57,065 nt of DNA, taken from IMG/VR virus record IMGVR_UViG_3300018416_002064, positions 1 to 57,065 of that record; one strand, 5' to 3'. Of the stretch, positions 1-57,065 are shown in pieces. A program made the translations under genes and the position numbers. Source of the stretch: a virus. The notes beneath the pieces are model-generated. The model did no database searches. It saw nothing but the letters and a program-made list of their open reading frames with translations, and was not told the DNA's origin. The first letter of the stretch is position 1. Each line of letters opens with the position of its first letter.

Positions 1-82
1 TATCGATTGCCGCTATTGCTTCAAACAAGTTGAAGTCTTGTTTTTCAAACTTTTCATCTGTTGGAGTTTTTGCTCTAGCCAA
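1..82 (-). CDS. 5' end of a gene running off the window, possibly clamp-loader small subunit gp62
   Basis: Only the first 27 codons are present. Reading starts at a TTG with an AGAGG ribosome site 5 nt upstream and gives a protein beginning MARAKTPTDEKFEKQ, followed by FNLFEAIAAID. The short hydrophobic segment followed by Ala-Ile-Asp resembles, from memory, the N-terminus of gp62-type sliding-clamp loader subunits of marine T4-like phages, and a replication gene fits the neighbours. The start overlaps the stop of the 51-codon gene upstream (TTTGGCTAG), so translation is probably coupled. The open frame is well supported; the name is tentative. Confidence 0.4.
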   Translation of the reverse strand, partial: MARAKTPTDEKFEKQDFNLFEAIAAID

Positions 83-230
83 AGTAACCTCTTGCAAACC
101 ACCCTATTGCTATCGATAAGGGTGCTATAATAAACAAATCAACTATCCAGTGCAATGCAATAGACAGTGTAACTATTTCTTTCCAATGTAGTTTGCAGAC
201 ATTCTTCCAATGATCAAAAGACTTGAGCAT
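75..230 (-). CDS. Small membrane protein, 51 aa
   Basis: A short frame starting ATG at 230 encodes MLKSFDHWKNVCKLHW followed by a hydrophobic stretch of about 25 residues (roughly 19-46) with Trp and aromatic residues, ending GWFARGYFG. It fills the gap between the 166-aa gene and the gene at the window edge, overlapping the former by 17 bp and the latter by a few bases, as expected for translational coupling. One membrane helix, or a re-entrant pair, is likely. I do not recognise the family. Support comes from the packed overlaps and a coherent membrane-protein composition. Confidence 0.6.
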   Translation of the reverse strand: MLKSFDHWKNVCKLHWKEIVTLSIALHWIVDLFIIAPLSIAIGWFARGYFG

Positions 231-714
231 AATCTACAACTTCACAATTTCTACTAATTTCTTTAACAAAGTAGATACATCTTGGCTTGGGACCATCATC
301 TAAAGGCACACATAAGAACTGACCGTTACGTAGTCTTGGTGCGTACCATGTTACATCTGAATAAATGTCTACAATCTCTATTGGGAGAAAGCCTGGAGAG
401 AATGACGATAACGGATTAAATGAAAAGACTGAAAAGCCTCTGTCATTCAAAGATGAGAGGGGAAGTGTTTCTAAGTCTCCACCTTCTTCATCACCGATCA
501 ACACTTGCCAATCAACTGGCATCTTAATCTGCTTGTCACCAACTTGCAATACAACTGCTGGAGCATTGAATGACTCTAAAAAGATAAGTGGAATGTAATA
601 GTAATCCACGAATGTAGGATTAGAATTATCTAAAATTGCAAATCGAAGGTCATCGATTTCTTCTGGTAACGTTTCTAAATTATAGTATTGGTCTTCTAAT
701 GTTAGTATTCTCAT
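214..714 (-). CDS. Conserved hypothetical protein, 166 aa
   Basis: A soluble, acidic protein without signal peptide or membrane segments, rich in aromatic residues and prolines (for example FNPLSSFSPGFLPIEIVDIY at about residues 98-117). No catalytic motif is visible. It lies just downstream of uvsW in the same direction, so it probably belongs to the replication/recombination block of a T4-like phage. The ATG lies 7 nt after a TATAAT hexamer with a TTGAAT box 17 bp further upstream, so the transcript from that promoter would be nearly leaderless; an AAGGAGC lies about 14 nt before the ATG, too far for a normal ribosome site. Function unknown. Confidence 0.7.
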   Translation of the reverse strand: MRILTLEDQYYNLETLPEEIDDLRFAILDNSNPTFVDYYYIPLIFLESFNAPAVVLQVGDKQIKMPVDWQVLIGDEEGGDLETLPLSSLNDRGFSVFSFNPLSSFSPGFLPIEIVDIYSDVTWYAPRLRNGQFLCVPLDDGPKPRCIYFVKEISRNCEVVDYAQVF

Positions 715-720
715 TTTGTT

Positions 721-749
721 ATTATACTGCTCCTTGCAGAATTATTCAA
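721..749 (-). promoter_or_regulatory. Sigma70-type promoter for the 166-aa gene
   Basis: On the minus strand, TTGAAT (744-749) and TATAAT (721-726) are separated by exactly 17 bp. The expected transcription start, about 7 nt past the -10 box, coincides with the ATG at 714. It sits in the gap between uvsW and the 166-aa gene. Confidence 0.55.
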
Positions 750-763
750 GTTAATCGGTAAAA

Positions 764-2224
764 TCATTTGTAGTTTAATTTTTCTACAACAAACGGATAG
801 TTTGCTTCTCTGTAGAAATGTTTACGTTGGGTTAAATGTCTTTTTGCAAAACGACAGGAACTTGTTAAGTCCCAAATTTGAACAAAGTCTTTATCTTCTG
901 CTTTACGAATGCCACGACCGATTGACTGTATGACACGAACAAAAGACTTACCTGGCTCAATGAGTACAAGATTAAAAATCCTAGGAATATTGATACCAGT
1001 AGAAGCCACGCCATAAGTAGCAACAATGATTTTATTATCACTAATGGCAACGTCATCATATTCTTCTTTTCTGTCATTTACTTTCATGCCTCCTGATACA
1101 AAAACTGCATCATCTAAACGTTCAACAAGGGCATGTCCTGCCGCGATACGATCAACAAGAATCAAAGTATTACCCGACTCTTGTATTGTATCGATCAGAC
1201 TTGCCATCTTATCTAATCGTTTTTCATCACTGAGCAAATGCTTTAGTTCACTTTGATAGTTACTGAACTCCTGTTCGTCTTGTAACTGTACTATGTTCAC
1301 GTGACACTTAGCAAGTACTCCTTTATCTTGCAATTCTTTTGCAGATAGTTTATTAATAACAGGACCTAAACTTACTTGCAAAGCAATTGATTCATACTTT
1401 GCTTTGGGTACTGTTCCTGTTAGTCCCCATCTGATGGGAACATGTGCCATTACACCTGTTAACAGTTGCTTCAATGCATCTGCTTTTGCCATATGTACTT
1501 CATCTACAATGACACAAACAACACCTTCAATGAACTCTCCTATAGTACAATCTACTTCACCTCTTTTCGTATTCTTTAACAGAATGTTTAGAGATTGCCA
1601 AGTACAAATAGTATGTTGTTTAAAATATTCTTTACGATCACCAAAGTATACACCTACATCTAAACCCATGTTGATATAATCTTCTTCGGTTTGTGATACT
1701 AAACTTTTGTTAGGTACGATCACAATACTTCGACCATATGATTCTACACTCTTACTTAGTGCCGCAGTCATAATAGTCTTTCCTGCGCCTGTAGCCACTT
1801 CTTGTATCGATTGAGGATTCTTTAAGAACTCGTTAACAACTTGAACTTGATAGTCTCTAAGTTCAATAGGTTGCCCCTCACAGACATGTCCTTTAGGCCA
1901 CAGAACATCTTTAAATGAATCTTTCTGAACTTCTTCAAATTGAAATTGCGTTTGATACTCACGCATGTCTTCCAATTCAATTGAATAGTTTAGTTCTTCT
2001 AATACTGGAATGATTTCTTCCAATAAATTAATATAAGTAGAACCGGCAAGACTACAATAACTAACCTTGCCGTTCCACCTCCCCAACTTAACACTGGGCA
2101 TGTATCTTGCGCCTGGAACCTCAAACTCAAACTTTTGCATTAGTGCCCTTCTAGCATCTAATTCAAGTCCGGCAATCTTTAGATTGACTTCATCTTTAAT
2201 TTGTAGTGTTGCGATTCCTGGCAT
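764..2224 (-). CDS. uvsW: UvsW-type DNA/RNA helicase
   Basis: A superfamily 2 helicase of 486 aa, close to the length of T4 UvsW (about 500). Visible motifs in order: Walker A TGAGKT (about 145-150), DEVH box (241-244), motif III-like LTGT (268-271) and motif VI QSIGRGIRK near residue 440. In T4, UvsW unwinds R-loops, migrates Holliday junctions and fork structures, and drives the switch from origin- to recombination-dependent replication. The N-terminal 100 residues match the small DNA-binding domain seen in the family. It lies 3 bp downstream of the TonB-receptor-like gene and in one direction with uvsY, uvsX and gp32, which supports the recombination assignment. Confidence 0.92.
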   Translation of the reverse strand: MPGIATLQIKDEVNLKIAGLELDARRALMQKFEFEVPGARYMPSVKLGRWNGKVSYCSLAGSTYINLLEEIIPVLEELNYSIELEDMREYQTQFQFEEVQKDSFKDVLWPKGHVCEGQPIELRDYQVQVVNEFLKNPQSIQEVATGAGKTIMTAALSKSVESYGRSIVIVPNKSLVSQTEEDYINMGLDVGVYFGDRKEYFKQHTICTWQSLNILLKNTKRGEVDCTIGEFIEGVVCVIVDEVHMAKADALKQLLTGVMAHVPIRWGLTGTVPKAKYESIALQVSLGPVINKLSAKELQDKGVLAKCHVNIVQLQDEQEFSNYQSELKHLLSDEKRLDKMASLIDTIQESGNTLILVDRIAAGHALVERLDDAVFVSGGMKVNDRKEEYDDVAISDNKIIVATYGVASTGINIPRIFNLVLIEPGKSFVRVIQSIGRGIRKAEDKDFVQIWDLTSSCRFAKRHLTQRKHFYREANYPFVVEKLNYK

Positions 2225-2227
2225 CGA

Positions 2228-3820
2228 TTAAGGCCTATATTGTAGTGTTATGAAGTATTCTAATCCACCTGCTCTGTAGTTAGGTACTAATTCAAATTCA
2301 TCATTTAGTATATCTCTTACAGTAAATGATAGCAAGTATTTAGGAATAACTTGCCTTTCGATTTTGTAGTCAATTGAACTTACATCATCTAGCATTTCTG
2401 TACCATCGTATGGACCAGGCGTTCTGTTAAACAATCCAGTATATCTAAATGAAATATCATAACCACCTAAGTAAGTTGTAGATGATATGATTGCTTTGTA
2501 TTCGGGAATACGTGGTTGATCAGAGTTTGTGTATCCTAACTCAATACCTACTAGAGTAGTATTAAGTCTTTCAACAACAAAACTGTTTACATATCTAACA
2601 CCTTCAGTGTCGTATGATCCAGTGTTAACAAACTGTGAGTCTGCAAAACTATAATCAATACCTTCACTAAATTTGTATTTGAATACTGTAAAGTTCTTGT
2701 ATCCAATCTCTCCACCTACTGCTTCTTCAGGGTCTAAACTTTTATTAGGTAAAGTCCAAGCATCACCGTTCAGTTCATAAAGAGTTGGGTTACGATATGA
2801 TGTACCGAAACTACCAAACCAATTATTAGATTCTGCACCTATACGATATACAAATGCATCTTCACTTAATCTAAAACCTAGATCAAACAGATCGAATGAT
2901 GTTAAAGAGTAAACTGATAATTGAGTTTGGCTAAAGTCTTCATACTTTTCATTTTCAGCAGTTGCACCCAGTAATGTGTTTCCAACTTGATGTCTAGTAT
3001 CTGCATAAAATCTTTCCGCATCACTCTTATATGTTTCTACACTTTCTGTTTTATAGTTAGCATTGTTAAATGAGTAACCGAATGTGTAGTTATCATTCCT
3101 TATTGATAAGGAACCTTTATCTCCTGATTGTACGCAATCATTTGACTGTGAGAAACTTGCAGTATAGCAGTTATCATAGTCATACTCGTATGATGTACCT
3201 GATAGATTTACTTTCCAGTCACCGAATTCTTTCTGTCCTTTGACCGTTAAATTGTTATAACTATCCTTTTCATCGTTGTCTGTTCTAACACTATCATTCT
3301 TTGCATCAAAGTAACTTAGATTAAAACCACTACCTGTGTGACTTACAAATGTATTACTACCATATCTGATAATAGATCCATCTTTAAGATCATCAGTAAT
3401 AAAAATAGCACCACCTAAACTACCAGAACCATATAGGACTGAAGTTGGACCATTGACTATTTTTACATTTTCGTTTCCAGTAGCAAAGTCATGACCAAAA
3501 TCATACCATCCGCTACCTGCATCATTAGCAGGTACACCGTTTCTGAAAATAGTCGTGTGAATCGTTTGTGTTCCTCTTTCTGTATAACCTAAAAAAGAAC
3601 CATAACCACCTGAAGTTGTTGCTTCGGGTATAATTGATTCTAATACGTTAACATCAGTCGAAGGATCTGATTCTGTTTCATATATGGTTGCGCCTGTGAC
3701 TACTACTTCTTCGATCTCCTGTGCTTGTACTTCATTTGCTACTATCATTAGTAACATAAATACTACCACTGCATAAAGTGGAGCAAAGTTGATGTGGAAG
3801 TTTTTGTTTTCTTCTTTCAT
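2228..3820 (-). CDS. TonB-dependent outer-membrane receptor-like protein
   Basis: A 530-aa protein that looks bacterial rather than phage-like. Residues 1-33 form a signal peptide (hydrophobic VVVFMLLMIVA, then VQAQ). It is followed by a TonB-box-like EEVVVTG (37-43) and a plug-like domain containing FRNGVPANDAG and VLYGSGSLGGAIFI (128-141), the classic plug signature. The rest consists of alternating aromatic/polar beta-strand-like segments ending FITLQYRP. Family members normally have 600-900 residues, so the barrel may be short; the usual terminal Phe/Trp is replaced by Pro. It has its own late-type promoter and overlaps the upstream gene by ATGA. Family assignment is firm; its role in phage biology is unknown. 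Confidence 0.85.
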   Translation of the reverse strand: MKEENKNFHINFAPLYAVVVFMLLMIVANEVQAQEIEEVVVTGATIYETESDPSTDVNVLESIIPEATTSGGYGSFLGYTERGTQTIHTTIFRNGVPANDAGSGWYDFGHDFATGNENVKIVNGPTSVLYGSGSLGGAIFITDDLKDGSIIRYGSNTFVSHTGSGFNLSYFDAKNDSVRTDNDEKDSYNNLTVKGQKEFGDWKVNLSGTSYEYDYDNCYTASFSQSNDCVQSGDKGSLSIRNDNYTFGYSFNNANYKTESVETYKSDAERFYADTRHQVGNTLLGATAENEKYEDFSQTQLSVYSLTSFDLFDLGFRLSEDAFVYRIGAESNNWFGSFGTSYRNPTLYELNGDAWTLPNKSLDPEEAVGGEIGYKNFTVFKYKFSEGIDYSFADSQFVNTGSYDTEGVRYVNSFVVERLNTTLVGIELGYTNSDQPRIPEYKAIISSTTYLGGYDISFRYTGLFNRTPGPYDGTEMLDDVSSIDYKIERQVIPKYLLSFTVRDILNDEFELVPNYRAGGLEYFITLQYRP

Positions 3821-4938
3821 TTTATATTTATGGGTCTCCCATTTGTTATAATTATAATTTTGCCATTTTGATTATCTCCATGACATTGTTCGGGTTCTAC
3901 AATTGAATTAAATTGCATTAAAACAGGTAAACTTTTTACAGTTGTTTCTGTATAATCATCAGGTTGATCAAACAAATCCCCGCTCTTATGCATGTTTAAC
4001 GAATGTTCAGAAATTGCTTCCCGGCATTCTTTAAAGACTCCAATTCTAGTAGCCTCATCTTTAGACGCATGTGATCTCCACTCTGGAGTTCCCCTCCCTA
4101 GTACGACATCACTTACACCAATTTCGACAAGCCATTCACAACAATCGTTTATCGCATCTACATCTATTTCTGTAATGTAGTTTGCGGCAAACTCCAGTTT
4201 AGGATCATCATTGATGATTGCCTTGTCTACTTTTATACCAAGTTGTGACATTCGGTATAAACATTTTGCACTGTTGTCTAAAGTTACGCCTGCAAGTAAC
4301 TCATCTAATACTGAATTAGATTTGACAACAGTATATTGTCCATTAGTTAAGACCAACGTTGGATCTTTGTATTCTACTTTGGTTTGTTCTAATGTATCAA
4401 TTACGTCTTTTACTTCATTGTGATACACTGTTGTAAAGTATTGAGGTAAAATATTGTATGCTAGTTTCAAAGATGATGTGCTTGGATCTGCTTCATATCT
4501 TTTGCGTTCACTATTCCATACCCAAGGTTGTGAGTTATCTATTGGACCATAATCATCAATAGGAAAAAAGGTTGTCATTTCCTTTCTGAAGTTAGATATA
4601 AATTCTTTTTTGAATGGAACTCTGATAACCATTTTATTCACACTATCGTCCCAATCAACATTTGCATTTGTATACTTAGGAAGACTTGGTACAACTACAC
4701 ACTTCCATGTTAAGGTTTCTAACTCATCGACTGTATATCCGTTAGTAGCAAATTGCTTTCTGTACTTGTGCAAAAGTTTATCAAACAACTCTGCTTGACC
4801 AGATGTAATCTGCTTTTTGTCTTGGGTCAATGATTGCATGTTGGATATGAATTTGTGATCATAGTGAGACAAACTAATGGAAGTGGTCAACATAAAGTAG
4901 ATCACTTGTTCTTTAGATGTAAATTCAATCTTTTGCAT
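3817..4938 (-). CDS. Hypothetical protein, 373 aa, in the recombination block
   Basis: I chose the ATG at 4938 (MQKIEFTSKEQV) over a GTG 27 nt upstream, because a TATAAT hexamer (4945-4950) overlaps the extended N-terminus. The protein is soluble with no signal peptide. The middle contains a strand-rich segment (VDWDDSVNKMVIRVPF, then WVWNSERKRYEA) that faintly recalls the N-terminal substrate-recognition modules of some SNF2-type helicases, but no helicase motifs follow. The C-terminus ends GKIIIITNGRPINIK. It sits between the TonB-receptor gene (4-bp overlap) and a strong terminator. Function unknown; a DNA-metabolism role is a guess from position. Confidence 0.65.
   Translation of the reverse strand: MQKIEFTSKEQVIYFMLTTSISLSHYDHKFISNMQSLTQDKKQITSGQAELFDKLLHKYRKQFATNGYTVDELETLTWKCVVVPSLPKYTNANVDWDDSVNKMVIRVPFKKEFISNFRKEMTTFFPIDDYGPIDNSQPWVWNSERKRYEADPSTSSLKLAYNILPQYFTTVYHNEVKDVIDTLEQTKVEYKDPTLVLTNGQYTVVKSNSVLDELLAGVTLDNSAKCLYRMSQLGIKVDKAIINDDPKLEFAANYITEIDVDAINDCCEWLVEIGVSDVVLGRGTPEWRSHASKDEATRIGVFKECREAISEHSLNMHKSGDLFDQPDDYTETTVKSLPVLMQFNSIVEPEQCHGDNQNGKIIIITNGRPINIK
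3825..3832 (-). promoter_or_regulatory. Late-promoter-like octamer before the TonB-receptor gene
   Basis: CATAAATA on the minus strand, close to the T4 late consensus TATAAATA, ends 4 nt before the ATG at 3820. If the start site lies the usual 5-6 nt downstream, the transcript has no leader. It lies inside the 3' end of the upstream gene. Confidence 0.5.
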
Positions 4939-4944
4939 GTTTAT

Positions 4945-4950
4945 ATTATA
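4945..4950 (-). promoter_or_regulatory. Possible -10 element for the 373-aa gene
   Basis: TATAAT on the minus strand lies 6 nt before the ATG at 4938. Upstream is CAAAAGGAAG, similar to the spacer of the perfect promoters elsewhere in the window, but there is no good -35 box at 17 bp. Weak candidate. Confidence 0.35.
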
Positions 4951-4986
4951 CTTCCTTTTGTACACTTAACCTATTAAAACGGTAAT

Positions 4987-5013
4987 AAAAAAGGGGCGAC
5001 CTAAGCCGCCCCC
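4987..5013 (-). terminator. Intrinsic terminator after the AAA+ ATPase gene
   Basis: On the minus strand a GC-rich stem (5007-5012 pairing with 4993-4998, GGGGCG/CGCCCC) with an 8-nt loop is followed at once by six T residues (4987-4992). It lies just past the stop of the ATPase gene at 5030. Confidence 0.85.
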
Positions 5014-5029
5014 AACTCCTGACACAGAG

Positions 5030-6070
5030 TTATCTGATTTTCATGCAAGTTGACTCTGCTAACACTTTCCAGTTATTAACACCAGTCACTTTGAATAAGT
5101 CAGCAATCTTAAGAGCCATTCTCATTGAGATTTCTCTAAGTTTGTGAGCATTCTCTTCCATGAAGTCAAAGATTTCTTGACCTTGACCATCGTTGAAGTC
5201 GTAGTCTTTGAACAAACCACCGTCACTGTCTCTGTCAACCTGCTTGATTCTAAGCATTTTGTCTCTAGCACTGTCGATAGTCAGATCCAAGAAGTGACAC
5301 CTTGACTGAAGGGCTTCTAAGTGATCCTGCAACTTCTTAGACTTCAAGTGTTCAAACTTCAAGTTAGTAATGAAGATACATGAACCTTTGAACTCAAAAG
5401 AGTTTGGAATACCTTCTCTGTTAAGAAGACTAGAATCAGAGTTCCAGCAAATCCTTCTGCTTTTGCCTGAGTCAAGGGCTGCCTTAAGAATGTTAAGAGC
5501 AAGATCGTCCTGAAAAACAGAGTCACAGTCATCAAACACTAAAACGTTTTTAGCATCAGAATACTTGTAAAGAACTGCGTAAAGACCTAGAGCAGTCATT
5601 GCACCTTTAACAACTTCATACCTAGTTCTGCTGTTAGTCAGTTGATCAAACAATGAAGCCTTCTCCATTTGTTGTTCAACACCATAAGACTTACCTACAC
5701 CTGGAGGGCCTGAAACGATCATTGCTCTAATGTCGCCTGCGATAGTAGCCTTAGCCATATCATCAAGGATGTCGAATCTAGTTTTGATTCTGTCCATAGC
5801 CTCAGTTTCTGTTTCAGTCACCTCGGGTGCTAGTTCTTCAACTGCTTGATTAGCCATAATTGGTTTCTCAGTTCCCCATGTGATATCGTTAATGTTATTA
5901 ACTTTGATTTTAACATTAGCAATTTGAACTTGGGGAAACTTACCGTCATTTTTGACAGTAACGAATCCACCGCGTTTGCCTGTTGCGTAACCCTTAACCA
6001 ACTCAAATTGTTGATTAACGATTGGTTGATTTCTGTACTCTCCGTACTTTACTGTGATAGTCTGTGTCAT
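5030..6070 (-). CDS. AAA+ ATPase
   Basis: 346 aa. An N-terminal region of about 90 residues, containing a small beta-rich segment (VKYGEYRNQPIVNQQFELVK, residues 8-27), precedes a P-loop ATPase domain with Walker A GPPGVGKS (121-128), Walker B LVFDDCD (177-183) and a sensor-like CIFITNL near 235. The domain is of the AAA type that remodels protein or DNA complexes; the partner cannot be read from sequence. It is transcribed alone: two perfect sigma70-like promoters lie upstream (6106-6134 and 6194-6222) and a strong terminator follows. The start has a CGGAG ribosome site 6 nt upstream. Being isolated between strong signals, it is probably highly expressed early. Confidence 0.85.
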   Translation of the reverse strand: MTQTITVKYGEYRNQPIVNQQFELVKGYATGKRGGFVTVKNDGKFPQVQIANVKIKVNNINDITWGTEKPIMANQAVEELAPEVTETETEAMDRIKTRFDILDDMAKATIAGDIRAMIVSGPPGVGKSYGVEQQMEKASLFDQLTNSRTRYEVVKGAMTALGLYAVLYKYSDAKNVLVFDDCDSVFQDDLALNILKAALDSGKSRRICWNSDSSLLNREGIPNSFEFKGSCIFITNLKFEHLKSKKLQDHLEALQSRCHFLDLTIDSARDKMLRIKQVDRDSDGGLFKDYDFNDGQGQEIFDFMEENAHKLREISMRMALKIADLFKVTGVNNWKVLAESTCMKIR

Positions 6071-6105
6071 ATTAACTCCGTTGTGTCAGTTTAAGTTATA
6101 CAATA

Positions 6106-6134
6106 ATTATACTACCTTTGGGTAGTAATGTCAA
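6106..6134 (-). promoter_or_regulatory. Perfect sigma70-type promoter, proximal, for the AAA+ ATPase
   Basis: TTGACA (6129-6134) and TATAAT (6106-6111) on the minus strand with a 17-bp spacer containing CCCAAAGG. It gives a leader of about 29 nt before the ATG at 6070. Confidence 0.85.
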
Positions 6135-6193
6135 GCCTTTGGGCAAACTTTTTTAAGATTTTTTTGTTTGCTTTTTGACTTTTCATACTATCT

Positions 6194-6222
6194 ATTATAC
6201 GGAAAAAGGTACCAAATGTCAA
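6194..6222 (-). promoter_or_regulatory. Perfect sigma70-type promoter, distal, for the AAA+ ATPase
   Basis: TTGACA (6217-6222) and TATAAT (6194-6199) on the minus strand with a 17-bp spacer. It lies 88 bp upstream of the proximal copy in the same direction; both sit in the roughly 200-bp gap between uvsY and the ATPase gene, which holds no gene of its own. Confidence 0.8.
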
Positions 6223-6277
6223 GCCTTTTTACCATTATTTTACCATTATTTCGCCTAGTAAAATCAATGAGTTACGA

Positions 6278-6736
6278 TTAATCTACTTGGATATCTTCCA
6301 TACCAGCAGTTCTGAGACGTACAATATGTCCCATTTGCCACTGTTTTGCGTCTAGGCCTTTCATTATGCCCAGATACTTATTTCTAAGCAGGGCTACTTC
6401 GTTGATAAGATACTCAAAGTCTATCACTTCATCTTCTCCATCTACATACTTTTCAGCATCACGTGAAGTTAAGGCTCGTTGATATTTCTCTAAGTATTTT
6501 TGAAAATGTGTTCTGCGAATCTTACGTAGTTTGATATTAAGAAGGTTGAGCACCGCTTCAATCTCTTGTAGTTGATTGAAACGATGTTCTGTTATGCCTG
6601 GCAGTGCTGATATATGTTTCTCAACATAACCACTGACAATGCAATCCTTTTTACTAGACAGCAGTTCTGATTCGTAATGAGCAATGAAGTCAGGTATTAC
6701 TGACAAGTCATGGCTAATACGTGTATACCAATTCAA
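6278..6736 (-). CDS. uvsY: UvsY-type recombination mediator
   Basis: 152 aa, mostly helical and highly charged, similar in size to T4 UvsY (137 aa). The C-terminal YLGIMKGLDAKQWQMGHIVR (about 122-141) matches the conserved C-terminal pattern of marine T4-like UvsY proteins. UvsY loads UvsX onto gp32-coated single-stranded DNA. The start codon is TTG at 6736 with an AGGGG site 6 nt upstream; no in-frame ATG precedes the conserved part. It is separated from uvsX by one small acidic gene, a synteny typical for the group. Confidence 0.8.
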   Translation of the reverse strand: MNWYTRISHDLSVIPDFIAHYESELLSSKKDCIVSGYVEKHISALPGITEHRFNQLQEIEAVLNLLNIKLRKIRRTHFQKYLEKYQRALTSRDAEKYVDGEDEVIDFEYLINEVALLRNKYLGIMKGLDAKQWQMGHIVRLRTAGMEDIQVD

Positions 6737-6745
6737 GTAATACCC

Positions 6746-6997
6746 CTAATCCCACTCATCATCAACTTCATCATAGTCATCATCGTCTTCTTCCCAAACT
6801 TCATCTTCGTCTTCTGAAAAGTAAGATAATGCTTCCTTGATCTTTTTATCGTCTTTGAAGGCTTTCTTTATTTCTTGTGCAGTCATGCCTTCATCGATTA
6901 AATGATTGACGAGTACGTCAGCCGCTTCGTGTATATCACCATCTTCAATCGAAGGTTTGATGATTTCCCAGATTCTGGCTAAATCATTCAAATTCAT
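6746..6997 (-). CDS. Small acidic protein between uvsX and uvsY
   Basis: 83 aa: a helical N-terminal part (LARIWEIIKPSIEDGDIHEA, about 5-24) followed by a very acidic tail of more than 20 residues rich in Asp and Glu. The start has a GAGGAA ribosome site. Its position suggests a co-expressed recombination accessory factor; an acidic tail could mimic DNA or bind gp32/UvsX, but that is speculation. No known domain recognised. Confidence 0.7.
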   Translation of the reverse strand: MNLNDLARIWEIIKPSIEDGDIHEAADVLVNHLIDEGMTAQEIKKAFKDDKKIKEALSYFSEDEDEVWEEDDDDYDEVDDEWD

Positions 6998-7000
6998 ATG

Positions 7001-8077
7001 CTATTCCTCTACAGTTTCTAATACGTCTTCTTCGTTATTTACATTATCCAACGCAGTTTTAACTTCAGAGTATTCTGACATAAGCATATCCAAACACCCG
7101 TCTTCATTTGCTTCCCAAGGCTTTCTAAACTTGAGAACTTCTTCACCAGATTGAGTGATATACTTTAAACGATTGCCTTGCTTAGTTAGTAAGCCTGATT
7201 TCTCAAACAAATCAACTAAACCAGAATAGGGATTCATACCTGTTTCATAAGGAATCTTCACTTGCACACCCTCGAAAGGTTTTGCATAACGAGTCTTCAT
7301 TACTTTACAACCTGCACGAATACCTCTGACATCAGAGATTTTATTTCCTGCGGCGTCTTCTTTTAGTTTCATTTTCTTCATAGCAACTACGATACTTGAT
7401 GCATAGATAAAGCCTTGACCACCAGAGATTTTATCGTCTGGGTCAAACATATCTTGTGATGCATATGTATGATTAGTTGCAACGAGTCCAACGTTATAAC
7501 TACCGAACATGTTAACTGAGTTCCTAACTAAAGCAGTCAATGCCTTAGGCTTACGACCCATGTCACCTTTCATATCACCTTTGTCAAATTGATCAACATC
7601 AGTTGGGGTCAGTAACATACCCAATGAGTCAATTACAAATAACACTTTAGGACGTTCTTCGTCTGCCATGTCTTTATAATCTTTCATAAAGGTTGAGATA
7701 GTTTTTGCTACATCGTCAATCATACTCATGCTCAACTTCAAAAGTTTTTCTTCTGAAGTATCGACACCCAATGCATGTAGCCAAGTTTCATCAAGTGCAT
7801 TCTCTGAGTCAATTAAGACTACAAAGATGCCCTGATCCTGTGCTGACTTTACAATGTTGCCTGCGGCGAAATATGATTTACCTGCGCCTGATTCTCCTGC
7901 AAATACAGTAACCTTACCTAAAGGAACACCTCTGTGAAAATCACCTGAGATAAGATAGTTGAGTGCATAAGAACCCGTTGAGATCCAGTCTGTTGGATCA
8001 TTGAATCCTATTGACAAGCCGTCAATGGATTTGGTTATGTCTTTCCTAAATTTGGAAACGTCAAATGGTTTTGCCAC
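7001..8077 (-). CDS. uvsX: UvsX recombinase (RecA/Rad51 family)
   Basis: 358 aa. Walker A GESGAGKS (61-68), Walker B LFVID (146-150), followed by a segment resembling the DNA-binding loops (NHTYASQDMFDPDDKISGGQ). T4 UvsX polymerises on single-stranded DNA and catalyses strand exchange for replication and repair. The start is GTG at 8077 with AGGAG 6 nt upstream. The C-terminus is acidic, as in many RecA relatives. It lies in one block with uvsY and gp32, its working partners. Confidence 0.95.
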   Translation of the reverse strand: MAKPFDVSKFRKDITKSIDGLSIGFNDPTDWISTGSYALNYLISGDFHRGVPLGKVTVFAGESGAGKSYFAAGNIVKSAQDQGIFVVLIDSENALDETWLHALGVDTSEEKLLKLSMSMIDDVAKTISTFMKDYKDMADEERPKVLFVIDSLGMLLTPTDVDQFDKGDMKGDMGRKPKALTALVRNSVNMFGSYNVGLVATNHTYASQDMFDPDDKISGGQGFIYASSIVVAMKKMKLKEDAAGNKISDVRGIRAGCKVMKTRYAKPFEGVQVKIPYETGMNPYSGLVDLFEKSGLLTKQGNRLKYITQSGEEVLKFRKPWEANEDGCLDMLMSEYSEVKTALDNVNNEEDVLETVEE

Positions 8078-8085
8078 AATTACTC

Positions 8086-8322
8086 CTATTGATTAGATTG
8101 TTTGTTGTTAATTCTACTAGAGTTAGAAGGCTTTTGCAAGATTTCTGGGCAGGCTTCTGCCATATCATCTAAATCGAAATCAGCAGGGTAATGTCTTAGT
8201 GCGGCTCTTGCCCTATCTCTGATAAGACTTGGTACACGCGGAGTTTTACCCGGATCGCATAATTCTTCTAATAATTTCTTCCCTTGTTTAAGGGCTCTAA
8301 ATCTTTCGTCTGGTAGTGTCAT
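8086..8322 (-). CDS. Small BPSL0761-like protein
   Basis: 78 aa beginning MTLPDERFRALKQGKKLLEE and including RARAALRHYPADFD. This resembles the small BPSL0761-family proteins of proteobacteria and phages, which begin with a similar MTxPDERxRAL pattern; their function is unknown to me. It has a good AGGAGA ribosome site and lies between gp32 (after its terminator) and uvsX, so it may share read-through transcripts with uvsX. Confidence 0.65.
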   Translation of the reverse strand: MTLPDERFRALKQGKKLLEELCDPGKTPRVPSLIRDRARAALRHYPADFDLDDMAEACPEILQKPSNSSRINNKQSNQ

Positions 8323-8337
8323 TTTAATTTTCTCCTA

Positions 8338-8363
8338 CAAAATATGGGGGAGTTGCCTCCCCC
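8338..8363 (-). terminator. Terminator after gp32
   Basis: On the minus strand a perfect 7-bp stem (GGGGGAG/CTCCCCC) with a GCAA tetraloop (8346-8363) is followed by ATATTTTG. It lies 11 bp past the gp32 stop and probably attenuates transcription into the uvsX block. Confidence 0.8.
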
Positions 8364-8373
8364 AGACTAACAA

Positions 8374-9369
8374 TTAAGAATTGTTTTGTCTTGCACGGAT
8401 CATTGCTAGAATGTCTTGTGCTTTATCACTTGATGGTTCAGAACTTTCTGCTGGGGCCGCTGAAGGAGTTTCTACTGCTGGTGCAGTTTCTACTACTGGT
8501 TCTGCGACTGGGGCAGGTGTCTCAACTGCGGGTGCTGGTGCACTTGAAGTTGATTCATCTACTTTAGCAGTCTCGGGTGCATCGATACCGAAAGGACGAT
8601 AGTATGCTCCAAACTTGTCAGTGTCATATGGACGACCATCTACTGATGCCTCGAACATTTCTTTAATGACTCTGAGTTCTGCTTCTGAAGGCTTCTTAGG
8701 TAAGAAGTCTGCTAGATTAAATAGACCGTGTGCTTCGATAGCCGCTTGTTCTACATCTGTTAGTGCAGATTCTTTCCTAGACCATGACGATGTTGAATAA
8801 TCAGCATACTGACCTTTTGTAGTCTTTCTGATATTAAAATCAAGACCACGCATCATATCAGTTGGCAATTCTTCAATCTCAGGATCCATCAATGAACTTT
8901 TGATAGTTTGAAAGATTTGAGGTGAAATAACAAATCTACGAATAGGATTCGCAGGGGTGCTGTCTTCCCCAATTGGATTTTGACGAACAAAACCTTGAAA
9001 GATATATGATCTTTTCTTCCAGTATTTGTTTGCCATTTCTTTAAGAGTTTCGTCTTTGTACCAAGGACGAACTTCTGCTAATACAGGACAATTTTCACCG
9101 AACATTTCTACGCACGGTACTTGTACTGTTACTTGTCTCACATTAGGATCACCTTTCACGCCATTAAACGGTAGTTTAATAACTTGTCTCTCAATCCAAA
9201 AGAACGAATTGTTAGTATCCGCATCGGGTAAGAAACGTAGTGAGCAAGATGCTCCTTCGTCCATTTTCCAATGTGGATAGATCGCTCCATCAGATGTTGG
9301 ATACTTAGATCCAGATGATTTATTTTCTTGTGCCGCGAGACGGGCACGGATGTCTGCTAGACTGGCCAT
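8374..9369 (-). CDS. gp32-type single-stranded DNA-binding protein
   Basis: 331 aa. The N-terminus carries SLADIRARL (3-11), matching the basic LAST-type segment T4 gp32 uses for cooperative binding. An OB-fold-like core follows, with CVEMFGENCP; only two cysteines are obvious there, so the zinc site of T4 gp32 may be altered. The last 70 residues are Ala/Pro/Glu-rich with an acidic character, like the A-domain through which gp32 recruits replication and recombination proteins. Ribosome site AAAGGAG. It is preceded by a 100-nt leader with a UUCG hairpin and its own sigma70-type promoter, and followed by a terminator, all consistent with a highly expressed, possibly autoregulated gene. Confidence 0.9.
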   Translation of the reverse strand: MASLADIRARLAAQENKSSGSKYPTSDGAIYPHWKMDEGASCSLRFLPDADTNNSFFWIERQVIKLPFNGVKGDPNVRQVTVQVPCVEMFGENCPVLAEVRPWYKDETLKEMANKYWKKRSYIFQGFVRQNPIGEDSTPANPIRRFVISPQIFQTIKSSLMDPEIEELPTDMMRGLDFNIRKTTKGQYADYSTSSWSRKESALTDVEQAAIEAHGLFNLADFLPKKPSEAELRVIKEMFEASVDGRPYDTDKFGAYYRPFGIDAPETAKVDESTSSAPAPAVETPAPVAEPVVETAPAVETPSAAPAESSEPSSDKAQDILAMIRARQNNS

Positions 9370-9396
9370 AATGTTTTCTCCTTTAATGTATGCCTA

Positions 9397-9449
9397 AGTT
9401 TAGTTTTATATGTGTTGTCGCAAGACCGAAGTCTCACTAGTTTAGTTTT
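9397..9449 (-). promoter_or_regulatory. gp32 mRNA leader with hairpin and direct repeats
   Basis: The minus-strand leader contains an 11-base direct repeat, AAAACTAAACT (9439-9449 and 9397-9407), flanking a small stem-loop AGAC-TTCG-GTCT (near 9422-9435). T4 gp32 represses its own translation by binding a leader structure plus adjacent unstructured A/U-rich RNA, so this is a plausible operator. Inference only. Confidence 0.45.
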
Positions 9450-9473
9450 GTTAAAAACATGACACATGAATCT

Positions 9474-9501
9474 ATTATACACTAATATCTTCCTATGTCA
9501 A
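9474..9501 (-). promoter_or_regulatory. Sigma70-type promoter for gp32
   Basis: TTGACA (9496-9501) and TATAAT (9474-9479) on the minus strand with a 16-bp spacer. It gives a leader of about 100 nt before the gp32 ATG. The remaining sequence to 9626 holds only a short AT-rich direct repeat (TTATAAAAA near 9526 and 9540). Confidence 0.75.
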
Positions 9502-9626
9502 TAAGTATTTATGCCTGATTTACCCATTTATAAAAAACTTATAAAAAGTGCGATCTCCAAGTTTAGGGACCTGAGTAACAACAATCTCTGTATCATGTGC
9601 TATATATGAAATTTCTGACCCAGAAT

Positions 9627-9634
9627 CATAAATA
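9627..9634 (+). promoter_or_regulatory. Late-promoter-like octamer for the exported-protein operon
   Basis: CATAAATA on the plus strand, 39 nt upstream of the ATG at 9674. A leader with an AAGGGA ribosome site lies between. It indicates that the four-gene plus-strand operon is expressed late. Confidence 0.6.
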
Positions 9635-9673
9635 CTAGTGCGAACTAACTTACGATTAAGGGAATCACATACC

Positions 9674-10999
9674 ATGCATATGAGACAATTGAAAATCGCA
9701 CTAATTTTATTTAGTGTCGGGGTTGCCAGCCCAAATATTTTTGCACAGGCTACTGGAACTTGTACAGCCGGTACTGAGAATTGTACGGCATCAACTACAA
9801 CCAGTACATCAACCAATACCAATACAAACACTAATACGAATACTAATACTTCAACCAGTACTAGTAACAATACCAACACCAACACCAACACTAATACCAA
9901 CACTAATACCAACACCAATACCAATACTAACACCAATAATAACACTAATAACAATACCAATACTAATACTTCAACCAGTACATCAACAAATACCAATAAC
10001 AATACCAATAATAATACGAATACTAATACGAATACTAATACTTCAACCAGTACTAGTAACAATACCAACACCAATAACAATACTAATACCAACAATACCA
10101 CAAGTAACAACACCAATACCAATACGAATGTAAACACCAATACTAATAATACTACAAGTAACAATACCAATACTAATACCAATAACAACACCAATAATAC
10201 AACGGTGAATAGTACTTCCAATAATACGAATACTAACAATAACAATTCTAACATTAACCAGAACGTAAATAGCAACAGCAATTCTACGTCAACCAATACG
10301 AATAATAACAATAATAATACGACCTCAAATAATACTAATACCAATAACAATAACAACACTTCGACTAGTACAAGTGAGTCCAATGTTACGACTAACAACA
10401 AGTCTGAAAACAATAACACCAACACGAACAATAACACCAACATAAACAAAACTGATCAGACTATCAAACAAGAGATCACTACAAAGGCGCCACCTGCTAG
10501 TGCAATTGCACCAAGCATAGGGTCAAGTTATTCACAAGATTTATGTACAACTGGTGTGTCTGGTGCGTTTCAGGGGCAAGTATTTGGTATATCAGGTGGT
10601 AAGTCTGTTAGAGATATGAACTGTGAAAGGATCAAACTATCTAAAACAATATATGATATGGGTATGAAAGTAGCCGCAGTATCATTAATGTGTCAGGATC
10701 CTAGAGTGTTTAGAGCAATGGAGATGGCAGGTACACCTTGTCCATATATGGGTGCTATTGGTCCAGCCGCTTCTGAGCAGTGGGAAGAAAATGAAGGAAG
10801 AAGACCTGACTCAAGTGCAACTACTAAAGACAAGTTTTTAGGTTTATTTACGAACAATGATGAAATAGAAGAAGATAATATTTCTAATGTGACTGCTGAT
10901 CAAGCCGCTTTCATCGAAAAATGTACTAGACCTGACTTTAAAGGAAGACGTAAATCTAGTAGGACTTGTGAGAGAGAATGGTTCGAATTAAACTCTTAA
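9674..10999 (+). CDS. Exported Asn/Thr-repeat protein with conserved C-terminal domain
   Basis: 441 aa from the ATG at 9674 (AAGGGA site upstream; a GTG at 9638 is open but lies 3 nt after the late octamer). Residues 1-25 form a signal peptide (QLKIALILFSVGVASPNIFA). About 220 residues of nearly pure Asn-Thr with some Ser follow, then a non-repetitive C-terminal domain of about 160 residues with at least six cysteines and motifs FGISGGKSVRDMNCERIKLS and MCQDPRVFRAMEMAGTPCPY. The C-terminal pattern resembles, from memory, secreted proteins of other marine T4-like phages of unknown role. The repeat could be an extended linker displaying the Cys domain. The stop overlaps the next start by 22 bp. 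Confidence 0.8.
   Translation: MHMRQLKIALILFSVGVASPNIFAQATGTCTAGTENCTASTTTSTSTNTNTNTNTNTNTSTSTSNNTNTNTNTNTNTNTNTNTNTNTNNNTNNNTNTNTSTSTSTNTNNNTNNNTNTNTNTNTSTSTSNNTNTNNNTNTNNTTSNNTNTNTNVNTNTNNTTSNNTNTNTNNNTNNTTVNSTSNNTNTNNNNSNINQNVNSNSNSTSTNTNNNNNNTTSNNTNTNNNNNTSTSTSESNVTTNNKSENNNTNTNNNTNINKTDQTIKQEITTKAPPASAIAPSIGSSYSQDLCTTGVSGAFQGQVFGISGGKSVRDMNCERIKLSKTIYDMGMKVAAVSLMCQDPRVFRAMEMAGTPCPYMGAIGPAASEQWEENEGRRPDSSATTKDKFLGLFTNNDEIEEDNISNVTADQAAFIEKCTRPDFKGRRKSSRTCEREWFELNS
9790..10450 (+). repeat. Low-complexity AAY-ACN repeat encoding Asn-Thr
   Basis: About 660 bp of imperfect 6-bp units (AAT/AAC followed by ACN) with occasional Ser codons. The plus strand is very poor in G. Third-position variation among units shows the protein repeat is kept while the DNA diverges, arguing against a simple recent microsatellite expansion. 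Confidence 0.9.
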
Positions 11000-13800
11000 T
11001 ATTATTACTATTAACATTACCTAACTTTGCAGTAGCCGGTAACGGCACTGCATGGACAACAGGGACAGGCCAATACCAATACTCCCTAGAAACGAATGCC
11101 GATGGTACCGATACGGTTTACGAAATTAATAATACGTTTGGAGATTTATACAATCTTTATGACAGACAAGCCGCAGGAGAAACAGGTATTAAGGGTTGTT
11201 GGAATTTCAATAATATCAACAGCAGTGGATATTTTCAGGATGACGGTGGATGTCCTGCCAAAGTAGAATTTGGTTTTTCATGGGAGTGGCACAACGACTC
11301 ATTTACTGGTGGTTACATGAGTACTAATGGTTGTTTTATGTTAACTAAAGCAGATGAAGGGCCTAGATATTGTTCAGACTGGACACCAGATCAATTAAAC
11401 ACAACTTCTGGAGGACAATGGGGATGGTACGATGTTCTTTTTCCTTTCTATACTGACATGATCGGTATGAATAATGATAGTGCATTATTATACAAAACAT
11501 TTGATGACTACGTTATATTAGGATGGTACAATTTAATGGAATATAACAGGGCTTCTAATAATAGTTTTGAAGTTTACATATACGATTATAATGACTCTTT
11601 AGCAAAATGCGGAGAAGACCGTTGTACTGATGCTGAAAGAGCAGAAGTTAATATGCCTGACAATTATACATTTGCTTATGGTGAATTAGATATTGTACAA
11701 CATGATGTTTTAATTGGAGAGAAAAAAGATAATTCAAATTATACTCAATATGTATTTTATGATGACGAGACAAATGGGAATGCAACCTGGGACGAGTTTG
11801 ACGGCGGATACTTAGAGGGCGGCGGAGCCATATATTACCATGAAGGCAATAATGGACAATCTTTACTTGACCCTTGTACAAATGATCCATTATCCAGTAC
11901 TGAGTGTTCTGGCTATGAACAAGCATACTTAGATCAACAATGTAATTTAGATGCTCAATATGATTCTCAATGTCCTGGATACATAGAGCCTGAGCCGGAA
12001 GTAGATCAATGTGATATTAATCCTTTAAGTGATCCTTCATGTCCTAACTATCAAACTGCATTAGCAGAATCATCTGGTTCAGAGTATGATTCTTCGACAG
12101 GAAGTTTTTCATCAAATGGATCTACCGGGTACGATGACGAATATAGTGAATTTACTAATGATGGATCTACTGGATATAGTGATGACGGCTCTGACCTGGG
12201 TTTTGTAAGTAATGACGGATCAGACGACGGAGCAATGACCGGTAACGAAACTTTTGAATCTGATTTCAGTGGTGCCGATGATGGCTCATATACTGAACAA
12301 GATATGACAGAAAACATGTTTACAACAACAGGGGTTGAATCAATTGCAGTATCAGGAGAAGAGTCGTTAATAGATTCAGGAGTTGAAATATTTCAGGTTG
12401 ATAATACTAATATAGATGTAATAAACTCTGTCTCTAATGTTGATCCAATTGTAGAAATGAACATGCCTGTTGAAGAATTTCAACAGCAACAAACAGAACA
12501 AGAAATCGCATTAATAGAAACATATGAAGTTGAAACATATGAAGTTGAAACAACAGTATACCAACAAGAAGAAAATACAGTTGATTATGAACTTTATGTA
12601 GCAGGTGCACCCGAAGAAGAAGTTTGGGTAGCAAGTGAAGAAGTTTCTGAAGAACCTATATTTGTAGAGTCGGAAGAAGTGTTTAACGTTTTAGCAGAAG
12701 AAGACGAGGCATTAGCAGAATTAATCAGTGAAGACGTATTAGAAGAATTAGTAGCAGAAGACTCTATTGAAGAACTTACTGAAGTAATAGAAGAAGCCGA
12801 AGAAGTCATCGTTGCTGAAGAACAAGAAGAAATTAAAGAAGAAATTAAAGAAGAAATTGCTAAAGTTGAAAAAGAAGCCTCACAGGCTAAAAGCAGTTCT
12901 TCAACATCATCTAAGAAACCAGCATCTCAATCTGTTGCTATTGCACAGGTTCTTACTGAGGTTTCTGATGATACCCAAACTGCTAACGTTATTGAAAATG
13001 TAATATCTGATGGTAGTGCTGAATCAGTTCAAGTTGATTCAGGATCACAAAGTATTGCAATGCAACAAAACGATGGTAGTTTTAACAGCACTGGTTCCTC
13101 AGGTAGTGAGTCAACCGGTGTTGCAGATGATTCTAGCCAACAACAATTTGAACAGATTACTGGTCAAGTTGATACATCAATCGATGCGGCTAATACATCT
13201 GTAGATGTCGTACAAACTTCTGCGTTCCAAGTTGCTGAACAGCAACAAGAACAATTACAAGAAGAACCATTATTTATAGACTCATTTGACGACGGTAGTG
13301 GTGTTACTCAAGCCGATGCTGATTTTGGAGACAATTTAACTGAAGCATTATCAACGGGTACAGGATTGACTGAGTTTTTAAGTCAACAAACACCAAACTT
13401 TCAACGGTTTGAAGTACAGAATTCTGTCCAAGAACAACGTACTACCCAAGCAGTTGAAAGTCTAGCAGACAAAGTAGGTTCGCAAGTTGCCGCACAAAAC
13501 TTACAAGAGCAATTACAAAGTATTCAGGAAGGCGGACCAACTGAAGATGGCGGATACGCAGACCAAACTGTTGCTGTTGCTTATATAGGTTATACAGCAG
13601 GCTTTAGTGCATATACAGGTGTACAAGTTTATGCTAATAATGAAAATCAATGGTACGACAGCAAACAAATGCCTGACGGTAAGATAGATGATAACAAGAT
13701 GGGATTCTATCGTATGGCCGGGCAAACACAAGACAAGTTGTATAAGATGGTTCTTATGCAATATGGAATAAACCCAGATGAAGACACAGGAGAAAAATAA
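10978..13800 (+). CDS. Large exported protein with nidogen-like region and acidic stalk
   Basis: 940 aa. A signal peptide (LLILLLLTLPNFAVA, about 5-19) precedes a roughly 250-residue beta-rich region with GGYMSTNGCFML, LFPFYTDMIG and YVILGWYNLMEY, arranged like NIDO (nidogen-like) extracellular domains. A Cys-containing linker (PLSSTECSGY, PLSDPSCPNY) follows, then a Ser/Gly/Asp segment, then about 150 Glu-rich residues that look coiled (EEIKEEIKEEIAKVEKE) near 610-640, and finally a Gln-rich and a compact C-terminal part. It overlaps the Asn/Thr protein gene by 22 bp and the next gene by TAATG, so the operon is tightly coupled. Role unknown; adhesin or surface display is plausible. Confidence 0.75.
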   Translation: MVRIKLLILLLLTLPNFAVAGNGTAWTTGTGQYQYSLETNADGTDTVYEINNTFGDLYNLYDRQAAGETGIKGCWNFNNINSSGYFQDDGGCPAKVEFGFSWEWHNDSFTGGYMSTNGCFMLTKADEGPRYCSDWTPDQLNTTSGGQWGWYDVLFPFYTDMIGMNNDSALLYKTFDDYVILGWYNLMEYNRASNNSFEVYIYDYNDSLAKCGEDRCTDAERAEVNMPDNYTFAYGELDIVQHDVLIGEKKDNSNYTQYVFYDDETNGNATWDEFDGGYLEGGGAIYYHEGNNGQSLLDPCTNDPLSSTECSGYEQAYLDQQCNLDAQYDSQCPGYIEPEPEVDQCDINPLSDPSCPNYQTALAESSGSEYDSSTGSFSSNGSTGYDDEYSEFTNDGSTGYSDDGSDLGFVSNDGSDDGAMTGNETFESDFSGADDGSYTEQDMTENMFTTTGVESIAVSGEESLIDSGVEIFQVDNTNIDVINSVSNVDPIVEMNMPVEEFQQQQTEQEIALIETYEVETYEVETTVYQQEENTVDYELYVAGAPEEEVWVASEEVSEEPIFVESEEVFNVLAEEDEALAELISEDVLEELVAEDSIEELTEVIEEAEEVIVAEEQEEIKEEIKEEIAKVEKEASQAKSSSSTSSKKPASQSVAIAQVLTEVSDDTQTANVIENVISDGSAESVQVDSGSQSIAMQQNDGSFNSTGSSGSESTGVADDSSQQQFEQITGQVDTSIDAANTSVDVVQTSAFQVAEQQQEQLQEEPLFIDSFDDGSGVTQADADFGDNLTEALSTGTGLTEFLSQQTPNFQRFEVQNSVQEQRTTQAVESLADKVGSQVAAQNLQEQLQSIQEGGPTEDGGYADQTVAVAYIGYTAGFSAYTGVQVYANNENQWYDSKQMPDGKIDDNKMGFYRMAGQTQDKLYKMVLMQYGINPDEDTGEK

Positions 13801-14207
13801 TGAGTGACAAAGAAAACATCGAAATCGAGGGCGGCGACGGAGTCGTTCAAAATTTAGATTTAGACAAATATACTGATCTACTTCTAAAACTAGACGAGGC
13901 TAATGACAAAATCAGAGAGATGGAAGCATTAACTCAGGACTTAAGAAAAGTTTCCCATGAAGTGAAACCAAAAGAAAAATTCAAATTTAGTCATCTATTT
14001 ATGGACGACAACAAAATCAATGAGAAATCAATCATTGGATTTGCATCGTTCTTTATGATGGTTGCGTTTGGTATCGTAGACTTAGTGACAGGATTAGACG
14101 GCACTGATTTAGTTATATCAGACTTTATCTATACGTCTTTTGTTGTTGTCACATTAGGATCATTTGGTATTGCTGAAGCAGGAAAAGCATTTAGCAGTAA
14201 ACAATAG
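13800..14207 (+). CDS. Small membrane protein with two helices, holin-like
   Basis: 135 aa. An acidic, coiled N-terminal half (LLLKLDEANDKIREMEALTQ) is followed by two membrane segments (about 78-98, IIGFASFFMMVAFGIVDLV, and about 107-127, IYTSFVVVTLGSFGIA). The layout suits a holin or small membrane anchor, but nothing is diagnostic. The start overlaps the previous stop (TAATG) and has GGAG upstream. It is co-expressed late with the two exported proteins, so it may help membrane passage or anchoring. Confidence 0.6.
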   Translation: MSDKENIEIEGGDGVVQNLDLDKYTDLLLKLDEANDKIREMEALTQDLRKVSHEVKPKEKFKFSHLFMDDNKINEKSIIGFASFFMMVAFGIVDLVTGLDGTDLVISDFIYTSFVVVTLGSFGIAEAGKAFSSKQ

Positions 14208-14216
14208 GAGTATAAT

Positions 14217-14648
14217 ATGGCAAGTGTAGAGTATGAAGGCATAAAGATGAGTGGTAGCAAACTGCTATTCATTTTACCCTTATTAGGTACATTAATTGGT
14301 GGTTTATGGGGAGGCTTTGAACTCTACAATAGACTACTTGAAGCAGAAGAAAAACTAGAAGCATTACAACCAGAAACAATCGAACAAGAAATTATTAGAT
14401 TGACTGAACTTACAGAAGTTATCAAAGATAATCTGCAAGGAGAAATCACAGAAGCCGCTCGTTTAGCACGTAGAGTTGAAAGTGAAACTGCCAAAACTCA
14501 ACGTGAAGTACGTGATGATGTCTATGAGATGGAACGTGAGATGCAAGAACGTTTCAAAGAGCAAGACAAAGAAATGCGTGAGATGAGGAAAGACTTAGAA
14601 GAAAGAATTCAAACGATCTTAGAAAATCCTTTGAATGATGTAGAATAA
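14217..14648 (+). CDS. Membrane-anchored coiled-coil protein
   Basis: 143 aa. One membrane segment (about 14-33, KLLFILPLLGTLIGGLWGGF) is followed by a long, highly charged coiled coil to the end (EMEREMQERFKEQDKEMREM). With an N-terminal anchor and a long helix it could span the periplasm like an i-spanin or serve as a scaffold for the exported proteins of the same operon. It is the last gene of the plus-strand operon (AGGAG ribosome site) and converges on the following minus-strand gene with no space between. Confidence 0.6.
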   Translation: MASVEYEGIKMSGSKLLFILPLLGTLIGGLWGGFELYNRLLEAEEKLEALQPETIEQEIIRLTELTEVIKDNLQGEITEAARLARRVESETAKTQREVRDDVYEMEREMQERFKEQDKEMREMRKDLEERIQTILENPLNDVE

Positions 14649-15338
14649 TTAATTAAGTTTTTTATTCTCTGCTGGCCAACTATAAATGTAAGAGCCTGCA
14701 AAGTCTTTTACTAAGCAGAAGATTTGATCTTTATACTCATAAACACGAATATCTGCTTCATATCCGGGGAGGATTCTATCGAATTTCATTTCATAGTCTC
14801 CTCTTCGTTGCCCATAAGTATCAACCATACCAGCAACAGCATTTAGTTCTCGTTGCTCGTTTGGTCCTTGATCTCCTAGATTAGCAAGTACATTGATTTC
14901 ATTAATCGGAGTTGCTGTTAAAGATGAAAAAACTTTTTGACCCATCATACGAATAGCATCGACTAAGTATCCTGGTAAGTTTTCTACAGAATGAAATCTT
15001 GCAGTTACATCACCGTGAGTTCTTAAATCTCGTCTAATTTCTTGTGGTAATGTATTTGGTTCAGAAATACCTTCATCTGCCCCTTCTTCCTCTTCTTCGT
15101 CATCAACAGGAACAAGATCAGTCATTTCATCATCGGTGTATTGATAGATTAAGTCTTTGTTTTGAGCAAGTTGAGCCATGCGATCATCCATGCCTTGTAT
15201 CTGACTTCTATCTACAGTAGATAAAGCATCTTCAGTGTCATCTTTTGATACGACATCTCTGGATTTGATATCCATTGGAGGAATATTTCTTTTTTTCTCT
15301 AGGTCGTTTTCTTCTGTAAAGAACTCTTTAAATCTCAC
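14649..15338 (-). CDS. Putative internal head or virion protein with capsid-targeting N-terminus
   Basis: 229 aa, start GTG at 15338 with AAGGA upstream. It begins MRFKEFFTEENDLEKK, very like the capsid-targeting sequence of T4 internal proteins, where the prohead protease cuts after a Glu two residues past a hydrophobic residue. The middle is acidic (DEEEEEGADEG), and the C-terminal half looks like a compact alpha/beta domain ending FAGSYIYSWPAENKKLN. No enzyme motif recognised. Virion localisation is inferred from the leader and the neighbouring structural genes. Confidence 0.6.
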   Translation of the reverse strand: MRFKEFFTEENDLEKKRNIPPMDIKSRDVVSKDDTEDALSTVDRSQIQGMDDRMAQLAQNKDLIYQYTDDEMTDLVPVDDEEEEEGADEGISEPNTLPQEIRRDLRTHGDVTARFHSVENLPGYLVDAIRMMGQKVFSSLTATPINEINVLANLGDQGPNEQRELNAVAGMVDTYGQRRGDYEMKFDRILPGYEADIRVYEYKDQIFCLVKDFAGSYIYSWPAENKKLN

Positions 15339-15347
15339 AACAAATCC

Positions 15348-15551
15348 TTATTTTGAATGAGGGGGTAGTTTTGCTTCTACAAACCACTCATGTTTTCTTT
15401 TAACCGGATTGTACTTCTTAAGTTTTAACTTAGTATTGCTTACGGTTAAATTTTTTGTTTTGATAGCAGTGTAATGATATGTATGATGATCTCTAGTTTC
15501 ACCTTCGGGTATCAGATAAATCTTTGACTGTTTCTTTTTCTTGTCCGCCAT
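15348..15551 (-). CDS. rpmG: Ribosomal protein bL33 homologue
   Basis: 67 aa. From about residue 10 it aligns along its length with bacterial bL33: KIYLIPEG at the start, YTAIKTKNLTVSNTKLKLKK in the middle (compare YTTTKNKRTKPEKLELKK in E. coli L33) and YNPVKRKHEWFVEAKL near the end (FDPVVRQHVIYKEAKI in E. coli). The Cys pairs of zinc-binding L33 are absent, so it is the zinc-free type. bL33 binds 23S rRNA near the ribosomal E site. A GAGGG site lies upstream of the ATG. Other marine phages are known to carry ribosomal proteins such as bS21; a phage bL33 could be incorporated into host ribosomes. Confidence 0.8.
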   Translation of the reverse strand: MADKKKKQSKIYLIPEGETRDHHTYHYTAIKTKNLTVSNTKLKLKKYNPVKRKHEWFVEAKLPPHSK

Positions 15552-15648
15552 TGAATTTACCCTCTACTGCTTGTTGACTTACTACAAAGGTAAAACCACC
15601 ACAGATCATCGGTAGCATCATCAGTATTCCTATGAAAATTGCTTCCAC
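15499..15648 (-). CDS. Possible 49-aa membrane miniprotein overlapping the bL33 gene
   Basis: A GTG-started frame just after the stop of the 961-aa gene encodes a hydrophobic N-terminus (IFIGILMMLPMICGGFTFVV, residues 4-23) and a short charged tail ending SDTRR. It fills an otherwise empty 100-bp gap and overlaps the bL33 gene by 53 bp. One membrane helix is likely. There is no convincing ribosome site, so it could be spurious. Confidence 0.35.
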   Translation of the reverse strand: MEAIFIGILMMLPMICGGFTFVVSQQAVEGKFNGGQEKETVKDLSDTRR

Positions 15649-15654
15649 TTATCA

Positions 15655-18540
15655 TTATTTCTGGTATTTACTATATCCACTTAAACGTAAGATATCTTCT
15701 AACATATTGTCAGGTGCATGATCATGTGATTTGTCGTTTGCAACTTCTTCTGCATGTTCTCTATCTGCTTTAACATCCTTAACATCTACGTTAAGATAGT
15801 CTGCTAAATCTTCATCAGACATTTGATGAATAGACATTTCATCATCTGCATGTTTACTTTCGGCTCCAACTAAGTCACCTACTTTTGCAGGGCCACCTAC
15901 AGGTCCTAATTGTCCTGCACGTTTTTGATTAGCATCTAAGCCTTCTTTTAAATCACCTTTCCAAGCACCCATATTTGATAATTGCCATGCAATATGATCT
16001 CTAACAGCAGTATCTAGGTGATCACCATGATTGAATGACTGCCACCAATGTGTTGTGCCGTTTTTCTGATGGTCTGCTAATACTGATTTGAAGAAAATTA
16101 ATATATCTTCCATGTCTTGTATATTTGTATCGGTTCCATTAACGTCCCATAGCATATCCCATTTCTCATTGTCATCTGCTTGTTGATACCTTTCGTCTTT
16201 TTCTATTTCTGCTCTTTGTTTTTTAGCAAGTTTTAAATCATCAATAATTTCTTGTATTTTATTTTTTATTTTACTTTCTAAGGGTTGCCCTATTTCTTCT
16301 TCTTTGATAGGATGACCTGGGTTGTAACCTTTCATTGGTATATCTCCGTATTCTTCTTTATAATCACTATACATTTGAGTAATTGTAGGGCCTTCTGCAG
16401 GATAATTATGTGCGACCATGATATCAAAGTAATCATCAAATTTAAGTGGGCCACCATATTCGTTAAATACATCTCCATTTAATATTGTGTATTTGATTTC
16501 TTTACCTGTCATTGGACTTTTAATTTTTTCAATTGGTAAGTTTGCTTCTTCTAAATTATCAGGCTCGTTTTGTGTTTTATAGATTGCTCTTTTAACTCCT
16601 GGATGCTCAGATAGTCCTGCTTTAATGCCTTCAATTGCTTTGATTGCTCCAGTTTGATTGCCACCTTTATATCTAGGATCATTTAAAATGCCATATGCCA
16701 TTTTAATTTCTTTATCTGAAAAATCTTTTTCATCAATAACTGACTCTTCACCTAACAGTCCTGCTAAAGCAGTACCGATAGTTACTTTATCTGCTGGTCT
16801 TGTATACGGATCGGGTTTCTTGTTTAATATTCTATCTGCTTCAATTCTTGAGGCATCCTTTGCATTTTTTGCTGAACTGGCTTTAGTAAAATCATATTGA
16901 TTTTTGTACTTTTCATATTCTCTGATTTGCGATGATATTTCTTTACGTTTTACCGGATCACTTTCTTTTGGTATTTGTAATTTAAGATCCCTAATTCTTT
17001 GTTTGATTACTTCTTCATATGCTTTTGCATTTGAAGAGGCTTGTTGTATTTTCTGTACGTCTAAATTAACTAAAGTTCTGAAATCAGTATTCTCAGATAA
17101 ATCTAATTCAGGTTGCACAGGTTTTTCTAGTTTATTTTTTAAGTCTTTTTCACTAAATGCGGCTATAATATCATTATATCTATGTGCTACAGCAGGATGT
17201 TTTTCACCAAATTCTTTTTCACTCATTTCTAAAGCATCTACGACTAATTGATTATGCTTACCTTCGTTTAAATGATCATCGTCTGGATCAAACGGATGAG
17301 GTTTGATTCTTTTGCCTGTTTTAGGGTCATGGTTTTTACCAGATTCTTCATCTCTTAAATCATCATCTTCAGTACCCATTCCACCTGGCTTTTCACTTTC
17401 TTCTTTTAATTTTGCATTACAGTTGCAATGTGGACAGTCTGGTGAACATGTGCAGTCCTCTGCTTTTACGTCTGCACCACAGCACTTATCTGAACAATGT
17501 GTGTCTCTTTTTCCTTCGTCTATCTGTTCCATTTCAGTAATAGACTTTGCCCATTGATCTAACTCGTTAACTTCTTCGATTTCATTAATGATGTTACTAT
17601 TAAGTTTGTTTAAGATTGGCAATACTGATTCAATTCTAGGATCGATGCTTTCATGCGAAAACATTTCTGCAATGCTTGAATGATCAGCATCATCTTCCAT
17701 AAGAGGAGGAGTCCATGACTCAAAATAGTGATTGTATCCTCTATGACTTTGCATCTTTTGCAGTGTTTCTTTTAATGATCTGTGATGTTTGACACCTTCT
17801 GCTATGAGTTGTGCTACAGATTCATTGAATTCTCCTCTACGAGTAGCACGTACAAAGCCTGCCATTTTAGTATATTCTTCTACTAATGCAGTGATGTGTT
17901 TACCTCTGTCGTCATATGGAGTTCCACCTTCTGCTACATGTCTACCATATACACGTGCAATACCTGGCATTCTAGTTGGGACTGCAAAACGTTCACCTTC
18001 AGTATTTTCAACAAAAATCTTGTGTACGTTTCTCCAACGTTGCTCTCCTTCACCAATCTGTCTATCATGCTGAATTACAACTTTTACGTTAGGTATGTTA
18101 TCGTTATATGATGTTCTTTTATTAACAGCATGATAACCTTCATTCATTTTTTCTTTCATTTTATAGTAATCCCTTTGACGCATATCGTCACCTAAACGAT
18201 CACTGTCATGTAATCCAAAGTTTAGTTGTTTTGATAATGCCCATTGCTTTAAATGTTTTAACAATCCAGACCATGAATCATCATACTCAACACCATTAGT
18301 TTGTCCTGGAGGACTACCTGCTTGATTATCGTCATAATAGATATTTAACGATGATGTTTTATCAATGGTCGCCCATGCTTTACCATAATTTTCACCGTCT
18401 TTAATAAATTGAAACTCAAAAACATCTGCTGTTTCTGGATTTGTTCTTTCATTTTTTGAGTCTTTGGGTGCTGGTTTGTATCCACGAGTCTTAAAGATAT
18501 CGTAGAGTCTTTTATTGAAGGATTCCTGATCAATTGCCAT
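15655..18540 (-). CDS. Large conserved hypothetical protein, probably virion-associated
   Basis: 961 aa, soluble, no signal peptide. The N-terminal 130 residues look like a folded module (DVFEFQFIKDGENYGKAWAT); long charged helical stretches and several low-complexity linkers follow. A cysteine-rich patch of 10 Cys and 1 His lies around 345-378 (CSDKCCGADVKAEDC, then CSPDCPHCNCN), suggesting a metal-binding knuckle. It sits directly downstream of terminase behind a late-type octamer that ends 5 nt before the ATG. Late expression and location suggest a structural or head-associated protein. I do not recognise a family. Confidence 0.6.
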   Translation of the reverse strand: MAIDQESFNKRLYDIFKTRGYKPAPKDSKNERTNPETADVFEFQFIKDGENYGKAWATIDKTSSLNIYYDDNQAGSPPGQTNGVEYDDSWSGLLKHLKQWALSKQLNFGLHDSDRLGDDMRQRDYYKMKEKMNEGYHAVNKRTSYNDNIPNVKVVIQHDRQIGEGEQRWRNVHKIFVENTEGERFAVPTRMPGIARVYGRHVAEGGTPYDDRGKHITALVEEYTKMAGFVRATRRGEFNESVAQLIAEGVKHHRSLKETLQKMQSHRGYNHYFESWTPPLMEDDADHSSIAEMFSHESIDPRIESVLPILNKLNSNIINEIEEVNELDQWAKSITEMEQIDEGKRDTHCSDKCCGADVKAEDCTCSPDCPHCNCNAKLKEESEKPGGMGTEDDDLRDEESGKNHDPKTGKRIKPHPFDPDDDHLNEGKHNQLVVDALEMSEKEFGEKHPAVAHRYNDIIAAFSEKDLKNKLEKPVQPELDLSENTDFRTLVNLDVQKIQQASSNAKAYEEVIKQRIRDLKLQIPKESDPVKRKEISSQIREYEKYKNQYDFTKASSAKNAKDASRIEADRILNKKPDPYTRPADKVTIGTALAGLLGEESVIDEKDFSDKEIKMAYGILNDPRYKGGNQTGAIKAIEGIKAGLSEHPGVKRAIYKTQNEPDNLEEANLPIEKIKSPMTGKEIKYTILNGDVFNEYGGPLKFDDYFDIMVAHNYPAEGPTITQMYSDYKEEYGDIPMKGYNPGHPIKEEEIGQPLESKIKNKIQEIIDDLKLAKKQRAEIEKDERYQQADDNEKWDMLWDVNGTDTNIQDMEDILIFFKSVLADHQKNGTTHWWQSFNHGDHLDTAVRDHIAWQLSNMGAWKGDLKEGLDANQKRAGQLGPVGGPAKVGDLVGAESKHADDEMSIHQMSDEDLADYLNVDVKDVKADREHAEEVANDKSHDHAPDNMLEDILRLSGYSKYQK

Positions 18541-18545
18541 ACTAT

Positions 18546-18553
18546 TATTTATC
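18546..18553 (-). promoter_or_regulatory. Late-promoter-like octamer, leaderless spacing, 961-aa gene
   Basis: GATAAATA on the minus strand ends 5 nt before the ATG at 18540 (intervening ATAGT). No Shine-Dalgarno-like sequence is present. Confidence 0.6.
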
Positions 18554-18557
18554 TCTT

Positions 18558-20120
18558 TTAGTTAATCACAGCAAAGAACGGCAAGGGTGCAACCATCTCA
18601 TCGTGGTCTCGCATATGTTCAGTTAAGTCACTGTGAAAGTCTGTAATGTCTTGTAATATGCGTACTACAAGCAATGTAGCCATCACTAAGTCATCGTTAT
18701 CCCCAATCTTTGCTTGATAACTACCACCAGATGCAACAAAAGTTTTTAACTCACTAATTAATGCTTTGCTTTTTACATTCATTTTTTTACTTTCCATCAA
18801 TGTTTTGAATTTAGCACATGCGGCAAGTTTAACTTTGTGTGTTGTATTGTATCCTCTACGTTTTTTACCTTTCTCACTTAAGAATATACCTTGAATATTT
18901 GATTCTCCGTATTCTGATAGTGAGATCAATGCGGCTTCTCCTATCGAATTGTTTTCAAGTGAATAATATATGTTGTTTGGTTCACCTGTTTCTTCTGCTA
19001 TGTATTGTGTAATCTGCCCCAACAATTTAATCTGCTGAGGAATATCTGTTTTATTATCTTTCCATTCGCCGATTTGTGTTGTTGTGTTTGCTTCAAAGAT
19101 TTGTATTGCGGCTGGATCTCCACCTGTACCCAATGACGGATCTAACCCTACACAATAGACCATGCCTTTCTTGGGTTTTTGAAACCATCTGACTTGACCC
19201 ATTCTATTTGTAGGTTCTACTGATTCTAACATGATTAATGTATTAGGATTGATTAATGTTTCATCTGCTATTAAGAATTCACAACCGATTTCACGTGCAA
19301 ATCTGTCGTCTCCTAATTGTGCTTTTATTTCTTCTGCCCACTTATTATCACGTCCGGGTTGTTCATGCCAGTATGATCTAAAAGGTTTGAATCCATTAAC
19401 ACCTAGTTCTGTTTCTTCTCCGTTAGCATCTATATTTTTATTTGCTTGTTTCCAAATCAATGCAAACTGATCTTCATCAGAGTTCGGAGTAGATGTGATG
19501 ATTGCTTTACCACCTGTTGCTAGTGTTGGTGTAATAGAAGTCCAAAACTGTTCGGCAATTGTAGGTCTTACGAATGCAAACTCATCCAGATACAAGAGTG
19601 TGATCGACATACCACGACCCGTATTCTCTGTAGTCGTTGCTGACACAATACGAGAGCCATTCTCAAAGTCTAACGATCCTTTGTTGTATGTAACAACACC
19701 TGCTTTGATATGGGTAGGACAGTTTTCATATGCATATCTGATACGTTGCATAATCTCTTGTGAACCTGTGTACTTATGTGCGGCGATTAGAATCGTAGCA
19801 TCAGGTACAAACATAGCATACCATAATAAGTAACCTGCGGCTGATGTAGACTTACCTGACTGTCTAGGCATAAGAGCAATTGAATATCTATAATTATGAT
19901 AAGTGTCGATTAAACGTTCTTGGTATTCATAAGGATGATATTGAATTGAACCTTGCGTTGGATGCTGAATATAAAAGAAGTTATCCATAAAGTATAGATA
20001 ACCAGTATCAGGATCACAACACTTTACAAAATCATCAATTTCTTTTTGATTTTTAAATGCCGTTTTCTTATATGCTGGCTTGACTAATTCGCCCGTACCA
20101 CTTGCGTTAAAGTTGCTCAT
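18558..20120 (-). CDS. Terminase large subunit (gp17)
   Basis: 520 aa. The packaging ATPase domain shows Walker A PRQSGKST (85-92) and Walker B LLYLDE (175-180); the RNase H-fold nuclease domain shows GLDPSLGTGGD near residue 340 with a downstream DDLVMA acidic pair. It pumps concatemeric DNA into the prohead and cuts it at headful. Length matches marine T4-like gp17. No ribosome site precedes the ATG; a late-type octamer lies 5 nt upstream instead. Confidence 0.95.
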   Translation of the reverse strand: MSNFNASGTGELVKPAYKKTAFKNQKEIDDFVKCCDPDTGYLYFMDNFFYIQHPTQGSIQYHPYEYQERLIDTYHNYRYSIALMPRQSGKSTSAAGYLLWYAMFVPDATILIAAHKYTGSQEIMQRIRYAYENCPTHIKAGVVTYNKGSLDFENGSRIVSATTTENTGRGMSITLLYLDEFAFVRPTIAEQFWTSITPTLATGGKAIITSTPNSDEDQFALIWKQANKNIDANGEETELGVNGFKPFRSYWHEQPGRDNKWAEEIKAQLGDDRFAREIGCEFLIADETLINPNTLIMLESVEPTNRMGQVRWFQKPKKGMVYCVGLDPSLGTGGDPAAIQIFEANTTTQIGEWKDNKTDIPQQIKLLGQITQYIAEETGEPNNIYYSLENNSIGEAALISLSEYGESNIQGIFLSEKGKKRRGYNTTHKVKLAACAKFKTLMESKKMNVKSKALISELKTFVASGGSYQAKIGDNDDLVMATLLVVRILQDITDFHSDLTEHMRDHDEMVAPLPFFAVIN

Positions 20121-20125
20121 ACTAG

Positions 20126-20133
20126 TATTTAGT
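20126..20133 (-). promoter_or_regulatory. Late-promoter-like octamer, leaderless spacing, terminase gene
   Basis: ACTAAATA on the minus strand ends 5 nt before the ATG at 20120 (intervening CTAGT). It lies inside the 3' end of the SGNH gene. Confidence 0.6.
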
Positions 20134-20866
20134 GGCTTTTTAGTTCTTTAAACATATCCTCGGCAAAATCTATATGATATTGTCTACCAGGATGCTCATC
20201 ATTACATATTATTAATTGATCTTTGTTTAAAAGTATTTCAGATTTAGGTATATTTAAATCTTCTGGTTGGTCTTTAAAAAAGGGTTTTACTTCTTTTAGT
20301 ATAGGAAAAAATCTAGGTAGTAATTCATTGTTACGCAATTCATTTTCCTCACTCACAGAATAAACTACTTTGCAAATATCTTTTAAATAATTGTGAGCAC
20401 CTTCGATTAATAATCCTAGTTCCCATAAATTGTCAAAATCAGTGTTGTATTTTCTATAATAATCGTCCATGCCTTGGTAATGCGGTGATATTTCTGTATA
20501 AATTTTAGGATTATGAGGTGTGTAATTTCCAGTCTGCCAAGGCCCTCCACCGTCGATATTATTTTCATTGGCCCAAACGACTTTGCGATGAGAGTTAGGC
20601 CATTGAATAATTACTGTATCACTAGGTTGAAATTGAAATTCTTTGATCATTTGAAACACAAATTTAGGTGAAGAGCCTCCCCTACCTAAATTTATACATT
20701 CTAAATTTAACTTTTCGGCTAACAAAAAAGGCCATGCATGTTCACTTGCAGGCTTAATATAAAGAATAGCATCTTGAGGTGATCTATAGTATTGATGGTC
20801 CATAAATCCGCCACCGTCTAACCCGATGCCTTGTGTAAAACTACAACCAAAAGTAATTAAACGCAT
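20129..20866 (-). CDS. SGNH/GDSL-like hydrolase, copy 1
   Basis: 245 aa. Block I GCSFTQG (8-14, nucleophile Ser), a Gly-rich RGGSSPKF segment, and a C-terminal DEHPGRQYHIDFAEDMF that supplies the Asp-x-x-His pair. These fit the SGNH esterase/acyl-hydrolase fold, which removes or transfers acyl groups on sugars and lipids. Two diverged relatives lie at 46298 and 54549. The stop/start junction with the gene at 20867 is TAAATG. Substrate unknown; surface glycan deacylation is a guess. Confidence 0.7.
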   Translation of the reverse strand: MRLITFGCSFTQGIGLDGGGFMDHQYYRSPQDAILYIKPASEHAWPFLLAEKLNLECINLGRGGSSPKFVFQMIKEFQFQPSDTVIIQWPNSHRKVVWANENNIDGGGPWQTGNYTPHNPKIYTEISPHYQGMDDYYRKYNTDFDNLWELGLLIEGAHNYLKDICKVVYSVSEENELRNNELLPRFFPILKEVKPFFKDQPEDLNIPKSEILLNKDQLIICNDEHPGRQYHIDFAEDMFKELKSH

Positions 20867-21079
20867 TTAATGTGATTTTTTATAATCTTGGTAGTCTAAA
20901 AAGAAACCAATAGCAACTAAAATATTCATTCCTAATGATGCTATAATCATATGAATATCTTCATAGACATCCATCTTAAGACTAAGATGCAAATGTCCTA
21001 CTGCCCAAAACGGAATAGCCAATTGCTGACTAATCCATGACAGTGTGTATCTTATAAAAATAAACTTATTTGATATCAA
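20867..21079 (-). CDS. Small two-helix membrane protein
   Basis: About 70 aa with two hydrophobic segments (the second, MIIASLGMNILVAIGFFLDY, near 44-63). The only upstream start is TTG at 21079, overlapping the methyltransferase gene by 14 bp, so the exact N-terminus is uncertain. Function unknown. Confidence 0.5.
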   Translation of the reverse strand: MISNKFIFIRYTLSWISQQLAIPFWAVGHLHLSLKMDVYEDIHMIIASLGMNILVAIGFFLDYQDYKKSH

Positions 21080-21773
21080 GACCTTTTGCTTTCCTTGCTA
21101 CGATACAGTAATAATGTTCTCTCATTTTTAATGGTTCTCCTTCAGGATCCTGTGGGTTTTGTTGTGATAAGTCAAATTCTAAATTATTAAATTGTTCGAT
21201 TTCAAAACCTGTACGTTGTAATAGAGCCGCTAGTTGCGAATGTCCAAATATACTGTAGTGATTTAAATTAAACTCATGTCTTCTATCACAATCTGGTGCC
21301 GGCACTTCAATATAAATCCTTGATCCTTGTTTTAAAATACGGTTGTATTCCATTAAACTAAAGATAGGATAAGGGGAATGTTCTAATGCATGACGTAAGA
21401 AAATAAAATCTACACTTTCGTCATAGTAACCATCTTTCTGAGGCAAAAATGACAAATCATATCCTTTAGTTTCATGTCCTTTATCTTTACAGATTTTAAT
21501 GTCTCCAGGAGACAAGGTAACTCCTAACACATCTTCAAACCCTCTTTCTTTCATTTCATCTAAGAAATATCCCGGGCCGCAACCCAAGTCTAAAATTTTA
21601 GAATCTTTGGGTAATGCTAGTGGATCAATGTAGGTTTCAACTACTTGTTTTGTTAGGTCTTTATGAAATGGGCTGTCCCCTTCATCGTAAATGTGAGCAG
21701 TATATAGCCACTCGTTATAAAATTTTAACTTGATTAAGTCAAGTGTGTTATTAATATCATATGGGATTTCCAT
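21066..21773 (-). CDS. SAM-dependent methyltransferase (class I)
   Basis: 235 aa. SAM-binding motif ILDLGCGPGYFLDEM near residues 60-75, an acidic loop later, and FIFLRHALEHSPYP like the motif of small-molecule methyltransferases (UbiE/Methyltransf_11 type). The N-terminus is short and the substrate unclear; family members act on lipids, sugars or small metabolites. ATG at 21773 has AAGGAGC upstream, and a late octamer lies 40 bp upstream, so it heads its own late transcript with the SGNH and terminase genes downstream. Confidence 0.8.
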   Translation of the reverse strand: MEIPYDINNTLDLIKLKFYNEWLYTAHIYDEGDSPFHKDLTKQVVETYIDPLALPKDSKILDLGCGPGYFLDEMKERGFEDVLGVTLSPGDIKICKDKGHETKGYDLSFLPQKDGYYDESVDFIFLRHALEHSPYPIFSLMEYNRILKQGSRIYIEVPAPDCDRRHEFNLNHYSIFGHSQLAALLQRTGFEIEQFNNLEFDLSQQNPQDPEGEPLKMREHYYCIVARKAKGLDIK

Positions 21774-21813
21774 TCATTGCTCCTTCGTGCAGATATAAGA
21801 AATAGTATGATAA

Positions 21814-21821
21814 TATTTAGT
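21814..21821 (-). promoter_or_regulatory. Late-promoter-like octamer with leader, methyltransferase gene
   Basis: ACTAAATA on the minus strand, 40 nt upstream of the ATG at 21773. Unlike the leaderless cases, it is followed by a leader with a clear AAGGAG site. Confidence 0.5.
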
Positions 21822-21847
21822 GACAGGAACTGTCTAAGAATTATTTT

Positions 21848-22402
21848 TTATGTCCAAGGTCTGCTAGATGCTAATGGAACTGTTGAAGTAGGTGTTGCTG
21901 TATTTCCAACATACTTAGCAGGAAGTAAGTTTAAATCAGCAGTGTTTAATGCGTTATATGCGGGTAGACTAACATTGCCAGTAGCGCCGCCCTTTCTGTT
22001 TAGTTGTGCTATTTCTGATACTCTTAATTCTTGTCTGAATTGTAATGCCGTAGCAGGAGCACTTGCAGTAGATGCCGGTGTTGTTAGAAATATATCGGTT
22101 GCTGGGATCGTTGTTTGTGTTGCATTATCAATTGTCTCACTAACAATAGCACCTGAGGCGAAAGGATCAGTGCCTGTAGCACCTACAAAGTTCATTGAAG
22201 CAAGTGTAGCAGTTGGAGTGTCGTTATCGTTGATACTTGTATCTCTAACTAATGCTAAGTTATAATAGTTGCCTGCGGCTATGCCATCTGATGCTATGAT
22301 TGATGCTAATACGTCTGCGACAGTAGTTGTCGCATCATCAGCATATGTAAAGATAGTAATTAATCCTGTTAATCCTTTAACTGGAACGTTGACGGCTGCC
22401 AT
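21848..22402 (-). CDS. Probable virion structural protein, 184 aa
   Basis: Rich in Ala, Thr and Ser with few charges, e.g. ADDATTTVADVLASIIASDG near 21-40, typical of decoration, neck or fibre proteins. No signal peptide or catalytic motif. Joined to its neighbour by TAATG, forming a run of three coupled small genes with those at 22402 and 22785. Confidence 0.55.
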   Translation of the reverse strand: MAAVNVPVKGLTGLITIFTYADDATTTVADVLASIIASDGIAAGNYYNLALVRDTSINDNDTPTATLASMNFVGATGTDPFASGAIVSETIDNATQTTIPATDIFLTTPASTASAPATALQFRQELRVSEIAQLNRKGGATGNVSLPAYNALNTADLNLLPAKYVGNTATPTSTVPLASSRPWT

Positions 22403-22785
22403 TATCTTTCATACCCTTTAAAACCTTCTACTGGACTTTGTTTATTAATTGAAGGTAATTCAGATGAACGCATATCACCTGAGTTTAAGTCTTCCCATTC
22501 AGAGCCCACTGCTTTGTATGCTGACTTTAACATATTAGATTCTACTTCAGTATATGGTACAGCCATGTTGCTTGTGCCTATCCAACTTTCTGAATCTAAG
22601 TCTATCTTTTGATGATCTGATTCTCCATCTGCTTGTGCAAGAGCCATCATTACACGATTTAATTCGTAGACTCTATCTCTGCCGTCTACATCTTGGAACT
22701 TATGCATGCCTCTTGAACCATAACGTTGACGTTTAGTTAGTTTGCCAGGTGCATTATCTTCAGTTATAAATTCTCTTGCTCTCAT
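22402..22785 (-). CDS. Small protein with capsid-targeting-like N-terminus
   Basis: 127 aa starting MRAREFITEDNAPGKLTKRQ. The first nine residues match the pattern M-R-x-x-EF-I/F-x-E seen in two other proteins of the window and in T4 internal head proteins, where the prohead protease removes the leader. The rest is polar and partly disordered (SGDMRSSELPSINKQSPVEG). It lies between two likely structural genes with stop-start overlaps on both sides. Confidence 0.6.
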   Translation of the reverse strand: MRAREFITEDNAPGKLTKRQRYGSRGMHKFQDVDGRDRVYELNRVMMALAQADGESDHQKIDLDSESWIGTSNMAVPYTEVESNMLKSAYKAVGSEWEDLNSGDMRSSELPSINKQSPVEGFKGYER

Positions 22786-23348
22786 TATGGTGTTTCTTCA
22801 GTTGTAATTGTATCGTCTACTTCAGTTGCAAGTTCAGAATCTACATAGCCATCAAGTGCGATTGGCAATCCTGCTGGTGCTTCTCCTTGGAACATGACTG
22901 AAGAATTAATAAAATGAAATAGTGTTTGTGAACCAGATACGTTTGCTGGGTCAGGATCAACTAATATCCTAACGTTACCAGCATTGACATCCATATCATA
23001 TCCGGTGCCTCTTATTAACACATTTCCCCACTGTGTAGATGAGTATGCTGAAAATTTAATATTGGCTGAGTTAGCACTTAATTGTGCATCTAATCTAACA
23101 TCTTGTTGATCAATTGTGCCGGGGTCGTTTGTTTTAATAAAAAATGAACCCAATGTAAATGCGTTTGCTGGGTATTCCCAAATGACTTGTTGTGCTGTAT
23201 TACCTGTTGTGTATGTATTAGATGATATAACAGCAGTAGAGTATAGGTTCGCAAAGTTGTTATTGATCTTATCAAAGGCAACTCTTAACGGATCACCTGA
23301 ACCGTCATTTGGTAACGCACCTATATTAATAATTTCGTATGTAGCCAT
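22785..23348 (-). CDS. Probable virion structural protein, 187 aa
   Basis: Begins MATYEIINIGALPNDGSGDP, continuing LRVAFDKINNNFANLY. This INIGxxPNDGxGDPLRxAFxKINxNF pattern occurs, from memory, at the N-termini of many marine myovirus tail and neck structural proteins. The remainder is beta-rich. It has a late-type octamer 24 nt upstream of the ATG with a leader. Confidence 0.65.
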   Translation of the reverse strand: MATYEIINIGALPNDGSGDPLRVAFDKINNNFANLYSTAVISSNTYTTGNTAQQVIWEYPANAFTLGSFFIKTNDPGTIDQQDVRLDAQLSANSANIKFSAYSSTQWGNVLIRGTGYDMDVNAGNVRILVDPDPANVSGSQTLFHFINSSVMFQGEAPAGLPIALDGYVDSELATEVDDTITTEETP

Positions 23349-23371
23349 ATTTTTATCCCAGTCTTATATTG

Positions 23372-23379
23372 TATTTATG
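23372..23379 (-). promoter_or_regulatory. Late-promoter-like octamer before the structural gene trio
   Basis: CATAAATA on the minus strand, about 23 nt before the ATG at 23348, with a GGGA element in between. Confidence 0.5.
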
Positions 23380-23399
23380 CGATTGGGCAAGTAACAATG

Positions 23400-23822
23400 C
23401 TATTGCTTTGGTGGAGTAGCCTTCATATTTTCTCTGGCTAATCCATTCATTTTTTCAAAACTACGCATACCACCTAAACCTAACATAGATAATGTAAGTG
23501 TCATCAAACCTTCTGTTTGAATAACAGGTAGTGTTACTTGTGCTCCACTAATAACAACTCCCCAATTTAAAATTGGTGCTAAGACATAAGACCATGCTAA
23601 ACCAAATGCACATATCCACATAATTGCAGGTCTTGCTCCTGCTACAAAAATACTTGGATGTTTTGCTTGTTCTAAATTGATTTGATTTTGCTGGAGATTA
23701 GCATTATGTAACACCATTTTAAGTTCGTGTTCCATTTCTGCTTTCTTGTCTTTGTCTACGATAAACTTATCTAATATTGGCCCTGCGGCGCCTATAACTG
23801 AATCAATAATTCCTAATCCCAT
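23400..23822 (-). CDS. Holin of the 3TM gene-transfer-agent type
   Basis: 140 aa. A helical charged N-terminus (KDKKAEMEHELKMVLHNANL) is followed by ARPAIMWICAFGLAWSYVLA, a second hydrophobic stretch around 90-115, and GLGGMRSFEKMNG near the end. This order matches the 3TM holin family of gene transfer agents and marine phages. The protein would permeabilise the inner membrane for lysis. A strong GAGGAGG ribosome site lies upstream, and a late octamer overlaps the previous stop. Confidence 0.75.
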   Translation of the reverse strand: MGLGIIDSVIGAAGPILDKFIVDKDKKAEMEHELKMVLHNANLQQNQINLEQAKHPSIFVAGARPAIMWICAFGLAWSYVLAPILNWGVVISGAQVTLPVIQTEGLMTLTLSMLGLGGMRSFEKMNGLARENMKATPPKQ

Positions 23823-23847
23823 TAGAAACCTCCTCTATAATATACTA

Positions 23848-25224
23848 CTATTTATCGCCTCTCCACTGGTAAATGCTTTTCTCTACGTGAATACGATTAT
23901 GATCCAGTATAGGTCTCATGTCTCTATAGATGTCTCTTAATTCAGTAATTGTTTTACTTTCGATATATTTTATAATTTCAAATATTTTATACAACCGTTT
24001 TTCATGGTCGGTACAGTCATCATATGACTCGTCCCAAAAGTCACTAAAAGTCTTATAACCGTGTTCATGTAAATACTTTAATGTGCCTGGGGGTGCCATA
24101 AGAATAAAAGGTTTGCGAAACCACATGGGTTGTTGTACTTTTTCACTATAGTTTGGGGTAGGCTGTGCAAATCTGGATTCAGTAACAACATCACAAAATA
24201 TATCTTTATAATATTTTTCTATCGGCCATACACCAGTGTGGTGTACATCCGCATTTTCCAAATGCAGTGCTTCATCTACAGAAGGATCAAAGTGTTCATC
24301 AATTGTAGTGTTGACCGGGTATGGCGTCTTTTCTATATCAAGCAATTCTTCAAAAACTACATCTACATTTAAAGGCCCATCATTATCTATTTTATATATA
24401 CCCTCATATAAACGTTTTCTGTATTTTTTAGGACAATTTCTAATATCGAACCAAGGTAAAATCTGTAATCTTTCTAGTTCAGTTTTAAAAACAAAACTAA
24501 CATCTGCATTACTGTTCGCAAGATATGCGGCGATAAGATTTCTATGTGGTGCCCATCTCCAATTTAAATTTATAAACTTTTTTGTAAAATTTTTAGAGGC
24601 TTTACCCAATATATCCGCGTTGTCGTATGAATCATCTAATATATTAACGTACGGTGCATTTTTAACAAAAGTATCTTCACATGTTATTGTCATCCATTCA
24701 GTGTAATAAGGAAACACTTCTTCTGACTTATAATCACATGTTTTTACTTTGACATTTGTAAGATTGTTTCTAACAATATAGTCACGTATGCAATCTAATT
24801 CTTCAGCCCTCAAATCCTTAAATTTTTCTGTACCATTAAATTCTGAATAGAATGTCAATGTATGTTCGGGTATTGCTGTAGCATCATACATACACAGAGG
24901 CTCATTTAGATAGAATGTTACATCTGTTTCATTTAAGTGTTCAACTACTTTTGGAGTATGATTAATACTTTCTAGTTCGTCCATACGTCCATTGTGCATA
25001 TACACATATGTTGGTTTATGGTCGTTGTAGTTTACACTAGGTAAGATACGTTCTTGTAAATGTTCGTCTTGTGATGCAGGTCTTTCTACTAAGTCAGGAA
25101 AATAAAACCAGTGTAATTTATCCCAAATCCACAAATCAGATTTGTCATCTTTTGAAATATCGATACCTTCTCTTTTTTCTACAATTTCTTCTGCAATATC
25201 AGCAGGTACAATTTTTTTAGACAT
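23848..25224 (-). CDS. Putative glycosyltransferase-like protein, copy 1
   Basis: 458 aa, soluble. The C-terminal third contains VTESRFAQPTPNYSEKVQQP, PFILMAPPGTLKYLHEHGYK and FSDFWDESYDD. This motif set (Glu-Lys-x-x-x-Pro, Pro-Phe-Ile, Gly-Tyr/Phe-Lys-Thr-Phe, Trp-Asp-Glu-Ser-Tyr-Asp) recurs in phage proteins often found near sugar genes and resembles the nucleotide-sugar half of GT-B-like transferases. A clear paralogue forms the C-terminal part of the protein at 47934. It lies downstream of an aminotransferase, a radical SAM enzyme and an epimerase. No ribosome site; a late octamer ends 5 nt before the ATG. Confidence 0.6.
   Translation of the reverse strand: MSKKIVPADIAEEIVEKREGIDISKDDKSDLWIWDKLHWFYFPDLVERPASQDEHLQERILPSVNYNDHKPTYVYMHNGRMDELESINHTPKVVEHLNETDVTFYLNEPLCMYDATAIPEHTLTFYSEFNGTEKFKDLRAEELDCIRDYIVRNNLTNVKVKTCDYKSEEVFPYYTEWMTITCEDTFVKNAPYVNILDDSYDNADILGKASKNFTKKFINLNWRWAPHRNLIAAYLANSNADVSFVFKTELERLQILPWFDIRNCPKKYRKRLYEGIYKIDNDGPLNVDVVFEELLDIEKTPYPVNTTIDEHFDPSVDEALHLENADVHHTGVWPIEKYYKDIFCDVVTESRFAQPTPNYSEKVQQPMWFRKPFILMAPPGTLKYLHEHGYKTFSDFWDESYDDCTDHEKRLYKIFEIIKYIESKTITELRDIYRDMRPILDHNRIHVEKSIYQWRGDK
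23849..23856 (-). promoter_or_regulatory. Late-promoter-like octamer for the holin gene
   Basis: GATAAATA on the minus strand, 26 nt before the holin ATG and overlapping the TAG stop of the upstream gene. Confidence 0.5.
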
Positions 25225-25229
25225 GACAT

Positions 25230-25237
25230 TATTTATT
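25230..25237 (-). promoter_or_regulatory. Late-promoter-like octamer, leaderless spacing, glycosyltransferase-like gene
   Basis: AATAAATA on the minus strand ends 5 nt before the ATG at 25224 (intervening ATGTC). It overlaps the stop region of the DegT gene. Confidence 0.55.
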
Positions 25238-26345
25238 AAGGCTCATAAAAAATGCAAACTTGATTTGCAACTTCTTCGACTTCTGCATCAGTTAATTCAG
25301 GATACATAGGCAAACTTAATAATGATCGGGTAAGTAATACACTTGTAGCCATCAAGTCTGGTTTTTCTAAATTTTCTGCAATAGGGTGTTCACTTAATGC
25401 TTGTTTATAATGTATTTTAGTTTCTATATTTTTACTATTTAACCATGCTTCTAAATGCTGACGTTCCGCTCTAGCATTAACTACAAACTTTGAATCAGCA
25501 TGTATGTCAAACCCTTCACTTAAACATTTTAATGATTGGATATGTTTAAATCTGTCTATGTAGTATTTTCTAATTTGTTTTCTACGTTCTTGCCATTCAT
25601 CTATATACTTTGCTCTTACTAACAAATGAGAACAATCTAGTTCACTCATTTTAGAATTTGTTCCAGAATAAAAATGATAAGGTTTTCCATTGTCTCTCCA
25701 TTGCGTAGCAAATTCATATAAGGCTTGGTTATTAGTAACAATGGCTCCACCATTGCCCGAAGCATTTAAATTTTTAGTAGGGTCAAAACTAATTGCCATT
25801 GCAGTTCCTATGTTACCGTCTGCAATTAACCAATGTTGTGCTCCGTCTATAATTGCAACATTATTGTTTAATACTCCAATACCATTATCACTTTCTACTG
25901 CTACAGTTGGTGCACCGAATAAACCAACATGACATTCAATTTTTTGTAATTGATCTTCTGGTTGAGGTAGAATGATTCCATTTGAATCTGTATCTGCCAA
26001 TTCTACATTTAATCCAGCACTTAAAAATGCATTCATTGTTGCGGGGTATGTTAGATTAGGAACTCTAATTGTTCGATATGATTCTTGGTCGTAATCCCAT
26101 TTAGTAAATGGATCTTGGTCCGGAGACGTATCTCTTTCGTAACGTGCAATAATTTCTAATGCTTGAGTTCCACTATGACACAGTATGACAAATTCAGCCT
26201 TTGTTTTTATTGATAACCAATCTGTAAATTTCTGTGAATACTCACCGTCATTAAGACCGCCACTAGAAAGAACTGAATCAGTCGCATCAAGCAATTCATC
26301 TTTAAGATTTTTGTATTGTCTGTCTAATCCAAAATACTTAATCAT
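25236..26345 (-). CDS. DegT/DnrJ/EryC1/StrS-type sugar aminotransferase
   Basis: 369 aa, full family length. The N-terminus (MIKYFGLDRQYKNLKDELLD) and CHSGTQALEI match the family. FDPTKNLNASGNGGAIVTNN near residue 190 carries the PLP-binding lysine. These enzymes transfer an amino group to a nucleotide-linked keto-sugar. It overlaps the radical SAM gene by 8 bp and is co-transcribed with the epimerase, which can supply the keto-sugar. Confidence 0.88.
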   Translation of the reverse strand: MIKYFGLDRQYKNLKDELLDATDSVLSSGGLNDGEYSQKFTDWLSIKTKAEFVILCHSGTQALEIIARYERDTSPDQDPFTKWDYDQESYRTIRVPNLTYPATMNAFLSAGLNVELADTDSNGIILPQPEDQLQKIECHVGLFGAPTVAVESDNGIGVLNNNVAIIDGAQHWLIADGNIGTAMAISFDPTKNLNASGNGGAIVTNNQALYEFATQWRDNGKPYHFYSGTNSKMSELDCSHLLVRAKYIDEWQERRKQIRKYYIDRFKHIQSLKCLSEGFDIHADSKFVVNARAERQHLEAWLNSKNIETKIHYKQALSEHPIAENLEKPDLMATSVLLTRSLLSLPMYPELTDAEVEEVANQVCIFYEP

Positions 26346-27555
26346 ATTCTTTTAACAGTGTATGCAAATCGTAGTTACAATCTGCTAGTCTCTGTCCTCT
26401 ATGATCATCTAACAAATTATTAAATTTAATATATTCTTGTAACATGTTTATGTCTTTGCTTTCTTCTTGGCACTTTTCTTTTAATGCGTTTATTGTATCT
26501 TTAAAAATCTGTGATTGCCATTTACAATCATTCAACATCCACATAAATATTTTTGCAAAGGCTTTTTGTTTAAAGTCTTTAGGCAAATAATCGATATTTA
26601 AATGTTGTGGATCTTGCAACAAAATCGGTCTAATATCAATTAACGGCTTGTTTTCTTTAACGTTGATGTCTTCAAAGTATTTAAACAGATCAACTATCTT
26701 GTTTAAATTTCCTATTTGAATGACAGGTGTTGCCCACAATTTAACATTGTGCATTTTAATAAGTTTGTGTATGCTTTCATCAATTTGACTAAACTTGCTA
26801 GGATATCTCAAATACTCTTGTACTTCTCCGTAACCATCGATACTTAATTGTAAGATAACTGATTTGAAGTTGGGTAGATACTGATAAAATCTTGGATTAG
26901 TATTTGTAAGATTTGTATTGATAATTAAAGTAATATCTTTACTTTTGTCTGTTTTAATCAAATCACGTAATATTTCAAAGTTTTTTTCGATAACAGTGGG
27001 CTCTCCACCTGTCATATAAATTGTGTCTATGTTGTCTACTTGACTTTTAATATTTTCATCAAACGTATCTGTCTCCCACCAGTAGTTACTTTCTACATCA
27101 AACTGCGGATAAAATCTAGTGTACTCTGTATTATTAATTTCTAAAATTTCTTTTTCTATTTGACTGCTGTTTGTAGGATTACAACTTCTGCATTTTAGAT
27201 TACATAGATTACCAAAACGTAAATCAAAAAATTTAATTTTAAGATCACTTTTAGTTGTAGTAGGTATGATGTCTTTGTATTGTTCGTTGTTAATTAGTCT
27301 GCGACTTTGACGACCATACTTTTCATTATGATAGCAAACATCACATCCAGAAATATATTCATTGTTCAACATCTTTTGTCTTAACTCTATAAAGTTTTGA
27401 CTGTTATAGATGTCATCAATACTATCGTAGCCTAAATTAAATTTAGTGCCATCTTCTTTTTTAATATAGTCGTGTGAAATACAACAAGGCTTGATTGCGC
27501 CGTCCGGGTCAACCGTAATGTTTACCCAAGGTAAAACACAAAATGACTCCGTCAT
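26338..27555 (-). CDS. Radical SAM protein of the twitch-domain type
   Basis: 405 aa. The N-terminal part has CVLPWVNITVDPDGAIKPCC and a later CDVCYH, a SPASM/twitch-like auxiliary cluster site placed before the core. The radical SAM motif CNLKCRSC (CX3CX2C) and TGGEPT follow. Family members use an auxiliary [Fe-S] cluster in unusual C-H or sugar chemistry, often in surface-glycan clusters of phages and bacteria. ATGA overlap with the epimerase gene. Substrate unknown. Confidence 0.85.
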   Translation of the reverse strand: MTESFCVLPWVNITVDPDGAIKPCCISHDYIKKEDGTKFNLGYDSIDDIYNSQNFIELRQKMLNNEYISGCDVCYHNEKYGRQSRRLINNEQYKDIIPTTTKSDLKIKFFDLRFGNLCNLKCRSCNPTNSSQIEKEILEINNTEYTRFYPQFDVESNYWWETDTFDENIKSQVDNIDTIYMTGGEPTVIEKNFEILRDLIKTDKSKDITLIINTNLTNTNPRFYQYLPNFKSVILQLSIDGYGEVQEYLRYPSKFSQIDESIHKLIKMHNVKLWATPVIQIGNLNKIVDLFKYFEDINVKENKPLIDIRPILLQDPQHLNIDYLPKDFKQKAFAKIFMWMLNDCKWQSQIFKDTINALKEKCQEESKDINMLQEYIKFNNLLDDHRGQRLADCNYDLHTLLKEYD

Positions 27556-28670
27556 TTTTTCGGCTTTGCTTTTGCTCTAGGTTTTCTTGTTGTTTTAGGC
27601 TTTGTTGGCTTTGTCTTAACATTAGTAACTTTTGCTGGAGCAACTTTAACTTCTTGTTTAGGTTTAGGATTAAATTGTTCTTGCCAATAAGCAGAGTTTT
27701 GTAGCCAGTTATAATAAACCATTAAGCCTTCATTTAGATTTGTAACTGGATTAAAGTTGAAATCGTTTTTTGCTTTTTCGATACTTAATGCGCCTCTGCT
27801 AGGGAAATTGTTATCTTTTTGTTTGACTTCAATATTACCTTTTCCTACTATTTGTTTAACCATTGTTGCGGCATCATAAAGTGTTACACCCTGTGATTTA
27901 GTAAGATTATATGTTTCATTTTTTGCTTTAGCACTTGTTGTTGCTTGTACAATACCAGTTGCAACATCATTTACAAATGTAAAATCTAATTTCTCCATCT
28001 TGCCATTAACAACAATTTTTTCACCTTTGATTGCATTGTAAAAGAATTTAGATATAACTCTATCACACACATCTAAAGGACCGTACACAGCACTAGGACG
28101 AATAATAGTATGATTTAATCCATATTGCCTAGTGTAATCTTGCACTAACAACTCTCCAGCATACTTCATAATTGCATACTGACCTTTGGGTATGCAGTCT
28201 TCCCATTCTTCAACGCCATCTGAAAAATCTCCGTATACCATTGAAGAACTGATATATGTAAAACGATCTACTCCTGTTGTCCTACTTAGTTCTAATAAGT
28301 TTAACAAACCTTCACTCATTACTTTAGAGCCAGCAGTTGGATTGTTATTGACTACTTTTTGTCTAGGGAAACTTGCAAGATGAATTACGGCATCAAACTT
28401 TTCTTTTTCAAATAAAGTTTTTAGTTCAGGGTTAGCAACATCAATCGTGTAGATGTTTAAATTGGTAGCGCCAGTCATTCTACCTGCTATACCAAAAAAT
28501 CTTTCTTTTGTTACAGCATCCAATTCGTCTTGGTCTATGATACCATAATCTGTTTTAGTATCTAAAATAGCAATATCATGTCCTTCGTTAATTAATTTAA
28601 CTACAACATGGGCACCGATAAATCCTAATCCACCTGTTACGCATATGTTTAATTTTTTCTTACGTGCCAT
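27552..28670 (-). CDS. NAD-dependent epimerase/dehydratase (extended SDR)
   Basis: 372 aa. Glycine motif GGLGFIGAHV (14-23), a YxxxK pair (YAIMK) for catalysis and a TYISSSMVYGD segment place it in the nucleotide-sugar epimerase/dehydratase family. The last 40 residues are a Lys/Pro/Thr-rich basic tail (TKPTKPKTTRKPRAKAKPKK) not part of the fold, which may bind DNA, membrane or capsid. First gene of the sugar cassette. Confidence 0.87.
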   Translation of the reverse strand: MARKKKLNICVTGGLGFIGAHVVVKLINEGHDIAILDTKTDYGIIDQDELDAVTKERFFGIAGRMTGATNLNIYTIDVANPELKTLFEKEKFDAVIHLASFPRQKVVNNNPTAGSKVMSEGLLNLLELSRTTGVDRFTYISSSMVYGDFSDGVEEWEDCIPKGQYAIMKYAGELLVQDYTRQYGLNHTIIRPSAVYGPLDVCDRVISKFFYNAIKGEKIVVNGKMEKLDFTFVNDVATGIVQATTSAKAKNETYNLTKSQGVTLYDAATMVKQIVGKGNIEVKQKDNNFPSRGALSIEKAKNDFNFNPVTNLNEGLMVYYNWLQNSAYWQEQFNPKPKQEVKVAPAKVTNVKTKPTKPKTTRKPRAKAKPKK

Positions 28671-28673
28671 AAT

Positions 28674-28931
28674 TTACTCGTATTTTAGTTTCCAATATGT
28701 AACTTCTTTGTCTGTGAAGTATGCCTTTATCGTATATTTATGTCCCATATAACTATCGTCAATACTTCTTACCCACTTAGCAGTTGGGTTACTATTCTCC
28801 ATAACATACTTGCCGGCTTCTGTTTGTTGCCATTCATATATAGCAGGTGCTACCATCAGATCCGGATCTTCGACATCACCCATATTAATATAATGTACGT
28901 CTACTTCAGTTGCTTCCCATTCTTCTTTCAT
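28674..28931 (-). CDS. Small conserved hypothetical protein, 85 aa
   Basis: Soluble, acidic, with aromatic residues (EVDVHYINMGDVEDPDLMVA, about 8-27, and YMGHKYTIKAYFTDKEVTYW near 61-80). No motif recognised. It precedes the epimerase by 3 bp. Similar small proteins occur, from memory, in marine T4-like phages. Confidence 0.6.
   Translation of the reverse strand: MKEEWEATEVDVHYINMGDVEDPDLMVAPAIYEWQQTEAGKYVMENSNPTAKWVRSIDDSYMGHKYTIKAYFTDKEVTYWKLKYE
28735..28742 (-). promoter_or_regulatory. Possible late-promoter-like octamer before the sugar cassette
   Basis: CATAAATA on the minus strand within the upstream gene, 64 nt before the epimerase ATG. The position suits a promoter for the cassette, but it lies in coding sequence and may be chance. 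Confidence 0.35.
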
Positions 28932-28985
28932 ATCTATAAGTGTACGTTATACAGACTCATTTTGCAAACTTATTGGGAAGATTTC

Positions 28986-29687
28986 TCAAAACCGATCATC
29001 ATATTCACTGATTTTAGGGATACCCGGGGGAGGGGGTGCAGTACCTAACATGTCATGCATAGGGAATATATCAGAAATAACTTTTGCTACTGCATGAGCA
29101 ATTTCAATGTGTTCTTGTTGTGTACCATTGGCGCCACGTAACTCAATGTAATGAACCCAACTACGTAAGGTACCATTTACATACATTCGACTTACAGTAT
29201 TTCCTTCTGGTAGTACTGCCCTTGCTTGTTCTTTAGCAATGCCGTTATCGATAGCCCAGTTGTATGCATCTAGTGAAGCATTGATGACACTACGTTGCTT
29301 GTCTTCCCACATTGCTTGTAACTCTACATCATCAGTAACCACACTGTTCTGTCTATTCTTAGGGTCTTGCAGTCTTGCTTCACGTACTTCAAAGTCTAAG
29401 TCTTTTGTAGGGTCTGCGTAACGTTGACTGAACTCCTGAAAAGAAAATGATCTATGACGTAAAATCTGTCTAGCAATATCACGTGTAGTTTCAATCTCTA
29501 AACATGCTGATACCATTTCAAGTGGTGACCAATGTTTGTGTTTCATCAAATACTTTACAAGTTTTTCACTTGTTTCTTTGTTGTTTTGATTATCAGGATT
29601 ACTTACTCTTGCACAGTATGCAACTAAATCTAATGCTGACTCATTAAAGTCCGGTGCTTGTGAATGACTAATTAGTTTAACTTTCAA
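28986..29687 (-). CDS. thyX: Flavin-dependent thymidylate synthase ThyX
   Basis: 233 aa, usual family length. The ThyX signature RHRSFSFQEFSQRY occupies residues 77-90. The enzyme makes dTMP from dUMP using FAD and methylene-tetrahydrofolate and supplies phage DNA synthesis. The start is TTG at 29687 with an AAGGAA site 5 nt upstream. The C-terminus ends IPKISEYDDRF. ThyX is common in marine T4-like phages. Confidence 0.95.
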   Translation of the reverse strand: MKVKLISHSQAPDFNESALDLVAYCARVSNPDNQNNKETSEKLVKYLMKHKHWSPLEMVSACLEIETTRDIARQILRHRSFSFQEFSQRYADPTKDLDFEVREARLQDPKNRQNSVVTDDVELQAMWEDKQRSVINASLDAYNWAIDNGIAKEQARAVLPEGNTVSRMYVNGTLRSWVHYIELRGANGTQQEHIEIAHAVAKVISDIFPMHDMLGTAPPPPGIPKISEYDDRF

Positions 29688-29711
29688 GTTTGTTCCTTAT
29701 TATAATAGAGT

Positions 29712-29731
29712 GAAGGGACCGAAGTCCCTTC
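29712..29731 (-). terminator. UUCG-loop hairpin between two genes
   Basis: A perfect 8-bp stem GAAGGGAC/GTCCCTTC with a TTCG loop on the minus strand, between the 100-aa gene and thyX. No T-run follows, so it may be a processing or stability element rather than a full terminator. Confidence 0.6.
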
Positions 29732-29748
29732 TATAGTTTACAGAGATT

Positions 29749-30051
29749 TTATAGACCACTTAGTAGTTTATCTGTTTCAGGCTGAACTGCATCTGCAATT
29801 CTTTCTATATTAAGAATAAAATCTATTGATAAGATTTCATCTTCATACTCCTCTAACAGTTTACCAACTATAATTTCTACTGTTTCTGAGTCAAGTCCTT
29901 GTTTTAAGAACTTTTCAATGTTAATGGTTTTTTGCTTACGTCCTGTCATTCGTAAGACTAGTTTTTGCAAAAATTCTACAGGTATTTTATGTTTTTCTAC
30001 ATCTTCTAGGAGCCGTTCCCAGTCCTGTATTGAACGAGATTTATCTCCCAT
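29749..30051 (-). CDS. Hypothetical protein, 100 aa
   Basis: Helical, charged, without cysteines or membrane segments (WERLLEDVEKHKIPVEFLQK). AGGAGG ribosome site; the upstream stop and start are close, so it is co-transcribed with the 227-aa gene. Function unknown. Confidence 0.6.
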   Translation of the reverse strand: MGDKSRSIQDWERLLEDVEKHKIPVEFLQKLVLRMTGRKQKTINIEKFLKQGLDSETVEIIVGKLLEEYEDEILSIDFILNIERIADAVQPETDKLLSGL

Positions 30052-30065
30052 CGGAGACCTCCTAT

Positions 30066-30749
30066 TTATTTTGCGACTGTTTTCTTACGTGTTGCTCTTT
30101 TCGCAGGTGTCTTCTTTGCTGGTTTCGGCATCATTGCTTTTGCTTCTTTCATCAACCTTTTAGACTCGGCAATTAGACCCTTGGCTTCTGCTTCCATGCG
30201 TTCTGCTTGTGCCATAAAATCTCTTGCTAGTACATCATCGTTTATTGCCATGTTAGGATCAACAACATTAGTTCCCATAGTAGGCTCAGGTCTTACTTGT
30301 TCTCCGATTAGACCTTCTTTTCTACGTCTAACATCTGCTGGGTCTTGTAGACCTGCTGATGCATCTGCTTCTGCAAGTTTGCGAGTTGCTTCTTCGCCTG
30401 CTTTCATTTCGCCTAAGATTTTGTTCAATTCATCTAAACGAATTGATTGATTAGGACCCGGTGTCATTACAACATCTTCGGTTCTAATCTTCTTAAGCAT
30501 TCCTTCTGAGTGTAATACTTGAAGGATACGATCACCTGACTTAGTATATTGTCTGTTTAACGCATCAGCAAGTTCTTCACTATTCTGACCGATATCACTT
30601 TCAATAGTTTCCATTAATGGATCGTGGATATTTTGATTCAACAATTGTGTATATGCTACTAAACACATATGTTCTTCGTTTGGTACTTCACGGAAAATCA
30701 CTGCAACCTTACGATCACCGTGTTTTCCTACGTGTCTTAAAAAACTCAT
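30066..30749 (-). CDS. Conserved T4-like hypothetical protein, 227 aa
   Basis: Begins MSFLRHVGKHGDRKVAVIFR and includes EEHMCLVAYTQLLNQNIHDP, a pattern I recall from homologues in many marine T4-like phages, always unnamed. The N-terminal half is folded; the C-terminal third is a coiled, Ala/Met-rich helix ending in a basic tail (KPAKKTPAKRATRKKT). The basic tail suggests nucleic-acid binding. ATG with AGGAGA upstream; an ATTAAATA octamer lies about 50 nt upstream and may be a late promoter. Confidence 0.65.
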   Translation of the reverse strand: MSFLRHVGKHGDRKVAVIFREVPNEEHMCLVAYTQLLNQNIHDPLMETIESDIGQNSEELADALNRQYTKSGDRILQVLHSEGMLKKIRTEDVVMTPGPNQSIRLDELNKILGEMKAGEEATRKLAEADASAGLQDPADVRRRKEGLIGEQVRPEPTMGTNVVDPNMAINDDVLARDFMAQAERMEAEAKGLIAESKRLMKEAKAMMPKPAKKTPAKRATRKKTVAK

Positions 30750-30829
30750 TATATAATTTCTCCTGTAAGATTTTTACATTAACAGTAATATTTAATGCGA
30801 ATTGAAGTGATGAAAATATTTTTAGAGGT

Positions 30830-30988
30830 TCAATTTGCCCGTTTTATCAACTTGGCATGTTTCTTGTTAAACTTCTTTTGTTTTTTCTCTGGTAAAGGCT
30901 GTAGTAAACATTTACCGCATTTGGTTCCTATAAGATGGTATCTGTCAACCTCGCCTTCTCTAACAGCATGACAGATACATTTAAACAT
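30830..30988 (-). CDS. BFD-like [2Fe-2S] miniprotein, 52 aa
   Basis: MFKCICHAVREGEVDRYHL followed by IGTKCGKCLLQPLP and a Lys-rich tail. The Cys-X-Cys at 4 and 6 and Cys-X2-Cys at 24 and 27 match the cluster ligands of bacterioferritin-associated ferredoxin (CLC...CGKC), although the spacing between the pairs is 17 residues rather than about 31. In bacteria this domain delivers electrons to release iron from bacterioferritin. The ATG directly follows the TAG of the upstream gene, suggesting coupling. The length and lack of a strong ribosome site leave some doubt. Confidence 0.6.
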   Translation of the reverse strand: MFKCICHAVREGEVDRYHLIGTKCGKCLLQPLPEKKQKKFNKKHAKLIKRAN

Positions 30989-31246
30989 CTACGACCAAGT
31001 GAGTTCAAACTGAACTGCTTCTTTTGGATCTTCAAACGCAAATGTCTTTTGATAGTATGACATGAAATCATCATTATCGAGGTTTACGTTGCTGGCTATA
31101 GCAAATCGACCATGCATTCTTTCTAATACCCATTGCATGTTTTCTCTGGTAGCACGTGTTTTTACTATCGTAAAATGAGCAGGGATTTGATCAGTCAACA
31201 TACGATTGTTGTACCAAGTATCTAAATTGATGTCCTCAAACTTCAT
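30989..31246 (-). CDS. Small hypothetical protein, 85 aa
   Basis: MKFEDINLDTWYNNRMLTDQ, then a likely alpha/beta fold with DFMSYYQKTFAFEDPKEAVQ near the end. The start overlaps the upstream stop by ATGA. No motif recognised. Confidence 0.6.
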   Translation of the reverse strand: MKFEDINLDTWYNNRMLTDQIPAHFTIVKTRATRENMQWVLERMHGRFAIASNVNLDNDDFMSYYQKTFAFEDPKEAVQFELTWS

Positions 31247-31407
31247 ACGATGTGTTGCTCCCTAGATTTTTTAGCAGTGTGTATTTTACCGCTTTTGGTT
31301 TTATACTCACCAGTGATACCCTTAGTACCACCACTTTCATTTAATAATAAACTCACAATAGCAATCAAACTTGCCATCATGCCTGCGGCTAATATTACAC
31401 CGTCCAT
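31243..31407 (-). CDS. Small membrane protein, 54 aa
   Basis: MDGVILAAGMMASLIAIVSL forms one membrane helix, followed by a basic soluble tail (TGEYKTKSGKIHTAKKS). Its start shares bases with the stop of the 97-aa gene (TAATG) and its stop overlaps the next start (ATGA), so it fills the gap exactly. This tight packing is the main support. Function unknown. Confidence 0.65.
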   Translation of the reverse strand: MDGVILAAGMMASLIAIVSLLLNESGGTKGITGEYKTKSGKIHTAKKSREQHIV

Positions 31408-31700
31408 TACTTTCTATCCTCACTTAAATTATAAACAATCTCTACTTGTTCTAATAACTTACTTAGAGCAGGATTGTTTTTAGAGACTTCTAGTATATCT
31501 CTATACATGTGCCATCGTTCATAAAATTTCTTTTCTTCTAACATTTCTGGGTTTTCGTAAACCTTTTTTCTTTGTGCCATTTCATGTACACCTAACGGTC
31601 TTGCATACACTGTGTTGCCACCGTCTGGTGATTCGTAAATGAACTTATCCTCTGGGCCTGCATTAGCAGGCCTGTGAGGTTCTAAATGATCTTTGCTCAT
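31407..31700 (-). CDS. Hypothetical protein, 97 aa
   Basis: Soluble, charged; middle segment DGGNTVYARPLGVHEMAQRK, C-terminus helical. ATGA overlap with the VWA gene upstream, so it is translated from the same early transcript. No motif recognised. Confidence 0.6.
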   Translation of the reverse strand: MSKDHLEPHRPANAGPEDKFIYESPDGGNTVYARPLGVHEMAQRKKVYENPEMLEEKKFYERWHMYRDILEVSKNNPALSKLLEQVEIVYNLSEDRK

Positions 31701-32989
31701 GCGGCTTGTTTATGTTTATGCTCATCATAGATTGCCCAAGTACCGAAAGGGGGATTCGGCTCAGGATCACCATGAATAATCCATGTAGTGTCGCAATAGT
31801 TTTCATCGCCCCAACTACCAAACGGGTAACCATCTGTGAATACAATTAGACGATTGGGTACACGACCTTCGTTTTTAAGATAGTTAAAGATACAATCAAA
31901 GTCAGTACCACCGCCACCGTAGATTTCGTAGTCAGTGATTTCATCTAAGTTGTCACTGTCGAATGTTTGTGGATTGTAAACTTCAGTATCAAAACAATGT
32001 ACATGAATTTTGTAGTTAGTAAATGTCTCCATAATACCTTGAATCTCTGAAAGGAAAAAGGTTCCTTGTTCAGATCCAATAGACCCTGACATATCTAAAA
32101 ACACATCAATGTCAATCATTTCGCCTGGAGTCATACCTGGCATGATTGCATCCTGATGCCAACCCCTACGAGAAGGTTTGATAAAAGAATAGTCATTGTT
32201 CATTGTGCTGGTCAGATTAGTTTGAATAATGTCGTCCCAGGGCATTACAGGAGATGTTAAATCTTTAACTAAACGTTCAACACCTTTGGGTAATGATCCT
32301 GCTTCAGCACCTTGAGCCGCATTGATGATTGCTTCCTTCATCTCCTGCTTGAGTGCATCCTTTTCTTCCTTAGACATTTTGACTGGACCGGGCTTGTCAC
32401 CTTCTTCGCCATCACCATCACCAGCGCCTGCACCCTCGCCTTCTAAATGTTCATCAAGCAATTGCTCAAGCAACTGGTCAATGTCAATAACTTCTGCATT
32501 TTCATACAGAATGTCATAGACTTGCTCTGCTGACATACGGTCATATTTGTAGTCATACAAGCAAGGAACAGTAGTGATGAACTCACCAATGTTATGATTT
32601 TTCAAATCTGCGTTGACACAATAGTCATCAGCAATGTTCCATAGTTGAGGATCTCTAGTACCTCTACGATCCATGTGATCATAAACTACGTGGAGTACCT
32701 CATGTGCTACAAGAAATTCTACTTCCTTCTTCTTTAGCATCATAATGAAACGTGCATTGTAGTAAAAATGCTTGCCATCAGTTGCGGCAGTTGGACACCA
32801 TTCATCAGCATTGATGAGTGTCAAACGAGTAGCAAGATTACCAAAGAATGAATGTCTGAGTAAGAGTGCAATACGGGCAGTGATAAGACGATCACGGGCT
32901 TGTGCATCTACTTGAGGGTCTGTAGGACCTACTAGATGAGCCAGTTTGCTTTCTTTGTCGTTATTAGTTGTTGAAGAATTCTTAGTCAT
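31697..32989 (-). CDS. VWA-like protein with metallopeptidase-type HExxH motif
   Basis: 430 aa with two modules. The N-terminal part has VAHEVLHVVYDH with HEVLH (96-100), as in the putative metallopeptidase domain of the DUF2201 group. After an acidic, Gly-rich linker (about 180-200), a C-terminal VWA-like domain has the metal-binding DMSGS motif (299-303). Such proteins pair with MoxR-type ATPases, and a MoxR gene lies directly upstream. The pair may act as a chaperone or metal-insertion machine. A perfect sigma70 promoter precedes it. Whether the HExxH is active is unknown. Confidence 0.8.
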   Translation of the reverse strand: MTKNSSTTNNDKESKLAHLVGPTDPQVDAQARDRLITARIALLLRHSFFGNLATRLTLINADEWCPTAATDGKHFYYNARFIMMLKKKEVEFLVAHEVLHVVYDHMDRRGTRDPQLWNIADDYCVNADLKNHNIGEFITTVPCLYDYKYDRMSAEQVYDILYENAEVIDIDQLLEQLLDEHLEGEGAGAGDGDGEEGDKPGPVKMSKEEKDALKQEMKEAIINAAQGAEAGSLPKGVERLVKDLTSPVMPWDDIIQTNLTSTMNNDYSFIKPSRRGWHQDAIMPGMTPGEMIDIDVFLDMSGSIGSEQGTFFLSEIQGIMETFTNYKIHVHCFDTEVYNPQTFDSDNLDEITDYEIYGGGGTDFDCIFNYLKNEGRVPNRLIVFTDGYPFGSWGDENYCDTTWIIHGDPEPNPPFGTWAIYDEHKHKQAA

Positions 32990-33021
32990 GTGTCAGTTCC
33001 AGTTGTCTAAAGTATTTAATA

Positions 33022-33050
33022 ATTATAGCACCTTTGGGGAGACATGTCAA
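33022..33050 (-). promoter_or_regulatory. Perfect sigma70-type promoter for the VWA gene cluster
   Basis: TTGACA (33045-33050) and TATAAT (33022-33027) on the minus strand with a 17-bp spacer containing CCCCAAAGG. It gives a leader of about 25-30 nt. Confidence 0.85.
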
Positions 33051-33052
33051 GC

Positions 33053-33100
33053 AAAAAGTTCGGGAAAGTGTAAGGAATGTCTCGGACCTTACACTCTCCC
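33053..33100 (-). terminator. Terminator after the MoxR gene
   Basis: A 14-bp stem with one mismatch (33087-33100 with 33062-33075) and an 11-nt loop, followed by GAACTTTTT on the minus strand. The next promoter's -35 box begins immediately after it, so MoxR and VWA genes have separate transcripts. Confidence 0.8.
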
Positions 33101-33112
33101 AGGTCAGCAATT

Positions 33113-34210
33113 TTAGTTGCCAGCCTCAACAATGTAGTTACCATAACGTTTATGGAAGTCATCAAAGTTCTTCAATTGAGAAGGTTCGATTGGTAACTTG
33201 TAAGTTTTCAGTGCAACTTTTGCACCCATAACCACTAACTCTGTTTCAAAGTTAGCCATGATATAGCCAAAGAAGTTATCGCACATTTCGTGGAACTTCT
33301 TGTTATCGACCTTATCAGTCTCAAGGGCACTTTTAAGTTCGTAGCACATTGAGATAGTCAAGGAATACATTGCAGAGATTTCTTTGACAGACAGTTCTTT
33401 GACTTTGCCTGACAAGATATCAGATGGGTTGGGCATTTTACTAGCAATCTTACGATGTGCTACAAACTTAGTAGCAAGACCCTCACCAACAGTACCAGCA
33501 ACAAGATTGTACAGAGTATCGGGATCCATATCCTCTTCTTGTAGCAATTGAGACACAAATGTCCATGTACGTGGGGTAGCAAATGCACGTGAAGAAGACT
33601 TAGCATCGAAATCATACAAGTCCTGCTTTGCAAATGACAAGTAACCAACTACGTCCTCATGCACTTGATTTTCGATAGCCCAGTTTTGCCATGAAGCAAA
33701 GTCAGGACGCATTTCTAAATGAATGAAACGATTAGCAAGGGGCATCGGCATACGATATGTGACACCTTTGTCAGAGTCACGGTTACCAGCGGCTACAATA
33801 TGTACGTTCTTAGGAAGAACATACTTACCAACACGTCCATTAAGAACAAGTTGATAACCTGCAGCCTGCACTGCTGGTGGTGCTGAGTTCATTTCATCTA
33901 AGAAAAGAACAATGCACGGATATTGAGAAGCAAGTTCTTCAGTTGGAAGTTCGATTGGGGGAGCCCAATCCATAACTCCTAATTCTTTGTTGAAGAAAGG
34001 GATACCTCTAATATCAGTAGGTTCCATCTGCGCCATACGCAGATCAATCATATGACCACCTAACTCGTTAGTGATCTCCTCGACAAGTTCAGACTTGCCA
34101 ACTCCGGGAGGTCCCCACAAGAATGATGGACGATTTGCTTTCATAGCCGCTTTGATTGCGGGCTTTGCTTGTTGACTTGTTACAGTCAGATTTTCAGTTA
34201 ATTGAGACAT
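33113..34210 (-). CDS. MoxR-type AAA+ ATPase
   Basis: 365 aa. Walker A GPPGVGKS (33-40) and Walker B VLFLDE (101-106), with GNRDSDKG near the sensor position. I chose the ATG at 34210 with CGGAG upstream; the longer open frame would start inside the promoter. MoxR ATPases work with VWA proteins to mature or activate metalloenzymes and large complexes. It is under a perfect sigma70-type promoter and followed by a terminator, next to its likely partner. Confidence 0.88.
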   Translation of the reverse strand: MSQLTENLTVTSQQAKPAIKAAMKANRPSFLWGPPGVGKSELVEEITNELGGHMIDLRMAQMEPTDIRGIPFFNKELGVMDWAPPIELPTEELASQYPCIVLFLDEMNSAPPAVQAAGYQLVLNGRVGKYVLPKNVHIVAAGNRDSDKGVTYRMPMPLANRFIHLEMRPDFASWQNWAIENQVHEDVVGYLSFAKQDLYDFDAKSSSRAFATPRTWTFVSQLLQEEDMDPDTLYNLVAGTVGEGLATKFVAHRKIASKMPNPSDILSGKVKELSVKEISAMYSLTISMCYELKSALETDKVDNKKFHEMCDNFFGYIMANFETELVVMGAKVALKTYKLPIEPSQLKNFDDFHKRYGNYIVEAGN

Positions 34211-34244
34211 TTTTAACTCCGTTCTTTTATTGAATATACTATGT

Positions 34245-34273
34245 ATTATAGAGCCTTCGGGTACTGATGTCAA
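34245..34273 (-). promoter_or_regulatory. Perfect sigma70-type promoter for the MoxR gene
   Basis: TTGACA (34268-34273) and TATAAT (34245-34250) on the minus strand, 17-bp spacer containing CCCGAAGG. Confidence 0.85.
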
Positions 34274-34323
34274 GCCTTTTTGCAAAAATAATTGAAATTA
34301 TTTTGCCTATAAGAATCAACAAC

Positions 34324-34596
34324 TTAGTCTCCCTCAGGTTCCATAAGGGTTAACATTAAGATATATTTCTCTATCATATCGCAGTTTTCTTGTATTTTTG
34401 CTCTATAATCGTCAGCGGCCTGCCAATTGTTACGTTGTCTGCATCTGACTTCTATAGTGGACAATTCATCTACCATGGGCACAATGTTGTTCCATAGTTT
34501 TCTCATATCATAATTAAATGATAGAGATCGAATTTGTTTCTGAAGTGAATCCAAATACTGTCTGGCTTCGATTGCGTTAGAGAATTTCTCAGTCAT
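34324..34596 (-). CDS. Small hypothetical protein, 90 aa, apparently leaderless
   Basis: MTEKFSNAIEARQYLDSLQK, a helical, charged protein with two Cys and no known motif. A longer frame begins with a TTG that is the -35 box itself, and an ATG at 34602 lies 1 nt after the -10 box. The ATG at 34596 is 7 nt past TATAAT, where transcription should start, so I take it as the start of a leaderless message. Function unknown. Confidence 0.6.
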   Translation of the reverse strand: MTEKFSNAIEARQYLDSLQKQIRSLSFNYDMRKLWNNIVPMVDELSTIEVRCRQRNNWQAADDYRAKIQENCDMIEKYILMLTLMEPEGD

Positions 34597-34603
34597 ACCC
34601 ATA

Positions 34604-34632
34604 ATTATACGACCTTTGGATACCAATGTCAA
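34604..34632 (-). promoter_or_regulatory. Perfect sigma70-type promoter with start codon at +1
   Basis: TTGACA (34627-34632) and TATAAT (34604-34609) on the minus strand, 17-bp spacer containing TCCAAAGG. An in-frame ATG lies exactly at the predicted start site. Confidence 0.85.
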
Positions 34633-34639
34633 CCTTTAT

Positions 34640-35224
34640 TTAAGGTTTGTCGTACCAACGTATATAGATCATTGTTACAGCATTGTTGTCGTTTTGATAG
34701 TACTGATGACCTAGATTCATGTTATGAGCAAACAATTTATTATTAGTCAAAGTTTCTCTTACGCCTCTATTCCATATGTCTGGCCACTCGTCTGTATATG
34801 ATACTTGAAATTCTGAATTTACGTCAGCATCACTTAAAGTAAAAAATGTAATCCATTGTTTAGTAGGATCGTCAAAGTTTTCTATAGGATTGTAATCTTT
34901 ATGCCAACGACCTGATGTGTGCATTGGATCTATTTGATTGTCTATCAACACTCTATAATTATAGATGACTGGGCGTTCTAAGTAAGGCTTTAATTGTAAC
35001 TGAATTAAATCGATTAGTTCTCCCATAGAGTCAGGAAGCAAACGTTTAACTATTGAATTGTCATCATATCGATTGTAAAGAGTAGGGTTTGTTTTGTCTT
35101 TTAATAGATCACCGTTTGGATTAATCAAATACCCAGGGTAATCAATGAGCGGTTTGTCATCTGATACACGTTGTAAGAGATCAGCATTTAAAAATTGATC
35201 AGTAAAGAAATACTCGGTGTTCAA
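34640..35224 (-). CDS. Possible 2OG-Fe(II) oxygenase-like protein
   Basis: 194 aa. Middle segment GRWHKDYNPIENF gives an H-x-D (His-Lys-Asp), and HQYYQNDNNAVTMIYIRWYD near the C-terminus supplies a possible second His and an Arg, as in the double-stranded beta-helix of Fe(II)/2-oxoglutarate oxygenases common in marine phages. The fit is by eye only. The start is a TTG overlapping the upstream stop as TTGA, so translation depends on coupling to the nucleotidyltransferase gene. Confidence 0.5.
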   Translation of the reverse strand: MNTEYFFTDQFLNADLLQRVSDDKPLIDYPGYLINPNGDLLKDKTNPTLYNRYDDNSIVKRLLPDSMGELIDLIQLQLKPYLERPVIYNYRVLIDNQIDPMHTSGRWHKDYNPIENFDDPTKQWITFFTLSDADVNSEFQVSYTDEWPDIWNRGVRETLTNNKLFAHNMNLGHQYYQNDNNAVTMIYIRWYDKP

Positions 35225-36630
35225 TAGATACCTTTGCCAAACTGAGTTTTAGGATTTTTAGTTTTCTTTTTGCCCGGTCTAACAAGTGGGGGACGACCAT
35301 CACGTTGAATATTACCTAGTCCCATTGCTTTTGCTTGTTTCTTCATTGTATCTGGATGAACATCTACAGTAAGGGCATAAGAAAATCTTGGATCGTTTCT
35401 TTGTGCTTCACTTGGAATGTATCCTGATGCTTCACCAATTGTGTCGAATGTTCGTTTTTTTGGACCAAAGTTCATGTATTTAATTTCAAACGGACCCTTA
35501 TGTCCTTTTGCTTTTAATCGGGCGATATGATCTTTAATTATATCTTCATCTGCATGTCTAACAGCCGGGGAGCCATTGACATACAAAGCATATTGATATT
35601 CTTCATTTACTTGAACTTCTACGTCATCTTTAGCACTTCTGTTTATTCTTTCAACTGCGGCTAAAAAACTAACCATCTTGTCATAATATTCTATATCTTT
35701 TGCAAGATTATTCATTGCTAGTTTATATGCTTCACCTTTATCTTTATTTGTCAGTTTCATTTCAAACTTGACAGCCTGATCGACATACTTAGCAACTTCC
35801 ATATTTTTCATGTTAAACTGTTTTGCTAACTGTTCTATTCCATCTTCGCCTTCTGCAATATTGACTTTGCTATTATAAACACCGATTGATTCTTCAAATG
35901 TTCTGCGTAGCAGTTCTTCTTCGATAGATAATTGTTCACCTCTTAACTTATTACGCAAATCAAATAGTGCTTGAAAGTATCCTTTGGATCTGATTGCCTT
36001 GAATGCTAAATTCTCAGGACCGAACTCTCCTTTCTTATCTAAGCCTGCTTGTCTATATCTTTTAATAATAGATAAAACATTGTTTACTTTATCGATGTCT
36101 TTTGACTTAAGACCTTCAATACACAGTTCTTCTAATCTTTCAAACTTATGTTCTGCTGAGATTTCATCTAAGTTTGCTCTTTGTTTACTAGGGAAACGAG
36201 TAAACTTATCTTGCATAAGACTATATTCACCTAAACTAGTATGTGCTTGTGCTGTGTCTTGTACGTATAACTCTACAGGAATACCTCTAACTGTAATATC
36301 ATATGTGTCGTTATATAAAGACTTTTTAGCATTGAATAATTCTTTATAAACATCTGACTCTGGAAGTTCTGCAAAATCTACAAGTAGATGCAAATCAATA
36401 TCCGAATGAGGAGTGTAAGTAAATGCAACATTACTACCAGTAATGATTACATCTTCTACAGCAAGATCAGGAATACCCATGAATTCTATAAAGTCATCAG
36501 TGATAATTTCTAATTGCTTTTTGATGTTTGGCTTCAATTTATTGTTTTCATCAAACAACAAAGGATTCAACTCATCATGGAAGTTGATCGCATCTTCAAT
36601 TTTGAATTTTTCTAGTTCAGATATGTTCAT
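35221..36630 (-). CDS. Nucleotidyltransferase-fold protein
   Basis: 469 aa. GSN (65-67) and HSDIDLHLLVD (75-85) form the active-site signature of the pol-beta-type nucleotidyltransferase fold, with D77 and D79 as metal ligands and a third acidic residue likely in GIPVELYVQD. A long helical region follows. The C-terminal 130 residues include a small domain ending in a basic Lys/Pro tail. Relatives add nucleotides to RNA, proteins or small molecules; some are toxin-like. No ribosome site: a late octamer ends 5 nt before the ATG. It is the first gene downstream of the tmRNA. Confidence 0.75.
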   Translation of the reverse strand: MNISELEKFKIEDAINFHDELNPLLFDENNKLKPNIKKQLEIITDDFIEFMGIPDLAVEDVIITGSNVAFTYTPHSDIDLHLLVDFAELPESDVYKELFNAKKSLYNDTYDITVRGIPVELYVQDTAQAHTSLGEYSLMQDKFTRFPSKQRANLDEISAEHKFERLEELCIEGLKSKDIDKVNNVLSIIKRYRQAGLDKKGEFGPENLAFKAIRSKGYFQALFDLRNKLRGEQLSIEEELLRRTFEESIGVYNSKVNIAEGEDGIEQLAKQFNMKNMEVAKYVDQAVKFEMKLTNKDKGEAYKLAMNNLAKDIEYYDKMVSFLAAVERINRSAKDDVEVQVNEEYQYALYVNGSPAVRHADEDIIKDHIARLKAKGHKGPFEIKYMNFGPKKRTFDTIGEASGYIPSEAQRNDPRFSYALTVDVHPDTMKKQAKAMGLGNIQRDGRPPLVRPGKKKTKNPKTQFGKGIY

Positions 36631-36635
36631 ATATC

Positions 36636-36643
36636 TATTTATC
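36636..36643 (-). promoter_or_regulatory. Late-promoter-like octamer, leaderless spacing, nucleotidyltransferase gene
   Basis: GATAAATA on the minus strand ends 5 nt before the ATG at 36630 (intervening GATAT), just past the tmRNA terminal hairpin. Confidence 0.6.
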
Positions 36644-36652
36644 GAAATAGGC

Positions 36653-36900
36653 GAGGGGCAAATAAATGCCCCTCTGGGTATTGGGTGACGAGGTTACCGT
36701 GAACCTCGGGGGACTAGGCCGCTAAGGCGTAGTCTTCCATTGTATAATCGTTGCCAATTATAGATTTGCTTGATTTACAGTCATCGCCTACTGTGTTGTC
36801 TGTTCAGTTACTGAGTCACCCTGTCGAATCCCTTACACCCCCTCTGCTGTTTATTGGTGGAGGTGGCCGGAGTCGAACCGGCGTCCAAAGCGCCTTTTAC
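36653..36900 (-). ncRNA. ssrA: Circularly permuted (two-piece) tmRNA
   Basis: Reading the minus strand: an acceptor piece comes first, with a T arm (GCCGG, loop TTCGACT, CCGGC) and a 3' end CACCTCCACCA ending at 36855. A 12-nt spacer follows (36843-36854), then the coding piece starting GGGGGTG at 36842 with the tmRNA hallmark GGATTCGAC a few bases later. GGGGGTG pairs with CACCTCC over 7 bp, including the G3-U70 wobble that alanyl-tRNA synthetase recognises. The tag frame ends YALAA. After it come a stem CGAGGTT/AACCTCG (36689-36708) and a terminal hairpin GAGGGGCA/TGCCCCTC (36653-36674). GGGTGAC (36815-36821) can also pair with GTCACCC (36683-36689). The 3'-half-first order is that of alphaproteobacterial tmRNA. 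Exact 5' end unknown. Confidence 0.88.
36714..36755 (-). other. tmRNA proteolysis-tag reading frame
   Basis: Thirteen codons plus TAG encode GNDYTMEDYALAA. It has the same length as, and the same YALAA end as, rhizobial tags such as ANDNNAKEYALAA. The resume codon is GGC (Gly) rather than the usual Ala codon. Such tags mark stalled nascent proteins for ClpXP-type proteases. Confidence 0.8.
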
Positions 36901-36920
36901 TTCACTTCATACAACAATAA

Positions 36921-37283
36921 TTAATCAAGTAGTTCTTTAATAACAAGAACTTTGATTACGGTATCTGCTACTTCATCTATATCATCTTTCAGATATCTGA
37001 CTTCAGTATGTACCTTATGTCTAGCATAACCTGTGTAGTAAGGAACTGCATTACTACCCATGTGTACCATAGTATTACCACGTCTTTGATGTGTATGCAT
37101 ACTATAGTGACGAGGATATTTTACAATCCTACCGTCAATAATACGAGTTGCACCCGTATATGCTGACTGTTTCTCACGCATGAGACGTTGGTCAGATTTT
37201 TCTGCTTCTACTGGACATGCAACCATAATTGCTAAAAACCCTACAATCAATGTTGTGCCCAACTGTCTGCCTGTTATCTTCAT
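36921..37283 (-). CDS. Small exported protein
   Basis: 120 aa from the second ATG (MKITGRQLG), chosen because AAAGGA lies 7-8 nt upstream of it. The N-terminus is a signal sequence (TTLIVGFLAIMVACPVEAEK); cleavage may occur after VEA, or Cys could be lipidated although the residue three before it is Met. The mature part is rich in His, Tyr and Arg (RHYSMHTHQRRGNTMVHMGS). A late octamer lies upstream with a proper leader. Function unknown; the tmRNA is the next element downstream. Confidence 0.6.
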   Translation of the reverse strand: MKITGRQLGTTLIVGFLAIMVACPVEAEKSDQRLMREKQSAYTGATRIIDGRIVKYPRHYSMHTHQRRGNTMVHMGSNAVPYYTGYARHKVHTEVRYLKDDIDEVADTVIKVLVIKELLD

Positions 37284-37307
37284 ACCCATATCCTTTTGCT
37301 GAGAATG

Positions 37308-37315
37308 TATTTATT
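37308..37315 (-). promoter_or_regulatory. Late-promoter-like octamer for the small exported protein
   Basis: AATAAATA on the minus strand, 18-24 nt before the two candidate ATGs, with AAAGGA between. It may also start the tmRNA transcript. Confidence 0.5.
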
Positions 37316-37363
37316 ATAACACAATTAGACTGTAGGCATATACTTTTGGGTAAATCATTTTTA

Positions 37364-37371
37364 ACTAAATA
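37364..37371 (+). promoter_or_regulatory. Late-promoter-like octamer, leaderless spacing, plus-strand gene
   Basis: ACTAAATA on the plus strand ends 5 nt before the ATG at 37377 (intervening CATAC). Divergent to the octamer at 37308. Confidence 0.6.
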
Positions 37372-37376
37372 CATAC

Positions 37377-38423
37377 ATGCGTTATTATGAATTTATAGTC
37401 GAGTACCGAACCGATGTCACTAAGAATCGTTTTCAGAACGGTATCCTCGAAAGACTGCGGTTCGGTGAATATCTACGATTAAAGCCATACTCAGACACTA
37501 ATTATATTGCAGATAATCAACCAAGTGACTATCAAAAAATGGCATTTAATGTCATGGGTCTTAAACATCAATACCCACGTCAATTATGGACTCAATTAAC
37601 ACAAGAAACGTATGACAAACATAAAGACGATATCGTTAACATGATTATATCGTGTATGGAGCAAATTGATCCTACACAAAACAAACAATATGTTCCTTAT
37701 CTCACGCAATGGTTTATTAATGCAGATGAAATAGGACGAGATGCATTCCCTAATTGGGAAGATGCTACATCAACTCTTAAAGAATCATTAATAATGTATT
37801 ACAAATTGAGAGAACGTATCCCAGAAAAATACAGAGACATTGGCCAATATAAAAGTGTTGGAGATTTTATGAATGGCGTACAAGCCCTTCAATCACAATA
37901 TGGTAAACAAGAAAAACTAGATAAAGGCGAAAGTGAAATAGTCTACAACAGCAAATATGCAACAATCTATTGGCCTAAAGATGAGCAAGGTTCTTGTTAT
38001 TTAGGACAAGGGACACAGTGGTGTACAGCCTCAACTAGATCCGCTAACTATTTTGATCAATACAACAAAGACGGACCATTAGTTATTGTTAATATGAAAG
38101 AAAAGATAAGAGTCAACGATGGCTGGGTAATTGATGATGACGGCGGAGAACATGAAGACCCATATGGCGAAAAGTATGAGAACAAAATTCAGGCTCATAT
38201 GGAAGTAGATCCTGATGACAATGGAAATTTGTTATGGATATGGGATTACATTGCAGACACACAAGATGAACAGGTTGATTTTACAAATTTATATGATGAC
38301 AATCCAAACTTTAAAGCAATGTGGGATAGTCCAGAATTTCAAACGTCTATGGATGCTCTTGCTAAGAAGTGGTGGGATTACAATGGAAAAGATATAAACA
38401 TGTATGATTCTGACGGTGACTAA
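37377..38423 (+). CDS. Probable internal head protein with WCTA motif
   Basis: 348 aa. It begins MRYYEFIVEYRTDVTK, a close match to T4 capsid-targeting leaders with the prohead-protease pattern Ile-x-Glu. The second half has LGQGTQWCTASTRSANYFDQ followed by a DGPLVIVN strand. This GTxWCTA...NYFDQY...GPL pattern recurs in many T4-like and marine phage proteins and looks like a compact enzyme or binding domain with a conserved Cys. If packaged, it could be injected with the DNA. Late octamer immediately upstream, no ribosome site. The gene stands alone on the plus strand, converging with a methyltransferase gene. Confidence 0.65.
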   Translation: MRYYEFIVEYRTDVTKNRFQNGILERLRFGEYLRLKPYSDTNYIADNQPSDYQKMAFNVMGLKHQYPRQLWTQLTQETYDKHKDDIVNMIISCMEQIDPTQNKQYVPYLTQWFINADEIGRDAFPNWEDATSTLKESLIMYYKLRERIPEKYRDIGQYKSVGDFMNGVQALQSQYGKQEKLDKGESEIVYNSKYATIYWPKDEQGSCYLGQGTQWCTASTRSANYFDQYNKDGPLVIVNMKEKIRVNDGWVIDDDGGEHEDPYGEKYENKIQAHMEVDPDDNGNLLWIWDYIADTQDEQVDFTNLYDDNPNFKAMWDSPEFQTSMDALAKKWWDYNGKDINMYDSDGD

Positions 38424-39055
38424 TTTTTATAGACATGGAAAACGCCCTGACCTCTATCAGATCCTCGATACGATTCTAAATCAGTAATCAAATTATCAAA
38501 CTTCAAGCCTTGTGCTTCAGCCATATCAGATATATCTTCTCTAATGGTATGTGTCTCTGACAAAATTATATCACTGTTCGGTTCTAAGTAAGGACCAATG
38601 TTAGCAAAAAATTCTTTATGAAGTTTCCAGTCTGGATCAACTATTATTCTATACCAATGATCTTCCCAATTTTGAGGATTCTGTTCACTGTGCGGTGGAT
38701 TACCTACAACTAAATCAAATTTTAAATCTTTGGGTAATTTATGTACAGCATCTAAATGATATGCCTTTACTTTATCACTGACATTATTGTCTTTAGCATT
38801 TTGCAATACAGAATCAATCGCCGGCTCATATACATCCATAAATGTTATAGACTCACATATGCCTGCATCTAATAAACTAAAGCCAACTGCACCTAAACCT
38901 GAACACCACTCAAAACAGTGTTTATATGTTTTGCCACTTGATTTAAGGTATGTAAGAAAATCTTTGTATTGGGTAGAGCCTCCCCCGTCCATTTCTGGTT
39001 CATAATTAATAATTATACCGTTATCAAAAGTTAATGTTTGTGTTACATTACTCAT
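38420..39055 (-). CDS. N6-adenine/RsmC-like methyltransferase
   Basis: 211 aa. SAM-binding region HCFEWCSGLGAVGFSLLDAG and catalytic NPPH motif (LVVGNPPHSEQN), the (N/D)PPY/H signature of amino-group methyltransferases acting on adenine, guanine in RNA, or protein glutamine. Few extra domains, so the target is unclear. The start overlaps the stop of the giant gene (TAATG). Confidence 0.75.
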   Translation of the reverse strand: MSNVTQTLTFDNGIIINYEPEMDGGGSTQYKDFLTYLKSSGKTYKHCFEWCSGLGAVGFSLLDAGICESITFMDVYEPAIDSVLQNAKDNNVSDKVKAYHLDAVHKLPKDLKFDLVVGNPPHSEQNPQNWEDHWYRIIVDPDWKLHKEFFANIGPYLEPNSDIILSETHTIREDISDMAEAQGLKFDNLITDLESYRGSDRGQGVFHVYKN

Positions 39056-42000
39056 TAATATGAAACCTCTTCGTATCTTTCTTTAAGCCACTCCCACTCA
39101 TAACTTAAACGTAACTTTTCAAAGTCACCATCAACTTCATTGAAGTATTCTTCTCCGTCTAATGCACCTTTGATTGATTCTTGGAAGAAAGGCTGATCTG
39201 GATCTGCTTCGTTCAACCATGCTTCTAATCGTTTCTTACTAATCTCTGTATCATCAACTAATAACTTAATAACTTCTCTAAATGCTGTACGCCATGTAGA
39301 GAATTCATCTGTGTTATACTGTGCGATGCCTGATAGTAAAGGCACACTTGCATGTTCATCATCTAACGTAAAGTCTAAGCCATAACCATAGTTCTTAAGT
39401 GTTAAGTCTTTGTTATACGCAATCATAGCCTGATGTCCATAGACTAATCCATTGACTGGATTCTTTGCTTCAAAGATATAATGCTTAGGTTGTTGCATTC
39501 TATCTGGTTGCCAGTTAAAGTCAAACTTGGGCGATACTTTTAGTTTAGCAAATACAGTAAACGCCCAAGGTGTTTCACTTGCTTCTGCTGATGCGTGATA
39601 TGCTTGTACACGACCATCAACACCATCTACTCTTACTACTCTGTTTGGTACATTTTTTGTAATTTTTTGCAGATGTTCCCAATTTTCCTCTGCTCCTTTC
39701 TCTCCGTTTGATAAGAAAACAATATCCATAGGCTTCGATAACGCAAGTCTATTGGCATTTTTAATATATGGGTATTCGTATAGTTCTCTCTTTACATGAT
39801 CTTTTACTTCACGTGGAACTATAATTCTAGTTGCTCCTGTAGATTGTACTATGATGTTTTTAGACTCTGCTGTCCATAATGACATAGGTTCTTCATCAAC
39901 TACTTGTATATCTTCATCTGTTTTAGACACTAGAGTTACATAAGGAAACTCGTCTATATCTTTTAACGTCTTTGTATGTGTATCACTCTCAGAAACGATT
40001 ACAGGCGCTCTCAGACGTTGTGTACGCAACGTTTGATTGTAGTTTATCTTCTCATAGTCTTCTAATGATTCCATGTTGTCGATCAAATCACGTGTTTTAT
40101 TAACGTCAATAAAGAATGTATCTCCAAACTTTTGTTTACTGCTTGGAAACACATGCAATTGGTCACGTGCAAATGGATCGCATATATAAGAGAAGTCAAA
40201 GTCACTGTAATCACAGATTGAGGATGCTATCCATATGTGATGTTCTTTACGTTTAGGTTGATCTTTAACAATCTTTTTCAACGTAGTAAGATAATCTGTG
40301 TCATGTTCGATAGTACTTACACGTTGTCTTGGTGCTTTGTCTTGTAGTTGCTTAACAACTGCTTCTGTTTGTTTATTCCCATGATCGACAACTACAATAT
40401 CGTATACACATTCAGTGGCTACTGCTCTGTTTTCTTTTACAAAGTTTAAGTTGTCTAAGTGTTCGATGACATTAATGTATTTGGTGTCTTCATTAAATGT
40501 TTCTCTGTTAACCAGGTATGTTGTACCCCAATGCGACCATTGTGTACCGAACACATGTACCATTTTCATTTGCCATGGGTTAGGATAATAATTAAAATCA
40601 AATTCTTCGTAATCTAATTCTGAATTTAAGATCCAAAGTAAACTTGTTGTTGATCTGTTTATACATCTGCGAGTAGTTTCTACCCATGAGTTTAAGTATC
40701 TTGTTTTTTGTATGTTGGGATATCTCTCCTGTAATTTTGCAAATCGTTCTTTTGCTTCTTTGTTACCTCTATCAACATAGAACATATCTAAGTTGGCTTG
40801 TATTTCTCCTATAGAATCAGTCTCAACATAGTTAATTGTTGCATCTTTAAAGATTGCTGAGTTCACAAAATATGTTTGCGTGTTGATATTATCTTTAGAA
40901 CCGAACGCATGAATATAATTAGATTGATACACATCAGGTCTCCAACTAAAGTCAAAGTCTGTGTAAACTAAATCCATATTCAATGCCCAGAATACTTCGT
41001 TTGGATGCTGTGCTACTAAATCTTCTAAAGTTGTTTCAATAAAGTAAACATCGATTTCGTCAGGTATTACATTGTCTGATTCAACGTTTTGTAAATATAA
41101 TACTTTGCCATCATTGCCGGGTTGTACATACTTAGGACCGTCATCTTTACCTGCTGTACTACCGAACTGATAGATTGCAGGATCTGCTGTATCATCTGGG
41201 TGCCACGAAAAGTCAAACTTGCTAACGTCTAAGTCACCGGGCACTACCCAATGCAGACGTTTACTGTTTGCTAACTTACGTGCTTTAATAATTCTTGTAT
41301 CAACATACTTGATGTCTTTTGCACCGGGCACTGTATATGTTGGTCCACCTGTCTTTTGATGCTGTGTACCAAATTGATAAATGAACGGATCATCTTCTGC
41401 GTATGGATGCCAACTAAAGTCAAAGTCTTCGATATCTGTCGGGACTTTCCAGTTTGTTCTGTCACCTGTATCTAATGAGTACGCAACTGGTTGCTCAATA
41501 TACTTGACTTTAGTAGCACCTTGAACTGTATACTTTGGACCACCTGTTAGTGCCCACTGAGTACCGAACTGATAAATGAAGGGCTCGTCTAAGATATCTG
41601 GATGCCATGAGAAATCAAATCCTTCAACATCAATGCCTTCTGGTATTTCCCAGTTCTTTTTGTTTGGTAATTTGTGAGCAATATTTCCTTCTACATATTT
41701 TACTTCAGTTGCACCCTCAACAATAAACTGCGGTCCACCTGTCTTTTGCCACTGCGTACCAAACTGATAAATGTATGGTTGATCTTCAAGCGGAGATGGT
41801 CTCCAACCAAAGTCAAAATCTTTTGTATCTACATCATCAGGTATAATCCAATCTTCATCGTTTTCTTCTAATTGTGCAACTACATCGTGTACATACTTAA
41901 CAGACTCTGCACCTATAACTCTATATTCGATAGTAGGCATTTCTTCTGCTGAATAAAACTTGTTACCAAACTGATAAATGAATGGCTCGTCTGTTTCATC

Positions 42001-44622
42001 GTGGTGCCAACTGTAGTCAAAGTCTTTAATTTTATAGTTACCTAACGTTCCCCAATGTCTATTGTTGGGGTCAGGTAATCTTTTTGATTTTATAATACGT
42101 GTGTCAATATACTTGACAGCACTCCCTTCATGTGCGCCGGGTGTGATGTATTTGTGTCCACCTGTCTTTTGCCATTGAGTGCCAAACTGATAGATAAACG
42201 GCTCATCTTCTGCATAAGGATGCCATGAATAGTCGAAATCATCTTCATCAATTAATTTAGGATCAAACTCCCAATTGTCTTTACACGGCAATGCTTTTGA
42301 TACTTGATCTTCTACGTATTTTACTTCTTCTGCACCCTCAACCGTATAAACAGGTCCGCCACTTAGTGCCCATTGAGTAGGAAATCTATAAATGTAAGGT
42401 GGACTTGTTGCATCTGGATGCCAACTGTAATCAAATTTATCACTATCGATATTTTCAGGCACAGTCCAGTTGTCTATTTTAGGTAATGCTTTTGCTTTAA
42501 ACTGTGTTTCATATTTTACTTCAGTTGCTCCTTCTACATGATATCTTGGACCACCAGTCTTTTGCCATTGCGTACCAAACTCATGTATCATTGCTGGTTC
42601 GTTAGGATTAGGTTTCCAACTAAAATCAAACTCACTTACGTCTATGTCTTCTGGTATCTCCCAGTTTGTTTTATCATGTCCTAATGTTGCTATCAAGTCA
42701 TTAACATAACTAACTTCGTCTGCTCCAATGACTCTATACTCTAACGTAGGCATTTGTTCAGCAGGATAATATTGATTACCAAACTGATAGATAAATGGCT
42801 CTGATGTTTCATCGGGATGCCAACTAAAATCAAACCCTTTAATACAATAGTTATTCAATACTCTGAAACTATTTGGATCTGCTAGTCTAGTTGCTTTTAA
42901 AATTCTTGTATCGATATATTTGATAGCACTGCCTTCATGTACACCTGGAGTAATATATTTTGGTCCACCTGTTTTTTGCCATTGAGTACCAAATTGATAA
43001 ATGTACGGCTCATCTTCTGCGTAAGGGTGCCAAGAAAAATCAAATGAATCTTCTTCGATTAACTTAGGATCAAATTCCCAATTATCTTTGCATGGCAATG
43101 CTTTTGCTACTTGTGAATCTACATATTTAATTTCTTCTGCATCATCACAACGATATACAGGACCACCTGACATAGCCCATTGAGTTGGAAAATGATAGAT
43201 GTATGGTACAGGTTCTGTTGAGTCTGGATGCCATGAGAAATCAAATTCACTTGTATCTATATTGTCAGGTATTTCCCACTTATCTTCGGTGGGTGTTGCA
43301 ATTGCGTAAAAAATATTTTGATATTTTGTTTCTGTTGCACCCTCTACAGTATAGATAGGTCCACCTGTCTTCTGATGTTGAGTACCGAACTCATGTATCA
43401 TAGCCGGCTCGTTAGGATTAGGTTCCCAACTAAAATCAAATGTATATTTTTGAATGTTGTCAGGTATTGTCCAGTTATCAGCACACGGCATACGTACAGT
43501 TGTTTCTGGCATAAACTGATATTCAGTTGCTCCTTCTACTTTAAACTCTATACTAACTTTATCTTCTGCTTTATTCCATTGATTTCCCCACGCATAGATA
43601 TAAGGTGGACTAGTAGGATTAGGTCTCCAACTAAAATCAAATTCATTCATGTCGATTTTTTCGTTAAACTCAAATAACTCTGGCTTTGACTTTAGTTTAG
43701 GTGTATATTCGGTAACATACTTGACTGCTTCTGCGCCTTCGACTTTGTATATAAGTGTAGGCATAATTGTACCATCGTATAATTGATTACCAAACACATA
43801 ATTAAATAGTTCTGTTTCGTTTGGATCAGGTCTCCATGTAAAGTCAAATGAATCTTCTTCAATTTCTTCTAACACTTCCCACACAGACATATCTACTGCT
43901 AAGTCTACTGGTTTATCAATGTACTTAATTGTACCGTCATTACCAGGTACATGATATTCTAAGATTGGTACTTGTTCTGCGGGTGCCCACTTGCTTCCCC
44001 ATACATAGATAAATGGCTCTGTGTCTAATGGGTCTGGACGCCATGTAAAGTCTACTTTACTTTCATCGATAGGTTCATTAATTTTCCACCTAGACATCTG
44101 TGGTTCAAGTTCGACAATAGTATCCATATACTTGACATGTCCTACATTATCAGGCGTATGATATTCTACAACACTTCTTTGTTCTGCTGTTGCAAATTTA
44201 CTTCCCCATACATAAATGTAGGGAGGATCTGTAGGGTCTGGATGCCATGAAAAGTCAAATTTACTCTCATCAATTGTGTCAAACAGTTTCCAGCATTGAT
44301 TTTTAATAGACTTGCGTTTGATGGGTGCAACATCTGCACGATAAACTCTGATATCACTTTGTTCTTTAGCACATAACCAAGTGCCTGAATCTTTTTGATG
44401 TTGACTAGGCCATATGTTGTTGTGTTCTTCTGCCCAAACGTCTTCATCTGGTAAAAAATCAAAATCAAATTCCCAATCAAATCCTGTGTAATCACAAAAC
44501 TCATTGATTATCCAAAAGTGATCTGTCGTGGCTTCTTTGCGAGCCTCATCTATATCGAAAACTTGTCGTTCTCTAGGGTGAACGTTTGGTTTTTCACCAA
44601 AGTAAAATACGTCTCTAAGCAT
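39055..44622 (-). CDS. Giant repeat protein, 1855 aa
   Basis: The protein is built from 21 recognisable copies of a module of roughly 65-95 residues with the core FDFSWHPDxxxPFIYQFGTQ and, in most, a following GGPxYTVEGATEVKYV strand. No signal peptide or membrane segment. Copies 1 and 18-21 are divergent. The last one (FDFNWQPDRMQQPKHYIFEA, then NPVNGLVYGHQAMIAYN) looks most like an intact domain; segments such as YDIVVVDHGNKQTEAVVKQL resemble nucleotide-sugar-binding folds. It sits beside carbamoyltransferase and glycosyltransferase-like genes, so a glycan-related scaffold or enzyme array is possible, as is a fibre. Function unknown. Confidence 0.75.
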   Translation of the reverse strand: MLRDVFYFGEKPNVHPRERQVFDIDEARKEATTDHFWIINEFCDYTGFDWEFDFDFLPDEDVWAEEHNNIWPSQHQKDSGTWLCAKEQSDIRVYRADVAPIKRKSIKNQCWKLFDTIDESKFDFSWHPDPTDPPYIYVWGSKFATAEQRSVVEYHTPDNVGHVKYMDTIVELEPQMSRWKINEPIDESKVDFTWRPDPLDTEPFIYVWGSKWAPAEQVPILEYHVPGNDGTIKYIDKPVDLAVDMSVWEVLEEIEEDSFDFTWRPDPNETELFNYVFGNQLYDGTIMPTLIYKVEGAEAVKYVTEYTPKLKSKPELFEFNEKIDMNEFDFSWRPNPTSPPYIYAWGNQWNKAEDKVSIEFKVEGATEYQFMPETTVRMPCADNWTIPDNIQKYTFDFSWEPNPNEPAMIHEFGTQHQKTGGPIYTVEGATETKYQNIFYAIATPTEDKWEIPDNIDTSEFDFSWHPDSTEPVPYIYHFPTQWAMSGGPVYRCDDAEEIKYVDSQVAKALPCKDNWEFDPKLIEEDSFDFSWHPYAEDEPYIYQFGTQWQKTGGPKYITPGVHEGSAIKYIDTRILKATRLADPNSFRVLNNYCIKGFDFSWHPDETSEPFIYQFGNQYYPAEQMPTLEYRVIGADEVSYVNDLIATLGHDKTNWEIPEDIDVSEFDFSWKPNPNEPAMIHEFGTQWQKTGGPRYHVEGATEVKYETQFKAKALPKIDNWTVPENIDSDKFDYSWHPDATSPPYIYRFPTQWALSGGPVYTVEGAEEVKYVEDQVSKALPCKDNWEFDPKLIDEDDFDYSWHPYAEDEPFIYQFGTQWQKTGGHKYITPGAHEGSAVKYIDTRIIKSKRLPDPNNRHWGTLGNYKIKDFDYSWHHDETDEPFIYQFGNKFYSAEEMPTIEYRVIGAESVKYVHDVVAQLEENDEDWIIPDDVDTKDFDFGWRPSPLEDQPYIYQFGTQWQKTGGPQFIVEGATEVKYVEGNIAHKLPNKKNWEIPEGIDVEGFDFSWHPDILDEPFIYQFGTQWALTGGPKYTVQGATKVKYIEQPVAYSLDTGDRTNWKVPTDIEDFDFSWHPYAEDDPFIYQFGTQHQKTGGPTYTVPGAKDIKYVDTRIIKARKLANSKRLHWVVPGDLDVSKFDFSWHPDDTADPAIYQFGSTAGKDDGPKYVQPGNDGKVLYLQNVESDNVIPDEIDVYFIETTLEDLVAQHPNEVFWALNMDLVYTDFDFSWRPDVYQSNYIHAFGSKDNINTQTYFVNSAIFKDATINYVETDSIGEIQANLDMFYVDRGNKEAKERFAKLQERYPNIQKTRYLNSWVETTRRCINRSTTSLLWILNSELDYEEFDFNYYPNPWQMKMVHVFGTQWSHWGTTYLVNRETFNEDTKYINVIEHLDNLNFVKENRAVATECVYDIVVVDHGNKQTEAVVKQLQDKAPRQRVSTIEHDTDYLTTLKKIVKDQPKRKEHHIWIASSICDYSDFDFSYICDPFARDQLHVFPSSKQKFGDTFFIDVNKTRDLIDNMESLEDYEKINYNQTLRTQRLRAPVIVSESDTHTKTLKDIDEFPYVTLVSKTDEDIQVVDEEPMSLWTAESKNIIVQSTGATRIIVPREVKDHVKRELYEYPYIKNANRLALSKPMDIVFLSNGEKGAEENWEHLQKITKNVPNRVVRVDGVDGRVQAYHASAEASETPWAFTVFAKLKVSPKFDFNWQPDRMQQPKHYIFEAKNPVNGLVYGHQAMIAYNKDLTLKNYGYGLDFTLDDEHASVPLLSGIAQYNTDEFSTWRTAFREVIKLLVDDTEISKKRLEAWLNEADPDQPFFQESIKGALDGEEYFNEVDGDFEKLRLSYEWEWLKERYEEVSY
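39500..44500 (-). repeat. Coding tandem repeats with a four-module super-repeat
   Basis: Within the giant gene, modules 6-9, 10-13 and 14-17 follow the same order of subtypes: EPAMIHEF or similar, an SGGP/TGGP type, a YAEDxPxIYQFGTQ type, then an AEQM-type or end module. The YAED anchor begins at 43011, 42204 and 41391 on the plus strand, spacings of 807 and 813 bp. This points to two rounds of block duplication after the single modules had diverged. Confidence 0.85.
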
Positions 44623-44631
44623 ATTATATAC

Positions 44632-46167
44632 TTATGAAATTACGCGGGTCTTGTAAAGTTTTTCAAATCGATCTGCGTCGGATCTATCATTAACCATGGG
44701 CTCACCTCGTACATTTAATGATGTGTTTAACAAGATAGGACATCCTGTTTCTTTGTACCATGCTTCTAACAATCTACGAATACCTGTACCGTCATTTGGA
44801 ACTGTTTGTACTCTACTTGTGCCGTCTTTATGTACAATAGCAGGGAACTTTTTAGGATACTTACAAGGTGCTGTAACTTGCATATAAGGTGAGTTGTTCC
44901 AATGCGTCGGCATTTCAAAATATTCATCTACAAGTTCTTCTAGTATCATAGGAGCGAACGGTCTAAACTGTTGTCTCTTTTTAATCTTGTTTACTTCTGA
45001 TTTTATCTTTGATCCTCTTGGGTCTGCTAGTAATGATCTAGTTCCCAATGCTCTAGGACCGAACTCAGCACGTCCAGAGGCTATCCCCACAATCTTATCT
45101 TCTTTTAGTGCTTTAACAGTTTCAACAACAGGATAAACACCTACAATATCTGTACCTAAAAATGCGTTTTTCCAATTTAATTTTTTGCCGTAGCCCAATG
45201 CCGCGGCTCCTAATGAATTACCTGCATCACCTGGATTAGGCATAATCCAAATGTTCTCAAAGTATTGACCTAAAAATCTATTAGCAGAACAGTTAAGTGC
45301 GACTCCTCCGCCATAGACTAAGTTGTCACTCTTGTTTAATTGTCTTGCTTTGCTCATTACTATCTTAATAAGTTTTTCTACGTATACTTGTGCTGATGCG
45401 GCTATGTCGAACTCATCTGCACCTTCTAAGAATGAATCGTCAATACCAATGTGTGTATTTTCTTTAAACAACAATGAATCTGTGTGGGCGCCGAACTTAT
45501 CTTCTATGTCTTTAACATATTTAGGCTCACCATATGCGGCCATACCCATTAAAATGTATTCTTCATCTAGTGGGCGTAAACCTAATCTTGCTGTCATTGC
45601 ACTATAGTATAATCCAATAGAGTTAGGATACTTAAGTGTCCACAACTTTTTATATTTTGCTTTGCCTTTTTTATTGTAATAACCTTTCCAAATAGTAGCA
45701 CAATCATTTTCACCGATCGCATCTATAATAACTATAGTTGCTTCATCAAAAGATGATGTTTGAAAACTGGCTGCCGCATGACATTTGTGATGAGGGTGCG
45801 TTTGAACAAAGTGAGGTATATGTCCGTCATGCATAAAATGACCCCATTGTTTTGTAACTCTTTCATATAGAGTATTGTATATGTCAGTACCAAAAATGTC
45901 TGAAAAATTAAATGGTCCTAACTTTTGACCTGCTCTAAACTGGCGCCAGGCTTTTACCCAAGGTCGTTCATAATAGTTTACAAATAACCGGTCGCCGTTA
46001 TCTACCCATTCTAATGCTTCATCGATAATTTCAGGACACAACTCTGAGTCATGTTTCTTTTTACTATATCGTTCACTGTGACCTGCAAATAAAATGTCGC
46101 CGTTGTCGTCTACCAAAGATACGCCGGCATCATGGAATCCGCAACTAATGCCTAAATATTTTTTCAT
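44632..46167 (-). CDS. NodU/CmcH-type carbamoyltransferase
   Basis: 511 aa. N-terminal ASKHA-fold signature GISCGFHDAGVSLVDDNG, then HPHHKCHAAASF (metal/carbamoyl-adenylate site) and the C-terminal RAEFGPRALGTRSLLADPRG typical of the YrdC-like carbamoyltransferase half. Enzymes of this family transfer a carbamoyl group from carbamoyl phosphate to a hydroxyl of a sugar or antibiotic precursor. It is coupled by ATGA to a 49-aa basic protein and lies between the giant repeat protein and an SGNH protein. Confidence 0.92.
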   Translation of the reverse strand: MKKYLGISCGFHDAGVSLVDDNGDILFAGHSERYSKKKHDSELCPEIIDEALEWVDNGDRLFVNYYERPWVKAWRQFRAGQKLGPFNFSDIFGTDIYNTLYERVTKQWGHFMHDGHIPHFVQTHPHHKCHAAASFQTSSFDEATIVIIDAIGENDCATIWKGYYNKKGKAKYKKLWTLKYPNSIGLYYSAMTARLGLRPLDEEYILMGMAAYGEPKYVKDIEDKFGAHTDSLLFKENTHIGIDDSFLEGADEFDIAASAQVYVEKLIKIVMSKARQLNKSDNLVYGGGVALNCSANRFLGQYFENIWIMPNPGDAGNSLGAAALGYGKKLNWKNAFLGTDIVGVYPVVETVKALKEDKIVGIASGRAEFGPRALGTRSLLADPRGSKIKSEVNKIKKRQQFRPFAPMILEELVDEYFEMPTHWNNSPYMQVTAPCKYPKKFPAIVHKDGTSRVQTVPNDGTGIRRLLEAWYKETGCPILLNTSLNVRGEPMVNDRSDADRFEKLYKTRVIS

Positions 46168-46313
46168 TTGTAAATAAACGGATCTCTTTTTTTAAGTTCT
46201 GCTAAACGTTTCTTGTATTCTTTTTCACGTTTATATTTGATGTAGGGCGTCTTTAAGAAATCAGCAATCTTACGTAAGACATTTTTAATTTTATCAATTA
46301 TCTTTTTAAACAT
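46164..46313 (-). CDS. Small basic protein upstream of the carbamoyltransferase, 49 aa
   Basis: MFKKIIDKIKNVLRKIADFL followed by a Lys-rich helix and RDPFIYK. An amphipathic, strongly basic helix suggests membrane or RNA contact. A GAGGAA site lies upstream; the stop overlaps the carbamoyltransferase start (ATGA) and the start overlaps the SGNH gene by 16 bp. Short length is the only weak point. Confidence 0.65.
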   Translation of the reverse strand: MFKKIIDKIKNVLRKIADFLKTPYIKYKREKEYKKRLAELKKRDPFIYK

Positions 46314-47056
46314 TTGTATTCCTCATTAAAGTTAATCAATTCATCAGCAAATAATTTATGCGGTTCTTCGCCGTGATGCCAATACTTTGCTTTTTCGTTG
46401 ACATATCCCAGACGTTGATATTTTTGATAAAATGCTTCGTCTTTATTGTTTAACTGATAGTATTTATTATCATCTACCAAGGGCAGAAGATTTTTGATAG
46501 CAGGTATATCATCTAAAAAGAATGGCATTGCATTTAACATCATATAAGGAATTTTATGTGATTGCAACAAATACTGTATTTGTAAGATTAATTGATATGA
46601 TTGGTATTCTAAGTAAGGTTGATGATTAGCCATAAATTTGTGCAAGTCCGGAGTATATCTTTGTTCTTCTTCATCTCCACCATTCCAACCTATAATAACT
46701 TTATAAAAGTAATCACTGCTCTTTTCGTACCAATCAGTTGAATGTGATGCACTTTGATAGTTGCGTTCTGATTCACTAGGCATTTCTAATCTAGTAGGTT
46801 CTGTCCATGATACAAGTACATTGACGTTCATAGTATCTGGATTATAACAATTGTGAAACCAGTGCATTACTTGTCTACTAATACCTGTATTAGTTGCACC
46901 TACTTGTGCGATATTAACTGGTTTACGTTTTAACTTTTTAGCAACCAATGCACCGTATGAATGCAGTCTATTGTAGTCTGAATCTTCATTGCCGTCAATC
47001 TCAGATCCTGCGGCATGTGAACATCCAGCAATTAATAATATCTTTTCTTTTTTCAT
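46298..47056 (-). CDS. SGNH-like hydrolase, copy 2
   Basis: 252 aa. LLIAGCSHAAGSEIDG near the start gives a block I with Ser, and a Gly/Asn segment VGATNTGISRQVMHW matches block II/III. The C-terminal catalytic pair may be HHGEEPHKLFADELI. A relative of the proteins at 20129 and 54549. GAGGAG ribosome site; ATGA overlap with the PP-loop-like gene. Confidence 0.6.
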   Translation of the reverse strand: MKKEKILLIAGCSHAAGSEIDGNEDSDYNRLHSYGALVAKKLKRKPVNIAQVGATNTGISRQVMHWFHNCYNPDTMNVNVLVSWTEPTRLEMPSESERNYQSASHSTDWYEKSSDYFYKVIIGWNGGDEEEQRYTPDLHKFMANHQPYLEYQSYQLILQIQYLLQSHKIPYMMLNAMPFFLDDIPAIKNLLPLVDDNKYYQLNNKDEAFYQKYQRLGYVNEKAKYWHHGEEPHKLFADELINFNEEYKCLKR

Positions 47057-47934
47057 GCTACTCCTCTCAATCGTTTTACGGTTTCATCATAATCTAAATA
47101 AAAACTGCCATTATATCTTTCTGTAAAATATCTCATGTTTGCTAATACATTTAATTCTGTAAACAAATCTGTTCGTTCAAAAAGTTCCCAACCAGTATAC
47201 TTACTTCGTTTATCTTGTGTCCAAGAATTTTGATTGTACAACGTTCTTTTAATGGGTATTGACGATCTATGCGAAAACTCATTGTTTACTAACTTTTTAA
47301 TAATTGGTTCTTCTAAAAACGCAAGTACTTGTTCACCTGTATATGAACCAAAATCTGAAGTGCCGGGTATTTTGCGAGATTCAAACCAATTACTATAACT
47401 GTTTATTCTTTCCATTTCTTCCCAACACCATGTTCCTTCTTCTGTTTTAATTAATTGCGGTTCACTTGCCATAACCAATGTACCGTCTACTTTAATAAGT
47501 CCTTCCATAAGACTACACATCTGATAAGAACAACATTTAGATTCTTCTGCATTGTCATATAATTTACCGCTTCTAATTAAATCTTCTAAATCTATATCTA
47601 TTACAACTGGATCATAGTTATACTTATTGCACCAATTTAATGCATATCGTGTGTCATGTTTATTATATTTAAAATCTTTACCATAACTTATAATTGCAAC
47701 TTTAAATGGTATTTCTGCTTCTCTAAAAACATTAACCATATACTCGCCGTCGTTGCCTCCCCCAAACATAAGATGTAAATCATTATTTGATTTTTCATAT
47801 AGTATGTGAGCAGATGTAGTTGCTTCTTCGTAGAATGACCCTACTCTGTTTTTTACCGGTTTAATATCAACTGTAAACTCGTTTCCGTTACCACTGAATA
47901 CTAAACAATCATCATGTACTACGCCTATTTCCAT
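47053..47934 (-). CDS. PP-loop ATP pyrophosphatase-like protein with altered loop
   Basis: 293 aa. LHLMFGGGNDGEYMVNVFRE (about 53-72) occupies the place of the SGGxDS PP-loop used by asparagine synthetase- and PAPS-reductase-type enzymes to bind ATP, followed by a Rossmann-like VAIISYGKDFKYNKHDTRYA. The loop reads GGGNDG, lacking the first and last Ser, so ATP use is uncertain. It may be a diverged amidotransferase or ligase in the modification cassette. TAATG overlap with the upstream gene. Confidence 0.55.
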   Translation of the reverse strand: MEIGVVHDDCLVFSGNGNEFTVDIKPVKNRVGSFYEEATTSAHILYEKSNNDLHLMFGGGNDGEYMVNVFREAEIPFKVAIISYGKDFKYNKHDTRYALNWCNKYNYDPVVIDIDLEDLIRSGKLYDNAEESKCCSYQMCSLMEGLIKVDGTLVMASEPQLIKTEEGTWCWEEMERINSYSNWFESRKIPGTSDFGSYTGEQVLAFLEEPIIKKLVNNEFSHRSSIPIKRTLYNQNSWTQDKRSKYTGWELFERTDLFTELNVLANMRYFTERYNGSFYLDYDETVKRLRGVA

Positions 47935-49715
47935 TAAGAATGAAACTCCGTGTCATCAAAATTTGGGCTCCATGTTAGTTTTAAATATGTTTCTCTATTG
48001 TGTTCTAATATGGGCATCATTTGTTCGTACATATCATGTAGTTCTGACAGAGGTTTATCTAAAATTGATTTAATCAACTCTAATATTTTTCTTAAACGTT
48101 CGCCGTGATCTTCAGTTTCATCATAACTTTCGTCCCAAAACTGATCAAACGTTTGATAACCAGACTCTTTAATATACTTTAATGTATGCGGTGGTGCTAA
48201 TAATATAAACGGCTTCATGTATTGTATTGGTTGCAATACTTTTTCACTATAGTTCGCACAAGACTGTGCAAATCTAGTTTCTGTTACAATATCTACAAAC
48301 ACATTTCTATAAAAGTTTGCTAACATTGTTTCTTTTGTATTGTATAATGATGGTGTTTGTCCGTCTTTGTATTCTGCAACTTTAGGCCAAATTGCTTCTT
48401 GCGAATCGATTCCTATATCACTTGGTTTGTCTACAGTATAGGGTGCATTCTCTTTACATACTAAATTATTATCTGTTAACTGTTGATAAACTTCAGGTGA
48501 TGTTGTCATCCATTGATCGATATCAAAATATAAATTGTCTTTTACAACATCTAATGAATCACTAAAGTACCAACTTAAATAACCATTTTCTCCTGCTAAA
48601 AAGTTTGCTAAGATTTGACGATGTTTTGTAAATCTCCAGTTCAATGATATAAAATGTTTATTGAACTTGTGCTTGTGAAAGTCTTCTTTAATCAATGCGT
48701 GTAGTCCTACAATAGGACGTTGTGACATAAGATATAGGTCTTCACATTCTAAGTTTAGTGCGTTAGCATAATGTGGATAAGATTCTTTGATTCTATATTC
48801 ACCAGTCTTAACTGTAATCATCATAGGCTTTATACCATTGCGATGTTGATAACGTTGAATAGAATCTAATTCTTTAGAACGCATTCTACTCTTATCTTCA
48901 GGAAAAGAAAACTCACTATAAAATCCCTGTGTAAATTCTTCTCCTTCATAATACGAACACATAGGTTCAAATAACCATATAGTCAATCCCCATCTATTAA
49001 TTTCATCTACACCATGTTGATCATGTTCAATCTCATCAAGTTCTTTAATATAACCATTGTGCATGTATATCATGTGAAATTGTTGTTGATCGTTTTGCGG
49101 GTTGATTAAAGGCAAGATTGATGTCTGTACAAACGGATGCGACAGTTCTGGCTTTGCATGTTTGTTAGGTACATTAATAGGAAACAAATGTTCTAGTTGT
49201 CCAACGTAAGATTCTTTACCTACTAATTGTAACATATACATTTTCTTTTTGCCTACGTTTGCATATGATACTTTTGTATCAGCCCAAAACTTAAACCAGT
49301 CTCCCTTCTTCCAATTAGTGTGTGGTATGCCACCAATTTCTAATAGATGTCCTGGTTGCCAGTCTTCTAACATTAAGTAACCGATCATTACGTCATCAGG
49401 ATCTGCTTTGTTTTCTATGCAATAATCAGTGATTGTAGGGACATGCGGGGGAATAACATCATACTGACTTAAACGAACAAATTTAAGACCTTGATCAAAC
49501 AGTCCAAATACTTTTTCTATATCATTTGCCCACGTAGGTATAGTCGGTTCAGTGTATTCTTCTACTGTAAAATTAATTGCAGTATTTGTTAAATAACCTT
49601 CTTTGTGATACAATGATACTCTTTCGGTTGATAATGTAGGACGAGTATAAGGCAAAAGCCTATGTTCTTTTTGCCAAGTAACTCCAAAATGACCTCTTTC
49701 AGTTTCAGTGTTAAT
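47934..49715 (-). CDS. Degenerate oxygenase fused to a glycosyltransferase-like domain
   Basis: About 593 aa. The N-terminal 200 residues match the oxygenase at 53713: LEDWQPGHLLEIGGIPHTNW and WKKGDWFKFWADTKVSYANV parallel LHDQKKGHQLWIEDEV and GSYFGWEQNTEHMAANLG there. The Fe ligands HxD and H are replaced (HVP; Ser/Tyr). The C-terminal 380 residues are a paralogue of the glycosyltransferase-like protein at 23848, sharing NYSEKVxQP, PFILxAPPxTLKY and FWDESYD. An ATG at 49802 would overlap the aminotransferase gene by 92 bp with no ribosome site; an ATT at 49715 has AAAGGGG 6 nt upstream and starts where the domain begins. I prefer the latter. Confidence 0.55.
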   Translation of the reverse strand: MNTETERGHFGVTWQKEHRLLPYTRPTLSTERVSLYHKEGYLTNTAINFTVEEYTEPTIPTWANDIEKVFGLFDQGLKFVRLSQYDVIPPHVPTITDYCIENKADPDDVMIGYLMLEDWQPGHLLEIGGIPHTNWKKGDWFKFWADTKVSYANVGKKKMYMLQLVGKESYVGQLEHLFPINVPNKHAKPELSHPFVQTSILPLINPQNDQQQFHMIYMHNGYIKELDEIEHDQHGVDEINRWGLTIWLFEPMCSYYEGEEFTQGFYSEFSFPEDKSRMRSKELDSIQRYQHRNGIKPMMITVKTGEYRIKESYPHYANALNLECEDLYLMSQRPIVGLHALIKEDFHKHKFNKHFISLNWRFTKHRQILANFLAGENGYLSWYFSDSLDVVKDNLYFDIDQWMTTSPEVYQQLTDNNLVCKENAPYTVDKPSDIGIDSQEAIWPKVAEYKDGQTPSLYNTKETMLANFYRNVFVDIVTETRFAQSCANYSEKVLQPIQYMKPFILLAPPHTLKYIKESGYQTFDQFWDESYDETEDHGERLRKILELIKSILDKPLSELHDMYEQMMPILEHNRETYLKLTWSPNFDDTEFHS

Positions 49716-50337
49716 GTTGTACCCCTTTGTTAAAAATTTCGTATGTTGATAAATTAGGATAGTCTTTATATGACCATAGTTTAGGTACACGTGCAATTGC
49801 ATCGTCTAATTTATCTAAGCCTAACTGTGCTGTTTCAAATGTCATATGATAATGATATCCAAATCTTTTGATTTCTTGGTCTGCCCATGCGGCTTCTAAT
49901 TCTGGCCTACCGTCATACCTTATCTGTCTTAAAATTTCTGCATCTTCTGCATTGTCTAAAAGTATCATACCGCCTTTACCAACACTCAAATGCTTTTTAA
50001 GTTGAAAACTTACACACATAATAGTTGATGGTATGTATGAGTTTTGTCTCCACATTGTTGCGGCATCAAATACATTAGTGTTGCCTATTTGATATAACTC
50101 TTGCCATTTTTCTGAAGTAAAATACCAATCATAACCTAACTTTTCAAACGTCATGGGTATAGACAAATATGTCCAATTAGGACAAGTAACTTGATATTTT
50201 ATTCCACGATCACCTTCATCTATCAATCTTAATGCTAACTCAATACCATGTGTGCAACAATCAACTGCGACTGCATAGGGTGCACCGAAATAATTTGATA
50301 CTCTTTCTTCTAATTGTAATATTGGATTCATCTTCAT
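49711..50337 (-). CDS. Short DegT-family aminotransferase-like protein
   Basis: 208 aa, little more than half the family's usual 370. The large PLP domain is recognisable (LEERVSNYFGAPYAVAVDCC; then CVSFQLKKHLSVGKGGMILL with the PLP lysine), but the small C-terminal domain is missing; the protein ends soon after a final helix. The frame closes cleanly and no DegT sequence follows in another frame, so it is a compact form rather than a fresh frameshift. ATGA overlap with the B12 radical SAM gene. Confidence 0.7.
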   Translation of the reverse strand: MKMNPILQLEERVSNYFGAPYAVAVDCCTHGIELALRLIDEGDRGIKYQVTCPNWTYLSIPMTFEKLGYDWYFTSEKWQELYQIGNTNVFDAATMWRQNSYIPSTIMCVSFQLKKHLSVGKGGMILLDNAEDAEILRQIRYDGRPELEAAWADQEIKRFGYHYHMTFETAQLGLDKLDDAIARVPKLWSYKDYPNLSTYEIFNKGVQH

Positions 50338-52685
50338 GGTAATAATTTAGGGTCAAGTTTTGGTCTGCCTTGTTGTGGTTTCTTTTTAAGAATAGAATCT
50401 AGTGTTATTGCTTGTTCCATTTCTGCTTTTTGCGGCAAGTCCAAATCTTTAGATGAATCTCGTCTTTCTGCTTTTTCTGCTAGTGTGACTTTATATTGAT
50501 CTAAGTCTTCCCAGTCTCCTGTTCCTTGCCAATCTAATTCAAATGAAAAGTCGATACTTGCATTTAATTCTTCTTCTTCACGTAGCAAGTCAGTAAAGTC
50601 TTGTCCTGACCTACCTTCATTTACGTCCCATTCTGCTTTTGCTAATTTTCTTGCACGTTTAGCAGTGTTGGCTTGTATACGTGAATAGTCTTGTGCATAG
50701 AACGGACCCTTTCTGCCTTCTGGGGGCGGTTCTCTGTCATCATAAGGATTATCAATTTGATCAAATTTCATTTTAAAATCTGCTGTCCATTGACCTGCAT
50801 GATCAATTTTAAAATTGTATTCAGCATTAAACATACCCGGTCCATACTGAGTGCCGAACTCTTTTAAATCTATTTCTGGATTAAATCTAATGTTTGCTGT
50901 GTATCCGCCTCTTGCTCTCCAAAGATTTCTTAAGAAAGGCCAAATCTCATTAACAAGATGATTAGCAAAAACATTGTTGTTGCCGTTCTTATCTCTTATA
51001 TCTTCTTTAATAATGTGATAATCAAAGTCTTCTTCATATTCTAATGATCCTTGAAATTCTTCATCATCTAATATTATATGGTAATGTTCTTTCTTTAACG
51101 CATCTCTAATAGGGTATGTAATAGGAACTTCTGTACAGTTTTGAAAAAAGTCTAACCACATATGAATAAGTTTAACTCTCATCATTACATGTGTGCCGCC
51201 CATCTTAAAGTCATTTGATATCCAATGACCTTGATACTTATGCCACGACACATTGTATGCATGTGGATTTTGTCCTACGATTGTTTCAGGGCCTAAGCCG
51301 TAGCCAACACCCAATCCCATGTTGTTAATGTTATTGTTTCTGTTACGCCACATGAATGTCATAGTGTCTGAATAGTCTTGGTAGTCTTCTGTAGGGAATG
51401 CTACGATCCAGTTTGTTGCTCCCCATATACCTACTTTCTTACAGTCAATAAAGTTTTGTTCCATTGCCTCGACAGTTACACCTTTATGCATATCATCTAA
51501 TACTTTTTGTGAGCCTGACTCACAACCAAAGTTAAACATGATACAACCGCCGTCTGCTAAGTCTTGTAGATATTCTAAGTCCATACGTTTATCACAACGA
51601 GCATAACCAGTCCATTTGACTTTTAATTCTTTTGCTTTACATGCAAGTGCAAAGGCACGCAATTCTTTAATGTTACCATTGATTAACGAGTCAATAAACC
51701 AAATAACATCTGTACCTTTATTATAATATAACCATTCGATTTCGTCAATCAAATCTACTGCTTGTCTTTGACGATATCTCCAAAAGTGTGTCTCCTCACA
51801 GAACGTACACTTTGCAGTACAGCCTCGACTAAACTCTGAGTTGACGCCGTTAGGTACATCATACAAACTAAAATCAATTGATTCATAGTCTGGCATAGGC
51901 AAGTTATTAATATTAATTCTTTCACTTTCTGCTTGATCTAATATCTTAGGTCCGTCATGTTCGATGCCTTCTTCGATTTCTTCTAACATGACTAAAAGAT
52001 TCTTTTCACCTTCACCAATGACAACGTAGTCATAATAATCTTCGATAGCAAACCAACTTTTATGTACGTTTGGTCCACCTACTGAAATTTTAATACTTGG
52101 ATCACGTTTCTTAATTTCTTGCATCATATACTTACTAGGTTCTTCTGAAATATAATACAACGAAAAGCCTACAACATTAGGTTTCATTTCTAATATTCTT
52201 TCTATCTGTTCATCAAGCAACGGTTTAAGTATAGGATGAATGTCAGTAGTGTAAGTAGGAGGCAGCCAATGCCAAGATGACGATGGATCCCAAAGTCTGA
52301 ACGGAAGTTTCTCGTTTGGCTGCCAATCTTTTCTATATTCCTGATACGCCATTGCGTTCAAGTCTATAATAGTTGTTTCATATCCTGCGGCTTTTGCAAT
52401 ACCTGATAGTCTTGCTAACGAAAAAGGTGGCATATATGGTGACCATTCAGGACACAATACTAATACCATAGTAGTTTCACGTGTTTTGTAGTCTACATAA
52501 ACTGGAGTTAAATTCTTTTGTTGTACTGGCTTAGCATATTCAGAAATAGCCATCATCATGTCATGGTGTCTTGCATCTCCCACATCTGACGGCGGTTTGG
52601 GCTTTGGTTCATTTTTTCTTGCTAATGATTGTAGTGTAAAATCCATACGTTGCTTGTTTACTCCCGTTACATGTATATTTAACAA
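50334..52685 (-). CDS. Cobalamin-binding radical SAM protein
   Basis: 783 aa. An N-terminal B12-binding-type fold (MVLVLCPEWSPYMPPFSLAR, then VGFSLYYISEEPSKYMMQEI and VVIGEGE) is followed by a radical SAM domain with FSRGCTAKCTFCEETHFW (CX3CX2C). Such enzymes carry out methylations and rearrangements in sugar, lipid and natural-product pathways. A long C-terminal extension of about 250 charged residues is unassigned and ends KKKPQQGRPKLDPKLLP. The open frame begins at TTG 52685; an ATG at 52646 (MDFTLQSLARK) is an alternative. Confidence 0.85.
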   Translation of the reverse strand: MLNIHVTGVNKQRMDFTLQSLARKNEPKPKPPSDVGDARHHDMMMAISEYAKPVQQKNLTPVYVDYKTRETTMVLVLCPEWSPYMPPFSLARLSGIAKAAGYETTIIDLNAMAYQEYRKDWQPNEKLPFRLWDPSSSWHWLPPTYTTDIHPILKPLLDEQIERILEMKPNVVGFSLYYISEEPSKYMMQEIKKRDPSIKISVGGPNVHKSWFAIEDYYDYVVIGEGEKNLLVMLEEIEEGIEHDGPKILDQAESERININNLPMPDYESIDFSLYDVPNGVNSEFSRGCTAKCTFCEETHFWRYRQRQAVDLIDEIEWLYYNKGTDVIWFIDSLINGNIKELRAFALACKAKELKVKWTGYARCDKRMDLEYLQDLADGGCIMFNFGCESGSQKVLDDMHKGVTVEAMEQNFIDCKKVGIWGATNWIVAFPTEDYQDYSDTMTFMWRNRNNNINNMGLGVGYGLGPETIVGQNPHAYNVSWHKYQGHWISNDFKMGGTHVMMRVKLIHMWLDFFQNCTEVPITYPIRDALKKEHYHIILDDEEFQGSLEYEEDFDYHIIKEDIRDKNGNNNVFANHLVNEIWPFLRNLWRARGGYTANIRFNPEIDLKEFGTQYGPGMFNAEYNFKIDHAGQWTADFKMKFDQIDNPYDDREPPPEGRKGPFYAQDYSRIQANTAKRARKLAKAEWDVNEGRSGQDFTDLLREEEELNASIDFSFELDWQGTGDWEDLDQYKVTLAEKAERRDSSKDLDLPQKAEMEQAITLDSILKKKPQQGRPKLDPKLLP

Positions 52686-52726
52686 AATTTCACACCTGCA
52701 ATATTTTTACGACTACCCTTTTCTAC

Positions 52727-52734
52727 ACTAAATA
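52727..52734 (+). promoter_or_regulatory. Late-promoter-like octamer for the amidinotransferase gene
   Basis: ACTAAATA on the plus strand, 23 nt upstream of the ATG at 52758, with an AGGAG ribosome site in the leader. Confidence 0.55.
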
Positions 52735-52757
52735 TTAACATAGGAGTAGTTAAACTT

Positions 52758-53720
52758 ATGTACAGCAAAAATGAATGGGGTAAATTAAAGAAGGTAGTCG
52801 TTGGTATTGCAGATAATGCACGTATACCAGAAGTTGACACCAGCCTTCGACACATCAATTATGCTGACGTTAAAGATGAACTAGACATTCCTACAGGGAA
52901 GTACCCCCAAATAGTCGTTGATGAAGCAAATGAAGATTTAGAAACATTTGCTGACTTTTTGAGAAACGAAGGCGCGGAAGTAGTTAGGCCCGACATCACG
53001 GAGTGTAATTACTACAACTATTGTCCGCGGGATTCCGTTATTGTTTATAAAGATAAGGCTATTGCTACTCCTATGCCTCTGAGAGCCAGACGTAACGAGT
53101 ACCAAGCATATGAACGTCATTTAGAAAACGTACATCCATATGATATTATACGCAGTGATGATCTTTACAACACAGAATGCTTGGGCGACCCAGACGTATT
53201 AGCATTAACAGAGGCAGAACCGGCATTTGATGCCGCTAATGTGTTACGTGCTAATGATGATTTATTATACTTAGTTTCTAACTCCGGTAACAAATCTGGT
53301 GCAAGTTTACTACAAAGCATCGTTGATGGCAAAGTACATACAGTAGAGGGTATCTACAGTTATATGCACTTAGACTCGACTGTGTGCTTTCTCAGAGACG
53401 GTTTGATGCTACTTAACCCTAGTAGAGTCAAAGACGTTAATCAATTACCAGAACCATTTAGACATTGGGATTACATAATGTGTCCAGATCCTGTACCAAT
53501 TGGACACTATGAAAATTATCGTAATTCATCAAACTGGGTAAGTATGAACTTGTTCTCAGTTAATTCAAATTTAGTTGCACTAGAAGAAAGACAAGAACCT
53601 CTTAGAAAAGAACTAGAAAAACACGGCATTGAGTGTGCTATGTTACCTATGAGACATGCAATTACATTGGGTGGATGCTTTCATTGTGTAACTAACGACT
53701 TAATACGTGAAGATGATTAA
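52758..53720 (+). CDS. Amidinotransferase (glycine/inosamine-phosphate type)
   Basis: 320 aa, pentein fold. Motifs match arginine:glycine and scyllo-inosamine-phosphate amidinotransferases: CPRDSVIV, PAFDAANVL (catalytic Asp), YMHLDST (catalytic His) and LGGCFHCVTNDL at the C-terminus with the nucleophile Cys (C310; compare GGGFHCWT in the animal enzyme). The enzyme moves the amidino group of arginine onto an amine. All catalytic residues are present, so it is probably active. It overlaps the oxygenase gene by 8 bp under a late-type promoter. Confidence 0.88.
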   Translation: MYSKNEWGKLKKVVVGIADNARIPEVDTSLRHINYADVKDELDIPTGKYPQIVVDEANEDLETFADFLRNEGAEVVRPDITECNYYNYCPRDSVIVYKDKAIATPMPLRARRNEYQAYERHLENVHPYDIIRSDDLYNTECLGDPDVLALTEAEPAFDAANVLRANDDLLYLVSNSGNKSGASLLQSIVDGKVHTVEGIYSYMHLDSTVCFLRDGLMLLNPSRVKDVNQLPEPFRHWDYIMCPDPVPIGHYENYRNSSNWVSMNLFSVNSNLVALEERQEPLRKELEKHGIECAMLPMRHAITLGGCFHCVTNDLIREDD

Positions 53721-54297
53721 AGGCAAAGTAGAAGTTATATGGACTGAAGAAGATTATATGAATCTTCCTTGGTTTACAAACGATGTGCATGAAGAAAAGT
53801 TTAATGCAACTGTAGAAACTAAAGGGTATGATGTAGGTGTTTCTATGTGCTTTGAAGATTTGCCTGAAGTCTTTCATAAAGTAGTAGAACAATTTGATTT
53901 CTTAGACAAAATTGTCATTGCAATTAACAAACTAGAAGTAGGTAAAATCTTACCATTTCATACTGACAGATTCATGTCATACAAACAACGAAACAATATC
54001 AGTGATAATCAACCAATTGAACGTGTGATTGTGTTCTTACATGATCAAAAGAAAGGCCATCAATTGTGGATAGAAGATGAAGTGTGTACGGGGCCTGCAG
54101 GATCATATTTTGGATGGGAACAAAACACTGAACATATGGCCGCTAATTTAGGCGATGAAGATAGATATATTATGCAGGTTACAGGTATTACTAAAAATCG
54201 TGTAAAAGAACCACAGCATCCTTCTGAGGGAGAAGCCTCTTTAAATTCTTATGGCGATGTTGTTATCTATCGTAATGGTACTTGGGTACGCCCTTAG
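53713..54297 (+). CDS. 2OG-Fe(II) oxygenase-like protein
   Basis: 194 aa from ATG at 53713 (a GTG 6 nt earlier is possible). ILPFHTDRFMSYK supplies the H-x-D Fe(II) pair, GSYFGWEQNTEHMAANLG the distal His, and DRYIMQVTG the closing strand. The pattern fits the cupin-like Fe(II)/2-oxoglutarate hydroxylases common in marine phages. Its fold is shared with the N-terminus of the protein at 47934, where the ligands are lost. Paired with the amidinotransferase, it may hydroxylate the same metabolite. Confidence 0.75.
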   Translation: MIKGKVEVIWTEEDYMNLPWFTNDVHEEKFNATVETKGYDVGVSMCFEDLPEVFHKVVEQFDFLDKIVIAINKLEVGKILPFHTDRFMSYKQRNNISDNQPIERVIVFLHDQKKGHQLWIEDEVCTGPAGSYFGWEQNTEHMAANLGDEDRYIMQVTGITKNRVKEPQHPSEGEASLNSYGDVVIYRNGTWVRP

Positions 54298-54494
54298 GCT
54301 TGTTTATCTAACATTCCCAATTCTTTTTGTAGTTTTTCTATTTCTCGTTTAAGATGCAATTTATCGAATTTTTCTTTTTGAATGATGGAATCATCAACTC
54401 GGTTTTTGTAATCGTCTGAAACTTTTTTGTCTAATGCTCTGTGTCTGTCCATTAATACTGCTAATCGATTACGTAGTGATTCTTTTGAACTCAT
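54294..54494 (-). CDS. DUF465/YdcH-like small coiled-coil protein
   Basis: 66 aa. LRNRLAVLMDRHRALDKKVS followed by LHLKREIEKLQKELGML matches the YdcH (DUF465) pattern of a helical hairpin with His-Arg-x-Leu-Asp and a C-terminal Leu-Lys-x-Glu-Ile. Function unknown in bacteria. AAGGAGG ribosome site; an AT-rich upstream gap (54495-54548) has a weak TATACT -10-like box. Confidence 0.7.
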   Translation of the reverse strand: MSSKESLRNRLAVLMDRHRALDKKVSDDYKNRVDDSIIQKEKFDKLHLKREIEKLQKELGMLDKQA

Positions 54495-54548
54495 CGTTGG
54501 GGTTCCTCCTTAATTTTTGAATAATTAGTATACAATAATACTTAGCAA

Positions 54549-55421
54549 TTAAGGTCTGCGTAAAATAGTTTTCTTTTTTGCAATGTCATCAACAATGCAT
54601 CGTCCTAGTTGTTCGTGTCCCATTGGCGATGGGTGATTATCGTAGGGCTCGCCGCCTATACGTTCATAGTTATATCGATGACATCTAGTTTCAAGACCTA
54701 ATGGATCATCTTCTAACATTGGAAAACGATCATATATGTAGTCTTGTATTTCTTGTGGCATTGCGGCAACATATTGATTAAAGTACCAGTAATAACACTC
54801 AATTCCTTTACTAGTCAAAAAATCATACAAGAATCCCATATGAAATAACCAAGTATACATTCCTTCTTGGTCAGTGTAAGTTCTATATCTGCTTTGCCCT
54901 TGTTTGATGACATCAGGATCATTATGATTTTCAGCAAATGATATAAGACCATGTGGATTTACCTTAGCCCATCGATCTAAATTATGTAAAACATCATAAT
55001 TATTATTGTTTATTTTTTGCTCATGCCAAATATCTTCTTTCTGCATAGGTGACACTTGATATCTTTTTTGAAAGTCATCTTGTTCTTCTTTTTTAGGAAC
55101 ATAATATTCATATCTGTCTTCACATGACCATTGAATGATAACTGTAGTATTTTTTAAAGTTTCTTCGTCTTGTTCATTGACCCAATCAAATGTAGTTCTA
55201 CATATACGTTGATTGCTTCCGCAACCTTCAGCAAGATTTACACATCTATCAAAGTTCATTAGTTTTTTTACGTGAGCAGGCCAAACAATGTTAGCATGTA
55301 GATAGTCTAGGTGTTCTTTAGTGCCCGGTTCATGAGGAAGATTAAATTGATTTTCTTTGCTAGGTCGATCTAATCCGCCACCATATGTCCAACTACAACC
55401 GTTAACGAATAGAGTTTTCAT
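54549..55421 (-). CDS. SGNH-like hydrolase, copy 3
   Basis: 290 aa. FVNGCSWTYGGGLDRP (block I Ser), EGCGSNQRICRTTF (Gly-Asn block) and NHPSPMGHEQLGRCIVDDI (catalytic Asp/His region) complete an SGNH-type set, the clearest of the three copies. It overlaps the upstream gene by 20 bp. Substrate unknown. Confidence 0.68.
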   Translation of the reverse strand: MKTLFVNGCSWTYGGGLDRPSKENQFNLPHEPGTKEHLDYLHANIVWPAHVKKLMNFDRCVNLAEGCGSNQRICRTTFDWVNEQDEETLKNTTVIIQWSCEDRYEYYVPKKEEQDDFQKRYQVSPMQKEDIWHEQKINNNNYDVLHNLDRWAKVNPHGLISFAENHNDPDVIKQGQSRYRTYTDQEGMYTWLFHMGFLYDFLTSKGIECYYWYFNQYVAAMPQEIQDYIYDRFPMLEDDPLGLETRCHRYNYERIGGEPYDNHPSPMGHEQLGRCIVDDIAKKKTILRRP

Positions 55422-55776
55422 ATAATGCCTGTGCTTCTGGTTTTAATTGTATATCGAACATGTCTTCAAAATATGATTGAGCATATAAAAATCCACCTTT
55501 GTCATAAAAATCAGTATTAAATTCAAATATAACTAACGGATTGTAATCAGGCTTGTCTATAGTGTGTGCTAAAATAAAAACACTGTCTTCTCGTAAATCT
55601 TCAGGAATAGAATCAAAATCATCACTACGAACAACAAGAGTTTTATTCGCAGATTCAACTATGTCTCTGTTTAATTCTAAGACAGTTTGATGTTCGTTCA
55701 TTACTTCATCATCATATTCTAGCATGTTTGCTATTTCAGATGAAAGTCCTATTAGATATATTCTTTTTGTAATCAT
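55402..55776 (-). CDS. Hypothetical protein, 124 aa
   Basis: Alpha/beta pattern starting MITKRIYLIGLSSEIANMLE; acidic, no cysteines. ATGA overlap with the radical SAM gene upstream and 20-bp overlap with the SGNH gene downstream. Function unknown. Confidence 0.6.
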   Translation of the reverse strand: MITKRIYLIGLSSEIANMLEYDDEVMNEHQTVLELNRDIVESANKTLVVRSDDFDSIPEDLREDSVFILAHTIDKPDYNPLVIFEFNTDFYDKGGFLYAQSYFEDMFDIQLKPEAQALYENSIR

Positions 55777-57065
55777 AATTTAGTTAGCCATGCTTTGCCA
55801 AAGTTTCTGCGCCTTGCAAAGAAGATTTGCTCACAAAATCTTTCAAGTGACTGTTCTTTATCTTCTGGGAAGTCAAACTCATACTCTGCCGGAGTTTCTA
55901 ACTCACATTGATCTTGTAAGTAGCCAGATATGTCATGTTCAAATTGAATGTTTAATGGATAATCTGCTTTATCTTCAAAGTTGATTAAGAACTTACGTTG
56001 AAACAACATTAAGTCTTGGAATAATTCATGTGATAATAAATCACCATATCTTTCTTTAACAAATCTTTCGATCATATCGAATACTTGTTTGTGTTTGCTT
56101 TGTCCTTGAAGATTAATAACTGTACTATGAATTAAGTTCCAACCGTGTATCTCCATACCTTGTATCGGTTCGTGGTCTATTTTACCATTTTCTGTCCAAT
56201 TAAAGTAATGTTCTCTGATTCGTTCCATTTCATCATTTATCCATGGATCTTGTTTGATAAATTCTAACAAGTTATCATAGAAATCTTCATATTGTACGCC
56301 ATGTTTCTTTTCTAAAACTCTGCTGATATAGTTAGTCATGCCATTAATGTGAAACGTATTCATAAACCAACTAAACAACTGTGCTTCGATCATTTGATCT
56401 CTTGGCAAGTCTCTTGTTGAAGTAATAACTTCAATACCCTCTTTTACTTCATGTTCATTATAAGTGCCAACTAAGTAATCATAAACAACTCTGCCTTCCA
56501 TCTTAAACATTTTCTTTTGTGTCAAATTCATTTCTGCATTTTCAAGCAATTGTGCTTGATAGACAGTAATACCTGTATGATTTCCTGATCTATATAGTTC
56601 ATAGAAGTTGTTTTTCCATGACCTCAGAGTCTCTCCGGGCAGGCCTAAGATGAGTTCTGTGTAAAGAGGTATATTATGTTCTTCACATAAGTCAAATACT
56701 TGTTCTATTTTGTTTATTTCTAAGTTTTTACGTTTGATAATATCAAGGACACCTTCGTCCATTGATTGCACTGATAAGTTAAGACCCATTTTAGATCCTC
56801 CCTCATATATCAGTTTTTTAACAATGTCTACTACTTCTTGTTTTTGATTTTTTGCCCATGCAATTGTATATGCTTTGGGATTGTCATATTCTTTTTGTAC
56901 GGCAATAAGTTTTTCTGCAATTTTCATATCACGTTCAGGGAACATACCAAAATTTGCATCTGCTAACGAAATAAAGTCACAACCGTTTTTGCCGACCCAT
57001 TCTAATTCATCATATACTCTGTTAAGACAAAACTTTTTAACTTTGTTATATGTTAAACTGCCCCA
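55773..57065 (-). CDS. Radical SAM protein, 5' end cut by the window edge
   Basis: 431 codons are visible; the frame stays open to the edge, so the start and probably a B12-binding domain and the CX3CX2C motif lie outside. Visible radical SAM features: LEWVGKNGCDFISLADANFG (a beta-strand/GG-like region), SVQSMDEGVLDIIKRKN and ELILGLPGETLRSW, typical of B12-dependent radical SAM proteins. It is distinct from the protein at 50334 but of the same broad type. Confidence 0.8.
   Translation of the reverse strand, partial: WGSLTYNKVKKFCLNRVYDELEWVGKNGCDFISLADANFGMFPERDMKIAEKLIAVQKEYDNPKAYTIAWAKNQKQEVVDIVKKLIYEGGSKMGLNLSVQSMDEGVLDIIKRKNLEINKIEQVFDLCEEHNIPLYTELILGLPGETLRSWKNNFYELYRSGNHTGITVYQAQLLENAEMNLTQKKMFKMEGRVVYDYLVGTYNEHEVKEGIEVITSTRDLPRDQMIEAQLFSWFMNTFHINGMTNYISRVLEKKHGVQYEDFYDNLLEFIKQDPWINDEMERIREHYFNWTENGKIDHEPIQGMEIHGWNLIHSTVINLQGQSKHKQVFDMIERFVKERYGDLLSHELFQDLMLFQRKFLINFEDKADYPLNIQFEHDISGYLQDQCELETPAEYEFDFPEDKEQSLERFCEQIFFARRRNFGKAWLTKL

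Follow-up and report, generated by a model that had tools for sequence, protein, structure and literature searches.

The locus at 36916-36650 on the minus strand of the window (the whole stretch of 57,065 nucleotides of IMG/VR virus record IMGVR_UViG_3300018416_002064 that was analysed) raises the question of which type of two-piece tmRNA is carried there and what use a phage would make of it. Virus-borne two-piece tmRNA genes as such are already known: in excerpts of PMC9004378, 402 phages gave 133 unique tmRNA structures, 53 of them two-piece by ARAGORN. Excerpts of two further papers counted 79 phage tmRNA sequences and introduced the RF04321 model (PMC11915505), and gave one tmRNA for the Sinorhizobium jumbo phage AP-J-162 (PMC11242549). 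Overall, we consider it likely that the element in the window is a functional-looking, phage-resident two-piece tmRNA of beta type in a probable jumbo-phage fragment, most likely freeing ribosomes in infection. The evidence behind this explanation is the sequence, the conserved pairing, the conserved tag end and the conserved locus; for transcription, processing, charging, partner proteins and role we reason from established tmRNA biology.

Structure of the tmRNA gene

The minus strand at 36916-36650 holds a complete permuted (two-piece) tmRNA gene. The Rfam model tmRNA_permuted (RF04321) was matched over its full length at 36916-36714 (-) with 128.4 bits (cut-off 47, E 8.1e-25) and the beta_tmRNA model (RF01850), also over its full length, at 36959-36650 (-) with 118.7 bits (cut-off 84). 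Independently, ARAGORN found no tRNA in the window and called one permuted tmRNA, whose tag is GNDYTMEDYALAA. These matches bore out a sequence-only reading that had described a phage-encoded two-piece tmRNA at 36653-36900; the right element had been found, but the paired 5' strand of the acceptor half extends to 36916, 16 nt past the stated limit of 36900, and the strand, left unstated there, is the minus strand.

The acceptor (tRNA-like) half (36855..36916 with a provisional 5' limit, minus strand as for all following parts) was delimited by the RF04321 alignment and a script and comes first, with its CCA end at 36855. The coding (mRNA-like) half (36650..36842 in the RF01850 alignment, predicted 3' end at about 36650-36653) comes second, and a 12-nt spacer (36843..36854), lost in the predicted processing, lies between the CCA and G1 (36842). 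The 3' strand of the acceptor stem, CACCTCC (36859..36865, containing U70), pairs with the 5' strand GGGGGTG (36836..36842) at 7/7 positions, G-U counted, and an RNase P cut is predicted before G1. The T-arm GCCGGTTCGACTCCGGC was located at 36866..36882. This order, the 7-bp stem with its G3-U70 pair, the ends at CCA 36855 and G1 36842 and a tag ending in YALAA had all been named in the sequence-only reading and were recovered here, the ends at the same positions.

Conservation was followed in a close phage clade of seven members, namely the window and loci L042, L038, L021, L024, L028 and L225 (L numbers are locus labels). The G3-U70 pair was retained in all seven aligned members. The P2 helix joins 36912..36916 of the acceptor half to 36794..36798 of the coding half by five base pairs; it was paired in 7/7 members and one pair had changed on both sides. 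A hairpin of the form CAGU-loop-ACUG upstream of the tag (36778..36793) had 100% of cells paired and both-side changes in 2/4 pairs. The tag frame GNDYTMEDYALAA* (36714..36755) opens with the resume codon GGC (36755-36753), with UAAUU just before it, and its stop ends at 36714. The 3' hairpin CGAGGTT...AACCTCG (36689..36708) had 91.7% of cells paired and no pair changed on both sides. The terminal hairpin GAGGGGCA...TGCCCCTC (36653..36674), which is without a T run, had 92.9% of cells paired and both-side changes in 3/8 pairs, and the terminator scan made no terminator call at it. Just past this hairpin, at 36640-36653, CGCC and TTTC were invariant in 7/7 members, followed by GATA in 6/7. Finally, RNAalifold paired the tag-side hairpin with a region beyond the terminal hairpin, a fold which competes with the helices named above.

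Conservation of the RNA and its tag

In alignment A1 (MAFFT, the seven clade members), 96.9% of cells were paired under a 42-pair structure drawn partly from the Rfam alignment and partly from the window. Pairs with changes on both sides numbered 10 against a mean of 3.5 in shuffles (0/500 as high), and further pair types numbered 17 against 12.7 (3/500 as high). Slid versions of the structure reached at most 60.4% of cells paired and two both-side-changed pairs, a comparison that favours the structure on cells paired because it was derived from one of the aligned sequences.

The tag end MEDYALAA was conserved in 7/7 members. In the last nine tag codons including the stop, all five variable sites were synonymous (simulated chance 0.0004, ancestry ignored). 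The tag front varied within the clade (GND.., DNN.., DKNN..), and the N-terminal part of the tag was unlike the bacterial tags sampled. As judged from the alignment, the tmRNA gene is evolutionarily maintained, with selection visible in the pairing and in the tag end.

The tmRNA finder that supplied loci for comparison demands a paired acceptor stem, a paired T-stem and TCCACC, so the pairing of its loci is no evidence by itself. A G at position 3, which is not a requirement of the finder, was present in all 128 loci with a match, many of them duplicates. The finder missed L254 and L266, which were found by Rfam, L236, L238 and L151, which had scored above cut-off in other searches, and the pattern loci L011, L138 and L141.

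The resume codon was GGC (Gly) in the window and L042 and GAC (Asp) in the other five clade members; ARAGORN also gave an Asp resume codon for the viral locus L014 outside the clade. Among bacterial permuted tmRNAs, all 50 called by ARAGORN (55 loci given) resumed at Ala. The Gly codon, earlier remarked on as an oddity, is thus unusual among two-piece tmRNAs, but excerpts of PMC1168896 list Gly in 30 tmRNA sequences and Asp in 3, and novelty was no longer claimed for it. The bases at -5 (U) and -4 (A) relative to the resume codon of the window correspond to U85 and A86, the frame-setting positions of Escherichia coli (PMC2481249, excerpt). For two viral tag groups, ARAGORN gave tags beginning with V; their frame is probably wrong, and they were left out.

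Genome context and the conserved locus

The phage genes of the window include a terminase, a UvsX-like recombinase, a single-strand-binding protein and a helicase. A 122-aa ORF (36921..37289, minus strand) stops 4 nt short of where pairing in the tmRNA begins and had no family above a curated cut-off; tblastn gave a match to it in L024, L038 and L042 and none in L021, L028, L222 and L225. Directly downstream of the tmRNA lies a 469-aa gene (35221..36630, minus strand; phrog_36119, unknown function), which adjoins the tmRNA in seven further loci (L021, L024, L028, L038, L042, L222 and L225). A 1855-aa gene (39055..44622, minus strand) served as the upstream marker of the locus. Elsewhere in the window, a Nol-like carbamoyltransferase gene was present at 44632-46167, and 25236-28670 contained a run of genes for aminotransferase-like, radical SAM and nucleotide-sugar epimerase proteins.

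Viral contigs were searched independently of the tmRNA, with the last 481 residues of the 1855-aa protein as query; this returned 28 loci, including near copies (L258-L262 with L265; L256 with L268; L246 with L247). Three of the 28 end too soon to be judged (L243, L244 and L264). A permuted tmRNA was present downstream of the 1855-aa gene in 21 of the 25 testable loci, in 19 by the finder and in L254 and L266 by Rfam. In the DNA examined at the other four (L246, L247, L248 and the distant L269; Rfam run on L246, L248 and L269) a tmRNA was not found, so the phage group can do without a tmRNA at those loci. In L246 and L247, which belong to close relatives of the window phage, the conserved gene is followed by a tRNA array. 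No relative of the 1855-aa protein was found in 50,697 records of named phages, either with the whole protein or with the C-terminal 481 residues.

Contigs in the set of 28 loci reach 333, 259, 250 and 244 kb, and a terminase relative on a 524-kb contig has a tmRNA beside the same 1855-aa-type gene. Because related contigs reach 333 kb and 524 kb, the window is probably a fragment of an uncultured jumbo-phage genome.

Proposed role in infection

By analogy with established tmRNA biology, the RNA would be made as a single precursor, probably co-transcribed with neighbour genes. Promoter-like sites numbered 5 against 7.0 expected from shuffles, i.e. none above chance, and a dedicated tmRNA promoter was dropped; since, in addition, the upstream ORF ends at 36921, co-transcription seems likely. 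Host tRNA-processing enzymes would then cut at G1 (36842) and after the CCA (36855), with loss of the 12-nt spacer, and the acceptor stem and P2 would hold the two pieces together. Host alanyl-tRNA synthetase would charge the acceptor half via G3-U70, and SmpB would deliver the tmRNA to ribosomes stalled on cut mRNA. SmpB was found neither in the window nor in a further 16 phage records (among them several fragments, the 524-kb contig and Sinorhizobium phage Phosso), so a phage-carried SmpB was dropped and the tmRNA would depend on that of the host. Translation would resume at GGC, so that Ala and GNDYTMEDYALAA would be appended as a ClpXP-type degradation tag. The most likely role would be to keep ribosomes free while host mRNA is destroyed during infection; a use in ribosome rescue, also proposed in the sequence-only reading, is plausible. 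Excerpts of PMC9004378 carry the suggestion that a viral tmRNA helps to keep the machinery taken over by the phage in working order, or marks host proteins so that they can be recycled.

Other roles were weighed against this one. The tmRNA might act as a decoy or re-tagger that competes for host SmpB or alters the fate of tagged proteins for the benefit of the phage, instead of adding rescue capacity. The difference between the N-terminal part of its tag and the sampled bacterial tags would suit such a role, and a tmRNA of phage DS6A, which is without a tag frame, inhibits the host tmRNA in E. coli (PMC11915505, excerpt). However, the tag frame is intact here, MEDYALAA is kept in 7/7 members, which suits ordinary degradation, and the frame-setting bases are retained; this role is accordingly regarded as unlikely. 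It is highly improbable that the gene is a passive, functionless piece of a host chromosome picked up during integration at a tmRNA gene: prophages and islands do integrate at host tmRNA genes (PMC9004378 and PMC11915505, excerpts), but both halves are complete, double changes preserve the pairing, and this covariation disfavours a remnant, the locus is common to a wide phage group, and no PHROGs match named integrase was obtained among 29 window proteins and one C-terminal part, a subset of the ORFs.

Type of the tmRNA

The sequence-only reading had assigned the tmRNA to the alphaproteobacterial type and proposed the Rfam alpha model as the check. With that model (RF01849) the window scored 37.6 bits, below the cut-off of 50, and with the cyanobacterial model (RF01851) 54.1 bits, below the cut-off of 70; the beta model was passed by all seven clade members, the window among them. 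The T-loop of the window is TTCGACT; in alpha-type bacterial rows the loop was GGCGGTA in 32/39 and TTCG occurred in 0/39.

For a maximum-likelihood tree, 66 tmRNAs were aligned over 198 columns with their halves placed in mature order; the rows were hand-picked from tmRNA-finder loci, including loci found via the 1855-aa gene, with bacterial rows assigned to alpha or beta by their T-arm and by the search of origin. In this tree, all 22 alpha-type bacterial rows, Phosso and four related phages formed one side of a 100/96 split, with the window, the 10 beta rows and all remaining viral rows on the opposite side. The window lay inside the seven-row phage clade (98/97), which was on the beta side, yet not nested among the 10 beta bacterial rows. 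Long-branch warnings concerned the pairs L007/L009 and L018/L026. For L258 and L009, the model type was at odds with the side of the tree: both pass the alpha model but sit across the 100/96 split from the alpha rows. A pattern scan of named genome contigs gave 11 matches, all betaproteobacterial by title or genus, in a scan that alpha stems such as CGCCTCC could not match because the pattern required the acceptor stem of the window. Among the 11 are Rhodocyclus, Azospira and Accumulibacter, which we take to be Betaproteobacteria.

On these comparisons the tmRNA of the window is of betaproteobacterial type and not alpha, an assignment resting on model score and exclusion from alpha because the tree does not nest the clade in the beta rows. 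The alpha reading could draw on the permuted order, common to both types, on the weak alpha match that still exists and on alpha-type tmRNAs at the same locus in some related phages (L251, L252, L253, L254 and L222), but it is ruled out by the model scores, the T-loop and the 100/96 split, and next to no credence was left to it. Against the betaproteobacterial permuted tmRNA itself (RF01850), which the window matches over the full length above cut-off, the phage clade differs by its Gly or Asp resume codon in place of Ala and by its position outside the sampled beta rows.

The only named phages that matched the tmRNA stretch of the window were of Menderavirus (67 bases, 80.6%, 16 records); the annotation beneath the 16 matches was none in 10, tmRNA in 4 and tRNA-OTHER in 2. 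The Stenotrophomonas Menderavirus phage L002, the one phage scanned and with a presumably gammaproteobacterial host, has a permuted tmRNA at 3005-3256 (+) that passed the beta model with 92.1 bits, like the window. It differs from the window in belonging to another phage group (about 160 kb), in the position of its tmRNA within a tRNA cluster and in a 56-nt spacer. Phosso, a Sinorhizobium jumbo phage, also has a permuted tmRNA and gave the top-ranked terminase match to the window among named phages (48.9%), but its tmRNA is alpha-type with a 410-nt spacer, whereas that of the window is beta-type with a 12-nt spacer. The Phosso tmRNA (L209; PV764938.1, 349596-350198 (-)) is unannotated in its record. 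The Methylophilales phage Melnitz and its relatives likewise carry a permuted two-piece tmRNA. According to excerpts of PMC9004378, that of Melnitz is closer to alpha tmRNAs, although the host OM43 is not alphaproteobacterial, and is accompanied by a glutamine riboswitch; in contrast, the window as a whole gave no riboswitch above the Rfam cut-offs. Since known phages such as these carry a tmRNA type at odds with their host group, tmRNA type does not identify the host, and the earlier inference of a host group from the tmRNA was dropped.

Spacers between the halves

The spacers of 53 bacterial permuted tmRNAs measured 5-115 nt, against 410 nt in Phosso. Within the 12 tmRNA spacers examined, three held a complete ORF, i.e. 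a protein gene nested in a tmRNA gene: 122 aa at L223 850-1218 (-), 119 aa at L255 6625-6984 (+) and 26 aa at L221 2212-2292 (-). All three start at spacer base 13 after TAAGG and end 1 nt before the coding half, although a conserved TGAT or TAAT in front of the coding half may account for the shared end. The two long ORFs (L223 and L255) matched no PHROG and, at curated cut-offs, no Pfam family. In L250, a skipping-rope RNA (RF02924, 46.8 bits, cut-off 36.7) was found inside the permuted tmRNA spacer at 7955-8047, closed by a long predicted helix adjoining the acceptor stem; no further copies came from a pattern scan of viral contigs, from a DNA-similarity search of phages or, at E <=0.5, from 11 other loci. 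Finally, the 96-nt spacer of L224 contained two T-arm-like hairpins with GGTTCAATTCC and GGTTCGAATCC and gave no tRNA call.

Possible exchange of types at one locus

At the conserved locus, the beta model was passed by the window clade, L257, L263, L215 and L221 and the alpha model by L251, L252, L253, L254, L258, L266, L222 and L224. L224 was near-equal on both (74.5 bits alpha; 71.9 bits beta, under the beta cut-off). L250 and L255 passed RF04321 only, and L223, with a 382-nt spacer, matched RF04321 in two pieces, each below cut-off.

In the tree of flank proteins, the window clade grouped with the alpha-type phages and L250 (98/96). In the phage-only tmRNA tree it grouped with L221, L257 and others (97/95), and L250 and L258 were with the alpha-type phages. 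In AU tests, the flank data rejected the tmRNA grouping (p-AU 0.015) and the tmRNA data rejected the flank grouping (p-AU 0.020), with groups chosen after the trees were seen, row sets that differ (tmRNA 20, flank 15) and the alpha-type L254 and L266 absent from both. A first flank test (p 0.03), in which L250, L254, L255, L257, L258, L263, L266, L221 and L224 were held together, was set aside as it did not represent the conflicting grouping.

This mutual rejection of the tmRNA and flank groupings fits replacement of the tmRNA in place. The post hoc groups, differing row sets and short tmRNA alignment count against it, as does the placement of L258 on the beta side of the 66-row tree despite its alpha-model score above cut-off. 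Recombination in the flank gene would give the same conflict. We hold as tentative, and somewhat doubtful, the wider picture of an uncultured jumbo-phage group that keeps a tmRNA at one fixed locus and exchanges the RNA in place between alpha-like and beta-like two-piece types; on that view the phages would carry permuted tmRNA genes from one bacterial class to another over the long term, and in some members the spacer would have come to accommodate a further structured RNA or an entire protein gene. A fixed phage tmRNA locus with type swaps was not found among the titles and abstract beginnings listed for open-licence papers on phage or two-piece tmRNAs.

If real, the type swaps would amount to a natural experiment on which parts of a tmRNA must match the SmpB, synthetase and processing enzymes of the host, and they would also bear on a possible transfer, by phages, of permuted tmRNA genes from one bacterial class to another. 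For the phage group itself, the fixed place of this conserved, co-varying two-piece tmRNA in jumbo-phage genomes suggests a lasting role in ribosome rescue during infection, not an accident of integration.
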